Assembly: GCA_949296305.1 (NCBI GenBank)
Contig: CASFOT010000057.1
Span: forward strand, 1 to 50,507
Reading direction: 5' to 3'
Origin: an uncultured Erysipelotrichaceae bacterium
GTDB taxonomy: Bacteria > Bacillota_I > Bacilli_A > Erysipelotrichales > Erysipelotrichaceae
DNA length: 50,507 bases
In this document: in pieces, positions 1 to 50,507 of the stretch
How positions within the stretch are numbered: the stretch's first letter is position 1
Layout of the letters: every line of letters begins with the position of its first letter
Made by a program: the position numbers and the translations under genes
Notes under the pieces: generated by a model
The model's database searches: none
What the model saw: only the letters and a program-made list of their open reading frames with translations
What the model was told of the DNA's origin: nothing

Positions 1-1
1 A

Positions 2-696
2 CGAGTTCAATGCCTTATGCATAATATGAAATTGTTTGGGAAAAAACCAAAAGAAAAATATCGTTCTTATAAAGGAGAACTAGGTAAGATTGCAGATAAT
101 GTCATAAATAGAGATTTCAGTACAACTGCACCATTACAAAAATGGACGACGGATGTATCACAGTTTAGTTTTCCATGGGGCAAGTGCTATCTTTCTCCAA
201 TCTTGGATATGAATACAAACGAGATTATTTCCTATGATTTATCATTAAGTCCAAATATGAAACAGATTCAACGAATGCTTGATATAGCTTTGGAAAATTT
301 CCATCTGTAGAAAGACTAATAATACATTGTGATCAAGGCTGGCAATATCGGCATACATATTATAGAAATACGTTAAAAGAACATGGAATTATTCAATCGA
401 TGTCAAGGAAAGGCAATTGTTATGATAATTGTATTATGGAAGCTTTCTTTGGAAGACTTAAAAATGAGATGTTATATGGATGTGAAAAAGATTACAGCAC
501 GTTTAATGAATTTTCAGAAGCTATTAGGAAATATATCGATTACTACAACAATGAAAGGATTCGGGCAAAAACAAAATGGATGCCTCCTGTCAAATACAGG
601 GAAGCATCCATGAGGTGTTTTTTCAAATTAAATTTTATCGTGTCCAGAAAACTGGGTACACATCAGTATTGCTGCGCGGAAAGGCTTTTTGATTGA
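2..696 (+). pseudogene. IS3-family transposase (OrfB), frameshifted, 5' end outside window
   Basis: This is the catalytic (rve/DDE) half of an IS3-family transposase, closest in style to the IS150 group. The reading frame is already open at the window edge and runs to a stop at 308-310, ending in ...LENFHL. The homologous protein continues in another frame from about 301 (PSVERLIIHCDQGWQYRH) through YDNCIMEAFFGRLKNE and YIDYYNNERI to the stop at 694-696. Restoring one base near 296-300 rejoins the frames, so I read this as a one-base deletion that kills the gene. The three catalytic acids are visible: D in WTTDVS, D in HCDQGWQ, E in IMEAFFGR. The last ~20 residues run into the element's terminal repeat. 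No intact copy is in the window. Confidence 0.85.
639..662 (+). repeat. probable right terminal inverted repeat of the IS3-family element
   Basis: Just after the conserved end of the transposase (KYREASM) the sequence GTGTCCAGAAAACTGGGTAC ends in ACA/CA, the usual form of an IS3-family right end (TGTCC...CA). The left end is outside the window, so neither the repeat pair nor a target duplication can be checked. Confidence 0.45.
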
Positions 697-778
697 AATG
701 TTCATCGGAAATTCAACTAATCTTCACATTTGTTCAATATAGTGGAACCATGACTGCTTGAAACAAGGAGGAAAAGCG

Positions 779-1510
779 ATGTTGATACGACGACTGCGAT
801 GGAAACGTGTCTTAGTGCTGACGATGGCCATTGTGCTGATCAGCTTTCTGATCTCTGCTTTTGGATATCGATCATCATCAAATGAGGAGAAGCCGGTAAA
901 CATACAAACGGATCAATCTCGGTCAGTGAATGATGCATATACCATTGTATTGGATGCTGGCCATGGCGGGTATGACAGCGGCAATGTGACAGAAGATGGC
1001 GTTCTTGAAAAAGATCTCACATTGGCGATTACTATGGACGTAGGAAAACAGCTGACAACGAATGGCTGTCATGTCATCTATACGCGGACCAGTGATGATG
1101 TTGAATGGGAAAGTGATAATGTCATCGATCTGCAGTCTCGTGTAGATATAGCCATACGGGCACATGCGGATTATTTTGTATCTCTCCATTTAAATGCCAG
1201 TGATGAAAGAGAAGAAGCTCGTGGCTTTGAAACGCATATCGATATGGAGCAGGCAGATAGTTTGCAGATGGCAGAACATATTCATAACCAGTTATCATTT
1301 TTAAATTATAGTATGGATCGCGGAATGAAAGATGCTTATGAGAGCTTGCTGTATGTTATTTGTCAAAATCCAGTTCCTGCACTTTTGTTGGAAATGGGAT
1401 TTATGAGCAACAAGGAAGATCTTCAGTATATTCAAGAGCATTGCGATGATCTGGCGGAAGCGATTGGTGATGGGATATTGACAGCCCTGAAAGAACGCGC
1501 AGCTGCGTGA
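779..1510 (+). CDS. N-acetylmuramoyl-L-alanine amidase (Amidase_3), membrane-anchored or secreted
   Basis: A 243-aa zinc amidase that would cleave the lactyl amide between N-acetylmuramic acid and the stem peptide of peptidoglycan. A basic start (MLIRRLRWKR) precedes one hydrophobic segment (about residues 11-29), so the domain lies outside the membrane. The catalytic domain carries LDAGHGGYDSG (first Zn His), the Glu of LEKDLT, SLHLNAS (second His) and LLLEMGFMSN (catalytic Glu). ATG 779 is chosen because AAGGAGG (765-771) sits 7 nt upstream; an earlier in-frame TTG at 758 would overlap that site. It is a paralogue of the equally long amidase at 3616, and the two flank a two-component system. 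The specific cell-wall role is unknown. Confidence 0.9.
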   Translation: MLIRRLRWKRVLVLTMAIVLISFLISAFGYRSSSNEEKPVNIQTDQSRSVNDAYTIVLDAGHGGYDSGNVTEDGVLEKDLTLAITMDVGKQLTTNGCHVIYTRTSDDVEWESDNVIDLQSRVDIAIRAHADYFVSLHLNASDEREEARGFETHIDMEQADSLQMAEHIHNQLSFLNYSMDRGMKDAYESLLYVICQNPVPALLLEMGFMSNKEDLQYIQEHCDDLAEAIGDGILTALKERAAA

Positions 1511-1530
1511 ATGATGGAAAGCGATTATTA

Positions 1531-1556
1531 AAACGGATCAAAGATCCGTTTTTTCA
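1531..1556. terminator. bidirectional terminator between amidase and histidine kinase
   Basis: AACGGATC and GATCCGTT form an 8-bp stem around a 3-nt loop, with T-rich sequence after it on the plus strand and A-rich sequence before it. It serves the convergent amidase and overlaps the last codons of the histidine kinase. Confidence 0.8.
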
Positions 1557-2779
1557 TGCTTTTTCTGGTGAGCCATAAAAGATAATGTAAAGGTTGTTCC
1601 TATTTCTTTTTCGCTGAATACGCTGATTTGGATATGGTGTTGCTGCGCAATTTGCTTGGCAATTGATAGACCAAGTCCGTATCCTTGTTGTTGCGTTCTT
1701 GATTTGTCACATCGATAGAATCGATCAAACAGATGACTGCATTCTTCTTTTGTCAAATAACTGCCGGTGTTATGGATCTTCATCTGCAGGAGATTGTTTT
1801 TTCGATGTAATGAAAAGAAGATCTTCTCTTTGACAGGTGTATATTTGACCGCATTATCTAAGAAGATCAAAATGAGCTGCCGCAGCTGGTCTTCGTTACC
1901 GATAACAAACAGATCTTCATCGATCTCGTAGGTAAATGCCTGATCATGTTCGAAAGCAATCGCTTCAAAAGGAAGCGCACAATTCCAAGCGATTTCGCTT
2001 AATGAACAGATCTGTTGACGGATCAAAGGCTGTTTTGCGTCATTGCGGGCAAGAAACAAGAGGCTCTCCACAAGTTTTTTCATCCGCAAAGCTTCACTTT
2101 GAATGGAAGACAGCCATTTTTTATCATCTTTGCCTTGTGCTTTCTTTAAGAGAATGTCAGTGTCGGCTAAGATAACGGTTAATGGTGTCTTTAATTCATG
2201 AGATGCATCTGCAATGAATTGTTTCTGTTGAGTCCAGGCAGTTTCGACCGGGCGCAAGACCCAGCGGCTTAATAGAAAAGTAAAGATAAAGAAAGCGACG
2301 AAAGAGATGCAGACAACCAACAGTGCCCATAGACAATAAGAAATGGTTTGTGTGCGGATGCCTTCTGCATCAGCTATGGCAATATAGGAATTGCCAAAGA
2401 TGTCTGGTTGTTTTTGATAGACAAAATTATCTTGCAATACACCTTTGTTTTGATCGGATGTTTGGATCGTATCGATCATTGACTGAAGATCGTTCGTATC
2501 GATCTCATAATGGTTGGAATATAATTGGATGATCGTGTTTTCTTCATCAACGATCACGGTGAAATAAGGAACATTGCTGTATGTTCGCGATGCGTCATTG
2601 GAAAATTCTAATAGCGGTTTTTTTCCTTGATCGTTTAACGCAAGGGTCAATGCTTGATCGATCTCATTTTCCATCTGTCGATAACTGAAAAAACAAAGGA
2701 TGGAAAAAATGATGATCAATATCAAGGTGATGACCGTCATCATGATGAAGATGAATTTTTTACGCAATTGTGCGATCAT
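1538..2779 (-). CDS. sensor histidine kinase, OmpR-partner type
   Basis: A 413-aa membrane sensor kinase. It has a first membrane segment at about residues 9-32, an extracytoplasmic sensor loop of ~110 residues (33-145), a second segment at about 148-172, a short HAMP-like linker, the dimerisation/phosphoacceptor helix with His194 in DASHELKTPL, and a C-terminal GHKL ATPase with the N box (FLDNAVKYTP) and G box (GYGLGLSIA). It would autophosphorylate His194 and pass phosphate to the regulator encoded just upstream; the two genes overlap by 4 nt. The sensor loop matches no domain I recognise. Position between two cell-wall amidases suggests envelope sensing, which is inference. Confidence 0.93.
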   Translation of the reverse strand: MIAQLRKKFIFIMMTVITLILIIIFSILCFFSYRQMENEIDQALTLALNDQGKKPLLEFSNDASRTYSNVPYFTVIVDEENTIIQLYSNHYEIDTNDLQSMIDTIQTSDQNKGVLQDNFVYQKQPDIFGNSYIAIADAEGIRTQTISYCLWALLVVCISFVAFFIFTFLLSRWVLRPVETAWTQQKQFIADASHELKTPLTVILADTDILLKKAQGKDDKKWLSSIQSEALRMKKLVESLLFLARNDAKQPLIRQQICSLSEIAWNCALPFEAIAFEHDQAFTYEIDEDLFVIGNEDQLRQLILIFLDNAVKYTPVKEKIFFSLHRKNNLLQMKIHNTGSYLTKEECSHLFDRFYRCDKSRTQQQGYGLGLSIAKQIAQQHHIQISVFSEKEIGTTFTLSFMAHQKKHEKTDL

Positions 2780-3450
2780 TGTTTTTCCTCCAGCCGATAA
2801 CCGATCCGGCGGATGACCTTGATGATCGTCTGGCTTTGCAGATAGATCAGTTTTTTCCTTAGAAATGAAATATAGGCTTCTACATTATTATCGATCGCAT
2901 CACTATCATTTCCCCAGATGCTGTTCAGCAATTCCTCTTTGCTGGTGATCATCTGTGGATGCATCATCAATCGTTTCATGATTTCAAATTCTTTATAGCT
3001 GAGCTGGATATGACGTTTATTGCACTTTAGTTCATAATTAGAAAGGGAAAGCGTAAGGTCATGGAAAACGAGTTCATTCCAGATCAATTCCCCTTGCCGG
3101 CGAGTCAATGCCTGTATGCGGGCAATGAGCTCTGGAGGTGCAAATGGTTTGGTCAAATAATCATCGGCACCTTCATTTAGTCCTTTGACTTTGCTGGTGA
3201 GATCATCCAGTGCCGTCAACATCAAGATCGGGGTCTGAATATGCTGTTGCCGTAAGAGTTTTACGATCTCAAACCCATTGATGTTAGGAAGCAGAACATC
3301 TGTCAAGATAACATCAAAAGATTGATGCAGTGCGAGTTCCAGTCCTTCATCTCCTTTGTTTGCAATCGTTGTCTGCCATTTATGTTCTTCCATGATCTGC
3401 TGAATAGCCAGTGCCAAATTGTTTTCATCTTCTATGATCAAGATATTCAT
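2776..3450 (-). CDS. OmpR/PhoB-family response regulator
   Basis: A 224-aa two-domain regulator. The receiver has the acidic pocket in IIEDEN, phosphoacceptor Asp51 in DVILTDVLLP, Thr in MLTALDD and Lys in LTKPFAPPE. The C-terminal winged-helix domain (about 128-222) ends in the usual VIRRIGYRL. It is the first gene of a two-gene operon with the histidine kinase and is divergent from the amidase at 3616. The intergenic region carries ordered 11-bp-spaced boxes, the spacing used by OmpR-family dimers, so self-regulation and control of the amidase are likely. Confidence 0.94.
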   Translation of the reverse strand: MNILIIEDENNLALAIQQIMEEHKWQTTIANKGDEGLELALHQSFDVILTDVLLPNINGFEIVKLLRQQHIQTPILMLTALDDLTSKVKGLNEGADDYLTKPFAPPELIARIQALTRRQGELIWNELVFHDLTLSLSNYELKCNKRHIQLSYKEFEIMKRLMMHPQMITSKEELLNSIWGNDSDAIDNNVEAYISFLRKKLIYLQSQTIIKVIRRIGYRLEEKQ

Positions 3451-3491
3451 CCAAACATCACCAAATTTATTATACAGAAATAAGGGTGAGC

Positions 3492-3545
3492 GAAACTGAA
3501 ATGAAACTGAAATTTTTGTTCGTAATTTTTTCAGATAGGTTTCAG
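3492..3545. promoter_or_regulatory. candidate OmpR-type operator: two pairs of CTGAAA boxes, mirror arranged
   Basis: GAAACTGAAAT occurs twice in perfect tandem (3492-3502, 3503-3513), giving CTGAAA boxes 11 bp apart. The inverse TTTCAG occurs at 3529-3534 and 3540-3545, again 11 bp apart. One pair faces each divergent gene. The right pair ends 10 bp before TATAAT (3556-3561) of the amidase promoter, where no good -35 exists. That is the layout of promoters activated by PhoB-like regulators. Confidence 0.6.
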
Positions 3546-3555
3546 CTTGTTCTTT

Positions 3556-3561
3556 TATAAT
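3556..3561 (+). promoter_or_regulatory. -10 element of second amidase, without a recognisable -35
   Basis: A perfect TATAAT lies 54 bp before the amidase start. The position 17 bp upstream reads AGATAG, a poor -35, and is covered by the TTTCAG boxes, suggesting an activator-dependent promoter. Confidence 0.55.
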
Positions 3562-3615
3562 CCTTGATAGAAGGACGATTCATCGAATGGTCGTACTCGA
3601 GGAAGGTGATACATA

Positions 3616-4347
3616 ATGAAACGCACACTGCGGATCAAGCGCTTATTGCTGCTCATCGTATGCATCGCTGGTGCAACAGCCATGCTTTTTGCAGGGACGG
3701 ATCGTCTGTGCAATGGTTTTATGAATGCATATCAGCGTGTGTTGGCTGATGAAGTAAATGATTCATCAAACGTTGATGATTCGATCCCTGTGATCATGCT
3801 GGATGCAGGGCATGGCGGTTATGACAGCGGCTCTTTAAGCGTGTATGGCCAAGCAGAAAAAGATATTACGTTAGAGTTAACGTTATTGATCGGCGAACGA
3901 TTAGAAGAAGCAGGCTATTCTGTCGCTTATACGCGGACGAGCGATGAAGTTGACTGGCCAAGCGATAATCGTTTGGATCTGCGGGCCCGGGTAGAAAAAG
4001 CCGTGGAAGCAGAGGCAGATTATTATATTTCGATCCATACGAATGCAAGTGAGGAAGGCATCGAAGCTTATGGCTTTGAAACCTATGTTGATTTGCAAGA
4101 TACACAGATGGTCGAGATGGCTCAATCTGTTCACGAACAGCTGGATCAGATCAATTACAGCTATGACCGCGGACTTAAAGATGGAGTAGAAAATCAGCTG
4201 TATGTCATCAGTTCGAATCCGATCGCTGCCATGCTGATCGAAATTGGTTTTATTACAGACGATGAAGATTTATGGGCGATGACCATGGAACAGGAATCAT
4301 TGACACAAGCAATCGCACAAGGGATCATACAATCGATCGAAGAATAA
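3616..4347 (+). CDS. N-acetylmuramoyl-L-alanine amidase (Amidase_3), second copy
   Basis: A 243-aa zinc amidase, the same length as the copy at 779 and clearly its paralogue. It has a basic start (MKRTLRIKR), one hydrophobic segment (about 10-27) and an extracytoplasmic catalytic domain with LDAGHGGYDSG, the Glu of AEKDIT, SIHTNAS and the catalytic Glu in MLIEIGF. The start follows GAGGAAGGTGAT. It is transcribed away from the two-component operon and its promoter region carries the ordered boxes described at 3492-3545, so it is the best candidate target of that system. Expected role: peptidoglycan remodelling or daughter-cell separation. Confidence 0.9.
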   Translation: MKRTLRIKRLLLLIVCIAGATAMLFAGTDRLCNGFMNAYQRVLADEVNDSSNVDDSIPVIMLDAGHGGYDSGSLSVYGQAEKDITLELTLLIGERLEEAGYSVAYTRTSDEVDWPSDNRLDLRARVEKAVEAEADYYISIHTNASEEGIEAYGFETYVDLQDTQMVEMAQSVHEQLDQINYSYDRGLKDGVENQLYVISSNPIAAMLIEIGFITDDEDLWAMTMEQESLTQAIAQGIIQSIEE

Positions 4348-4381
4348 AAAAGGAAAGCTTTTGAGATCAGCTTTCCTTTTG
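4346..4381. terminator. bidirectional terminator, amidase / pyrG
   Basis: AAAAAGGAAAGCT pairs with AGCTTTCCTTTT across a 9-nt loop. A/T runs on both sides let it serve both convergent genes; it covers the last codons of pyrG. Confidence 0.8.
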
Positions 4382-5977
4382 TCTGCATTGTAACGATGCA
4401 TGGATCAGCCCTTGGAATAACGGATGCGGTCGATCAGGACGGCTCTTGAATTCCGGATGGAATTGAACTGCAACGAAGAAAGGATGATTTTTATATTCGA
4501 TCGTTTCTACGATCTGTCCATTTGGTGAAGTGCCGCTGATGGTCATGCCTGCAGCTGTTAAGGCTTCTCGATATTCGTTGTTAAATTCATAACGATGTCG
4601 ATGGCGTTCATGGATCTCTGTTTTCTGATACCATTGCATCATCTTTGTGTCGGATTGAATGTGGCAAGGGTAAGCTCCTAAACGCAAGGTGCCGCCTTTT
4701 TGTATCTGATCATTTTGGTCAGGCAGAAAATCAATGACTTTGTGTGCTGCGTTTGGATCAAATTCACGGGAATTGGCGTCAAAATAGCCGCAAACATGGC
4801 GTGCAAATTCGATGACAGCAATCTGCATGCCTAAACAGATGCCTAAATATGGTTTGTTATGCGTCCGACAATATTGAGCAGTGAGAATCATTCCCTCGAT
4901 GCCTCGTTCCCCAAATCCGCCCGGCACTAGAATGCCATCGCAGTGCTGCAGGATCTGCTCGGCATTATCTTGAGTGATCGTTTCAGAGTCGATCCATTCG
5001 ATGCAGACGCTGCATGCATTGGCATAACCGCCATGACGCAAGGCTTCTGCAACAGAGAGATAAGCATCATGCAGCTGAATATATTTGCCTACAAGACCAA
5101 TCGTGACCTTTTGATGACAATTATTGATCTTGGATAAAAGCTGATTCCATTGGGACAGGTCACAGACAGGGGCATCTATGTGAAGCTCTCTGCAGACGAT
5201 GTCTGAAAAGTGCTGCTTTTCCAGCATGATCGGAGCTTCATAAAGTTGTTCGACCGTCCGATTTTCAATCACACAGTCCTCTTTTACATTGCAAAACAGG
5301 GCAATCTTTTTAAAGATAGAAGCTTCTAGCGGCCGATCACAGCGCAAAACGATCAGATCGGGATGAATGCCCATGCCTTGCAGTTCTTTTACTGAATGTT
5401 GTGTCGGTTTGCTTTTATGTTCATAGCTTCCGCTGAGATAAGGAACTAAGGTTACATGGATGTAAAGAACATGGTCTTTTCCTGCTTCTAAACCAACTTG
5501 GCGAATCGCCTCTAAAAAAGGCTGGCTTTCGATATCGCCGGTCGTTCCGCCGATCTCGGTGATGACTACATCGGCATCCGTCCTCTTTCCAACCTGATAG
5601 ATGAATGATTTGATTTCATTGGTAATGTGGGGGATCAATTGTACGGTCTCACCTAGATATTCTCCATTTCGTTCTTTATTCAATACGTTCCAATAGACTT
5701 TCCCAGTGGTCAGATTTGAGTATTGATTAAGGTCTTCATCGATGAAGCGTTCATAGTGGCCTAGATCCAGATCAGTTTCAGCGCCATCTTCTGTAACGAA
5801 GACTTCACCATGTTGATAGGGGCTCATCGTACCGGGATCTACATTGATGTAGGGATCTAATTTCTGGGCAGCAACCTTGAGACCGCGGGATTTTAGCAGC
5901 CTTCCAAGAGATGCAGCAGTTATTCCTTTTCCTAATCCCGATACGACACCGCCGGTTACAAAAATATATTTTGTCAT
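4367..5977 (-). CDS. pyrG: CTP synthase
   Basis: A 536-aa enzyme making CTP from UTP, ATP and glutamine. The synthetase domain starts [18 protein letters not shown] (P-loop) and includes [12 protein letters not shown] and GGTTGDIES. The C-terminal class I glutamine amidotransferase has the nucleophile Cys in LGICLGMQ and the His/Glu of QFHPEFKS. Length and domain order are normal. Its start codon overlaps the stop of the ANTAR gene by 4 nt (ATGA), so it is the last gene of the operon glnA-ANTAR-pyrG. Coupling a glutamine-consuming nucleotide enzyme to glutamine synthetase and an RNA-binding regulator is notable. Confidence 0.97.
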
Positions 5978-6558
5978 AGATTGCCTCCTTGTTTGAACTT
6001 TGTGATGATCTGTTTTGCAATTTCATATTTTGTACAACATTGATCCATTGCTTTTTTTAATAGGTAGTGATGGGCTTGATCTTCATTCAGCCCTTTTCGT
6101 TCCATCAACAGCCATTTTGCTTGATTGATGTATTGGATCTCTTTCATTTTTTCTTTGAGATCGATCGTTTCTTTTTCATATCGAAGGATGCGCTTTTGCA
6201 AGGTGCAGGATAAATGAATGCATTGATATAAGGCTTGGTGAGATAATGGTTTAGATAAGACCGGAATGCCCGCATCTTCCATGCGTGCTCCATAATTATG
6301 ATAAAAGGCAGCATTCATCAGCAGCAGCAACCCTAAGGAAGGACGCATGGCGACTTGCTGAGCAAAGCGGATGCCGCTTTCTTCTTTTAATGGCAGATCG
6401 ATGATCACCAGATCGATGTGACGGCTGATCAACAAACGCTGCGCATGCGGAATGAGAGAGGAGAAAAGCAGAGAAAAACGATCTTTTGGCAAAAGTTCTT
6501 TTAAAACCTGTGTTAATGTTTCATTCTTGGATACGACCAAAATACAGGTGGTCTGCAT
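5974..6558 (-). CDS. ANTAR-domain response regulator (AmiR/NasR-type RNA-binding antiterminator)
   Basis: A 194-aa protein with an N-terminal receiver-like domain (about 1-115), a coiled-coil linker (about 118-140) and a C-terminal ANTAR domain (about 140-190, [20 protein letters not shown]). ANTAR proteins bind paired RNA hairpins and prevent transcription termination. Asp54 (VIIDLPL) and the switch Lys (VLSKPL) are present, but the acidic pair near residue 10 reads VVSKNE and lacks the usual acids. Phosphorylation may therefore be weak or absent, as in AmiR. The gene starts 21 nt after the glutamine synthetase stop with AAAGGAGG as ribosome site, and overlaps pyrG. The context suggests control of nitrogen genes. 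Confidence 0.9.
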
Positions 6559-6579
6559 AAACGCTCCTCCTTTCTCTTT

Positions 6580-7779
6580 TTATTTTGAACGATATGCGTT
6601 CAAATATGTCATCGGAACATGCTGTTTGATGAATTCACTGGAAACGGCATATTGCCATGCTTCTTCATGATTTTCAGGAAGTCTCTGTAATTGCTTCGTG
6701 GTTGCTGAATCAGCAGCAAATAAGTTTACGGTGGTCTCTTCACATAGCGGCAATTGTCGCTGGATGCCATCGATGCCTGCATAAATCAAAAGTGCATAAC
6801 ATAGGTAAGGATTCGCTGTAGGATCAGGAGAACGAAGTTCTACGCGCTGTTTTCCGCCTTTGGCTGCAGGAATCCGCACTAGGGTCGAACGATTCTCTCT
6901 GGACCAGCTGATATAACATGGCGCTTTCTTTTCGCCTAAACGTAAGAAACTGTCTTTGTGAGGGTTTAAAAACAGGGTCATTTCACGAACGTGATCTAAG
7001 ATGCCTGCCAAAAAGGAAGCTTGCAGAGAAGGATCTTCTATGGAAAGATTGATATGCATGCCATTGCCGGCTTGTTCAGGCAGCGGTTTTGGCGTAAAGT
7101 CTGCTTCTAAACCATTGCCTTGAGCAACCATTTCCACCACCCATTTAAAAGTTGAGGTTTGGTCAGCTGCTGTTAATGCATCACTGTAATGAAAATCGAT
7201 CTCATTTTGTCCTGGCCCTTCTTCATGGTGGCTTGCTTCTGGATGGATGCCCATTTCGATCAAGGTAAAACAAATTTCTCTGCGGATATCTTCACCTCGA
7301 TCTTTTGGTGGGACATCCATATACCCTGCTTGGTCAAACGGAATGCGGGCAGTATGATTTTCGTCATCATGCTGGAAAAGATAAAATTCTACTTCAGCAC
7401 CAAAATTGATATGTATGCCTGCTTGTTCGGCATCAGCGATCGCTTGTTTTAGCAGCCAGCGGCTATCATTAGCGAATTGGTTTCCATCAGGTGTACGGAT
7501 ATCACAATATAAGCGGATGACCCGGCCATCCATTGGCCGCCATGGCAAGATGCATAGCGTGCTTGGATCTGGATGGAGGAACAGATCGCTTTTCCCTTCA
7601 TCACCAAAGCCTGCAATTGCGCTTGCATCGAAGGAGATACCTTCATTAAAGGCACGAGTAAGTTCTTGAGGAACGATTGAAATATTTTTTTGGACACCGA
7701 ATACATCAAAGAAAGCAAGCTTGATAAATTTTACATTTTCTTCTTCAACAAATGTGAGAACGTCTTCTTGCGTATACAT
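6580..7779 (-). CDS. glnA: glutamine synthetase, type I-like, short form
   Basis: A 399-aa GS-I family enzyme (ATP + glutamate + ammonia to glutamine). The beta-grasp N domain is followed by the catalytic domain with GAEVEFYLF, GQNEIDFHY (metal Glu), GNGMHINLS (ATP His), SRENRSTLVRIP (substrate Arg) and RSPDPTANPYL. Typical bacterial GS-I is 440-470 aa; here loops around the active site and the C-terminal end are shorter, so this is a divergent member and a gamma-glutamyl ligase role is not excluded. First gene of an operon with the ANTAR regulator and pyrG. A type III glutamine synthetase lies 1.8 kb away. It has a TTGACA-17-TATAAA promoter and a leader hairpin. Confidence 0.88.
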   Translation of the reverse strand: MYTQEDVLTFVEEENVKFIKLAFFDVFGVQKNISIVPQELTRAFNEGISFDASAIAGFGDEGKSDLFLHPDPSTLCILPWRPMDGRVIRLYCDIRTPDGNQFANDSRWLLKQAIADAEQAGIHINFGAEVEFYLFQHDDENHTARIPFDQAGYMDVPPKDRGEDIRREICFTLIEMGIHPEASHHEEGPGQNEIDFHYSDALTAADQTSTFKWVVEMVAQGNGLEADFTPKPLPEQAGNGMHINLSIEDPSLQASFLAGILDHVREMTLFLNPHKDSFLRLGEKKAPCYISWSRENRSTLVRIPAAKGGKQRVELRSPDPTANPYLCYALLIYAGIDGIQRQLPLCEETTVNLFAADSATTKQLQRLPENHEEAWQYAVSSEFIKQHVPMTYLNAYRSK

Positions 7780-7797
7780 GCAAAACCTCCTGTCTAA

Positions 7798-7858
7798 AAA
7801 TGAAAACGTTCATCGCGCAAGAAAAGACTCTTTCCCTCCGAGATGAACGCCATTGCTC
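7798..7858 (-). promoter_or_regulatory. terminator-like hairpin in the glnA leader; possible ANTAR target
   Basis: In the transcript CGTTCATC pairs with GATGAACG (8 bp), followed by TTTTCATTTTT, between promoter and start codon. The ~27-nt loop contains a weaker inner stem that can present AGAGTC as a hexaloop. An ANTAR target needs two such hairpins with A1/G4 loops; I can draw only this one, so the assignment is tentative. Confidence 0.4.
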
Positions 7859-7876
7859 AATCTTTATAACAATCTA

Positions 7877-7905
7877 TTTATACACAAATTGCTTTAAAAT
7901 GTCAA
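7877..7905 (-). promoter_or_regulatory. promoter of glnA-ANTAR-pyrG operon
   Basis: On the minus strand TTGACA (7905-7900), a 17-bp spacer and TATAAA (7882-7877) form a near-consensus sigma-A promoter. The transcript would start near 7870, leaving a leader of about 90 nt. Confidence 0.8.
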
Positions 7906-8016
7906 TATTATGCCACCTAAAAATGGGGCGGCACGAACGGTGATGAAAACAATGGCATTGACAAAAAAGTGATTTGTGAGGTAGGATTCAACGGTAAAAG
8001 AAAGGAAGGGATCAAG

Positions 8017-9393
8017 ATGTTTGATGAAATACATGAAGAATGTGGTGTATTTGGTGTATATCATGTAGATGAAGCTGCTTCTTTGACTTATTATGGACTG
8101 CATGCTTTGCAGCATCGCGGCCAAGAGGGATGCGGGATCTCTGTGAGTGATGGCACGCATATACGAACGCATAAAGGACGCGGGTTGATCGCAGAAGTTT
8201 TCAGCGAAGAACAATTAAACAATATGATGGGAAATATTGCTGTTGGACACGTGCGTTATTCGACGGCAGGCGGAAACCTGTTAGAAAATGTACAGCCAAT
8301 GCTCTCTGTAGCACATCAAGGTACTTTGGCAATGGTGCATAATGGACAGATCGTTAATGCAAAACAGCTGCGCTATGCGCTGGAAGATGAGGGCAGCATT
8401 TTTCAAGGAACGAGTGACAGTGAGATTATTCTGCATTTGATCCAACGCCAAAAAGGGAACCTGCTTGAGAAAATCAAACAAACAGCGAGGCAGCTGGAAG
8501 GTTCTTTTGCTTTTTTGATCATGAGTGAAAACAGCATCTATGCTGTACGGGACTGTCATGGATTACGGCCGTTGTCTTTTGCAAAGGTGCAAGGAGGCTA
8601 CTGCATCAGTTCAGAAACATGCACCTATGATGTCATCAATGGACATGAAATCGTTGATGTACAACCTGGAGAAATCGTAAAATTCAGCAATGATCGTATT
8701 GAGCGCTGTTCTTTTGCGCCTGCAGGGAAACATGCACTTTGTGCGATGGAATACATTTATTTTTCTCGTCCAGATAGTACGTTAGATGGAATCAATGTGC
8801 ATCTGTTCCGGAAAGCCAGCGGCGCTTTGTTAGCTAAAAAAGATGCTGGTCTGAAAGCGGATATCGTTATCGGTGTACCGGATTCTTCCATTAGTGCAGC
8901 AAACGGTTATGCAGAAGAGAGCAAGATCCCATATGAAATGGGCCTGATCAAAAATCGGTACGTGGCCCGTACGTTCATTCAACCGACCCAGCAGCTGCGT
9001 GATCGCGGCGTACGTATGAAACTATCAGCAATTCGCAGCATCGTCGAAGGAAAGCGGATTGTTTTGATCGATGACTCGATCGTACGTGGAACGACTTCGA
9101 AGCGGATCGTCCAATTGCTGAGAGAAGCAGGGGCCAAAGAAATTCATATGCGTATTGCATCTCCGATGATACGTTATCCTTGTTTCTATGGCGTGGATAC
9201 CTCTACACGGAAAGAATTGATTGCGGCATATAAAAGCGTTGAGGAATTATGCAGTTACATTCAAGCGGATTCTTTACGGTTTTTAAGCATTGAAGATATT
9301 TCCTCAATTTGTGATGGCGGACTTTGCTGCGCATGTTTTGATGGACATTATTTAACAAAACTTTATGAGTATGAAGAGGAATTGAAAAAATAG
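8017..9393 (+). CDS. purF: amidophosphoribosyltransferase
   Basis: A 458-aa enzyme that commits PRPP and glutamine to purine synthesis. It begins MFDEIHEECGVFG, so an 8-residue propeptide precedes the catalytic Cys of the class II glutaminase domain. The phosphoribosyltransferase domain has the PRPP loop VLIDDSIVRGTTS, and the Bacillus-type 4Fe-4S cysteines are in DGGLCCACFDGHY near the end. ATG 8017 is chosen over an upstream in-frame ATG at 7969 because it follows AAAGGAAGG and leaves a normal propeptide. It stands apart from any other purine gene, between two glutamine synthetase operons. Confidence 0.96.
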   Translation: MFDEIHEECGVFGVYHVDEAASLTYYGLHALQHRGQEGCGISVSDGTHIRTHKGRGLIAEVFSEEQLNNMMGNIAVGHVRYSTAGGNLLENVQPMLSVAHQGTLAMVHNGQIVNAKQLRYALEDEGSIFQGTSDSEIILHLIQRQKGNLLEKIKQTARQLEGSFAFLIMSENSIYAVRDCHGLRPLSFAKVQGGYCISSETCTYDVINGHEIVDVQPGEIVKFSNDRIERCSFAPAGKHALCAMEYIYFSRPDSTLDGINVHLFRKASGALLAKKDAGLKADIVIGVPDSSISAANGYAEESKIPYEMGLIKNRYVARTFIQPTQQLRDRGVRMKLSAIRSIVEGKRIVLIDDSIVRGTTSKRIVQLLREAGAKEIHMRIASPMIRYPCFYGVDTSTRKELIAAYKSVEELCSYIQADSLRFLSIEDISSICDGGLCCACFDGHYLTKLYEYEEELKK

Positions 9394-9398
9394 CCAAA

Positions 9399-9413
9399 AA
9401 TTTTCAAGAAATT
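9399..9413 (+). promoter_or_regulatory. CodY-like box upstream of glnN
   Basis: AATTTTCAAGAAATT matches the CodY consensus AATTTTCWGAAAATT at 13 of 15 positions. It overlaps the dyad TTTCAA-GAAA-TTGAAA (9402-9417) and lies just upstream of the -35 element. In AT-rich DNA such matches arise by chance, so this is only a candidate. Confidence 0.3.
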
Positions 9414-9435
9414 GAAATTATTTTCAAAAAAACAC

Positions 9436-9464
9436 TTGACATTTTTCTTTTTTTATTTCATAAT
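9436..9464 (+). promoter_or_regulatory. promoter of glnN-asnB-gltBD operon
   Basis: TTGACA (9436-9441), 17 bp, CATAAT (9459-9464). Expected start near 9471, giving a leader of about 150 nt. Confidence 0.75.
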
Positions 9465-9489
9465 GCGAAGCATGAACGATGAAGGCGAT

Positions 9490-9602
9490 CTGGAACACGT
9501 GGTCATTCACGTCTTCCATGAATTTCTCCTCAAGATAAATTTGGTACGGCAAAGGCGTCGTGTACATGTGGGTACAGTTCGCCTCTGCCGTTCTTTTTTT
9601 AT
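9490..9602 (+). promoter_or_regulatory. two-hairpin leader with intrinsic terminator before glnN (candidate antitermination site)
   Basis: First hairpin: TGGAACACGTG pairs with CACGTCTTCCA (one C-C mismatch) around the hexaloop GTCATT. Second hairpin: ACGGCAAAGGCG pairs with CGCCTCTGCCGT (one mismatch), followed by TTCTTTTTTT, an intrinsic terminator ahead of the gene. Its inner stem TGTAC/GTACA carries the hexaloop ATGTGG. Two hairpins, the second part of a terminator, is the ANTAR target layout, but the loops do not show the textbook A1/G4 pair. Confidence 0.5.
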
Positions 9603-9620
9603 TAAGGAGAGTGAAATTTT

Positions 9621-11714
9621 ATGAAAACACAGGTTACGGAATTGTTTGGATCGATGGTGTTTGATGAAAGTGTCATGCGTGAACGTCTTCCTAAAGACAC
9701 TTATCGGGAATTACAGAAAACCATTTTAGATGGCAGGCCGCTGAATATCAAAATTGCAAACGCGGTTGCAAATGCAATGAAAGATTGGGCGGTAGAAAAA
9801 GGAGCTACACACTATACACACTGGTTTCAGCCGATGACCGGCGTTACGGCAGAAAAGCATGACAGTTTTATCAATCCAGATGGACATGGCAAGGTCATGA
9901 TGGAATTCTCTGGTAAAGAACTGATCAAAGGTGAACCGGATGCATCTTCTTTTCCAAGCGGCGGATTACGCGCAACTTTTGAAGCAAGAGGATACACTGC
10001 TTGGGATCCGACATCCTATGCTTTCATAAAGAATCACGTATTATGCATACCGACTGCTTTTTGTTCCTACAGCGGGCATGCATTAGATAAGAAAACGCCA
10101 TTGCTGCGCAGCATGCAGGCAATCAATAAGCAAGCGCTGAGGATCTTGAAGCTGTTTGGCAATGAAGAGGTTCATTCAGTCAAAACGACCGTTGGCAGCG
10201 AACAGGAATATTTTTTGGTCGACAAAGAATACTATCGGCAAAGAGAAGACCTGATCTATGCAGGACGTACGTTGTTTGGCGCATCGACTCCAAAAGGACA
10301 AGAGATGGAAGATCATTATTTTGGAACGATTAAATCCAGAGTGCAATCTTTCATGAATGAATTGAATGAAGAATTGTGGGAATTAGGTGTTGCAGCCAAA
10401 ACAGAACATAATGAAGTTGCACCTGCACAGTATGAGATCGCACCTGTTTTCTCCACGACAAACATCGCAACAGATCATAACCAGCTGACGATGGAATTGA
10501 TTCAGCGGATTGCCAAGAAACATGATCTGGTTGCCTTGCTGCATGAGAAACCATTTGAAGGCATCAATGGCAGCGGCAAACATAACAACTGGTCAATTTC
10601 AACCGATACCGGTATAAATTTACTGGAACCGGGCGATACTCCGTATGAAAATGCGCAATTCTTATTGTTCTTATGCGCAGTGATTAAAGCGGTCGATGAA
10701 CATCAAGATCTGCTGCGCTTAAGTGTTGCAACTGCAGGCAATGATCATCGATTGGGTGCAAACGAAGCACCGCCAGCAATCTTGAGCATGTTTTTAGGGG
10801 ATGAACTGACAGAGATTCTGGATGCAATCGAAGAAGATCGTGCATATAGCGGAAAAGAAAAAGAATTGATGAAGATCGGTGCACATGTGTTGCCTAAATT
10901 TCCAAAAGATACGACTGACCGTAACCGTACGTCACCATTTGCGTTTACAGGAAATAAATTTGAATTCCGTATGCCAGGCAGTTCTTCTTCCATTGCAGGG
11001 GCAAACATCGTATTAAATACGGTCATAGCAGATGAGTTGAAACAGTTTGCAGATGTATTGGAAGTAGCACCAGATCTGCCTAGTGCATTGCATGCCATTA
11101 TCAAAGATACGATCCGTCAGCACAAACGTATCATTTTCAACGGCAATGGATACGATGACGCATGGATCGAAGAAGCAGAAAAACGCGGATTGTTGAACCT
11201 TCGTACTACTCCGGATGCGTTACCATATTTTATTCATGATGAAAATATTGCGTTGTTTGGGCGTCATGGTGTATTTAGCGAAGAGGAGATTCGTTCCCGC
11301 TATGAGATCTTGATGGAAGAATATGTTAAGACGATCCATATTGAGGCTAGGACGATGATCGATATGACACATAAATTGATCCTGCCGGCAACAAGTGCAC
11401 AGATTAAAGCATGGAGCGATGCAGTCTGCAGCAAACGACAAGTTGGTGCTTCGATCAATACGGCTTATGAAGAGAGCATTGTTGCATGTACAAGCGAATT
11501 ACAAGGACGAGCAGCCGAAGCTTTGAAAAAGCTAGAAGATGCAGTTAAGGCTACAGAAAAGATGGATTTTGAAGAAGCAGCTGCTTACTATCGTGATGTG
11601 ATCTTAGCTCTTATGGATGAGCTGCGCAGTTCTTGTGATGAACTGGAAACGATGACATCACCAACATATTGGCCATTTCCGACTTATGGAAAATTATTAT
11701 TTGGCATTTTATGA
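9621..11714 (+). CDS. glnN: glutamine synthetase type III
   Basis: A 697-aa GS-III, the long dodecameric form common in gut bacteria, clostridia and cyanobacteria. The N-terminal GS-III domain ([28 protein letters not shown]) leads to the catalytic core with [34 protein letters not shown] and [20 protein letters not shown]. Length and motifs are normal. It heads the plus-strand operon glnN-asnB-gltB-gltD behind a leader with a terminator, so expression is probably set by antitermination. A start at ATG 9621 follows TTAAGGAGAG. Together with GltBD it gives the GS-GOGAT ammonium pathway. Confidence 0.96.
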
Positions 11715-11759
11715 TGAGTCATTGATGTCGATTGGAGTAGATACAAGGAGGGGAGAACC

Positions 11760-13340
11760 ATGTGTTCGATCATGGGGTATTGTAGCAAAGATGTTTCTTT
11801 AAAAGCATTTGAAGAAGCCTTCGAAAAAACGAAATCAAGAGGACCAGATGATACGAGGATCTTAGATACAGGGGAAGGGATCTTAGGTTTTCATCGGCTG
11901 GCAATCATGGGATTGCATGCGAGCGGAATGCAGCCATTTGTCAAAGGTGATTCTATGGTTGTCTGCAATGGCGAAATTTATGGATTTCGTTCATTGCGCA
12001 AACAGTTGGAAGAGAAGGGATATTCTTTTGTGAGTGATAGTGATTGTGAAATCCTGCTGCCATTATATGAGCAATTAGGAACTGCCATGTTCAAACAATT
12101 GGATGCAGAATTTGCCTTGATCCTCTATGATGGAAAGAAACATCGGTTTATTGCGGCTCGTGATCCCATTGGCATACGTCCTTTGTACTATGGATATGAT
12201 CAGAAAGGGTCGATCGTTTTTGCAAGCGAACCGAAGAATTTGACTTCGCTTTGTGAAAAGGTCTGCCCTTTTCCACCAGGTCATTATTATGAAAATGGTG
12301 CATTCCATTGTTATCGTGATATGACAAAGGTTGACCATGTTTGTAAAGATGACTTGAATACAGTTTGTGAAGAGATCCATGCCCGCCTCATCGATGGTGT
12401 ATCCAAGCGGTTGGATGCCGATGCCCCTTTAGGATTTTTGTTAAGCGGCGGGCTGGATTCTTCACTGGTCTGTGCAATTTCAACAAAATTATTGAAGAAA
12501 TCCATTCCAACGTTCGCTATCGGTATGGCAACGGATGCCATCGATCTCAAGTATGCAAAAGAGGTTGCAGAGTATTTGCATAGCGATCACCATGAAGTGA
12601 TCATTACGAAAGAAGATGTCATCCAAGCATTGCCAAAAGTTATACATACGTTGGCAACTTATGACATCACAACGATCCGTGCATCGATCGGTATGTATCT
12701 ATTATGTAAATGGATCCATGAACATACAGATATTCGCGTTCTAATGACCGGTGAGATTTCTGATGAATTGTTTGGCTATAAGTATACAGATTTTGCCCCT
12801 GATGCCGAAGCGTTTCAAGAAGAAAGTGAGAAACGCATTCGTGAATTGCATATGTATGATGTATTGCGTGCGGACCGCTGTATCAGCGTGAATTCGATGG
12901 AAGCAAGGGTGCCCTTTGGTGATCTTGCATTTGTTGAATATGTTATGAGCATCGATCCGGAAAAAAAGCTGAATCATTATGGAAAAGGCAAATATTTATT
13001 ACGTCATGCATTTGAAGGTGATTATTTGCCGCAAGCGATCTTGATGAGGGAAAAAGCCGCTTTTTCAGATGCTGTAGGTCATTCTTTGCGAGATGAATTA
13101 CAGCGGTATGCTGAACAATATTACACAGACCAGGAATTTATGGAAAAAAGTGAGCTGTATCACTTTTCAAAACCTTTTAGTAAGGAATCGTTACTATATC
13201 GAGAATTATTCGAATCATTTTATCCGGGCCAAGCGCAGATGGTCGCAGGTTTCTGGATGCCAAATCGCGATTGGGAAGGCTGTGATGTAAACGATCCAAG
13301 TGCACGCGTTCTCTCAAATTATGGCGATAGTGGCTGTTAG
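11760..13340 (+). CDS. asnB: asparagine synthase (glutamine-hydrolysing)
   Basis: A 526-aa AsnB converting aspartate, glutamine and ATP to asparagine. Catalytic Cys2 opens the class II glutaminase domain (MCSIMGY); RGPDDT, GFHRLAIMG and the VCNGEIYGF region are typical. The C-terminal synthetase domain has the ATP pyrophosphatase loop LLSGGLDSS and GEISDELFGY. ATG 11760 follows AAGGAGGGG and lies 45 nt after glnN. gltB follows after 15 nt, so it belongs to the same operon. No asparaginase is present. Confidence 0.96.
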   Translation: MCSIMGYCSKDVSLKAFEEAFEKTKSRGPDDTRILDTGEGILGFHRLAIMGLHASGMQPFVKGDSMVVCNGEIYGFRSLRKQLEEKGYSFVSDSDCEILLPLYEQLGTAMFKQLDAEFALILYDGKKHRFIAARDPIGIRPLYYGYDQKGSIVFASEPKNLTSLCEKVCPFPPGHYYENGAFHCYRDMTKVDHVCKDDLNTVCEEIHARLIDGVSKRLDADAPLGFLLSGGLDSSLVCAISTKLLKKSIPTFAIGMATDAIDLKYAKEVAEYLHSDHHEVIITKEDVIQALPKVIHTLATYDITTIRASIGMYLLCKWIHEHTDIRVLMTGEISDELFGYKYTDFAPDAEAFQEESEKRIRELHMYDVLRADRCISVNSMEARVPFGDLAFVEYVMSIDPEKKLNHYGKGKYLLRHAFEGDYLPQAILMREKAAFSDAVGHSLRDELQRYAEQYYTDQEFMEKSELYHFSKPFSKESLLYRELFESFYPGQAQMVAGFWMPNRDWEGCDVNDPSARVLSNYGDSGC

Positions 13341-13355
13341 AGGGAGGAATATGGA

Positions 13356-16300
13356 ATGTGCAAGGAAGTACGAAGAAAAACAGACATGATCGAAGAACAT
13401 GATGCCTGCGGTATCGGTGCTTTAGTAAACATCGATGGCCGAAAGGAATATCGGATCGTTGACCAAGCGCTTTCTATCGTAGAGCGCCTCGAGCATCGTG
13501 CTGGCAAGGACGCCAGCGGAAAAGTAGGAGATGGTGTCGGCATCTTGTTACAGATCGCCCATCGTTTTTTTACAAAGGCAGTAAAAAAAGAAGGCTTTGT
13601 ACTGCCGAAAGAGGGAGATTATGGCATTGCTATGCTGTTTCTGCCTACACAGACATTTGCGCGTCGCAAAAGTGAACAGCTGTTTGAAACGATCAGTGTG
13701 CATGAGGGTGCAACCGTTCTTGGGTGGCGGGATGTACCTTGCCAGCCGGAGATATTAGGTGAAAAAGCGAGAGAATGCATGCCGGTGATTCGTCAATGCT
13801 TTCTTTCCCGGCCAAAAGATGTGGAGGCAGGGGATGCTTTTGAACGGCGGTTATATGTCATTCGCAGGCAGTATGAAAAAAGCTGTCCGGATACTTACGT
13901 TGTTTCCTTATCGTCTCGAACGATCGTCTATAAGGGCATGTTTTTGGTAAACCAGCTTCGCGCTTTCTATGATGACCTTCATAATGAGAAATATGAGAGT
14001 GCGTTAGCGATCGTCCATTCACGATTTTCTACCAATACACAGCCCAGCTGGGAGAGGGCGCAGCCGAATCACATGATCGCACACAATGGCGAGATCAATA
14101 CGATTCGCGGAAATTGCAATCGGATGCTGACTAGAGAAGAGAACATGCATTCTCCATTTATGGAACAATACGGCCGAAAGATCCTGCCGGTCATTGATTC
14201 ATCGGGTTCTGATTCTGCCATGTTGGATAACACTTTGGAGTTTTTGTGCATGAATGGGGTGCCGATCGAAAAGGCGGTCATGATCACGATACCTCAGCCA
14301 TGGCGAAATGATTTTATGGAAAGAGATAAAAAAGATTTTTATCATTACTATGCGACGATGATGGAACCATGGGATGGTCCGGCTGCTATTTTGTTTTCAG
14401 ACGGAGTGAAACTAGGGGCTGTCTTGGATCGTAACGGTTTACGTCCTCTTCGCTGGTGGCTGACAGATGATCAAACGCTGACATTGTCTTCAGAAGTGGG
14501 GGTATTAGAAATCGATGAAGCACATGTTGTGCAGAAAGATCGTTTGCATCCGGGCAGAATGCTGTTGGTAGATACAAAAGAAAAGCGTTTGATCAGTGAT
14601 GAGGAATGCAAAAAGCATTATGTGTGCAGCCATCCTTATGGGGAATGGCTGGATCGCTGTTTATTGAAATTGAAACAATTGCCTGCGCCTGAAAAGAAAA
14701 CCGTTCTTATGGAACAAGAGGAACGTAATCTTTTATATAAGGTTTTTGGTTATACATATGAGGATCTGCGTGAACAAATTTTACCTATGGCGAAAAATGG
14801 CGTAGAGCCGACTGCTTCTATGGGCAGTGATATCCCATTGGCATCATTAAGTGATTGCCATCCGTTGCTGTTCCATTACTTCAAACAGCAATTTGCACAG
14901 GTAACCAATCCGCCAATCGATTCATTAAGGGAAAAAGTGGTCACAGATACTTCTGTGTATTTGGGATCACAAGGGAATTTGTTAGAAGACCAAGATCATA
15001 ATTGTACGGTGTTAGAGGTACATAATCCAATCTTGGATGGGCGTGATATGGATAAGATTCGCTCTTTGCATCATCCTAAATTTCACGTGGAAGAAATTTC
15101 ATTGTTGTTTTATCAAGGGATGCGCTTGGAAGAGGCTTTAGACACCTTGTTTGTGACTTGTGATCATGCATGTCAGCGTGGTGCGAACATTCTCATATTA
15201 AGTGATCGCGGCATGGATGAGGAACACTTAGCGATTCCTTCTTTGCTTGCAGTAGCAGCGTTGGAACAGCATTTTGTGCAAACGAAAAAGAAGAGCACGG
15301 TATCGATTGTATTGGAAAGCGGTGAACCACGTGATGTTCATCAGTTTGCGACATTGCTAGGATATGGTGTAGGCGCCATCTATCCGTATCTGGCACATGA
15401 AAGCATTCGTGAGATGATCGAAAAAGACGTATTGGATAAAGAAAGCAGTGCAGCTATCCGCGATTATAATGATGCCATCTTGCATGGCGTCGTAAAGATT
15501 GCAGCTAAAATGGGTATTTCTGCATTACAGTCTTACCAATCTGCTCAGATCTTTGAGGCAATCGGTTTAGATCAAAGCGTAATTGACCGCTATTTTACAA
15601 ATACGCGCTCTCAAGTAGGCGGTGTATGTCTGGAAGATATTGAAAGTGATGTACGCTGGTATCATGATCGTGCATTTGATCCATTGGGAATGGGAGTGGA
15701 TTATTGTCTGGATTCGATCGGTTTTCACCGCTTACGCAGCGGAGAAGGAAAAGAACGTCATTTATATAGTCCGAAAACGATCGTTACTTTACAACATGCA
15801 GTCCGCAATGGGGATTATGAGGAATTTAAACGTTATACGGATCTGATTCATCAAGAGCATCAGCCATTCACGATCCGTTCATTATTAGAGTTTGATGACA
15901 GCAAACGACATTCAATTGCCATAGAGGAAGTAGAAAGTGCAGAAAGCATCGTTCGCCGTTTTAAGACAGGCGCTATGTCGTATGGGTCAATTTCGGAAGA
16001 AGCACATACCTGTTTAGCAATTGCTATGAATCGTCTGCATGGAAAGAGCAACAGCGGAGAAGGCGGCGAAAAGCCAGAACGGTTAGGTACAGAGAGAAAC
16101 AGCGCCATCAAACAGGTAGCCAGCGGCCGTTTTGGCGTTACGAGCGAATATTTGAATAGTGCACAAGAAATACAGATCAAAATGGCACAAGGAGCAAAAC
16201 CGGGTGAAGGCGGACATCTGCCGGGTACAAAAGTATATCCTTGGATCGCAGCTACGCGTTATTCAACGCCGGGGGTGACACTGATCTCTCCGCCTCCGCA

Positions 16301-17876
16301 TCATGATATCTATTCGATCGAAGACCTTGCGCAATTGATCTATGATTTGAAAAACGCCAATCCTAGAGCACGGATCTCTGTCAAACTGGTCAGTGAAGAA
16401 GGCGTCGGTACGATTGCTTGCGGTGTTGCGAAAGCGGGCGCACAAGTTATTTTGATCTCCGGATTTGACGGTGGTACCGGAGCAGCTCCACAGAGCTCCA
16501 TCCATCATGCAGGATTGCCATGGGAGCTAGGTGTGATCCAAACGCATGAGCAATTGGTTCAAAATGGATTGCGCAGCAGGGTATGCTTGGAAACAGACGG
16601 GAAATTGATGAGCGGAAGAGATGTGGCGATCGCTGCGTTATTAGGTGCTGAAGAATTTGGCTTTGCGAGCGGACCGCTGGTTGCGATGGGCTGCATGATG
16701 ATGCGTGTCTGCAATCTCGATACTTGTCCGGTCGGCATTGCCACGCAAAATGAATGCTTGCGCCGCCGTTTTCAAGGAAAGCCTGAGCATGTCATCAATT
16801 TCATGATGTTTGTTGCACAGCAATTGCGTGAGATCATGGCCCAGTTAGGTTTCCGTACATTGGAAGAAATGGTGGGGCATAAAGAGTGCTTAAAAGTAAG
16901 TGAAGCGGCAAAAGAACACCGCTTGAAAATAGATAATCTGTTACAGTTGCATCCAAGTGCGAATGAGGAAAAGAAACACTTCGATCCTAAAGATGTCTAT
17001 GATTTTCATTTGGATCAGACCAAAGATGCACAGATCCTGATTCCTGGCTTCAAGAAAGCAATGGAGAATAAGGAAGCTTATCGCTGTACGCTGCGTTTGG
17101 ATAATACCGATCGTACATTTGGAACTCTGTTAGGGTCTTATGTGACTTCGCATTATGGGAAAACGTTAAAAGAGGATACTTGTCAGATCGAATGCAGCGG
17201 CAGCGGCGGCCAGTCATTTGGTGCATTCTTGCCAAAAGGAATTTCCATTCATTTACATGGCGATGCCAATGATTATTTTGGTAAAGGCTTGTCTGGCGGC
17301 AAACTAAGCATTACGATTCCGAAAGAAGCAGCTTATCGCGCAAATGAAAACATCATTATCGGAAATGTTGCTTTATACGGGGCAACAAGCGGTTGTGCTT
17401 ATATCAATGGTATGGCAGGAGAACGGTTTGCAGTAAGGAATTCTGGGGCGATTGCCGTTGTAGAAGGCTGCGGCGACCATGCCTTGGAGTATATGACTGG
17501 CGGTTGTGTCGTGATCTTAGGTCCTACCGGAAAAAATGTTGCAGCTGGAATGAGCGGAGGAATTGCCTATATTTTAGATGAACAGCATGATCTTTATCGG
17601 CGTGTGAATAAAGATCTTGTGGATCTAGAAGAAATTCATGAGGAAAGTGACTTCCAGCGCTTGAAAGAGATGATCATGGATTATGTTGCTGCGACCGAAA
17701 GTGAACATGGTCAATGGATCTTGGATCATTTTGAAGATGTGAAAGAAAATTTCAAAAAGATCATTCCAAGAGATTATCGCTGGATGCTGCATACCATTCA
17801 TCAGCTTCAGCAGCATGGTTTTAATGAAGAAGAAGCAAAGTTGCGCGCTTTTGAGAAAAAGAAAGGAGTGCGATGA
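13356..17876 (+). CDS. gltB: glutamate synthase large subunit
   Basis: A 1506-aa GOGAT alpha subunit making two glutamates from glutamine and 2-oxoglutarate. Domains in order: class II glutaminase with the nucleophile in EEHDACGIG (Cys18 of the reading frame, implying a cleaved ~17-residue propeptide), central domain, FMN/2-oxoglutarate barrel (GEGGEKPERLGTERNS, SGFDGGTGAAP) with the 3Fe-4S cysteines in GCMMMRVCNLDTCPVG, and the C-terminal GXGXG beta-helix (GSGGQSFGAF, GATSGCAYINGMAGERF). ATG 13356 is 8 nt after AGGGAGG; ATG 13351 is out of frame. The stop overlaps the gltD start region. Confidence 0.97.
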   Translation: MCKEVRRKTDMIEEHDACGIGALVNIDGRKEYRIVDQALSIVERLEHRAGKDASGKVGDGVGILLQIAHRFFTKAVKKEGFVLPKEGDYGIAMLFLPTQTFARRKSEQLFETISVHEGATVLGWRDVPCQPEILGEKARECMPVIRQCFLSRPKDVEAGDAFERRLYVIRRQYEKSCPDTYVVSLSSRTIVYKGMFLVNQLRAFYDDLHNEKYESALAIVHSRFSTNTQPSWERAQPNHMIAHNGEINTIRGNCNRMLTREENMHSPFMEQYGRKILPVIDSSGSDSAMLDNTLEFLCMNGVPIEKAVMITIPQPWRNDFMERDKKDFYHYYATMMEPWDGPAAILFSDGVKLGAVLDRNGLRPLRWWLTDDQTLTLSSEVGVLEIDEAHVVQKDRLHPGRMLLVDTKEKRLISDEECKKHYVCSHPYGEWLDRCLLKLKQLPAPEKKTVLMEQEERNLLYKVFGYTYEDLREQILPMAKNGVEPTASMGSDIPLASLSDCHPLLFHYFKQQFAQVTNPPIDSLREKVVTDTSVYLGSQGNLLEDQDHNCTVLEVHNPILDGRDMDKIRSLHHPKFHVEEISLLFYQGMRLEEALDTLFVTCDHACQRGANILILSDRGMDEEHLAIPSLLAVAALEQHFVQTKKKSTVSIVLESGEPRDVHQFATLLGYGVGAIYPYLAHESIREMIEKDVLDKESSAAIRDYNDAILHGVVKIAAKMGISALQSYQSAQIFEAIGLDQSVIDRYFTNTRSQVGGVCLEDIESDVRWYHDRAFDPLGMGVDYCLDSIGFHRLRSGEGKERHLYSPKTIVTLQHAVRNGDYEEFKRYTDLIHQEHQPFTIRSLLEFDDSKRHSIAIEEVESAESIVRRFKTGAMSYGSISEEAHTCLAIAMNRLHGKSNSGEGGEKPERLGTERNSAIKQVASGRFGVTSEYLNSAQEIQIKMAQGAKPGEGGHLPGTKVYPWIAATRYSTPGVTLISPPPHHDIYSIEDLAQLIYDLKNANPRARISVKLVSEEGVGTIACGVAKAGAQVILISGFDGGTGAAPQSSIHHAGLPWELGVIQTHEQLVQNGLRSRVCLETDGKLMSGRDVAIAALLGAEEFGFASGPLVAMGCMMMRVCNLDTCPVGIATQNECLRRRFQGKPEHVINFMMFVAQQLREIMAQLGFRTLEEMVGHKECLKVSEAAKEHRLKIDNLLQLHPSANEEKKHFDPKDVYDFHLDQTKDAQILIPGFKKAMENKEAYRCTLRLDNTDRTFGTLLGSYVTSHYGKTLKEDTCQIECSGSGGQSFGAFLPKGISIHLHGDANDYFGKGLSGGKLSITIPKEAAYRANENIIIGNVALYGATSGCAYINGMAGERFAVRNSGAIAVVEGCGDHALEYMTGGCVVILGPTGKNVAAGMSGGIAYILDEQHDLYRRVNKDLVDLEEIHEESDFQRLKEMIMDYVAATESEHGQWILDHFEDVKENFKKIIPRDYRWMLHTIHQLQQHGFNEEEAKLRAFEKKKGVR

Positions 17877-17878
17877 TC

Positions 17879-19348
17879 ATGGGAAAACCAAGTGGATTTT
17901 TAGAATATGCACGTGTAGATATGACACCGCGCCCGGCAGCAAAACGAATAGCTGATTTTCAAGAACTGTATGAACCGTTTCAGCCAGAACAAAGGAAACA
18001 GCAAGCTTCACGCTGTATGAATTGCGGCGTGCCATTGTGTCAGTCAGCAATGGAATTGGCAGGAATGGTCACTGGCTGTCCATTGCATAACTTGATTCCT
18101 GAGTGGAATGATGAACTGTATCATGGCCATCTTCAAGATGCACTTTCCCGCTTGTTAAAGACGAATCCCTTCCCTGAATTTACAGGCCGGGTATGTCCGG
18201 CCCTCTGTGAAAAAGCATGTATTTGCGGAATGAACGATGAACCGGTAACGATTCATGATAATGAACGTTATATCATCGAAGAAGGATTTGCCAATGGATG
18301 GATGAAGCCGCATAAAAATGATGGACATCGTGGGAAACGCGTGGCAGTCATCGGAAGCGGCCCAAGCGGATTGTGCGTAGCAACGATTTTGAATCAAAGA
18401 GGACATGAAGTTCATGTATATGAGAGAGAAGCACATGCCGGCGGACTTTTGATGTATGGCATCCCAAACATGAAATTGGATAAACAAATAATTGAACGGC
18501 GGATCGCGTTGATGAAAGAAGAGGGCATCATCTTTCACTTTAACAGCGATGTGGGTAAAAATATCAAGTTTGCCGTATTAGAGAAAGAATATGATGCCAT
18601 TGCCATTTGCTGCGGATCTAAACAACCAAGGGATCTTGCTGTAGAAGGCAGAGAGAATCCTTACATCCATTTCGCAGTCGATTATTTGAGCACTGTAACA
18701 AAAGCGTTATTAAATCACACGAAAATAAAAGATGATACATTTGATGCAAAAGGGAAAAAAGTCATCGTTGTCGGCGGTGGAGATACAGGCAATGATTGCG
18801 TGGCAACTTGTATGCGTCAAGGATGTTCCTCTATCATCCAATTGGAGATGATGCCGCAGCCGTCATTGCAAAGAATGTCTGATAATCCTTGGCCGCAATG
18901 GCCGCGTGTCTGCAAAACCGACTATGGGCAAATCGAATGTGCAGCTGTTTTTGGTCAGGATCCTCGTATCTATGAAATGACCGTAAAACGATTCATTTCA
19001 AAGGACGGAAAATTATGCGCAGTAGAAACAGTGCGTTTGGAGAGAAAAGATGGCCAGATGGTCGAAGTAGCAGGCAGTGAACAGATGCTGGAAGCAGATC
19101 TCGTGTTGATTGCTGCTGGTTTTGTAGGCTGCGAACCATATGTGAGCGATGCAGGGAAACTGCCTTTGACCAAACGTCATACGATATCTACCAAAGCAAA
19201 TAGTCATCAAATTGGGGAGAGCAATCTCTTCGCTGCAGGCGATGCCCGCCGAGGACAGTCACTGGTCGTTTGGGCCATTGCAGAAGGAAAAGCTTGCGCA
19301 AAAGAAATTGATCATTATCTGATGGGGTATACTCAGATTGAGGTATGA
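17879..19348 (+). CDS. gltD: glutamate synthase small subunit
   Basis: A 489-aa GOGAT beta subunit that takes electrons from NAD(P)H and passes them to GltB. The N-terminal 4Fe-4S region has RCMNCGVPLCQ and ALCEKACICG; two Rossmann folds follow (VAVIGSGPSGLCVA for FAD, VIVVGGGDTGNDCV for NAD(P)H), and LFAAGDARRGQSLVVWAIAEG closes the FAD site. I prefer ATG 17879 (MGKPSGFLEY, the usual start, 9 nt after AAAGGAG) to ATG 17873, which overlaps gltB by 4 nt. Last gene of the operon; a strong terminator follows. Confidence 0.96.
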   Translation: MGKPSGFLEYARVDMTPRPAAKRIADFQELYEPFQPEQRKQQASRCMNCGVPLCQSAMELAGMVTGCPLHNLIPEWNDELYHGHLQDALSRLLKTNPFPEFTGRVCPALCEKACICGMNDEPVTIHDNERYIIEEGFANGWMKPHKNDGHRGKRVAVIGSGPSGLCVATILNQRGHEVHVYEREAHAGGLLMYGIPNMKLDKQIIERRIALMKEEGIIFHFNSDVGKNIKFAVLEKEYDAIAICCGSKQPRDLAVEGRENPYIHFAVDYLSTVTKALLNHTKIKDDTFDAKGKKVIVVGGGDTGNDCVATCMRQGCSSIIQLEMMPQPSLQRMSDNPWPQWPRVCKTDYGQIECAAVFGQDPRIYEMTVKRFISKDGKLCAVETVRLERKDGQMVEVAGSEQMLEADLVLIAAGFVGCEPYVSDAGKLPLTKRHTISTKANSHQIGESNLFAAGDARRGQSLVVWAIAEGKACAKEIDHYLMGYTQIEV

Positions 19349-19350
19349 AA

Positions 19351-19384
19351 AAAAAGAACCTGCTTCGTGCCAGGTTCTTTTTTG
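19351..19384 (+). terminator. terminator of glnN-asnB-gltBD operon
   Basis: AAAGAACCTG pairs with CAGGTTCTTT around an 8-nt loop, followed by T8. Confidence 0.9.
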
Positions 19385-19716
19385 TGCGTCAAGCATGACA
19401 TCTATTTAAGTGACAAACGGCATTCCTCATAAAATGATGAATTTCAATGGACAGCGTAAAAAAAGACGCGGACCACCTTTGTCATAAAAAGAGGTTATTC
19501 CTAAATCGAAAGTTTTGGTTGAAAAGAGTACAGGGATGCAGCATCATTTCTGCTAAGCAGCCAATCCGATCATTTGCTTAAGAAAAGAGAGCGGGTATCG
19601 CTGCCAGGTCACCATCCATCAAAGCGTATTTCCTGCGGATTTGAATCACCATGGATCAAACAGCATACGCGATGGCGTGAGAGGGTGCTGAAAAAATGAT
19701 TTGTCTTCTGTTTGGT
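19385..19716. other. 330-bp stretch without a recognisable gene
   Basis: It lies between the convergent ends of gltD and bioY. No open frame with codon-like character or ribosome site was found. On the minus strand AAAGGTGGTCCGCG followed by TCTTTTTTT (19480-19459) resembles the 3' end of a T-box leader, but no minus-strand gene follows it, so it may be only a terminator-like remnant. Origin unknown; a decayed gene or dispersed repeat is possible. Confidence 0.4.
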
Positions 19717-20256
19717 TTAGGTGTTTTTTTTCTTGAAGATCTTTAATCGATATAATAATAGGATGGCGATCCAGATCTTGAATAGATCAGGGAGAATGAA
19801 TGGAAGGACACACATCATAAGGATGGCGCTGATCGTCAGCGGCTGTGCGCTTTGCATGCTGAGAAATAAAAACCATAGAGTACCACAGAGATAACAAACA
19901 AACAAAGCGATACAACAGGAGATGAAATAACGGATCGTGTTTTCTTTCCACCAATGCTGCAGCCCCCATAAGACCCATGTACTGATCAAAAAGCCAAAAA
20001 TATACCCGCCGGTCACACCGAATAAGACACTGAGCCCGCCGCGGAAATTTGAAAAAACGGGAAAACCGATCGATCCTAATAAGAGATAGATCACCATGGC
20101 AATGCTCCCATGCTTTGCTCCAAAAGCACCGCAGATGAAAAAGATCGCAAATGTCTGCAAGGTAAACGGGATCCCCATGGGTATGGAGATCCAGGCACAT
20201 AATGCAATGATGGCAGCTGAGAATGCACAGATCGTCAGATCCTTTGTTTTCATCAA
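19717..20256 (-). CDS. bioY: BioY-family biotin ECF transporter substrate-binding protein
   Basis: A 179-aa integral membrane protein with about six hydrophobic segments and the BioY signatures ISIPMGIPFTLQTF, GSIGFPVFSNFRGG and FGVTGGYIFGF. It would capture biotin as the S component of an energy-coupling-factor transporter; the shared ATPase/T module is not in the window. It has its own promoter (TTGACT-18-TATAAT) with an operator-like palindrome over the -35, and is separated from the upstream ECF gene by a terminator. Biotin supply would matter for carboxylases; no biotin synthesis gene is nearby. Confidence 0.92.
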   Translation of the reverse strand: MMKTKDLTICAFSAAIIALCAWISIPMGIPFTLQTFAIFFICGAFGAKHGSIAMVIYLLLGSIGFPVFSNFRGGLSVLFGVTGGYIFGFLISTWVLWGLQHWWKENTIRYFISCCIALFVCYLCGTLWFLFLSMQSAQPLTISAILMMCVLPFILPDLFKIWIAILLLYRLKIFKKKNT

Positions 20257-20282
20257 GATCCCTCCCCTATTGACAGGAAGAG

Positions 20283-20314
20283 ATTATAACAGAAAAATGA
20301 TTTGATAGTCAAAT
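20283..20314 (-). promoter_or_regulatory. bioY promoter with palindromic operator candidate
   Basis: Minus strand TTGACT (20312-20307), 18 bp, TATAAT (20288-20283). ATTTGA-CTA-TCAAAT, a perfect 6-3-6 palindrome (20314-20300), covers the -35. It does not look like the usual GTTAAC-type BirA operator. Confidence 0.6.
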
Positions 20315-20334
20315 AAAAAAGAGCTGAACCGCTC
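20315..20334 (-). terminator. terminator after the ECF substrate-binding gene
   Basis: On the minus strand AAGAGC-GGTTCA-GCTCTT is followed by TTTTATTTG directly after the ECF stop codon, separating it from bioY. Confidence 0.75.
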
Positions 20335-20335
20335 T

Positions 20336-20932
20336 TTATAATGTTTTATGTTTTAAGACAGCATGTACGGCCATTGCGACGATCACGCCGACAATGATTT
20401 CTGCAATTGAATTCACACCAACAGTGGTCATCAATAATGCAACGATCGTGTTACCTAATACAGCTTCATATGGCTCTTTGAAAAAAATCCAAATTCCTCC
20501 TAATACACCGACCGTATTGATCAATGCGCCAGATAATCCGCTGGCAACCGGTGCAATTGCTTCATGTTTGACGGTGAGCTTTTCATAGATCCATCCGCTG
20601 CCATAACCTAATGCGATGCGAGGGATGAAGGCAATCAATAAAGAAGTCCAGCTTCCTTGAACACCACCCATGGAAAAGAACGGTGTAAAGCAGAAACTCG
20701 TAATCGTAGGAGAGAATGTGGCATTATAGAATGAGCAAAAGCCCATGACAAATCCTAATGCCGCTCCATAGCGTTTTCCTAATGCCATTGCACAAACGAT
20801 TACAGGAATATGCAGCATCGTAATGCTGAGAAAACCGATGCGCAAGAATCCAAGCGGTGTAAATGACAGTACGACCTCGATGGCCAACAGCATAGAAAAT
20901 AAGACCATTTTTTTTGTTTTTTTGTTTCTCAT
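20336..20932 (-). CDS. ECF transporter S component, vitamin type (substrate not assigned)
   Basis: A 198-aa membrane protein with about six segments; N-terminal MLLAIEVVLSFTPLGFLRIG and later TSLLIAFIPRIALGYGSG and GLSGALINTVGVLGG are typical of the ECF_trnsprt family (folate/pantothenate/queuosine-like S components). It would bind a vitamin or vitamin precursor and use shared ECF modules encoded elsewhere. It is translated from AAAGGAATTC 24 nt after the P1 peptidase, so the two share a transcript. If the peptidase releases a beta-alanyl or similar compound, pantothenate or a precursor is a plausible substrate; this is inference from context only. Confidence 0.75.
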   Translation of the reverse strand: MRNKKTKKMVLFSMLLAIEVVLSFTPLGFLRIGFLSITMLHIPVIVCAMALGKRYGAALGFVMGFCSFYNATFSPTITSFCFTPFFSMGGVQGSWTSLLIAFIPRIALGYGSGWIYEKLTVKHEAIAPVASGLSGALINTVGVLGGIWIFFKEPYEAVLGNTIVALLMTTVGVNSIAEIIVGVIVAMAVHAVLKHKTL

Positions 20933-20956
20933 ATGAATTCCTTTCTACTGTCGTTC

Positions 20957-21919
20957 CTATTGGATACGACGTATGGATGCAGCTGCCGGCAGACCATATG
21001 CGGCTTGTGCAGACAGAACTGCGCGATTGATGGCTTTTCCCATGGCATAGACAGCTAATGTTCCAACGACATCAGGCATGGCTTCTACTTCCTGCAGCGA
21101 TAAGGTAAAGATCGTGTCTCCATCGCTCATCGTATGAACAGGGAAGATGGCATCTGCATATCCATTATGGGCAATGCTGGCGATCTTGTTGCACTGGCTC
21201 TTATCCAACTTTGCGTTGGTCAAGATGCAGCCGATCGTTGTGTTTCCTTGCGGCAGCTGATCGCTTGCACCCATCTGTTCCATCAGTGCTAAAGGATCAA
21301 GGATGTGTTGATCTTTATAGACCCCTGCCAGATAGTCGCGTGTATCAACATCTCTGACATTGCCGCAAGCATTGACTGCGACGATTGCGCAGACTTGCAG
21401 ATCATTGCATTGGATCGCATAGAGGCCTTGTCCGGACTTCATTGCGTAGGGCGCACCTAACAGCTTACCGACGCTTGCTCCGGTACCAGCTCCATAATTT
21501 CCGTTTAGAAAGAGGTTTTGCTCGCTCGCTTTGCAAGCAGCATACCCCATTTGTGCATCTGGACGAACTCGTCCATTTCCAACACAGAGGTCAAAAAGAG
21601 AAGCTCCGCAAACGATTGGCACATGCTGATCTGCAATGGCAAATCCGCAGCCTTGCTCTTCCAAATAACGCATGACGCCGCCAGCTGCATCTAATCCAAA
21701 AGCACTGCCGCCTGATAAGACGACACCATGGATCTGTTGTACCATGTTTTTGGGATTGAGCAGGTCGGTTTCTCTAGTTGCCGGGCCGCCGCCGCGCACA
21801 TCTACGCCAGCAGTTGCACCATCTTTGCATAAGATCACGGTACAGCCTGTTCCATTTTTTTCGTCTTGTGCCTGTCCGATCTGTACACCTTTCATCTGTG
21901 AGATGGAGATTTCTTTCAT
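20957..21919 (-). CDS. P1 family (S58, DmpA-like) N-terminal-nucleophile aminopeptidase
   Basis: A 320-aa Ntn hydrolase related to L-aminopeptidase D-Ala-esterase and beta-peptidyl aminopeptidases. Family landmarks: DVRGGGPATRETDLL, GVVLSGGSAFGLDAA, GNYGAGTGASVGK, and the autocleavage site in QGNTTIGCILTNAKL, where a Thr would become the nucleophile. ATG 21919 is chosen because AAGGAGG lies 7 nt upstream; a longer in-frame ORF from 21994 would run through a terminator hairpin. No signal peptide, so cytoplasmic. Paired with an ECF S component and preceded by a riboswitch-like leader. Substrate unknown. Confidence 0.87.
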   Translation of the reverse strand: MKEISISQMKGVQIGQAQDEKNGTGCTVILCKDGATAGVDVRGGGPATRETDLLNPKNMVQQIHGVVLSGGSAFGLDAAGGVMRYLEEQGCGFAIADQHVPIVCGASLFDLCVGNGRVRPDAQMGYAACKASEQNLFLNGNYGAGTGASVGKLLGAPYAMKSGQGLYAIQCNDLQVCAIVAVNACGNVRDVDTRDYLAGVYKDQHILDPLALMEQMGASDQLPQGNTTIGCILTNAKLDKSQCNKIASIAHNGYADAIFPVHTMSDGDTIFTLSLQEVEAMPDVVGTLAVYAMGKAINRAVLSAQAAYGLPAAASIRRIQ

Positions 21920-21937
21920 TTGGGTTCCTCCTTCAAT

Positions 21938-22088
21938 AAAAAAAGCTGCGTTCGCAGCACAGAAAAAAATGATCATTCCTTGTCTTAGGGTCAATCAAGT
22001 ACTGTTTCATAAGAATACAGCCTTTACTTTTTTTGCTTTTTTTCTGTGCAGTTTCCTAAAAATGGGAATACCACCGGTATGAATCATA
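21938..22088 (-). promoter_or_regulatory. structured leader with terminator upstream of the P1 peptidase / ECF operon
   Basis: On the minus strand an extended -10 (TGCTATGAT, -10 at 22088-22083) is followed by a small hairpin ATACC/GGTAT, then GCACAGAAAAAAA (22049-22037), which is perfectly complementary over 13 nt to TTTTTTTCTGTGC (21969-21957), enclosing 67 nt. The 3' strand runs into GCTGCG-AA-CGCAGC-T7 (21958-21938), an intrinsic terminator five bases before the ribosome site. A closing stem leading into a terminator is riboswitch-like layout. It matches no riboswitch class I know. Confidence 0.55.
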
Positions 22089-22162
22089 GCATACTTCGAT
22101 CAAAAACAAAAGACGATTTTAGGAGAATGAAGAAAAAAGCACGCATAGAAAAGGTAAGATGT

Positions 22163-22948
22163 ATGAATAAGAAGATGACACGACGTTTTCAGCTGATCAA
22201 AGAACTGGGCAACAGCCAGATGGCTCGTGTGTTGCTTGTGTGGGATCGAAAAACCAGTACCTATGGGGTATTGAAGATCGCTAAGTCAAATGATGCGATT
22301 GCGCGAACTTGTTTACAAAAGGAGAAAAGCATTTTAGAAAAGCTTTCTCATCCGATGATTCCACGGCTGCTGGAAAGCTTTGATGATGAACATGCAGTAT
22401 TGTTAACATATGCAGAAGGGATCACTTTGCAAGAATACCGTGACAGACATGGTCCTTTTTCAACGAGACAGGTAGTCTGTTGGGGCATTGCGTTATGTGA
22501 GGTGCTCTCTTATCTGCATATGCAGCAGCCTTCGATCATTTATCGAGATCTGAAACCCGAAAACATCATATTGACGAAAATGGGGACATTGGTATTGGTG
22601 GATTTTGGCTGTGCACGGTTTTATAAAAAACAAAACAAGGAGGACACGCTTTGCTTGGGAACGAAGGGTTTTGCGGCACCAGAACAGTATGGCGGTATGG
22701 GGCAAAGCGATGTGCGCAGCGATCTGTATGCACTTGGCGCGGTTTTGTTTCATTTGTGGGAAATGAAAGAAGACGATGAATTATTGACGGTCTTGAGACG
22801 CTGCCTGCAGTATTTTCCTTGGTATCGCTATCCCAGCAGCAAAGCGGTAAGAAAAGACTTGAACAAGCTTTTAAGGAAAAGGAAAAAACGCATTGCTTTA
22901 TTGATCTTCACTGTCATATTTCTTCTGCTGGCTGTATGTTTGCCGTGA
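22163..22948 (+). CDS. Ser/Thr protein kinase with C-terminal membrane anchor
   Basis: A 261-aa Hanks-type kinase. The ATP loop is degenerate (ELGNSQMARVLLV), but the catalytic Lys (YGVLKIAK), helix C Glu (QKEKSILEKL), IIYRDLKPENII, DFGCAR and APEQYGG are all present, so it should be active. A single membrane segment of about 18 residues ends the protein (ALLIFTVIFLLLAVCLP). There are no PASTA repeats or any extracellular part, unlike PrkC/Stk1. ATG 22163 is chosen with AAGGTAAG upstream; alternatives at 22127 and 22175 are in frame. It stands alone, with no phosphatase gene adjacent. Targets unknown. Confidence 0.85.
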   Translation: MNKKMTRRFQLIKELGNSQMARVLLVWDRKTSTYGVLKIAKSNDAIARTCLQKEKSILEKLSHPMIPRLLESFDDEHAVLLTYAEGITLQEYRDRHGPFSTRQVVCWGIALCEVLSYLHMQQPSIIYRDLKPENIILTKMGTLVLVDFGCARFYKKQNKEDTLCLGTKGFAAPEQYGGMGQSDVRSDLYALGAVLFHLWEMKEDDELLTVLRRCLQYFPWYRYPSSKAVRKDLNKLLRKRKKRIALLIFTVIFLLLAVCLP

Positions 22949-23257
22949 ATCACATCTGTGAAAAAAGAGAGCCGCGGAAAGAAAAATCAGCGGGAAATCA
23001 AAGCGTTTTGATAGGTTTTTAAGGTAAAGTACGGTATAATGTAAACGACATAAAGCGAGGGGCGTGGTATCGGTCAAAGAGATGGTCAGGACGGGTCATT
23101 ATGATTTACGATGGTTATGAACGCAAAATGAATGAATTCAAAAAAATGGATCAAGAAGAGTTAGTTGTTTCTAACTCTAGGTGCTCGAATATGGAAGATA
23201 CGGGTTGATTCTGCAAAAAATATTCCTTATAATAGCAAACAGGAGGTGCTTTGAGCA
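22949..23257 (+). promoter_or_regulatory. pflB promoter region and ~210-nt leader
   Basis: TATAAT at 23035-23040 is a likely -10. The leader then holds a possible 35-codon ORF (ATG 23101 to stop 23208, beginning MIYDGYERKMNEF) with a weak ribosome site. Inside it is a perfect 8-bp hairpin AGAGTTAG-TTGTTT-CTAACTCT at about 23158-23179. The hairpin is not followed by a T run, so it is not a terminator. It does not match the ZTP ('pfl') riboswitch. Confidence 0.4.
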
Positions 23258-25513
23258 ATGAATATCGAACGCAAAGAATGGGAAGGGTTCAGCGGACGGA
23301 TCTGGAAAGAAGAAGTCAATGTCCGTGACTTTATCCAGCATAACTACAAACCTTATGATGGGGATGAAAGCTTTTTAGCAGGGCCTAGTGAAGCGACAAA
23401 TACGCTGTGGGACGAACTGCAGAAGCTGCAAAAAGAAGAGCGTGCCAAAGGCGGGGTCTTGGATATGGAAACGGAAGTGGTTTCTTCTTTGACTTCTTAT
23501 GGGCCTGGGTACATAAAAGAAGAATTAAAAGATCTAGAAAAGATCGTTGGTTTACAGACTGATAAACCTCTGAAGCGTGCATTCATGCCGTATGGCGGGA
23601 TCAAAATGGCTGAAGAAGCTTGTACGACCTATGGCTATACACCAAGTGAAAAATTGCATGAGATCTTTACAAAATATCATAAAACACACAATCAGGCGGT
23701 ATTTGATGCTTATACACCTGAAATGCGTTTAGCGCGTCGTAATAAGATCGTAACTGGCTTGCCAGATACATATGGACGTGGACGAATTGTTGGTGATTAT
23801 CGCCGTGTCGCTTTGTATGGAATCGATTATTTGATTGAAGAAAAAGAAAAAGATAAAGCTAATTGCGGCTGTGGAACAATGACCGATGACATCATCCGCC
23901 AGCGGGAAGAATTAGCAGAGCAGATCAAAGCATTGCACGGCATGAAAGAGATGGCAGCTATCTACGGGTATGATATCTCTCAACCGGCAAAGAATGCACA
24001 TGAAGCATTCCAGTGGCTGTATTTTGCTTATCTGGCTGCAATCAAGACACAGAATGGCGCTGCAATGTCAGTAGGACGTGTTTCAACTTTCTTGGACATC
24101 TATATTGAACGTGACCTGGAAAGAGGTATCCTGACAGAAGCAGAGGCACAGGAATTAGTGGATCACATGACGATGAAGTTCCGCATGGTGAAGTTTGCAC
24201 GTATCCCTTCTTATAATCAGTTGTTCTCTGGAGATCCGGTTTGGGCAACATTAGATGTGGCTGGTTTAGGAATGGATGGACGTCATCAAGTTACGAAGAC
24301 TTGTTTCCGATTCCTGCATACGCTGGAAAATATGGGACCTTCTCCAGAACCGAATTTAACCGTATTATATTCTTCTCGTCTGCCAGAAACTTTCAAAAAG
24401 TATGCGGCGAAGATCTCGATTGCGACAAGCTCCGTACAATATGAAAATGATGATGTCATGCGCCCGGTATGGGGTGATGATTATGCAGTTTGCTGCTGTG
24501 TATCTGCTACGCAGACCGGTAAGGAAATGCAGTTCTTCGGTGCACGTGCAAACTTGGCAAAATGTTTGCTGTATGCAATCAACGGCGGTGTTGATGAGAA
24601 AACGAAGACACAGGTTGGACCTGAATACAAACCGATCACGAGCGAATACCTGGATTATGATGAAGTGATGCATCGTTATGATGTGATGATGGAGTGGCTG
24701 GCTGACCTGTATGTAAACATCTTGAATCTCATCCAATACATGCATGATAAATATTACTATGAGGCTACTCAGATGGCCTTGATCGATACTGACGTGCGCC
24801 GCACCTTTGCAACGGGTATTGCTGGATTCTCTCATGTAGTAGACTCTTTAAGTGCAATCAAATATGCAAAAGTAAAAACGATCCGCGATGAAGATGGCTT
24901 AGTCGTTGACTATGCGATCGAAGGTGATTTTCCTCGTTATGGAAATGATGATGACCGTGCAGATGACATCGCTGTATGGCTGTTGAAAACTTTCATGGGC
25001 AAGATCGAAAAACGTCATACATACCGTGATTCTGAACCGACAACTTCGATCCTGACGATTACTTCAAATGTCGTGTATGGAAAAGCAACAGGTGCGATGC
25101 CAGATGGACGTAAAGCTGGTGAACCATTGTCACCAGGAGCAAACCCATCGTATGGTGCAGAACAAAATGGTTTATTAGCTTCCTTGAATTCTGTAGCAAA
25201 ACTGCCTTATGAATATGCTCTGGATGGTATTTCTAATACACAGACAATCAATCCTGGAGCATTAGGTCATGATGAAGAAGAACGTGTCGACAATCTGGTA
25301 CGTGCACTTGATGGATATTTTGATCAGGGTGCCCATCATTTGAATGTCAATGTGTTTGGCGTAGAAAAATTAAAAGATGCGATGGAACATCCGGAAAAAG
25401 AAGAATATGCGAACTTTACGATTCGTGTATCCGGCTATGCAGTGAAGTTTATCGACTTAACACGCGAACAGCAGCTGGATGTAATCGCACGTACTTGTCA
25501 TGATCATCTATAA
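23258..25513 (+). CDS. pflB: formate C-acetyltransferase (pyruvate formate-lyase)
   Basis: A 751-aa glycyl-radical enzyme converting pyruvate and CoA to acetyl-CoA and formate during anaerobic growth. Substrate motifs include [11 protein letters not shown] and [10 protein letters not shown]. The catalytic Cys pair is in [13 protein letters not shown] (Cys413-Cys414 by alignment with E. coli 418-419), preceded by an extra Cys412 where E. coli has Ala. The glycyl radical site is RVSGYAVKF (Gly726). The C-terminal end reads RTCHDHL, unlike RTFTQSM of E. coli. ATG 23258 follows AGGAGGTGC. The activating enzyme follows after a terminator. Confidence 0.97.
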
Positions 25514-25530
25514 TCGATTCATGTAAATGA

Positions 25531-25559
25531 AAGGTCTGTTATGCAAAACAGACCTTTTT
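25531..25559 (+). terminator. internal terminator between pflB and pflA
   Basis: AAGGTCTGTT pairs perfectly with AACAGACCTT over 10 bp around ATGCAA, followed by T5. It probably lowers pflA transcription relative to pflB. Confidence 0.85.
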
Positions 25560-25576
25560 GTCGAAGGAGGAAATAT

Positions 25577-26338
25577 ATGGAAAAAAATAAGGGAGCCATT
25601 CATTCTATTGAAACGTTTGGCTCAGTTGACGGTCCGGGAATCCGTTATGTTATTTTTTTGCAAGGATGTCAGATGCGTTGTCAGTTTTGCCATAATGCGG
25701 ATACTTGGCAGATCATCGAAGGAGACCAAGATGCGGATGAAGTGCTAAAAAAAGCACTGCGCTATCGCAGTTACTGGCGGGAAAACGGCGGTATTACCGT
25801 GAGCGGAGGAGAACCGTTGTTGCAGATCGATTTTTTATTAGATCTGTTTGCTAAAGCGAAGCGCGCAGGTGTGCATACGGTGCTCGATACATGTGGACAG
25901 CCTTTTACAAAGGAAGAACCATTTTTTTCGAAATTTCGGCAATTGATGGAATTGACTGATCTGGTTCTGCTTGATATCAAACAGATCGATGATGCAAAAC
26001 ATCAGCAATTGACGGGATGGAGCAATCAGAACATCTTATCATGTGCGCGTTATCTTGATGAAATTCATCAACCGGTTTGGATCCGCCATGTGTTGGTTCC
26101 TCAACGAAATGACAGTGAGGAAGATTTGCAACGATTGGATGCGTTTGTCCGTTCACTTGGAAATGTCGAGCGTTTTGAAGTGCTGCCATATCATACGCTG
26201 GGCGTTTACAAATGGAAGGAGCTGGGCATTCCTTATCCATTAGAAGGTATCGAGCCGCCAAACCAAGCGCAGATCGAACATGTGAATGCGGTTCTGCATA
26301 CGGCAGATTATCAAAAATTTAAACAAAAGAACAAATAA
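25577..26338 (+). CDS. pflA: pyruvate formate-lyase activating enzyme
   Basis: A 253-aa radical SAM enzyme that installs the glycyl radical on PflB. The CX3CX2C motif is at Cys31, Cys35, Cys38 (GCQMRCQFCHN), after SVDGPGIRYVIF. VSGGEPLLQ (SAM binding) and the DIKQID segment follow. ATG 25577 lies after GAAGGAGGAAATAT; the upstream in-frame ATG at 25541 is inside the terminator loop and is rejected. Normal length and adjacent to its substrate gene. Confidence 0.96.
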   Translation: MEKNKGAIHSIETFGSVDGPGIRYVIFLQGCQMRCQFCHNADTWQIIEGDQDADEVLKKALRYRSYWRENGGITVSGGEPLLQIDFLLDLFAKAKRAGVHTVLDTCGQPFTKEEPFFSKFRQLMELTDLVLLDIKQIDDAKHQQLTGWSNQNILSCARYLDEIHQPVWIRHVLVPQRNDSEEDLQRLDAFVRSLGNVERFEVLPYHTLGVYKWKELGIPYPLEGIEPPNQAQIEHVNAVLHTADYQKFKQKNK

Positions 26339-26397
26339 AATATTAGCTAAAACTAACTTTTTTCATAAAAAGACTGGATTTCTGAAGTTTACTATGC

Positions 26398-26590
26398 TAT
26401 ACTGAATTTGGTTAGACAAGGGTAACTAATAACAGGGATTTACAGCCAATACAACCAAAAGATCGTGCGATCCTCTCAACAACCTCAATGAAGAGCACGA
26501 ATGAATATCCTCCGGTTACAGCTGCACTTGGATAACTACAGCTTGCAAAACTTTACAACCAGATAAAAAGGCCGATTCGGTCTTTTTATT
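26398..26590 (+). ncRNA. unassigned structured RNA, ~180 nt, with own promoter and terminator
   Basis: An extended -10 (TG-C-TATACT, -10 at 26398-26403) is followed by three helices drawn by eye: TTTGGTT/AACCAAA (26407-26413 with 26453-26459), TCGTGC/GCACGA (26463-26468 with 26495-26500), and GGTT/AACC enclosing AGCTG/CAGCT (26514-26560). The terminator AAAAAGGCCG-ATT-CGGTCTTTTT ends it at 26565-26590. A separate promoter-like sequence lies between it and the next gene, so it can be an independent transcript. A 21-codon ORF (MNILRLQLHL..., 26501-26566) ends at the terminator but has a poor ribosome site. I cannot assign it to a known family. Confidence 0.55.
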
Positions 26591-26667
26591 TTGCACGCGG
26601 AAGCTTTGTCGACGAGATTCAAAGAGTATGATATGATTAAAAGCGAATGCGGAAGGGAGGAATGGTC

Positions 26668-29268
26668 ATGGAGCATCAGAAAAACAAACAGATCGTGCTG
26701 GGTTTATTAGCACATGTTGATGCAGGGAAGACAACATTAAGTGAAGGGCTGCTTTATCTTAGCGGCAGTATACGTAAGCGCGGACGTGTCGATCACGGGA
26801 ATGCGACATTGGATTTTTATCAGCAGGAAATGCAACGTGGAATTACTATTTTTTCAAAACAGGCATATCTTCCTTATAACGGAAACGGATATACTTTACT
26901 AGATACGCCTGGGCATGTTGATTTCTCAGCTGAAATGGAACGGACGTTATCAGTGTTGGATTATGCGCTCGTCGTTGTCAGTGCACTGGATGGGGTACAA
27001 GCACATACACGTACGATCTGGCGTTTGTTGCAGCATTACGGTCTCCCTTGTTTTCTGTTCGTCAATAAGATGGATATTGCCCATGAGGGATCTTTGCAGA
27101 TCATGGAGAAACTGCAGAAAGAACTTGATGAACATTGCGTTTGTTTTGATGCCAGTGATCACTGGAAAGAAGAAGCCGCTTTGTGCAGCGAAGCTGCTTT
27201 GGAACAATATATGGCAACCGGGAATATTGAAGAAGAGATGATCGCTTCTTTGATCCAAGAAAGAAAACTATTTCCTGTCTTTTTCGGATCTGCCTTAAAG
27301 ATGCAAGGTGTTGAAGATCTCTTTGCTGCCATGGACCGTTATACACGAATGCGTGCTTATCCGAGTACATTTGGTGCACGTGTATTTAAAGTCAATGTGG
27401 ATGAACAGGGAAATCGTTTGACACATCTAAAGATCACTGGCGGCATGCTGCGGGTAAAAGAAAAACTTTATCAAGATGAAAAAGCTGATCAGCTGCGCCG
27501 CTATTGTGGGAAAAATTATGAGTTGCTGCAATCAGCAAGTGCAGGGATGATCTGTGCAGTTAAAGGGATCCGATCATTGTATCCAGGAGAGGGACTCGGA
27601 TTTGAAAAAGCGCAGATCGAAGCTTCGCTTACACCATATATGACGTATCAATTGCATCCGCTTGCCAATGGCGATCTGACTACGTTGTATATGGCTTGCA
27701 AACAGCTTGCTCAGGAAGATCCGCAGCTGCATGTTCATTTTGATGAAAACAGCCAGCAGCTGCATGTTCAGTTAATGGGGGAAATTCAATGTGAAGTACT
27801 TCAGCAGCAATTATCCGAGCGGTTTCATTTGAAAGTTGCTGTGGATGATGGAAGTGTGATCTATAAAGAAACGATCATGGAACCAGTAGAAGGGGTCGGT
27901 CATTTTGAACCGTTGCGTCATTATGCAGAAGTTCATCTGTTGCTGGAACCTCTGCCGCCGGGCAGCGGATTGCAGGTGGATAGTCGCTGTTCAGAAGAAG
28001 ATCTGGCACTTTCTTGGCAGCGCTTGATCCTGACACATGTATTAGAACAAGAACATCCCGGTGTATTAGGCGGTTTTCCGATCACAGATCTTCGTATCAC
28101 TCTGTTAAGCGGGAAAGCACATTTGAAACATACGGAAGGCGGAGATTTCCGTGAAGCGGTTTATCGTGCGATCCGCCATGGATTGCGCCGCGGCAAAAGC
28201 GTCCTATTGGAACCGTACTGCGATTTCCGCATGGAGGTGCCACAAGATGCCTTGGGACGTGCCATTTTTGAAATTGAACGAATCCAAGGCAGTTTTCAGC
28301 TGCAAGAAGCAAAAGAAGGGTTTGCTCGTTTATCTGGTTGTGCACCGCTTTCCGGCATGCAGCTAGTCGCAAAGGAACTCTCTTCTTATACGAAAGGGAG
28401 CGGACGGTTGTACTATACCTTTGCAGACTATCGGCCATGTCAACAGGCACAGAGCGTTTTAGAAAAAAGAGGATATGACTGCGACCATGATGTTGACCAC
28501 CCTTGTGGTTCGATCTTCTGTGCGCATGGAGCGGGATTCTATGTGCCATGGAATGAAGTTGAACAGCATATGCACCTGCCTTTCAGCTATCAGATCAAAA
28601 AGACGCCTTCGAACACACCGATCAAACGATCAAATACAAAAAAAGTCCAATCTTCCCTTCAAGAGGATGAAGAACTTCAAGCAATCTTTGATCAGACGTA
28701 CAAAGCGAAAAAACAGAAGGTCAATCATCGCGAAAGCTATGAACGGCATGAACAGCAACGCTTGAACAAAGAAGCAAATCTGCCAGAATGCTTGCTGGTA
28801 GATGGTTACAATATCATTCATGATTGGGAAGAATTATCTGAATTAGCAAAACAAGATCTGGATGCGGCACGGCATGCCTTGATACAGATCATGTGCAATT
28901 ATCAAGGATATCGCCAATGCACATTGATCCTTGTCTTTGATGCTTATAAAGTAAAAGAACAAGGCGGATCTATTCAAAAAGTCGATAATATTTATGTCGT
29001 CTATACGAAAAGTGCACAAACTGCAGATAGTTATATCGAACAAGCGACACATCAGCTAGCTAAAGCTTTTCGTGTATCTGTAGCAACCTCTGACGGTCTG
29101 GAACAACTGATTGCTATCGGCCAAGGGGCGATGCGCATTTCTGCCCGCGGATTTTATGAAGAAGTGATGCGCGAACATCAACAAGGCATGCGGCAAGCAA
29201 GCCGTTATTGTGAAAGTGGATTTTCGCAGCCATTAGCCGCATTGCGGCAATGGAAGGATAAAGAATAA
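26668..29268 (+). CDS. Tet(M)-like ribosomal GTPase fused to a YacP/Rae1-type NYN nuclease domain
   Basis: An 866-aa fusion. Residues ~1-640 are an EF-G/ribosomal-protection-type translational GTPase: AHVDAGKTTL (G1), RGITI (G2), DTPGHVDF (G3), NKMD (G4), domain IV/V with FRMEVPQDALG and the ELSSYTKGSGRLYYTF region. After a charged linker (~640-705), residues ~708-845 form an NYN domain very like Bacillus Rae1 (YacP): CLLVDGYNIIHDW, LVFDAYKVK, TADSYIE, VATSDGLEQ, GQGAMRISAR, with candidate metal Asps 712, 758, 787 and 809. Rae1 is a ribosome-dependent mRNA endonuclease. ATG 26668 is 7 nt after AGGGAGG. A tetracycline resistance role is unproven. Confidence 0.85.
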   Translation: MEHQKNKQIVLGLLAHVDAGKTTLSEGLLYLSGSIRKRGRVDHGNATLDFYQQEMQRGITIFSKQAYLPYNGNGYTLLDTPGHVDFSAEMERTLSVLDYALVVVSALDGVQAHTRTIWRLLQHYGLPCFLFVNKMDIAHEGSLQIMEKLQKELDEHCVCFDASDHWKEEAALCSEAALEQYMATGNIEEEMIASLIQERKLFPVFFGSALKMQGVEDLFAAMDRYTRMRAYPSTFGARVFKVNVDEQGNRLTHLKITGGMLRVKEKLYQDEKADQLRRYCGKNYELLQSASAGMICAVKGIRSLYPGEGLGFEKAQIEASLTPYMTYQLHPLANGDLTTLYMACKQLAQEDPQLHVHFDENSQQLHVQLMGEIQCEVLQQQLSERFHLKVAVDDGSVIYKETIMEPVEGVGHFEPLRHYAEVHLLLEPLPPGSGLQVDSRCSEEDLALSWQRLILTHVLEQEHPGVLGGFPITDLRITLLSGKAHLKHTEGGDFREAVYRAIRHGLRRGKSVLLEPYCDFRMEVPQDALGRAIFEIERIQGSFQLQEAKEGFARLSGCAPLSGMQLVAKELSSYTKGSGRLYYTFADYRPCQQAQSVLEKRGYDCDHDVDHPCGSIFCAHGAGFYVPWNEVEQHMHLPFSYQIKKTPSNTPIKRSNTKKVQSSLQEDEELQAIFDQTYKAKKQKVNHRESYERHEQQRLNKEANLPECLLVDGYNIIHDWEELSELAKQDLDAARHALIQIMCNYQGYRQCTLILVFDAYKVKEQGGSIQKVDNIYVVYTKSAQTADSYIEQATHQLAKAFRVSVATSDGLEQLIAIGQGAMRISARGFYEEVMREHQQGMRQASRYCESGFSQPLAALRQWKDKE

Positions 29269-29282
29269 AAACGCTGAACACA

Positions 29283-29309
29283 AACGCTGAACACAGCGTT
29301 TTTTTTTGT
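29283..29309 (+). terminator. terminator after the GTPase-nuclease gene
   Basis: AACGCTG-AACA-CAGCGTT followed by T10. AACGCTGAACAC is also repeated just upstream, a short duplication of the left arm. Confidence 0.85.
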
Positions 29310-29353
29310 TCAATTTTTTGATTTTGTGATACGCTATTCAGGAAGGATTGTGT

Positions 29354-29359
29354 TATAAT
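29354..29359 (+). promoter_or_regulatory. extended -10 promoter of the corA transcript
   Basis: TGT-TATAAT (-10 at 29354-29359) with TG extension and no clear -35. Expected start near 29366, giving a leader of ~125 nt. Confidence 0.6.
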
Positions 29360-29387
29360 AGCGAAAGAGTGAAAGAAGGTGTTGTAT

Positions 29388-29462
29388 ATGGCTCCTGAGC
29401 CCGAAGCGAATTATTATATGAATATTGAAAGCACAACAGACCAGGAGGCATGTACAGAATAG
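29388..29462 (+). CDS. 24-codon leader peptide ORF upstream of corA
   Basis: The ORF begins MAPEPEANYY and ends ...QEACTE at TAG 29460-29462. It has a fair ribosome site (AAGGTG, 6 nt upstream) and a promoter at the right distance. Net charge is strongly acidic and the start alternates proline with glutamate. It ends 28 nt before the corA start, inside the region that controls the corA ribosome site. The acid/proline start resembles MgtL, the leader of Mg2+ transporter mgtA in enterobacteria, whose translation aborts when Mg2+ is low. Function here is inferred. Confidence 0.6.
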   Translation: MAPEPEANYYMNIESTTDQEACTE

Positions 29463-29484
29463 TCCTCCTGCAGAAAAGGAGGAT
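29442..29484 (+). promoter_or_regulatory. two-state Shine-Dalgarno switch of corA
   Basis: CCTCCTG (29464-29470) can pair with upstream CAGGAGG (29442-29448, 7 bp, 15-nt loop) or, as GTCCTCCT (29462-29469), with AGGAGGAT (29477-29484, 8 bp with one G-U, 7-nt loop), which contains the corA ribosome site. The pairings exclude each other. CAGGAGG lies inside the leader ORF, so ribosome progress there would decide which forms. Confidence 0.6.
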
Positions 29485-29490
29485 ATGAAT

Positions 29491-30441
29491 ATGCTTGAAT
29501 TTTACAAGTCTTTTGATAATGTGACAAAACGAATCGAACAGCCAGAACCAGGCTGCTGGATCAATGCGGTCACTCCTACAGATGAAGAAGTTGATTTTCT
29601 CGTACATAAGATCGGTGTTCTGCCGGAATTTGTAAAATCATCTTTAGATGAGGAAGAAAATGCGCATATTGACTATGATGATGACGAAAACCAGACGTTG
29701 ATCATTGTCGATTATCCAAGTTCCGAGGAAAGAGAAGATCATTATGACGAAAACACATTGCAATATACGACTTTGCCATTAGGCGTCGTCATCATGAAAG
29801 GTTATGTCATTACCATTAGTTTGCATGAAAATCTCAACATAGAGGATATGGCGAACGGAATCGTGCGCGGTGTGCGCACAGACATGAAGACGAGATTCTT
29901 ATTATTGCTGCTGTTGCGAATTTCACAGCGCTATTTGATTTATCTGCGTCAGATCGATCGTTTGTCTTCCCGTACAGAACAGAAATTGCATCAATCCATG
30001 AAAAATGAAGAGCTGATCCAGATGCTAGGGCTGGAAAAATCATTGGTTTATTTTTCCACGTCATTGAAAAGTGATGAGATCGTCATCAACAAGATCATGC
30101 GCGGCAAATTTATCAAGCTTTATGAAGAAGATCAAGATCTGCTGGATGATGTGCTGATCGAGATCCATCAGGCAATCGAGATGTGTAATATTTATTCCAA
30201 CATCTTGTCAGGTACGATGGATGCTTTTGCTTCTGTCATTTCGAATAACTTGAATATAGTCATGAAAGTATTGACAGTCATTACGATCGTCATGGCCATT
30301 CCAAATATCATCTTTGGTTTTTATGGCATGAACGTAGGCGGTTTGCCAGCAGCACAAACATGGCTGATGCCAATGATCTTGGCATTGATTGCCATGGGGA
30401 TCGCTACTTGGATCTTCATCAAAAAAGACATGTTTCATTAG
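29491..30441 (+). CDS. corA: CorA-family divalent cation (Mg2+) transporter
   Basis: A 316-aa CorA-type channel. The long cytoplasmic N domain (about 1-250) is rich in acidic residues; two C-terminal membrane helices follow, the first ending in the selectivity motif YGMNVGG, the second near residues 290-310. ATG 29491 is 8 nt after AAGGAGG; ATG 29485 is only 2 nt from it. It is preceded by a leader ORF and alternative hairpins that can hide this ribosome site, so translation is probably regulated. Transport of Mg2+ is the family norm; some members carry Co2+, Ni2+ or Zn2+. Confidence 0.93.
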   Translation: MLEFYKSFDNVTKRIEQPEPGCWINAVTPTDEEVDFLVHKIGVLPEFVKSSLDEEENAHIDYDDDENQTLIIVDYPSSEEREDHYDENTLQYTTLPLGVVIMKGYVITISLHENLNIEDMANGIVRGVRTDMKTRFLLLLLLRISQRYLIYLRQIDRLSSRTEQKLHQSMKNEELIQMLGLEKSLVYFSTSLKSDEIVINKIMRGKFIKLYEEDQDLLDDVLIEIHQAIEMCNIYSNILSGTMDAFASVISNNLNIVMKVLTVITIVMAIPNIIFGFYGMNVGGLPAAQTWLMPMILALIAMGIATWIFIKKDMFH

Positions 30442-30465
30442 TGAACGCATTTGTTCACTTTTTTT
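30441..30465 (+). terminator. corA terminator
   Basis: GTGAAC-GCATTT-GTTCAC followed by T7, starting at the last base of the stop codon. Confidence 0.8.
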
Positions 30466-30530
30466 ATAAAAAAGATGTAACGGTAATGTATTTTGAACAT
30501 ACACTCAAATCGTTACATCTTTTTATTTTT
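30466..30530. terminator. bidirectional terminator between corA and trkH
   Basis: GATGTAACG (30474-30482) pairs with CGTTACATC (30511-30519) around a 28-nt loop. T runs flank it on both strands, so it ends trkH on the minus strand and backs up the corA terminator. Confidence 0.75.
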
Positions 30531-32022
30531 ATTTGTTGTAATGTTTATGTGAATCGCGATGCAGAAAAGCTGCAACAAAGATCAAAATTGGATAAATTTC
30601 CAAACGGCCGATCAACATGGCAAATGATAATGTGATCTTTGAAAGATCAGAGAACATAGAGAAATTGCCTAATGGTCCGGCAACGCCCAAACCTGGTCCT
30701 ACATTTCCAAGACAAGCAAAGCATGCACCTACGGTAGATTGCAGATCAAAGTTATCCAAAGAAACGATAAACAGGATGATAACTAAAATCAACATGAAAC
30801 AGAAGAAATAACTACAAATTTGATGGACGACCGTTTTATCGACTTTTTTTCCATCCATGGTGATCACGTCTACTTTTTGTGGGTGAACCAAGCGCTGTAA
30901 ATCTAATTTCGTCTGTTTCAGCAAGATCAGCAAACGGCTGATCTTCAAACCGCCTGCTGTTGAACCAGCACATGCACCGATCAGCATCAAAATCAATAGA
31001 AGCATTTTAGAGAACATTGGCCAGCAATTGAAATCAGCAGTTGAAAAACCGGTCGTTGACATCACAGAAGCTACTTGGAATATCGAATAACGGAACGCTT
31101 GTAATAAAGAACCATCTACCGTTGAAGAAATATTGATAGCTATTGCGACGACACTGAATAAAACGATCATCAGATACATGCGCACTTCTTCATTGCGGAA
31201 AACGGAACGTACGTTTTTGATCAAAATGAAATAAAATAAGTTAAAATTGATACCAAATATCAGCATGAAGCAAGATATGACCATTTCCAGATAAACACTG
31301 TCAAAATAAGCAATACTATTGTTTTTGGTTGAAAAACCGCCTGTTCCTGCTGTGCCAAAGGCAGTGCAGAGAGAATCAAACAATGGCATGCCGCCGATGA
31401 GCAGGAAGATGACCATAATGATCGTCAGGACAAAATAGATCTTATAGAGGATCGCAGCACTTTCCCTTAAACGTGGAACAAGCTTGCCGATGATCGGACC
31501 GGGTGCTTCAGCACGCATGATGTGCATCATCCGGTCATTTGACCTTGGGACGAGTGCAAGGAGGAAAACGAGAATTCCCATACCGCCGATCCAATGAGTG
31601 AAACTGCGCCAAAATAGGGAAGCATGCGACAACACTTCTACGTTGGTGAGTATGCTTGAACCTGTTGTGGTAAAACCAGATACGGTTTCAAAAAAGCAAT
31701 CGACGAAAGAGGGGATCTCTTTGGTGAAAAAGAATGGAAGACCGCCAAATATGGATACGACGAGCCAGGTCAATCCAACAGCAATCAAACCATCTTTTGC
31801 AAAGTAGGAATGATCGGATTTTAAGGTTGATAGCAGCGCACCGCATAAAATACAGGTGATGATGGTGAGCAGATAAGCATGAGCAACATGTTCACCATAA
31901 ATCAAGTCAACGATCAGGGGAAGAAAGAGCAGACAGCCTTCAATGATCAATGCATAGCCGACAATGTAGCCGATGACTCTCCAGTTCAGCTTATGTAAAC
32001 GACGATTAAGCGAGAACATCAT
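30529..32022 (-). CDS. trkH: Trk/Ktr-type potassium uptake protein, membrane subunit
   Basis: A 497-aa K+ channel-like transporter built of four M1-P-M2 repeats. The selectivity glycines are visible in FTTTGSS, FGTAGTGGFST, MSTTGFSTAD and CLGNVGPGLG. It forms a K+ uptake system with the regulatory subunit encoded just upstream; the genes overlap by 17 nt. No other K+ system is in the window. Confidence 0.95.
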   Translation of the reverse strand: MMFSLNRRLHKLNWRVIGYIVGYALIIEGCLLFLPLIVDLIYGEHVAHAYLLTIITCILCGALLSTLKSDHSYFAKDGLIAVGLTWLVVSIFGGLPFFFTKEIPSFVDCFFETVSGFTTTGSSILTNVEVLSHASLFWRSFTHWIGGMGILVFLLALVPRSNDRMMHIMRAEAPGPIIGKLVPRLRESAAILYKIYFVLTIIMVIFLLIGGMPLFDSLCTAFGTAGTGGFSTKNNSIAYFDSVYLEMVISCFMLIFGINFNLFYFILIKNVRSVFRNEEVRMYLMIVLFSVVAIAINISSTVDGSLLQAFRYSIFQVASVMSTTGFSTADFNCWPMFSKMLLLILMLIGACAGSTAGGLKISRLLILLKQTKLDLQRLVHPQKVDVITMDGKKVDKTVVHQICSYFFCFMLILVIILFIVSLDNFDLQSTVGACFACLGNVGPGLGVAGPLGNFSMFSDLSKITLSFAMLIGRLEIYPILIFVAAFLHRDSHKHYNK

Positions 32023-33364
32023 TGATCTCCCTTAAACCGTGCAGCTGGCTGATGATGATCACGGTGTCTCCTAATGAAACGGTAGAGTTGCCGCTGGCAA
32101 TCGTTGCTTTTCCTTTCCGCAGGATATTGCTGAGCAGGATTCCTTTTTTGAATTTGATCTCTTTTAAAGGCTGATTGATAAACCGGCAATTTTCACGAAC
32201 GCGGAACTCTAGAACTTCTACTTGATCATCGACAATCTTGGTAAGCGACTCGACGCTGCTTCCCAATGTGTTCTGCATGGCACGTACATATTGTACGATC
32301 TGATTGGCTGTTAAATTTTTAGGTGTGATCGTATTCTCCAATCCTAATTTCTCTAATAAGAAGCCGAGTGCGATTCGATTGACTTTTGGCAATACGCGCG
32401 GTACGCCGTGGCTGGAAGCATACATGGAAGTAATGACGTTTTCTTCATCATTATCTGTTAATGCAATGAATGCATCCATCTCTTCTAAATTTTCAGATAG
32501 GAGAAGTTCATGATCAGTACCGTCTCCGTGGATCACGGTCAATAATGGGAAACGTTCGACTAATTCTTCACAGCGATCCCGTTTGATTTCAATGACTTTA
32601 ACAGCAATTCCCATTTCCATCAGCATCGGAGCTAGATAGAATGTGATCTTTCCACCGCCGATGATCATGAGCTCGTGAATGGCACGATGTTCAATGATGC
32701 CGGTTTCACATAAAAATTTTTCTAATTGTTTCGCTGTGGCAGTCAGGGTCACCTTGTCATTTTCCTGTAACAGGGTCATGCCATCCGGGATGATTGCTTG
32801 GCCGTCACGTTGAATTGCGACAAACTGCACTTGCGACTTTAAGGCACTGTCAATCTGATAAATGGTTTGATCACATAGCGGGTTTCCTTCTTTGATCTTG
32901 ATTTCTGCTAATTCCATCCGTCCTTTTGCGAACGAACTGACCTTAATGCTGTTGGCAAAGCTCAATGAGCGGACGATCTCTCTGGCTGCTGTTTGTTCTG
33001 GATTGATCTGCATGCTGAGTCCAAGATCTTCTTTTAACATTCGTAATCCGCGTACATATTCTGGATTTCGAATACGGGCAATCGTATGATCTGCACCCAT
33101 CTTTTTTGCTAGAAGACAGCTGATGATATTGACTTCATCGCTGGAAGTAGCAGCGATCACAAGATCGGCTTGTTCGACATTCGCTTCCTTGAGCACATCA
33201 TAATTACAGCCATTACCATAAACACCGACGACATCCAGTACATTCATTGTTAGATTAAGTACCTGTGGTTTGTTTTCAACTATGGTGATCTCATATCCTT
33301 CGTGACTTAACTGTTTAGCAATTGCAAAACCAACTTTGCCATTTCCTATGATGATGATCTTCAT
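32006..33364 (-). CDS. trkA: Trk potassium uptake regulatory subunit (two RCK domains)
   Basis: A 452-aa cytoplasmic regulator with two RCK_N/RCK_C repeats. The first nucleotide-binding fold begins MKIIIIGNGKVGFAIA, the second MIIGGGKITFYLAPML at about residue 230; RCK_C regions end each half. It binds NAD(H)/ATP and gates TrkH. The start MKIIIIG at 33364 is preferred over upstream in-frame ATGs because the fold begins there and GGGGGA lies upstream. A TAGACA-16-TAAAAT promoter lies at 33438-33411. Confidence 0.95.
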   Translation of the reverse strand: MKIIIIGNGKVGFAIAKQLSHEGYEITIVENKPQVLNLTMNVLDVVGVYGNGCNYDVLKEANVEQADLVIAATSSDEVNIISCLLAKKMGADHTIARIRNPEYVRGLRMLKEDLGLSMQINPEQTAAREIVRSLSFANSIKVSSFAKGRMELAEIKIKEGNPLCDQTIYQIDSALKSQVQFVAIQRDGQAIIPDGMTLLQENDKVTLTATAKQLEKFLCETGIIEHRAIHELMIIGGGKITFYLAPMLMEMGIAVKVIEIKRDRCEELVERFPLLTVIHGDGTDHELLLSENLEEMDAFIALTDNDEENVITSMYASSHGVPRVLPKVNRIALGFLLEKLGLENTITPKNLTANQIVQYVRAMQNTLGSSVESLTKIVDDQVEVLEFRVRENCRFINQPLKEIKFKKGILLSNILRKGKATIASGNSTVSLGDTVIIISQLHGLREINDVLA

Positions 33365-33410
33365 GTTTTCCCCCATCCTTTTCATGAAAGTTGAATCCAT
33401 TTGTTCTTAC

Positions 33411-33438
33411 ATTTTACTATAACGTATGAAATTGTCTA
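33411..33438 (-). promoter_or_regulatory. trkA-trkH promoter
   Basis: Minus strand TAGACA (33438-33433), 16 bp, TAAAAT (33416-33411); start expected ~40 nt before the trkA ATG. Confidence 0.55.
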
Positions 33439-33514
33439 GTGATAAATAGAAAAATGGTTAAGAATACCATAAAAATAAATGATCCATCGTATTTGTTAAA
33501 TATTGCAGAGCACA

Positions 33515-34105
33515 TCACATGGTAAGATCGGATGAAATACGGTCTTCTTCAGTGATCGGGCGAAGGATCTTGCAAGGATTTCCGACAGCGATCACATGCG
33601 GAGGAATGTCGCAGGTGACTACACTTTTTGCGCCGATGATCGCTCCTTCGTGGATCGTAACACCAGGCAAGATCGTAACATCTGCACCGATCCATACATG
33701 ATCACCGATCGTGATCGGTTTGGCTCTTTCATATCCGCAATCGCGCTCTTGCCAGCAAAGCGGATGCTGTACAGTATAGATGCCGCAATTGGGGCCGATA
33801 AAACAAAAGGCGCCGATGTGGATGTCGCCTCCATCCATCAAGTATGCATGATGATTGATGAATGTGTGTTCACCGATAAAGCAATATTCCCCATAATCAG
33901 CATAGAAAGGAGCTAGTATGCATGCACTTGGATGCGCATGGGGCAGCAATTGACGTAAGATTTTCTGTTTTGAATCATGATCTTTTGGACGTGTGTGATT
34001 AAATAAAAAACAGAGATCTTCAGCAGCTAAGCGTTTCTGAAGCAATTCTTCATCATTATTCGCATCGTGCCAACGTCCTTGTTTCATTTTTTCTAGTTCG
34101 CTCAT
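33515..34105 (-). CDS. maltose/galactoside O-acetyltransferase family protein
   Basis: A 196-aa hexapeptide-repeat acetyltransferase. The N-terminal MSELEKMKQGRWHDAN helix region and the left-handed beta-helix (IGEHTFINHHAYLMDGGDI, IGDHVWIGADVTILPGV, IGAKSVVTCDIPPHVIAVG) match the Maa/LacA group, with the catalytic His in YTVQHPL. It would acetylate a sugar with acetyl-CoA; the true substrate is unclear. ATG 34105 follows AAGGAAGGAT and lies 13 nt after the stop of the phosphodiesterase gene, so the two share a transcript. Confidence 0.9.
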   Translation of the reverse strand: MSELEKMKQGRWHDANNDEELLQKRLAAEDLCFLFNHTRPKDHDSKQKILRQLLPHAHPSACILAPFYADYGEYCFIGEHTFINHHAYLMDGGDIHIGAFCFIGPNCGIYTVQHPLCWQERDCGYERAKPITIGDHVWIGADVTILPGVTIHEGAIIGAKSVVTCDIPPHVIAVGNPCKILRPITEEDRISSDLTM

Positions 34106-34118
34106 CTTATCCTTCCTT

Positions 34119-36014
34119 TCATGGCGCAAGTTCTTTTGGATAGCCTCTTCCTTGATAGACATATGTTTCATCATTACGTTGTTCATAATCATTAACTGCA
34201 TAGCGGATATCCTGCACATTATCTCCGATAATGCCGCTGACACCCATTCGCAGGTAGTTAAGAACCGCATAATAGTCGTCGACAGTCCAGATATAGACAG
34301 GAATGCCATTGTTTCTTGCCTGTTCTAAGAATCGTGTATTTGCTAGCCCTTCTTCAATGGCAAGAAAATCAACTTGAAGACGCTGATCGATCTTTCCAAG
34401 AGATCCGAAGATGCAATAACCGGTCCACCAATCTGGACGCTGCTGCTGCAATAGTGTGACAGCTTCATAATCCATGGACATAAAGATTGCCCGCTCTTCG
34501 AAATGATTGTCTTCGATCAGCTGGATCAGCGCTTGAACCATTTCTGCAGCTTTTCCTTTTGCTGGCTTTAATTCGATCAACAATCCAAAGGAAGCATCGT
34601 ATGTTTTTGCTGCATCGATGGCTTCTTGCAATGAAGGCATCGTATAATGTTGATTGCGAGAAATTAGATCGACATTTTGCAATTGCTGCAGTGTGTGGTC
34701 AGCAATCGCCAATTTATGATTAGACAGACGAGCCGTGGTCGTATCATGAAAGACGATCAGTTGATTGTCTTTGGTCAGCTGAATGTCGATTTCTGCATAG
34801 TCACTTCCATGTTCGTAAGCACTTTGAATTCCAGCTAAAGAATTTTCCGGTGCATGCCCATCCCCGCGATGGCCAATGACCCATGGGGAATGGAACAGCG
34901 GTTTTTGATCGAGGTAAAAAAACATGACGATGATCATGAAGGGACAAAGCAGCCAAACCTTGGCCCAGCGATGAGAGAACATTTGCAGATGGTTCCACAG
35001 ACGGGAAGAAACCGTTATCGCTGAACGTTTGAGCTTTGCGGAAAAACGCAGAATAAAAGATGGAAATTCTTCCTTGATCTCAATGGTCAAAGGAGAACTA
35101 ACTTTTTCATATAAGCAAAGGATGCAAATAAGAAAGAACATGGAAAGGATGTAAAGAAAAAACCAGTAGCTGATGGTGCATAATAACTGAATGCGGAAAT
35201 GATAAGAATGGAACAAATAGCGGAATAAATAAATGTTAAAGTCGCTGTTTTTTAAGATGGGGATCGGGACCCAGTGAAAAAAGGAAAGATTACATAACAG
35301 ACAGAAGATGATCAGCAAAGATAAACGTATCTGATATTTTCGCGGCATCTGCCCTACGGTGCAAAAACTTTTTTTGCAGGCTTTCCAAAACGTTGCGTCT
35401 GATCGGAATAAGAACAAGGGAACGAATGCAGACAATCCGTAAAGGATAAAAATAAAGAGAAAAAACAAAATGATGATCCATCTGCCTGAAACTGTTAACG
35501 AAAGTTCATTAGTGATGAAATTCGGTATTTGAAAATTGGTAAGATAAGAGGAGATATAACCAATATGCGTCAACGGCAATAATCCGATAAAGTAGATCGG
35601 AGCCAGCAGGGAAGAGGGATGCCACAGGGCTTTTAGGTGTGCATAGGTGCTTGAATATAGGGAAGAAACCGTATAATCGATCTTTTTTATCATGCAATAC
35701 GTCATCGCTGTTAAAGTTAATAACTCAAATACGATTGCAAGCAGAGCGATTAAAGTGATAATGAGCACGATCAACATACCAACTGGGGTGAGAAAAGCAT
35801 AAAAGATGTTAAAATTTGTCAAAGAAGACGCATAGCTGGTATTATTGATGTAATAATTTAATAAAAAATTGATCAGTGGATGAAGGACGATGATCATCAG
35901 CAAACGGTAGAAGAGCTCAAAGCGAAACGTATTGCGTCCCCAAATAAAAAGATGGCGATGCGGATATAATACTTCTTTTAATTTATTGATCATTTTATGG
36001 CTTTTTTTATTCAT
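34119..36014 (-). CDS. membrane-bound glycerophosphodiester phosphodiesterase
   Basis: About 631 aa. The first ~370 residues carry around eight hydrophobic segments, the membrane domain found ahead of some Firmicute GDPDs. The C-terminal TIM-barrel GDPD domain has VIGHRGDGHAPENSLAG, YAEIDIQLTKD, VFHDTT and LLIELKP, the metal and acid/base residues. It hydrolyses glycerophosphodiesters from lipids or teichoic acid. The start is unusual: the promoter TTGAAA-17-TATAAT puts transcription start at ATG 36014 itself, with no ribosome site, so the message may be leaderless; ATG 35993 is the alternative. Confidence 0.88.
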   Translation of the reverse strand: MNKKSHKMINKLKEVLYPHRHLFIWGRNTFRFELFYRLLMIIVLHPLINFLLNYYINNTSYASSLTNFNIFYAFLTPVGMLIVLIITLIALLAIVFELLTLTAMTYCMIKKIDYTVSSLYSSTYAHLKALWHPSSLLAPIYFIGLLPLTHIGYISSYLTNFQIPNFITNELSLTVSGRWIIILFFLFIFILYGLSAFVPLFLFRSDATFWKACKKSFCTVGQMPRKYQIRLSLLIIFCLLCNLSFFHWVPIPILKNSDFNIYLFRYLFHSYHFRIQLLCTISYWFFLYILSMFFLICILCLYEKVSSPLTIEIKEEFPSFILRFSAKLKRSAITVSSRLWNHLQMFSHRWAKVWLLCPFMIIVMFFYLDQKPLFHSPWVIGHRGDGHAPENSLAGIQSAYEHGSDYAEIDIQLTKDNQLIVFHDTTTARLSNHKLAIADHTLQQLQNVDLISRNQHYTMPSLQEAIDAAKTYDASFGLLIELKPAKGKAAEMVQALIQLIEDNHFEERAIFMSMDYEAVTLLQQQRPDWWTGYCIFGSLGKIDQRLQVDFLAIEEGLANTRFLEQARNNGIPVYIWTVDDYYAVLNYLRMGVSGIIGDNVQDIRYAVNDYEQRNDETYVYQGRGYPKELAP

Positions 36015-36020
36015 AGAGAA

Positions 36021-36049
36021 ATTATACATAATGTATTTATTCGTTTCAA
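36021..36049 (-). promoter_or_regulatory. promoter of phosphodiesterase/acetyltransferase operon
   Basis: Minus strand TTGAAA (36049-36044), 17 bp, TATAAT (36026-36021); only six bases separate the -10 from ATG 36014. Confidence 0.75.
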
Positions 36050-36066
36050 TCAGGAAATGAAGGACT

Positions 36067-36095
36067 TTGCTTGATAGAAAACAGTGCTCTATAAA
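36067..36095 (+). promoter_or_regulatory. promoter of the MacB-like ABC transporter
   Basis: TTGCTT (36067-36072), 17 bp, TATAAA (36090-36095). The ~170-nt leader contains a 9-codon ORF, MMDCITFEL (36108-36137), after AAAGGGG. Confidence 0.55.
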
Positions 36096-36274
36096 GGGGA
36101 TTGTTGTATGATGGATTGCATTACATTTGAGCTTTGAAATGCACAGAACCTCACACGTGAACTTGGCTCAGCATACCAATCACCTATTGTGTTTTTAAAA
36201 GGGGAGTGATACCATTTCTACAGAATTACATGGAAAAGTATGAAATGAGCATATCTAAAAAGGAGAATCTTGTA

Positions 36275-38851
36275 ATGCTTGAATTAAAACAGATAAAAAA
36301 AGATTATGACAGTGGTAATGAAGTAGTGCATGCCTTAAAAGGAATCACTTTGTCTTTTCGTTCGAATGAATTTGTTTCCATACTGGGACAAAGCGGGTGC
36401 GGAAAAACAACATTGTTGAATATTATTGGTGGTTTAGATCACTATACCAGCGGCGAATTGATCATCAATGGGAAACAGACCAAAGAATTCAGTGATCGTG
36501 ATTGGGATGAATATCGTAATCATTCCATTGGTTTTGTTTTCCAAAGCTACAATTTGATCCCGCATCAAAATGTACTTTCAAACGTAGAGTTGGCATTGAC
36601 TCTTTCAGGGGTCAGCAAGGAAGAACGCAGACAGCGTGCAAAAACGGCACTGGAAAAAGTGGGCCTGGCTGATCAAATGTATAAAAGACCCAGCCAGATG
36701 AGCGGCGGGCAGATGCAGCGTGTTGCCATTGCACGTGCATTGGTGAATGACCCGGATATTTTATTGGCAGATGAACCGACCGGGGCTTTGGATTCAGCAA
36801 CGATCGTGCAGATCATGGAATTGTTAAAAGAAATTGCCGATGACAAGCTGGTCATCATGGTTACGCATAATCCAAAACTGGCAGATGCATATTCTACCCG
36901 CATCATTACTTTGTTAGATGGAGAGGTCGTCAATGACAGTGACCCATATGAGGAAAAGAAAGATTCAAATAAATTGGCAGAGACCGTCAAAAGAAGACCG
37001 TCGATGTCTTTTGCGACTGCTCTTTCTTTGAGCTTGAATAATTTGATGACGAAAAAAGCACGTACGTTTTTAACTGCATTTGCCGGAAGTATCGGAATCA
37101 TCGGCATTGCTTTGATCTTATCGCTTTCGAACGGTGTACAATCATACATTGATCGTGTGGAACGAGATACCTTGTCTTCTTATCCGATTACGATCGAAGA
37201 TAGTTCGATGGATATGACTGCCATGATGGAAACGATGATGGGATTGAGCAATGAAGACGCAGAACATGAAGATGACCGGGTCTATACGAAGGCAATGATC
37301 AAAGACATGCTGGAAACGATGTCCGAGAAAATGGATAAAAATAACCTGGAAGCTTTCAAACAATATGCGGAAAGTGAGAATTCTGCGTTAAAAGACTATG
37401 CAAAAGCAATTGAATATAGTTATGACCTGCAATTGAATGTTTACAATGAAAATAGTGAAAGCGGATTGGTACAAGTCAGTCCTAATGAATTGTTGGATCA
37501 GTTGGGTTTCTCTACGATGAATCAATTAAGTGAAGCTTTCATGGGAAGCGCAAGTTCTTCACAGAATGAAGTGTGGAATCAGCTTCCAGAGAGTGAAGAA
37601 TTAAGAGATGATGAATATGAGCTGATCGAAGGGGCATGGCCTTCGGCTTATAATGAAGTGGTATTAGCTGTAGATGAGAATCGTGAAATTAGTGATTATG
37701 CACTCTATTCACTTGGTTTGATGGATCAGCAGGAAGTCATTGACAGCTTTCAGGCTTTGCAAGATGGCGGAGAAGTCACGCTCAGCAAAGGAGAAAGCTA
37801 CAGCGTAGAAGACTTATTAGGCATGGAGTTTAAATTGGTATTGAATAGCGATCTTTATCGTAATGTGAATGATCTGTGGATCAATATGAGCGAGGATGAA
37901 GATTTTCTGGCTGAAGCCGTCGCAAATGGTGAAACCATGCGTGTGGTTGGCATCATCGCGCCAACCGAAGGGTCTTCAAAAAGGGAAATGGGCGGTATTT
38001 ACTATACGAGTGATCTGGTTTCATATGTGATCGAGCAGTCGGAAAATTCAGCGATCGTGAAAGAGCAGAAAGCACATCCGGATGTGAATGTGTTTACTCA
38101 GGTGGAATTTGACTCACAGCAGGAGATGGATCTCACATCTTTGACGCCGCAGCAACAGATGCAGTTTGCATCGATGAGCCAACAGGAATTGACACAGTTC
38201 ATGAGCGACTATAGTGAAAATCGCAATGCGACCTATGAAAGCAACCTGATTAAGCTGGGTGCGGTGGATCTTGACACGCCAAGTTCGATCAGTATTTATG
38301 CAAATTCATTTGAAGATAAAGAAATGATCGCAGATGCAATTGACGAGTATAATACGATGCAGAAGGAAAATGGCGATGAAGCTAATGTGATCACATACAA
38401 TGATATCGTAGGAACCATGATGGAATCGGTTACCACGATCATTGATATGATCAGTTACGTGTTGATGGCATTTGTCAGCGTTTCATTGATCGTTTCTAGT
38501 ATCATGATCGGTATCATCACATACATTTCTGTATTAGAAAGAACAAAAGAAATTGGCATCCTTCGGGCTATCGGTGCAAGCAAGAAAGATATTTCGCATG
38601 TATTCAATGCAGAGGCATTCATCATTGGATTGATCTCAGGTTTGCTAGGTATTCTGGTGACGCTGTTGTTGGATCTGCCGATTTCACTGATTGTGGAACA
38701 GTTGACCGGTGTGGAAAATATTGCTATGTTACCGGCTGCCGGTGGTGTTGTGCTTGTGTTGATATCTTTGATACTGACAACGATTGCCGGCCTCATTCCT
38801 GCAAGGATCGCTTCTAAAAAAGATCCGGTAGAGGCATTACGCAGTGAATAA
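36275..38851 (+). CDS. MacB-like ABC transporter, ATPase fused to FtsX-type permease
   Basis: An 858-aa single-chain ABC protein. The ATPase (about 1-225) has GQSGCGKTT (Walker A), MSGGQMQRV (signature) and [13 protein letters not shown] (Walker B). A membrane helix (about 270-290) leads into a large extracytoplasmic domain (about 295-725) and three C-terminal helices of the FtsX/MacB permease fold, ending in [18 protein letters not shown]. Such proteins act as mechanotransmitters for peptides, lipids or toxins rather than classic pumps. ATG 36275 follows AAGGAG. No adaptor or two-component gene is adjacent; substrate unknown. Confidence 0.92.
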
Positions 38852-38855
38852 AAGA

Positions 38856-38887
38856 AAAACGATCATGGCTGAAATGATCGTTTTTTT
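38856..38887 (+). terminator. terminator of the ABC transporter gene
   Basis: AAAACGATCAT pairs with ATGATCGTTTT around GGCTGAA, followed by T7. Confidence 0.85.
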
Positions 38888-38916
38888 AAGAAAAAAGAGC
38901 ATTTGTTGAAATGCCC

Positions 38917-39162
38917 TTAAAGTTCATGTTCGGTATACTCCGCATCAAAGACATCTTGATCTGCTTTGCGTGCGGAAGCGTTGTTGTAGTTTTGGCTGTT
39001 TCCTGATTGCGAGGAGTGTGCATAGGAGCTCTGATGCAATTTGCGAGATTGTATAAGTGAATAGATGGCATAAGCGACCACGAGAATCAATAACAATCCA
39101 GGCATGCGGAACATGATCAGCTGCAGCAATGATAAGATAGCAATAAAGTAAACTAGATACAC
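38917..39162 (-). CDS. small membrane protein of unknown function
   Basis: An 81-aa protein with two closely spaced hydrophobic stretches (about 1-16 and 22-37), a short basic segment, and a polar Ser/Asn/Gln-rich tail ending in acidic residues (DVFDAEYTEHEL). The ribosome site AAGGGCGGGTGAT lies ~8 nt upstream. It matches no family I recognise. Monocistronic, convergent with the ABC transporter gene. Confidence 0.65.
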   Translation of the reverse strand: MYLVYFIAILSLLQLIMFRMPGLLLILVVAYAIYSLIQSRKLHQSSYAHSSQSGNSQNYNNASARKADQDVFDAEYTEHEL

Positions 39163-39320
39163 GTAATCACCCGCCCTTTCTTTCTATATGTATTATTATA
39201 CTGAAATGAAGGCGAGTTGCACGTATTTTGAATAATTCACATAATTTCGCAAAATTCCTTGTTTTTTTCAAACTGGATAAACGGAATTGTCTAGCAGATC
39301 GGCAAGTTTTGCCACTTATC

Positions 39321-39348
39321 TTGTATCATTCATAAGTTATGCTATAGT
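39321..39348 (+). promoter_or_regulatory. promoter of short transcript
   Basis: TTGTAT (39321-39326), 16 bp, TATAGT (39343-39348). Confidence 0.55.
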
Positions 39349-39385
39349 GTAGACAGAAAGCATAACACAAGGAAGGTGATGCAGA

Positions 39386-39430
39386 TTGAAACTATATTTA
39401 ATGAAGACGAGGCGCATCCTGTTGATTTGA
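39386..39430 (+). CDS. 14-codon ORF MKLYLMKTRRILLI
   Basis: A TTG start lies 7 nt after the strong ribosome site AAGGAAGGTGAT and ~30 nt after a predicted transcription start; TGA is at 39428-39430. The peptide is hydrophobic and basic, with a second in-frame ATG at 39401. A terminator follows 31 nt later, so the whole unit is only ~160 nt. It could be a tiny expressed peptide or the coding part of a small RNA. Function unknown. Confidence 0.45.
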   Translation: MKLYLMKTRRILLI

Positions 39431-39461
39431 GCAGGGATGTGTCCTAGACATATCCAAATAT

Positions 39462-39517
39462 AAAAAAAGCTGCCATTGGAATGAAGATTGAAATTCGATT
39501 CGATGGCAGTTTTTTTG
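39462..39517. terminator. bidirectional terminator between the short transcript and gntR-type gene
   Basis: AAAAAAGCTGCCAT pairs with ATGGCAGTTTTTTT (one G-T) around an internally structured loop; T/A runs flank both sides, so it serves both strands. Confidence 0.75.
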
Positions 39518-39525
39518 TAAAATCC

Positions 39526-40251
39526 TTATTTTGAAGAACGTACAGCATAAATGTATTTGCTGGTCAGGATGTATTGCTTATTCACATAGATGGTCTTGTT
39601 ATCAAAGGTCATTACGCGCTGTGTTACTTCTAATAGCGGTGTTCGTACAGCGCAGTTAAGCAGATCTGCGAATGTTTTGTTTGCATAGATGATTGAAAAA
39701 TGATCTTCGAAATTAGAAGGGCGGATGCCGGTCTGGTTAGAAACCAGTTTCAGCAAGGATAATTTTTCTAAGCGCTGTGTAAGTAAAAATTGAAATTCGA
39801 CCGGGAAATAATCGATCTCGATGATGCAGGGAACCTCATCGACCAAGCGAACACGTTTTATTTCGATACACTGTTCAGCATTTTCAGTAAACAGCGAGGC
39901 AATTTCTTTTTCCATAGGGCTTATTTTGCATTCGATGATCATTGTAGAAGGGGTCGCATTCATGCGCAGGCAAGTGTCTGTGAAGCTGCCTCCTGTATAA
40001 ACTTCTTCTTTGTGGACGACAGCTTTTACAAATGTGCCTTTGCCATGACGCTTTATCAAGAGATCTTCGTCAACTAATTGTTGTATAGCATTTCGTACCG
40101 TTACGCGACTGATATGATACATAGCACTTAATTGCATTTCAGATGGAATGCGGTCACCCGGCTGGTATTGACCGCTTTTTATTTGCTTTAATAATTCATC
40201 ATGCAGCTGTTCTTGAAGGGTAACAGCGCTAAACTGCTTTAATGCTTTCAT
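39526..40251 (-). CDS. GntR-family (HutC/UTRA) transcriptional regulator
   Basis: A 241-aa regulator: N-terminal winged helix (RIPSEMQLSAMYHISRVTVR) followed by a UTRA ligand domain (about 90-235, with IKRVRLVDEVPCIIEIDYFP). HutC-type GntR proteins usually bind sugar phosphates or related metabolites and repress the divergent operon. Here that is the mannose-family PTS operon at 40383, with a perfect palindrome in between. The effector is unknown. Confidence 0.93.
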   Translation of the reverse strand: MKALKQFSAVTLQEQLHDELLKQIKSGQYQPGDRIPSEMQLSAMYHISRVTVRNAIQQLVDEDLLIKRHGKGTFVKAVVHKEEVYTGGSFTDTCLRMNATPSTMIIECKISPMEKEIASLFTENAEQCIEIKRVRLVDEVPCIIEIDYFPVEFQFLLTQRLEKLSLLKLVSNQTGIRPSNFEDHFSIIYANKTFADLLNCAVRTPLLEVTQRVMTFDNKTIYVNKQYILTSKYIYAVRSSK

Positions 40252-40311
40252 CTGTCATACCTGCTCTTTCTACAAATTTAATTATAATTAAAAATTTTTT
40301 AACTTCAAGAA

Positions 40312-40327
40312 TTGACAGCGCTTACAC
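40312..40327 (+). promoter_or_regulatory. cre-like site overlapping the PTS -35 box
   Basis: TTGACAGCGCTTACAC matches the CcpA cre consensus WTGNNARCGNWWWCAW at 15 of 16 positions. It contains the -35 TTGACA (40312-40317); TAAGAT 18 bp downstream would be the -10. Catabolite repression of the operon is likely. Confidence 0.7.
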
Positions 40328-40340
40328 ACACGTGTTAAGA

Positions 40341-40367
40341 TGTATTCATAAAATACAAGATAATACA
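40341..40367 (+). promoter_or_regulatory. probable GntR operator
   Basis: TGTATT-CATAA-AATACA (40341-40357) is a perfect palindrome just downstream of the -10; a third AATACA follows at 40362-40367, ten bases on. Position fits repression by the divergent GntR protein. Confidence 0.6.
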
Positions 40368-40382
40368 AGTTAGGAGGAACCG

Positions 40383-40796
40383 ATGGAACGAAAGATTGTA
40401 TTAGCTTCACATGGGAGATTAGCAGAAGGCTTATTGGATACTGCGAAAATGATCATTGGCGAGATTGCATACGACGTTGAAGTTTATACGCTGGAACCTG
40501 GCAAACTGGCGGAAGACTTCAGTAAAGAATTGAAAACAGAGATCTTACGAGATCCACAAAAAGAATATGTGATCTTGACCGATCTGTACGGTGCCAGTGT
40601 TTTTACTGCCATGTATTCTTTGGTTGTTTTGGAAAATGTGCATTTGTTTTCCGGGATGAATTTAAATATGTTGTTGTCTGTATGTTTAGAACACCCTGGT
40701 CAGCTGGATGAAGCTGCAGCGATGAAAATTCAAGCGGATGCCCGCATGGGTGCGCAATACATCATGGAATCAGCAACAGAAGAAGAGGATTTTTGA
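40383..40796 (+). CDS. PTS mannose/fructose/sorbose family EIIA
   Basis: A 137-aa EIIA-Man protein; phosphoacceptor His10 lies in IVLASHGRLAEG, and the TDLYGASVF segment follows the usual pattern. It takes phosphate from HPr and passes it to the IIB encoded two genes on. First gene of the operon, starting 8 nt after GGAGG. Overlap or close spacing continues through the next four genes. Confidence 0.93.
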   Translation: MERKIVLASHGRLAEGLLDTAKMIIGEIAYDVEVYTLEPGKLAEDFSKELKTEILRDPQKEYVILTDLYGASVFTAMYSLVVLENVHLFSGMNLNMLLSVCLEHPGQLDEAAAMKIQADARMGAQYIMESATEEEDF

Positions 40797-40807
40797 GGAG
40801 AAAAATA

Positions 40808-41548
40808 ATGAATGATAAAAATGGATTCTTATCGTTGTTCAAAAAGGAAAAACCAATCTTGGCTATGCTTCATTTAAAAGGAGAAAATGATGCTGATATT
40901 GAAGAACGAATGAAGAGGGAAATTGATCTATATGTTGAAAACGGTGTGGATTGCATCATTGTAGAAAACTATTTTGGCGAGTACCACAATATGGAAAAAG
41001 CATTGGACTACATCCAACGCTTGCATCTGGATATTCCTTATGGCGTTAATTGCTTAAATGTCGATCCGATGGGTTTTTATTTGGCAGAAAAATATCAGGC
41101 AGCTTTCGTGCAGCTGGATTCTGTGGTGGGACATGTAAAACCAAGGGATGAAGATACGTTAGATGCATTTTTCAAATTATATCGAAGCAGATATAGCGGA
41201 AAAGTGCTTGGCGGTGTGCGGTTTAAATATCAGCCGGTATTATCAGAAAACAGCGTTGAAGATGACCTCAAGATCGCGATGACCCGCTGTGATGCAATCT
41301 GTGTAACGCAAGATGCGACCGGGCAGGAGACTTCCTTAGAAAAAATCTGCCAATTCCGCGATGCGATCGGAGATTTTCCGTTAATTGTCGGTGCAGGGAT
41401 CACACCAGAAAATATGGCAAAACAATTTGTGTATGCGGATGGTGCAATCGTAGGAAGTTATTTTAAAGATACTTATCAAGATGACGGTGAAGTCAGTGGT
41501 GAACACGTTCGTGCTGTCATTGAAGCAGTTGAAAGGATCCGGAGGTAA
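40808..41548 (+). CDS. BtpA/SgcQ-family TIM-barrel protein
   Basis: A 246-aa BtpA-family protein (DUF, TIM-barrel fold): KPILAMLHLKG near the start, YGVNCLNVDP, GGVRFKYQPV, CVTQDATGQETS and LIVGAGITPENM. E. coli SgcQ in a cryptic PTS operon is the nearest named relative; the reaction is not established. ATG 40808 follows TTGAGGAG. Placed between IIA and IIB, it probably acts on the sugar phosphate imported by this PTS, which is inference. Confidence 0.85.
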   Translation: MNDKNGFLSLFKKEKPILAMLHLKGENDADIEERMKREIDLYVENGVDCIIVENYFGEYHNMEKALDYIQRLHLDIPYGVNCLNVDPMGFYLAEKYQAAFVQLDSVVGHVKPRDEDTLDAFFKLYRSRYSGKVLGGVRFKYQPVLSENSVEDDLKIAMTRCDAICVTQDATGQETSLEKICQFRDAIGDFPLIVGAGITPENMAKQFVYADGAIVGSYFKDTYQDDGEVSGEHVRAVIEAVERIRR

Positions 41549-41553
41549 GAGAC

Positions 41554-42024
41554 ATGATAAAACTGACAAGAATTGATCATCGGCTATTACATGGACAAGT
41601 TGCTTTTTCTTGGACTAAATTTTTAGATTCTGATTGTATCTTGATCGCGAATGATGAACTGATGAAAGATGAATTGAAAATGAGCGCCATGCGTATGGCA
41701 AAACCAACAGGAATAAAATTAGTCATGAAATCCATTGATGATTCGATCAATGCTTTGAATAGCGGTGTGACAGACAAATATAAATTATTCATCATCGTCG
41801 CAAGCGTAGAAGATGCGTATCGTCTTTGTAAAACAGTGGAGCGGATCAAAACGATCAATATCGGCGGCATGAAACAAAGAGAAGATCGACGCCAGATTTC
41901 AAAAGCGGTGTTTATCAGCCAGGAAGACGAACAGATGCTCAGAGAACTAAATGACCAAGGAATTGAATTGGAAGTACGTCTTGTTCCTGGTGATACGAAA
42001 CAAAAAGTCATTGATTTATTATAA
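41554..42024 (+). CDS. PTS mannose/fructose/sorbose family EIIB
   Basis: A 156-aa EIIB-Man protein starting LTRIDHRLLHGQV, with phosphoacceptor His13. It relays phosphate from IIA to sugar in the IIC/IID channel. It begins 5 nt after the BtpA stop. Normal length and motif. Confidence 0.94.
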   Translation: MIKLTRIDHRLLHGQVAFSWTKFLDSDCILIANDELMKDELKMSAMRMAKPTGIKLVMKSIDDSINALNSGVTDKYKLFIIVASVEDAYRLCKTVERIKTINIGGMKQREDRRQISKAVFISQEDEQMLRELNDQGIELEVRLVPGDTKQKVIDLL

Positions 42025-42044
42025 GATGAAAAGAGGGAACAGAT

Positions 42045-42818
42045 ATGAGTGATAATTTGTTGATACAAGCATTGCTGATTACTTTAGTAGCATTTATCGG
42101 TTATATGCACTGTTACTGGGGCTCGACGATGAACAATCGTCCGATCGTCGTTGCTGCTTTGGTCGGCCTGGTACTGGGAAAACTGGAGATTGGTATCATG
42201 GTCGGGGCAACGTTAGAATTGATTTTTCTAGGGGCTGTACCAATTGGTGCCAGCAATCCGCCAGATAGTACTTCTGGAGCAATCATTGGGACTTCATTTG
42301 TGATCTTAACCGGTCAGGAAGTCGGGGCGGCCGTTGCATTGGCTGTTCCAGTGGCAACATTGGTCCTGCTGTTTGACAATTTACAGATGATGTTCGTGTT
42401 GACTTGGGCAACGCATTTAGCAGATAAATATGCTGCTGAAGGAGATTATAAAAAGGTTGAGTGGATCGCGCGTTTTGCCGGAATCGGTAATAAAGTGGTC
42501 TTATCTTTAGTAGTCGGCATTGCTTTCTATCTAGGTGTTCCGGTGATTGAAGATGTGCTGGCGCTGATACCAGAATTTATCACACGCGGCATGGATGTTG
42601 CAGCAGGGATCCTTCCTGCAGTCGGTTTTGCCATGTTAGCGAAAATGATCGTAACAAAGGAGCTATCTCCATACTTATTAGCAGGTTTTTTACTGGCTGC
42701 CTATTTAAAGATTCCGGTATTTGGTGTTGCTTTGGCTGGCCTTGTGATTGCAGCACTAGGCTTCTTCTCTGACAGCAAAAAACAAAAGGAGGTTTATGTC
42801 GATGACAACGAATTCTAG
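42045..42818 (+). CDS. PTS mannose/fructose/sorbose family EIIC
   Basis: A 257-aa membrane subunit with about seven segments. NNRPIVVAALVGLVLG and GASNPPDSTSGAIIGT match the EIIC-Man family. It forms the sugar channel with IID, whose start it overlaps. Confidence 0.94.
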   Translation: MSDNLLIQALLITLVAFIGYMHCYWGSTMNNRPIVVAALVGLVLGKLEIGIMVGATLELIFLGAVPIGASNPPDSTSGAIIGTSFVILTGQEVGAAVALAVPVATLVLLFDNLQMMFVLTWATHLADKYAAEGDYKKVEWIARFAGIGNKVVLSLVVGIAFYLGVPVIEDVLALIPEFITRGMDVAAGILPAVGFAMLAKMIVTKELSPYLLAGFLLAAYLKIPVFGVALAGLVIAALGFFSDSKKQKEVYVDDNEF

Positions 42819-43626
42819 CAAAGGATCATTGATTACAAAAAAGGAACTTCGAAAGGTATTTACGCGTTCTTGTACGTTGGACTCTGCATGGAATTATGAA
42901 CGGCAGCAGAATTTGATGTATTGTTATATGATGCTGCCGGTATTGAAAAAACTTTATGGCAATGATAAAGAAAAAATGTCATCGGCCATGCAGCGTCACT
43001 TGGAATTTATGTCTTGCACGCCTCACATCGTTACGCTGTTAGCAGGTATTACGGCAGCAATGGAAGAAGAAAATGTAAAAGATGAACATTTTGATCCTTC
43101 CAGCATCAGCGCTGTAAAAACTTCATTGATGGGACCGATGGCCGGTATTGGAGATTCCTTCTTCTGGGGTACTTTGTTGACCATTGCTATTGGTGTTGGT
43201 GTTTCATTTTCCCAACAAGGCAGCATCATCGGTCCGATCGCATTCTTTCTGATCATTAACATACCAGGTTTTTTGGCTCGTTTCTATTGCCTGAAAGCTG
43301 GCGTTAGATATGGCGTACGATTCTTCGGTGATATGAGCAGCAGCGGAATCGTGGAGAATCTGACAAAAGCAGCTTCGATCCTGGGTTTGATGGTCATTGG
43401 TGCCATGATTGCATCTACGGTCAATATCACGATTCCATTGGAGATCGGAGTTTCAGAAGCAAGCAAACCGTTACAGACTTATATCGATCAGATCATGCCT
43501 TGTTTGCTGCCGCTGCTTACCTTTGGCATCATGTATTGGCTGCTTGGGAAAAATGTCAAAACGACAACGATCTTGGTTTTCTTGATCATCATCTCTTGTA
43601 TCGGGACTTTCTTTGGTATTCTATAA
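42802..43626 (+). CDS. PTS mannose/fructose/sorbose family EIID
   Basis: A 274-aa subunit with the conserved N-terminal LDSAWNYERQQNLMY, SLMGPMAGIGDSFFWGT and C-terminal membrane helices. ATG 42802 is 9 nt after AAAGGAGG inside the IIC gene; ATG 42796 is too close to it. Last gene of the operon before a strong terminator. Substrate of the system is unknown. Confidence 0.94.
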   Translation: MTTNSSKGSLITKKELRKVFTRSCTLDSAWNYERQQNLMYCYMMLPVLKKLYGNDKEKMSSAMQRHLEFMSCTPHIVTLLAGITAAMEEENVKDEHFDPSSISAVKTSLMGPMAGIGDSFFWGTLLTIAIGVGVSFSQQGSIIGPIAFFLIINIPGFLARFYCLKAGVRYGVRFFGDMSSSGIVENLTKAASILGLMVIGAMIASTVNITIPLEIGVSEASKPLQTYIDQIMPCLLPLLTFGIMYWLLGKNVKTTTILVFLIIISCIGTFFGIL

Positions 43627-43635
43627 ATGGATGGG

Positions 43636-43678
43636 ATCACAACAGTGAAAAGGATCATCTTGCTGTTGTGGTCTTTTT
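43636..43678 (+). terminator. terminator of the PTS operon
   Basis: ATCACAACAG pairs with CTGTTGTGGT, followed by CTTTTTG. Confidence 0.8.
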
Positions 43679-43738
43679 GTTGCTTTATTGGGAAGCTTTT
43701 TGGCTTACAACGAAGAGAAATGTGAAAAAACAAAAAAA

Positions 43739-43765
43739 TTAGCACTCAGGTGTTGACTGTGCTAA
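43739..43765 (+). promoter_or_regulatory. CIRCE element 1 (HrcA operator), right half imperfect
   Basis: TTAGCACTC-N9-CTGTGCTAA: the left half is perfect and the right differs from GAGTGCTAA at two bases. It covers the -35 TTGACT (43752-43757) of htpG. Confidence 0.8.
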
Positions 43766-43782
43766 GGTAGTGCGATATACTT

Positions 43783-43809
43783 TTAGCAGACTTAAATATT
43801 GAGTGCTAA
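43783..43809 (+). promoter_or_regulatory. CIRCE element 2 (HrcA operator), left half imperfect
   Basis: TTAGCAGAC-N9-GAGTGCTAA: the right half is perfect and the left differs from TTAGCACTC at two bases. It follows the -10 TATACT (43776-43781) directly and covers the start of transcription. Confidence 0.8.
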
Positions 43810-43825
43810 TGAGGAGGAATGTAGC

Positions 43826-45751
43826 ATGAGCAGAAAAAAACAGTTCAAGGCAGAGTCAAAACGATTATTGGATCTGATGATCAATTCGATCTATACACAT
43901 AAGGAAATATTTTTGCGTGAATTGATTTCCAATGCGAGTGATGCAATCGATAAATTGTATTATCTTTCATTGACAGAAAACTATCAGGATGTCAATCGAG
44001 ATGCTTTTGAGATTCATCTGGATGTAAACCGTGATGCGCGTACGATCACGATCCGTGATAATGGATTAGGTATGAGCAAAGAAGAATTGGAAGAGAATTT
44101 AGGAACGATTGCGAAGAGCGGTTCACTCGCTTTTAAACAAAAACTGGAAGATGGTAAAGAAAGTGACGTCGATATCATCGGTCAGTTTGGTGTCGGCTTC
44201 TATTCTGCATTCATGGTTGCCCAAAAGGTAGTCGTTACGTCTCGTAAATATGGAGAAGATGAAGCTCATCGCTGGGAGAGCAATGCCAGTGATGGTTATA
44301 CCTTAGAAGCTTGTGAAAAAGAAGGCTGGGGTACGGAGATCACCCTGTATCTGAAAGAGAATACAGAAGACGAAAATTATGATGAGTTCTTGGCTCAGTA
44401 TGAAATTGAACGATTGATCCGCAAGTATTCTGATTATATTCGTTATCCGATCCGTATGGAAGTAGAAGAGCAGAAACGAGTAGAAGAAGAAAATGCCGAT
44501 GAAAATGCAGAACCAAAATATGAAACGATCATTGAAACGAAAACGTTGAATTCGATGGTTCCATTGTGGAAACGCAATAAAAATGATATTACGGAAGAAG
44601 AATACAACAATTTCTATAAAGATAAGTTCATGGATTTTACAGATCCACAGAAAGTGATCCACTTTAGCGTGGAAGGAAATGTCAGCTTCACATCATTGCT
44701 GTTCATTCCAGGCAAAGCACCGATGAATTATTATTCTCAGGATTACAAGAAAGGACTGCAGCTGTACAGCCGAGGTGTATTCATCATGGATAAAGCCGAA
44801 GAACTGATCCCGGAACATTTCCGCTTTGTCAAAGGTCTGGTCGATTCACAGGATCTTTCTTTGAATATCTCTCGTGAAATGCTGCAGCATGACCGTCAGC
44901 TTAAAGTGATAGCAAGCCGCATCGAAAAGAAAATCAAATCGGAATTATTGCTGATGCTGCGCAATGAGCGTGAAGCGTATGAAAAATTCTGGAGCAATTT
45001 TGGACTGCAGATCAAATTTGGTGTTTACAATGACTATGGCATGCATAAGGAATTGTTACAAGATCTGCTGCTGTTCTATTCTTCACATGAAAAGAAACTG
45101 GTTACGTTAGATGAGTACATTGCCCGCATGCCAGAAGATCAGAAATATATCTATTTCGTATCTGGAGAAGATGTAGATAAGATTGACCGCATGCCGATGG
45201 TACAATCTGTGAAAGCAAAGGAATATGAGATTCTTTATTTGACTGATAATGTGGATGAATTCGCATTACAGGCCTTAGGTACGTATAAAGAGAAACAATT
45301 TAAGAACATCTCTCAAGGAGATCTCGATCTTGCTAGTGAAGAAGAAAAGAAGGCAGTAGAACAAACTGCAGAAGAAAACAAAGACCTGCTAGCAGATCTG
45401 AAAGAAGCTTTAAAAGATAAAGTACAAGATGTAAAAATTTCTACGCGATTGGTTGATGATCCAGTCTGCATGTCCAGTGATGAAGGCATGTCATTTGAAA
45501 TGGAGAAAGTGCTGTCTGCCATGCCAGAAGGAAACCCATATGGTATGAAAGCAACTCGTATCTTGGAAATCAATGCAAAACATCCGATCTTTGCTGCATT
45601 GCAAAACGTATATGCGAAAGATAAAGATGCTGTAAAAGAGTATGCAGATGTTCTTTATACACAAGCTATGCTGATCGAAGGATTCCCGGTAGAAGATCCG
45701 ATGGAATTCTCCCGCAAGGTATGTGATTTCATGGTAAAAGCAGCTCAATAA
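43826..45751 (+). CDS. htpG: chaperone HtpG (Hsp90)
   Basis: A 641-aa Hsp90. The N-terminal GHKL ATPase has ELISNASDAIDKL, IRDNGLGMS and GQFGVGFYSAFMV; the middle domain has the Arg/Gln region SLNISREMLQ; the C-terminal dimerisation domain follows. Length is normal and there is no charged linker of eukaryotic type. ATG 43826 follows GAGGAGGA; the longer frame from 43799 starts inside CIRCE 2. Control by two CIRCE elements puts it in the HrcA regulon. Confidence 0.97.
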   Translation: MSRKKQFKAESKRLLDLMINSIYTHKEIFLRELISNASDAIDKLYYLSLTENYQDVNRDAFEIHLDVNRDARTITIRDNGLGMSKEELEENLGTIAKSGSLAFKQKLEDGKESDVDIIGQFGVGFYSAFMVAQKVVVTSRKYGEDEAHRWESNASDGYTLEACEKEGWGTEITLYLKENTEDENYDEFLAQYEIERLIRKYSDYIRYPIRMEVEEQKRVEEENADENAEPKYETIIETKTLNSMVPLWKRNKNDITEEEYNNFYKDKFMDFTDPQKVIHFSVEGNVSFTSLLFIPGKAPMNYYSQDYKKGLQLYSRGVFIMDKAEELIPEHFRFVKGLVDSQDLSLNISREMLQHDRQLKVIASRIEKKIKSELLLMLRNEREAYEKFWSNFGLQIKFGVYNDYGMHKELLQDLLLFYSSHEKKLVTLDEYIARMPEDQKYIYFVSGEDVDKIDRMPMVQSVKAKEYEILYLTDNVDEFALQALGTYKEKQFKNISQGDLDLASEEEKKAVEQTAEENKDLLADLKEALKDKVQDVKISTRLVDDPVCMSSDEGMSFEMEKVLSAMPEGNPYGMKATRILEINAKHPIFAALQNVYAKDKDAVKEYADVLYTQAMLIEGFPVEDPMEFSRKVCDFMVKAAQ

Positions 45752-45756
45752 GATCG

Positions 45757-45792
45757 AAACTGTCTGTTGATCATAACAGGCAGTTTTTTTTG
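45757..45792 (+). terminator. htpG terminator
   Basis: AAACTGTCTGTT pairs with AACAGGCAGTTT (one G-T) around GATCAT, followed by T8. Confidence 0.85.
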
Positions 45793-45851
45793 GATATGTT
45801 TTACAAACAGGAGCGCTTCATAGTTTTTTCGTTTATGCTCATACTGACAAT

Positions 45852-46136
45852 ATGAAAACACAATGGAAAACATTATTACAGCAGCCACAGATCCAAAAAA
45901 GCATTTTGATAACGGGAGCAATCGGCCTCTATATGGTCAATGCGGTCTTTTTTTGCTGCCGTGCATTGCGCCCGTGTGAGAAAGGGTACGCACCGAATGA
46001 CTTGCAATATCTGCATGATCAGCTGCGGTGTGCCAACCCTTTTGCCTGTGTCATCGCCTTGTTGGATGGATTGGTGATCATCGTTCTTCTTTGCTGGTTT
46101 TTTTATTATTGGATCCATAAACGAAGGATCATTTGA
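45852..46136 (+). CDS. small two-helix membrane protein, unknown function
   Basis: A 94-aa protein with two membrane segments (about 18-38 and 65-87), a Cys-rich short loop between (CCRALRPCEKGYAP, RCANPFAC) and a basic C-terminus (HKRRII). I see no ribosome site. A promoter-like TTCATA-17-CATACT (45817-45845) ends six bases before the ATG, so the transcript may be leaderless. The four loop cysteines could form disulfides or bind metal. Not assigned to a family. Confidence 0.6.
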   Translation: MKTQWKTLLQQPQIQKSILITGAIGLYMVNAVFFCCRALRPCEKGYAPNDLQYLHDQLRCANPFACVIALLDGLVIIVLLCWFFYYWIHKRRII

Positions 46137-46170
46137 AAGCTTTTTAGAAATGCATAAAATGGCGTCAGGG

Positions 46171-46198
46171 TTGACAATAGGCATATTTCGCGTATAAT
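46171..46198 (+). promoter_or_regulatory. promoter of the lysine riboswitch/ABC operon
   Basis: TTGACA (46171-46176), 16 bp, TATAAT (46193-46198). Confidence 0.85.
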
Positions 46199-46204
46199 TA
46201 GGGA

Positions 46205-46392
46205 CATACAAATGAGAGTTTAGAGGCAGCAATGCATCAGAGTACAGCTGGGAGCCGGCAGGTGATGAACAGTTGGAAAGGTAATCATTGCCGAAGGAGA
46301 AATGTTGGTAGACATGATCCTGGGGGTGCAAGAAATACTTGCATCACTCCTTCATAAGATTTTATGAAGAGGCGCTATTAGAGGACCTGAGA
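46205..46392 (+). promoter_or_regulatory. lysine riboswitch (L box)
   Basis: Conserved L-box segments occur in order: TAGAGGCAGCAA...CAGAGTA, then GGAAAGG...ATTGCCGAAGGA, then CTGGGGGTGCAAG...CTTGCATC, and a final hairpin TTCATAAGATTTTATGAA before GAGG. The closing 3' strand GCTATTAG (46374-46381) is complementary to CTAATAGC (46406-46413) inside the terminator, giving the antiterminator. Lysine binding would favour termination. Confidence 0.85.
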
Positions 46393-46397
46393 AAGAT

Positions 46398-46428
46398 GAG
46401 TCGTGCTAATAGCACGACTCTTATTTTG
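46398..46428 (+). terminator. riboswitch-controlled terminator
   Basis: GAGTCGTGCT-AAT-AGCACGACTC followed by TTATTTTG, 30 nt before the substrate-binding protein gene. Its loop side overlaps the antiterminator pairing. Confidence 0.9.
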
Positions 46429-46459
46429 TTATAAGCATGCAATCAGGGAGGAAAAGTTT

Positions 46460-47299
46460 ATGAAAAGAAAAATTGGTGCTTTCGTATGTGCGTCTGCCAT
46501 GGCGTTGACGGTGTTAGGGGGCTGTGGTAACGGCGATGGATCTGCGAGCGATGATAAAGAACAGTTTGTTGTTGGGATGGAATGTAATTATGCACCATTT
46601 AACTGGCTGTCTAGTACTCAGACAGATTCTTCGGTCGCTCTAGAAGGTTCTGGCTATGCAGATGGTTATGACGTGATGATCGCACAAAATATCGCAGATC
46701 AGCTTGGTATGGAACTTGTAATCAAACAAGTGACATGGGATTCCTTATTATCATCTTTGGATAGCGGTGATCTGGATGCTGTGATCGCGGGTATGACGGC
46801 AAATGAAAAAAGAGAACAGAGTGCGGATTTTACAACACCATATTATGATTCACAGGGTATGATCATGATCGTTCGTAAAGATAGCGAGCAGGCGGATTAT
46901 ACAGATATCCAGCAATTCAGCGGAAAAAATGTAGTTGGTCAGTTAGGTACGAATTACGATGATGTAATCGATCAGATCAAAGGTGTTAACCATGTAACGC
47001 CAAAAGATAATTATCCAGAAATGGTCGTTGCTTTACAAAATGGTGATGTGGACGGTATTACGGCTGAAATTGCAGTAGCAGAAGGGATCGTAGCTGCTAA
47101 TGATGACTTGACCTATATTACATTTGACGAAGGAAAAGGATTTGAAGCTGATACGACTGTATCTATTGCAATGCCGGAAGGAAGCCGTGATAGCGAAATG
47201 TTTAATAAAGTACAAGAAGCTTTAGACAACATTGATCAGGATACGAGAGTGGGATATATGCAAAAGGCGGTTGAAATTCAGCCGGCAAATGCAAACTAA
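46460..47299 (+). CDS. amino-acid ABC transporter substrate-binding lipoprotein (probably lysine)
   Basis: A 279-aa lipoprotein: basic start, hydrophobic segment and lipobox VLGGC with lipidated Cys22. The SBP_bac_3 fold follows (GYDVMIAQNIADQLG, GDLDAVIAGMTANEKR, FTTPYYDSQG, VVGQLGTNYDD). It would capture a polar amino acid outside the membrane. ATG 46460 follows AGGGAGG. The lysine riboswitch upstream makes lysine the best substrate guess; binding-site residues were not analysed. Confidence 0.9.
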   Translation: MKRKIGAFVCASAMALTVLGGCGNGDGSASDDKEQFVVGMECNYAPFNWLSSTQTDSSVALEGSGYADGYDVMIAQNIADQLGMELVIKQVTWDSLLSSLDSGDLDAVIAGMTANEKREQSADFTTPYYDSQGMIMIVRKDSEQADYTDIQQFSGKNVVGQLGTNYDDVIDQIKGVNHVTPKDNYPEMVVALQNGDVDGITAEIAVAEGIVAANDDLTYITFDEGKGFEADTTVSIAMPEGSRDSEMFNKVQEALDNIDQDTRVGYMQKAVEIQPANAN

Positions 47300-47329
47300 T
47301 TCAAACGATAAGAGAGGCGGATCATCAAA

Positions 47330-48049
47330 ATGAATTTAGATTTACTACAGAGCTGGCAAATCTTTCTAGAAAATATAGACATGTTTTTGTTCGGTGTACA
47401 GAATACACTGATTTATGCACTAATTGGTACTATTGCTGGTTTTTTCATCGGCTTGGTATTGGGAGCTGTTCGATCATTGGAAGTAAATGAATCCGATTCT
47501 GTGGTGATCCGGATATTGAAACGTATTGGGCAGTGGTTTACAGTTCTCTATATTTGGGTATTTCGCGGAACACCGATGATGGTACAAGCTATGTTTCTTT
47601 ATTATAGTCTAAAACCGCTTGTTGGATGGAGCGGTCCTGTAGCAGGTATGTTTGTCATTTCAATCAATACGGGAGCCTATATGGCAGAAATCATTCGTTC
47701 TGGGTTACAATCTGTGGATAATGGACAAAGGGAAGCAGCAAAGAGCATCGGTTTATCTACGCGGCAGACATTGCTTTATATCATTTTTCCTCAAGCGATT
47801 CGCAATGCGTTTCCATCAATTGGAAATCAGCTGATCGTTAATATCAAAGATAGTTCGATGTTGAATGTCGTCTGGGTGTTGGATCTATTTACGCAAAGCC
47901 GTGCGATTGCTGGCAGCAACTATCAGACAGTCAATACGTATTTTGTTGAGATCATTATCTATCTGGTTTTGACAACGGTCGCAACATTTATCTTAAATCA
48001 GATTGAAAAACGTTTGAGTGTGGAATCAAATCACGACTATTGTGCGTAA
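47330..48049 (+). CDS. amino-acid ABC transporter permease (HisM/GlnP type)
   Basis: A 239-aa permease with about five membrane segments and the HEAAM-family motifs: VFRGTPMMVQ, INTGAYMAEIIRSGLQSVDNGQ (split by a helix) and REAAKSIGLSTRQTL, the EAA loop that contacts the ATPase. It lies 30 nt after the binding-protein gene and 15 nt before the ATPase gene. A single permease gene implies a homodimer. Confidence 0.94.
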   Translation: MNLDLLQSWQIFLENIDMFLFGVQNTLIYALIGTIAGFFIGLVLGAVRSLEVNESDSVVIRILKRIGQWFTVLYIWVFRGTPMMVQAMFLYYSLKPLVGWSGPVAGMFVISINTGAYMAEIIRSGLQSVDNGQREAAKSIGLSTRQTLLYIIFPQAIRNAFPSIGNQLIVNIKDSSMLNVVWVLDLFTQSRAIAGSNYQTVNTYFVEIIIYLVLTTVATFILNQIEKRLSVESNHDYCA

Positions 48050-48064
48050 AAGGAGTGCGGCATT

Positions 48065-48814
48065 ATGGAACAAATCATTGAAATACGACATTTGAAAAAA
48101 CATTTCGGCTCTTTGCAAGTCTTGCATGATATTGATTTTACCATTGAAAAAGGAGAGGTAGTCACAATCATCGGTTCCAGTGGATCAGGTAAATCTACGA
48201 TGCTTCGTTGCATCAATATGCTGGAAACTCCAAGCGGTGGAGAAATCTTGTTTCATGGTAAGAATATCGCTGAAAAAGGGATGAATGTGAATCAATACCG
48301 TTCACGAGTAGGAATGGTTTTCCAAAATTTTAATCTTTTCAGCAATAAAACGGTGCTGCAAAACTGTATGATCGGGCAAGTCAAGGTCTTAAAGAAAAGC
48401 AAAGAGGAAGCTCGTGAAACAGCAATGAAATATTTGAAAAAGGTTGGTATGGAACAATTTGCTAACGCTGGTAGCGTTCAGCTCTCAGGCGGACAGAAAC
48501 AACGTGTGGCGATTGCCAGGGCGTTATGCATGCAGCCGGAAGTATTGCTGTTTGATGAGCCAACCAGTGCTTTGGATCCGGAGATGGTTGGTGAGATCTT
48601 GGATGTCATCAAAGAATTAGCAAAAGAAAACATGACGATGATCATCGTGACACATGAAATGGCATTTGCCAAGGATGTATCGACACGTGTCGTCTTCATG
48701 GATGAAGGCGTCATTGCTGAACAGGGAACCCCGCAGCAAATGTTTGAAGATCCTCAACAGGAACGGACAAAGGCATTCCTAAGACGTTATTTACGCACAC
48801 AGGGTGGAAAATAA
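48065..48814 (+). CDS. amino-acid ABC transporter ATPase (GlnQ type)
   Basis: A 249-aa ATPase with [14 protein letters not shown] (Walker A), Q-loop in [10 protein letters not shown], signature LSGGQKQRV, Walker [15 protein letters not shown] and switch His in VTHEMAFA. It powers the import system encoded by the two preceding genes. Ribosome site AAGGAG. Confidence 0.96.
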
Positions 48815-48819
48815 CAGAA

Positions 48820-48850
48820 CGATCTCTCTGCACAGGCAGGGAGATCTTTT
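48820..48850 (+). terminator. terminator of the amino-acid ABC operon
   Basis: GATCTCTCTG pairs with CAGGGAGATC (one mismatch-like wobble) around a short loop, followed by TTTT. Confidence 0.75.
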
Positions 48851-48901
48851 GGAATGTATCGCTAAGTGAAAACAGATAGAATGTAAAAAGAAGGTGATGA
48901 T

Positions 48902-49786
48902 ATGGAGATCCGTACGCTTTATTCCTTTCTTACGGTTGCGCAAGAAGGCAATATTACGAAAGCAGCTGATAAAATGCATCTCAGCCAGCCGGCATTAAGC
49001 CGTCAATTGGCGGCGTTAGAAGAAGAGTTTGGGACGCAATTGTTGATTCGCGGCAAGCGGAAAATACAATTGACAGAAGCTGGCCTGCTCTTGCGGCGCA
49101 GAGCAGAAGAAATTTTGACATTGGTCAACAAGACTGAAAAGGAATTGTTCGATCAAAATGAAGTGCTTACTGGTACGATTTCTATTGGTGCAGCAGAATG
49201 TGAAGCGGCTCAAGTGGTATTGCCTGAACTGATTCGAAAATTTCATTCGAGATATCCGCAAGTCACCTATTCTTTTGCTTCTGGAACAGCGGATGTGATC
49301 AAAGAACAATTGGATAGCGGAATTCTTGATTTTGGTATTTTAATGGAACCGGTGGATCTGGAACGGTATGATTTTGTCCGTTTGCCATTTACTGAACAAT
49401 GGGGAGCACTTGTCTGCTCATCTTCATCGGCTGCCCAAAAAGAAATGCTGTATCCTCATGATCTGCGTGAATTGCCATTGTTCTTTACTAAACGTTCCAT
49501 TGTGCAAAATGAAATCATGAACTGGCTGCAAACGGAAGCGGAACAGCTCTCCGTCATTGCAACGTATGATCTGATGTCTAATGCGGTTTCGTTTGCGGCT
49601 CACGATCTTGCGGCAGTAATAACGACCAAAGGAGCATATGGATCGCATTGCGATGATCGTGTGCGATTTATCCCCTTTGCCCCATCTTTACAGACGGGAA
49701 CGGTCTTTGTGTGGAAAAAACGGCCTTTGGTGTCTTTTCTTTCAAAACGCTTCTTAGAAGAAGTTTATCATTACATAAATGCATGA
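48902..49786 (+). CDS. LysR-family transcriptional regulator
   Basis: A 294-aa LTTR: N-terminal helix-turn-helix (LYSFLTVAQEGNITKAADKM, SQPALSRQLAALEEEFG) and a two-lobed effector domain (about 90-290, with GTISIGAAECEAAQ). It is followed on the same strand by a cupin gene after a terminator. LysR proteins often control a neighbour, so the cupin or the upstream transporter are candidates. Effector unknown. Confidence 0.93.
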   Translation: MEIRTLYSFLTVAQEGNITKAADKMHLSQPALSRQLAALEEEFGTQLLIRGKRKIQLTEAGLLLRRRAEEILTLVNKTEKELFDQNEVLTGTISIGAAECEAAQVVLPELIRKFHSRYPQVTYSFASGTADVIKEQLDSGILDFGILMEPVDLERYDFVRLPFTEQWGALVCSSSSAAQKEMLYPHDLRELPLFFTKRSIVQNEIMNWLQTEAEQLSVIATYDLMSNAVSFAAHDLAAVITTKGAYGSHCDDRVRFIPFAPSLQTGTVFVWKKRPLVSFLSKRFLEEVYHYINA

Positions 49787-49836
49787 TCATCCATATAAAA
49801 GAGGTATTCGACATATAAAAATGATCAAGTTACAAT

Positions 49837-49875
49837 GGAACTGTCAAAAGGGAACTGTCAAAAGACAGTTCTTTT
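49837..49875 (+). terminator. LysR terminator with duplicated arm
   Basis: GAACTGTC-AAAA-GACAGTTC followed by TTTT. The left arm sits in a perfect 14-bp tandem duplication, GGAACTGTCAAAAG (49837-49850, 49851-49864). Confidence 0.75.
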
Positions 49876-49907
49876 ATGTATGAAATAAGCAAGAGGGGAG
49901 AAGAAAA

Positions 49908-50324
49908 ATGGATAAAGAACAGATGTTGAACGATCTTCAGGGGACCGTATTTGATATTGGAAATGAAAATCAAGCTTATGCACAATATTTTGTTGGTAAA
50001 AGTTATTTAAATATGCTTACCACACAAGGCGTGTCGATTGGGAATGTGACGTTTGAACCGGGCTGCCGCAATCACTGGCATATTCATCATGGCGGCGGAC
50101 AAATCTTACTGGTGACAGGAGGGCGTGGATGGTATCAAACATGGGGAAAGCCGGCACAAGCTTTAAAAGCTGGTGATGTGGTCGTGATCCCGCCGGAAGT
50201 AAAGCATTGGCATGGTGCAGCAAAAGATAGCTGGTTTGCACATTTAGCGATTGAAATCCCTAGTGTGGATGGTTCAAATGAATGGTGTGAACCTGTGGAT
50301 GATCAAACATATGGCCAATTGTAG
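49908..50324 (+). CDS. cupin-domain protein
   Basis: A 138-aa single-domain cupin. Motif 1 is NHWHIHHGGGQILLVTGGRGWYQ in two halves (metal ligands His in HWHIH, then the Gln/Gly stretch), motif 2 is AGDVVVIPPEVKHWHGA. Likely metal-binding and cytoplasmic. Similar small cupins occur beside oxidoreductases or decarboxylases in gut anaerobes; the reaction is not known. Ribosome site GAGGGGAG. Confidence 0.9.
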   Translation: MDKEQMLNDLQGTVFDIGNENQAYAQYFVGKSYLNMLTTQGVSIGNVTFEPGCRNHWHIHHGGGQILLVTGGRGWYQTWGKPAQALKAGDVVVIPPEVKHWHGAAKDSWFAHLAIEIPSVDGSNEWCEPVDDQTYGQL

Positions 50325-50346
50325 ATCTGACTCCCTATACGTGTTT

Positions 50347-50369
50347 AAAATACCTCTTCGAGGTATTTT
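50347..50369 (+). terminator. cupin gene terminator
   Basis: AAAATACCTC-TTC-GAGGTATTTT, a perfect 10-bp stem with terminal T4. Confidence 0.8.
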
Positions 50370-50376
50370 CAGCTTG

Positions 50377-50406
50377 TTGACAAACTATATACTTAAAAAG
50401 TATAGA
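50377..50406 (+). promoter_or_regulatory. promoter with palindromic operator for a gene beyond the window
   Basis: TTGACA (50377-50382), 18 bp, TATAGA (50401-50406). TATACTT-AAA-AAGTATA (50388-50404), a perfect 7-3-7 palindrome, lies between and over the -10, a typical repressor position. The regulated gene lies outside the window. Confidence 0.55.
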
Positions 50407-50507
50407 AAAATAATTCGATAAAAGTGGGGATTATCAACCATTTTTCAGGTAATTTTATATAAATGATGGCTTAAGATTGCCTGTTTTCTCTTTAAAAGTG
50501 GAGATTA

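Follow-up and report, generated by a model that had tools for sequence, protein, structure and literature searches.

A candidate translational attenuator with an acidic/proline leader peptide upstream of corA in Erysipelotrichales

The corA locus and its transcription unit

The window, that is, the whole stretch of 50,507 nucleotides analyzed here, lies in contig C57 of an Erysipelotrichales genome that is 86% complete, and contains a corA gene at positions 29491-30441 (+ strand). The gene product (316 aa) belongs to the Mg2+ transporter family PF01544 and carries the YGMN motif; it resembled solved Mg2+ transporters in a comparison with structures, and Mg2+ transport is its predicted function. 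The nearest corA matches were Merdibacter records with 91-93% identity, from genomes that the kinship table assigns to the same genus. Neither a second CorA nor MgtE was found in the assembly (at 86% completeness), and MgtE above the family cut-off was absent from 22 of the 31 genomes bearing the leader described below, suggesting that this corA may be a main Mg2+ importer.

The upstream EF-G/YacP-like gene is ended by an intrinsic terminator at 29282-29301 (+ strand): an 8-bp stem, AAACGCTG..CAGCGTTT, followed by T6. An extended -10 promoter element, TGTTATAAT, was read at 29351-29359 (+ strand), and the terminator scan located another terminator 3' of corA at 30440-30459 (+ strand). Based on these three elements, corA appears to form its own (monocistronic) transcription unit. 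The position of the promoter element is kept in relatives, with TGnTATAAT at the equivalent place in nearly all of their corA upstream regions; no -35 element was recognizable, and a consensus scan flagged no sigma-70 pair at the 29351-29359 promoter. The adjoining upstream gene, closed by its own terminator, encodes an 873-aa protein (26647-29268) in which a TetM/EF-G-like translational GTPase is followed by an NYN_YacP (PIN-like RNase) domain at the C-terminus. Downstream, two genes on the minus strand (30529-33400), convergent with corA, read as TrkH-/TrkA-like potassium uptake, and a lysine riboswitch (RF00168; 69.8 bits) is found at 46213-46385.

The leader peptide and the four pairing arms

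Between the promoter and corA lies a leader peptide ORF of 24 codons at 29388-29462 (+ strand; ATG at 29388 and TAG at 29460-29462), which encodes MAPEPEANYYMNIESTTDQEACTE, starts MAPEPEANYY, and ends 28 nt before the corA ATG at 29491. Its Shine-Dalgarno (SD) sequence, GAAGG (29375-29379, + strand; inside GAAAGAAGGTG), is located 8 nt upstream of the ATG and is near-invariant in the leader alignment. A preliminary description of this DNA had reported the 24-codon MAPEPE frame with a promoter and ribosome site, 28 nt before corA; this reading was confirmed (the promoter being the extended -10 element above, with no recognizable -35), and its coordinates all proved correct.

For comparison, corA upstream regions were collected from contigs and from a 295-genome sample of Erysipelotrichales, and 43 leaders were recognized, across which a translatable ORF (predicted from its own SD and ATG) was conserved. 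Conservation was concentrated at the N-terminus of the peptide: codon 2 was Ser, Ala, or Thr in 41/43 leaders, codon 3 was Pro in 37/43, codon 4 was Asp or Glu in 39/43, codon 5 was Pro in 41/43, and codon 6 was Asp or Glu in 28/43, with just one acidic residue within codons 4-6 in about 15/43; conservation was absent from codon 7 onward. Since CCT, CCA, CCG, and CCC are used alike at Pro positions 3 and 5 (synonymous codons being free to vary) and nothing is kept after codon 6, selection appears to act on the residues encoded by codons 3-6. Pro3-Glu4-Pro5-Glu6 of the window (29394-29405, + strand) was therefore regarded, on the basis of conservation in the 43 leaders, as a putative ribosome-destabilizing/stalling motif. 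In the MSLDADG and MSLDSDG leaders, both prolines are gone and the alternating Asp residues are retained, which favors acidic ribosome destabilization over the sensing of proline codons or proline starvation. The length of the ORF (12-31 codons) and the position of its stop (-6 to +36 relative to arm 2; see below) varied among the relatives.

Four RNA arms were assigned on the + strand, and together with the -10 element and the leader ORF they are all contained in 29351-29490, ending at the corA SD. Arm 1 (29383-29397), supported by both folding and covariation, is the start region of the leader, UGUAUAUG-G-CUCCUG, and pairs with arm 2 (29442-29456), CAGGAG-G-CAUGUACA; in this helix (1:2), CTCCTG/TGTATATG (29383-29390 and 29392-29397) is matched with CAGGAG/CATGTACA (29442-29447 and 29449-29456). 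Arm 2 may instead pair, via CAGGAGG (29442-29448), with arm 3 (29462-29470; GUCCUCCUG, including CCTCCTG at 29464-29470). Arm 4 (29476-29484), likewise supported by folding and covariation, holds the corA SD, AAGGAGG (29476-29482), which is hidden when 29462-29469 pairs with 29477-29484 (helix 3:4). Thus, 1:2 + 3:4 (corA site hidden; OFF) and 2:3 (corA site free; ON) are mutually exclusive structures. The minimum free energy (MFE) fold of the window leader was 1:2 + 3:4, at -41.3 kcal/mol (z -4.2; none of 200 shuffles equally low). Conserved codons 5 and 6 both lie outside arm 1, and pairing cannot account for them.

The preliminary description had proposed a three-segment switch, in which CCTCCTG pairs with either CAGGAGG or the corA site. 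This exclusive pairing was borne out, helices 2:3 and 3:4 both covarying in 40 leaders, and arms 2, 3, and 4 are real; the scheme was incomplete in that arm 1 had been overlooked. With codons 1-6 occupied by a ribosome, arm 1 is covered and arm 2 becomes available to arm 3, and the switch is consequently stronger than originally proposed. Comparison of the PEPE start and the pairing arms with those of relatives had been suggested; a Pro-acid-Pro-acid start prevails among the 43 leaders at the frequencies given above, and all helices covary in the 40 aligned leaders.

For the scoring of pairing and covariation, 40 leaders were aligned without gaps, with the arms as anchors. Standard pairs occupied 78.4% of the cells in 1:2 + 3:4 (42-50% with slid partners) and 79.3% in 2:3 (42-48%), raw percentages that are inflated because the arm registers were picked to maximize pairing, and that the slide and swap controls offset in part. 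None of 500 shuffles reached the observed covariation score, either for 1:2 + 3:4 or for 2:3, and whole-arm swaps between species reached the observed pairing in 0/2000 trials for each helix. On the CorA protein tree, helix 1:2 showed 21 independent double compensations (3-8 with slid partners), 19 of which fall within the six bases immediately 5' of the leader AUG, a non-coding stretch; helix 2:3 showed 15 (0-4), and helix 3:4 showed 13 (2-10), the weakest tree-based margin of the three. Given these controls and the large margins of 1:2 and 2:3, it is unlikely that the choice of register fully explains the pairing signal. RNAalifold on a plain alignment recovered helix 2:3 alone, and the arm-anchored alignment was used for the other two helices.

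In the 295-genome order sample, the leader was present in all 41 genomes carrying this corA clade (>=67% identity), and a covariance model gave 41 strong hits (E below 1e-9), each directly before corA; the search of this sample found no leader before any other gene. The seven best weaker hits, read individually, were unrelated or false, and when 395 genomes of the class were searched with a DNA pattern, the four hits inspected outside the known corA leaders, among further one-mismatch hits, looked like in-frame coding stretches or unrelated sequence. No leader could be recognized upstream of CorA paralogues with less than about 55% identity, nor upstream of the Acholeplasmatales-like and Collinsella/Enorma corA copies.

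Computed effect of ribosome position on access to the corA site

The ribosome was modeled as a 31-nt footprint at each codon of the 43 leaders, and the remaining RNA was folded. On average, the corA SD was unpaired with a probability of 0.14 in ribosome-free RNA; a P site on codons 1-6 raised this value to 0.37-0.39, and it then fell to 0.32 (codon 7), 0.17 (codon 8), and 0.09-0.14 (codons 9-16). The codons whose occupancy opens the corA site therefore coincide with the conserved codons, and the folding analysis proposed in the preliminary description gave a corresponding picture, a ribosome on codons 1-6, and not later, freeing the site. Access climbed again at late leader codons, and in several relatives it barely changed in the scan.

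Freeing the SD had a median cost of 7.4 kcal/mol with no ribosome, which dropped to 2.5 kcal/mol when Pro3 occupied the P site and was 5.9 kcal/mol when the ribosome sat on arm 2; the cost with Pro3 in the P site was lower than that without a ribosome in 39/41 leaders. The corresponding values for the RNA of the window itself were 14.1, 6.4, and 13.7 kcal/mol, respectively. Since 3:4 is still favored at equilibrium in this RNA with the ribosome on codon 3, a kinetic step or competition by the 30S subunit must be assumed. When arm 1 was scrambled in silico, the cost was about 2.8 kcal/mol without and 2.4 kcal/mol with a ribosome (constitutively easier; ON); scrambled arm 2 gave about 8.1 kcal/mol with or without a ribosome (locked OFF), and scrambled arm 3 about 3.1 kcal/mol (ON). 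This is the pattern measured for arm mutants of Salmonella mgtQ (PMC8092293).

Proposed mechanism and comparison with known systems

The four-arm architecture, with its acidic/Pro leader and mutually exclusive helices that hide or expose the ribosome site of corA, and control at the level of translation are strongly supported by these results. We propose, with a probability of roughly 0.7, that the element is a translational attenuator of corA induced at low Mg2+ by faltering at leader codons 3-6. Without a ribosome on the leader, 1:2 would form and arm 3 would hold the corA ribosome site in arm 4 (OFF). A ribosome faltering on Met-Ala/Ser-Pro-Glu-Pro-Glu would cover arm 1 and leave arm 2 to form 2:3, by which the corA site would be released (ON), and smooth read-through would open arm 2 as well, returning arm 3 to arm 4 (OFF). 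When Mg2+ is low, translation would repeatedly falter or abort at codons 3-6, leading to the production of CorA. The faltering at the motif in this host, Mg2+ as what is sensed, and the direction of the response are what we infer from known leaders: in MgtL (EPDP), which depends on Glu2 and Asp4, a pause with Pro3 in the P site precedes drop-off of the ribosome (PMC11282234), and high Mg2+ suppresses ribosome destabilization (PMC9718836). Mg2+ would be the most economical signal, since a motif of the MgtL kind is located at nearly the same position and CorA lies downstream.

The same attenuator may respond to another signal, namely, a general failure of acid-Pro or Pro translation (shortage of EF-P or a YfmR-type ABC-F protein, charged tRNA-Pro, or osmotic/proline status). 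In B. subtilis, limitation of EF-P and YfmR causes ribosomes to stall at Asp-Pro motifs (PMC11381351), and stalling of this kind is the main rival to Mg2+ as the signal; furthermore, the leader residues conserved most strongly after Met are Pro3 and Pro5, and charged tRNA-Pro is reportedly sensed by Salmonella mgtP. On the other hand, the gene under the leader is always that of a CorA Mg2+ transporter, the two leaders without either proline retain Asp-x-Asp, and codons 3-6 contain no Pro-Pro motif, and we regard a signal other than Mg2+ as unlikely, although worth serious consideration. A more doubtful alternative is translational coupling, in which ribosomes that complete the leader, whose stop is near arm 3, would open 3:4 and give other ribosomes access to corA, expression of which would rise with efficient leader translation. 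The late increase in SD access fits this scheme, as does the finding that a terminating ribosome would overlie all or half of arm 3 in 38/41 leaders; in many relatives, it would overlie both arm 3 and the corA SD, an effect outside the simple model. However, where the stop is nearest corA, such a ribosome would mask the corA SD itself, and the variable position of the stop also argues against coupling. Moreover, among leaders with determined registers, three ORFs (L017, L051, and L085) terminate at or upstream of arm 2 without extending to arm 3, the remainder running past arm 2, and coupling leaves the conserved 1:2 pairing and the acid/Pro start unexplained.

Control at the level of transcription, by attenuation or by Rho-dependent termination as in corL and mgtL of E. 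coli/Salmonella, is very improbable. Enterobacterial corL-corA does employ Rho (PMC11552253), but the present leader has, on the + strand, no helix with a T-run after it, the corA SD itself sits in helix 3:4, and the terminator scan found no terminator in the leader, for which reason transcription attenuation was rejected. Short ORFs are common, and the frame might resemble a leader by chance, or its product might be a small functional protein without a regulatory role; we attach almost no weight to this explanation, because conservation is limited to codons 1-6 with the remaining peptide varying freely, and because the arms covary outside the coding part.

The proposed attenuator is closest in logic to Salmonella mgtQ-mgtB, in which a uORF with ribosome-destabilizing Asp2/Glu5 codons and the alternatives 1:2/3:4 and 2:3 control translation only, 3:4 hiding the mgtB site (PMC8092293). 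A short ORF, acidic codons near the start, four arms, and a hidden ribosome site of a Mg2+ importer are common to both. However, mgtQ has 8 codons, lies within an operon behind a PhoP-driven promoter, serves a P-type ATPase, is found in Enterobacterales, and does not require its Pro codon (PMC8092293), whereas the corA leader is the 5' leader of a monocistronic gene in Bacillota, with 12-31 codons, a Pro-acid-Pro-acid start, and unrelated sequences. The likeness to MgtL noted in the preliminary description is justified as far as the motif (Pro-acid-Pro-acid, codons 3-6) is concerned: mgtL has an alternating acidic/Pro start (EPDP after Met) and a Mg2+ importer downstream, and abortion at low Mg2+ turns on mgtA (PMC11282234, PMC11552253). 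The two systems differ in the regulated gene and in the switched element, which is Rho-dependent transcription termination in mgtL and the corA ribosome site here, the terminator scan of the corA leader being negative. The corL uORF of E. coli/Salmonella also lies upstream of corA, with alternative RNA folds, and is Mg2+-dependent (PMC11552253); it differs in Rho dependence, a UUG start, fewer acid/Pro residues, and the lack of a four-arm switch sequestering the SD, and is not evidently related. That a translational version would be new, as had been supposed, does not hold for bacteria in general, in view of mgtQ-mgtB (PMC8092293), and stands for a Gram-positive corA: no description of such an attenuator was found in Rfam or in the literature searched, a search mostly outside subscription journals.

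Four-arm logic is also shared with the erm attenuators, such as macrolide-inducible ermC, where a ribosome stalled on arm 1 allows 2:3 to form and the SD in arm 4 to be released; the gene and the motif differ, the erm leaders being antibiotic-sensing with a drug-dependent stall later in the leader. To our knowledge, none of mgtQ, mgtL, corL, and erm shares phylum and sequence with the corA leader. Classification of the element as a translational attenuator of the mgtQ/erm type with an MgtL-like stall motif is well supported, and the resemblance is probably convergent. The M-box (RF00380) provides Mg2+ control of Mg2+ importers in Bacillota; the corA leader showed no match to its covariance model, an Rfam search of the window and the leaders left the leader unmatched, and no M-box was found in the same genus. 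Although the leader was absent from 27/31 M-box genomes in the order sample, mutual exclusion of leader and M-box was rejected, because an M-box occurs in 4/41 leader genomes, about the chance level.

On balance, and with some reserve, we favor the broader view that Bacillota (Erysipelotrichales) independently evolved a Mg2+ sensor based on ribosome destabilization, which drives corA by a four-arm translational attenuator; the ribosome as sensor would then be recurrent rather than an enterobacterial specialty, and no other type of Mg2+-responsive RNA control would be known from most of these genomes. Mg2+ sensing by early abortion of translation outside enterobacteria was not found in the literature searched. 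If the view is correct, the Mg2+ dependence of the ribosome itself is a general regulatory input, operating in a distant phylum and on another transporter family, and regulation would be assigned to the corA of gut bacteria, in most of whose genomes no M-box or MgtE was detected. The natural variants MSPEPE, MSPDPS, MSSDPL, MSLDADG, MSPVPE, and MKEDPY may also reveal the sequence rules of destabilization in Gram-positive ribosomes.

Two diverged leaders, L088 (MKEDPYSHD...) and L089 (MFPDPEY...), retained the architecture with a different sequence. The former (MKEDPYSHDFF...) has the four-arm layout, GATGATCG:CGATCATC and TTTCCTT:AAGGAGGAAA, in unrelated sequence; since the covariance model misses it, the leader family appears to be wider than counted. 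Upstream of corA in L032 and L176, an 11-bp helix, GTGGTGCATTT:AAATGTGCCAC, and a TGGCAC hairpin accompany a possible TTG-start ORF, MDTYICNKNN; this layout resembles arms 1:2 and 2:3, with 3:4 not obvious. L179 and L181 contain short ORFs (MPEDICRYYNK... and MSSDINRSTLKQ..., respectively) about 100-150 nt before corA, each then followed by a T-rich run, which may be transcription-attenuation relatives. Upstream of corA in Anoxybacillus voinovskiensis (L040:1835-2010), a frame MSSRSSNEPEPEYSGEALLFSF... contains an EPEPE run, the leader fold being very stable (z -4.5), and is possibly an independent acidic/Pro leader in Bacillaceae.
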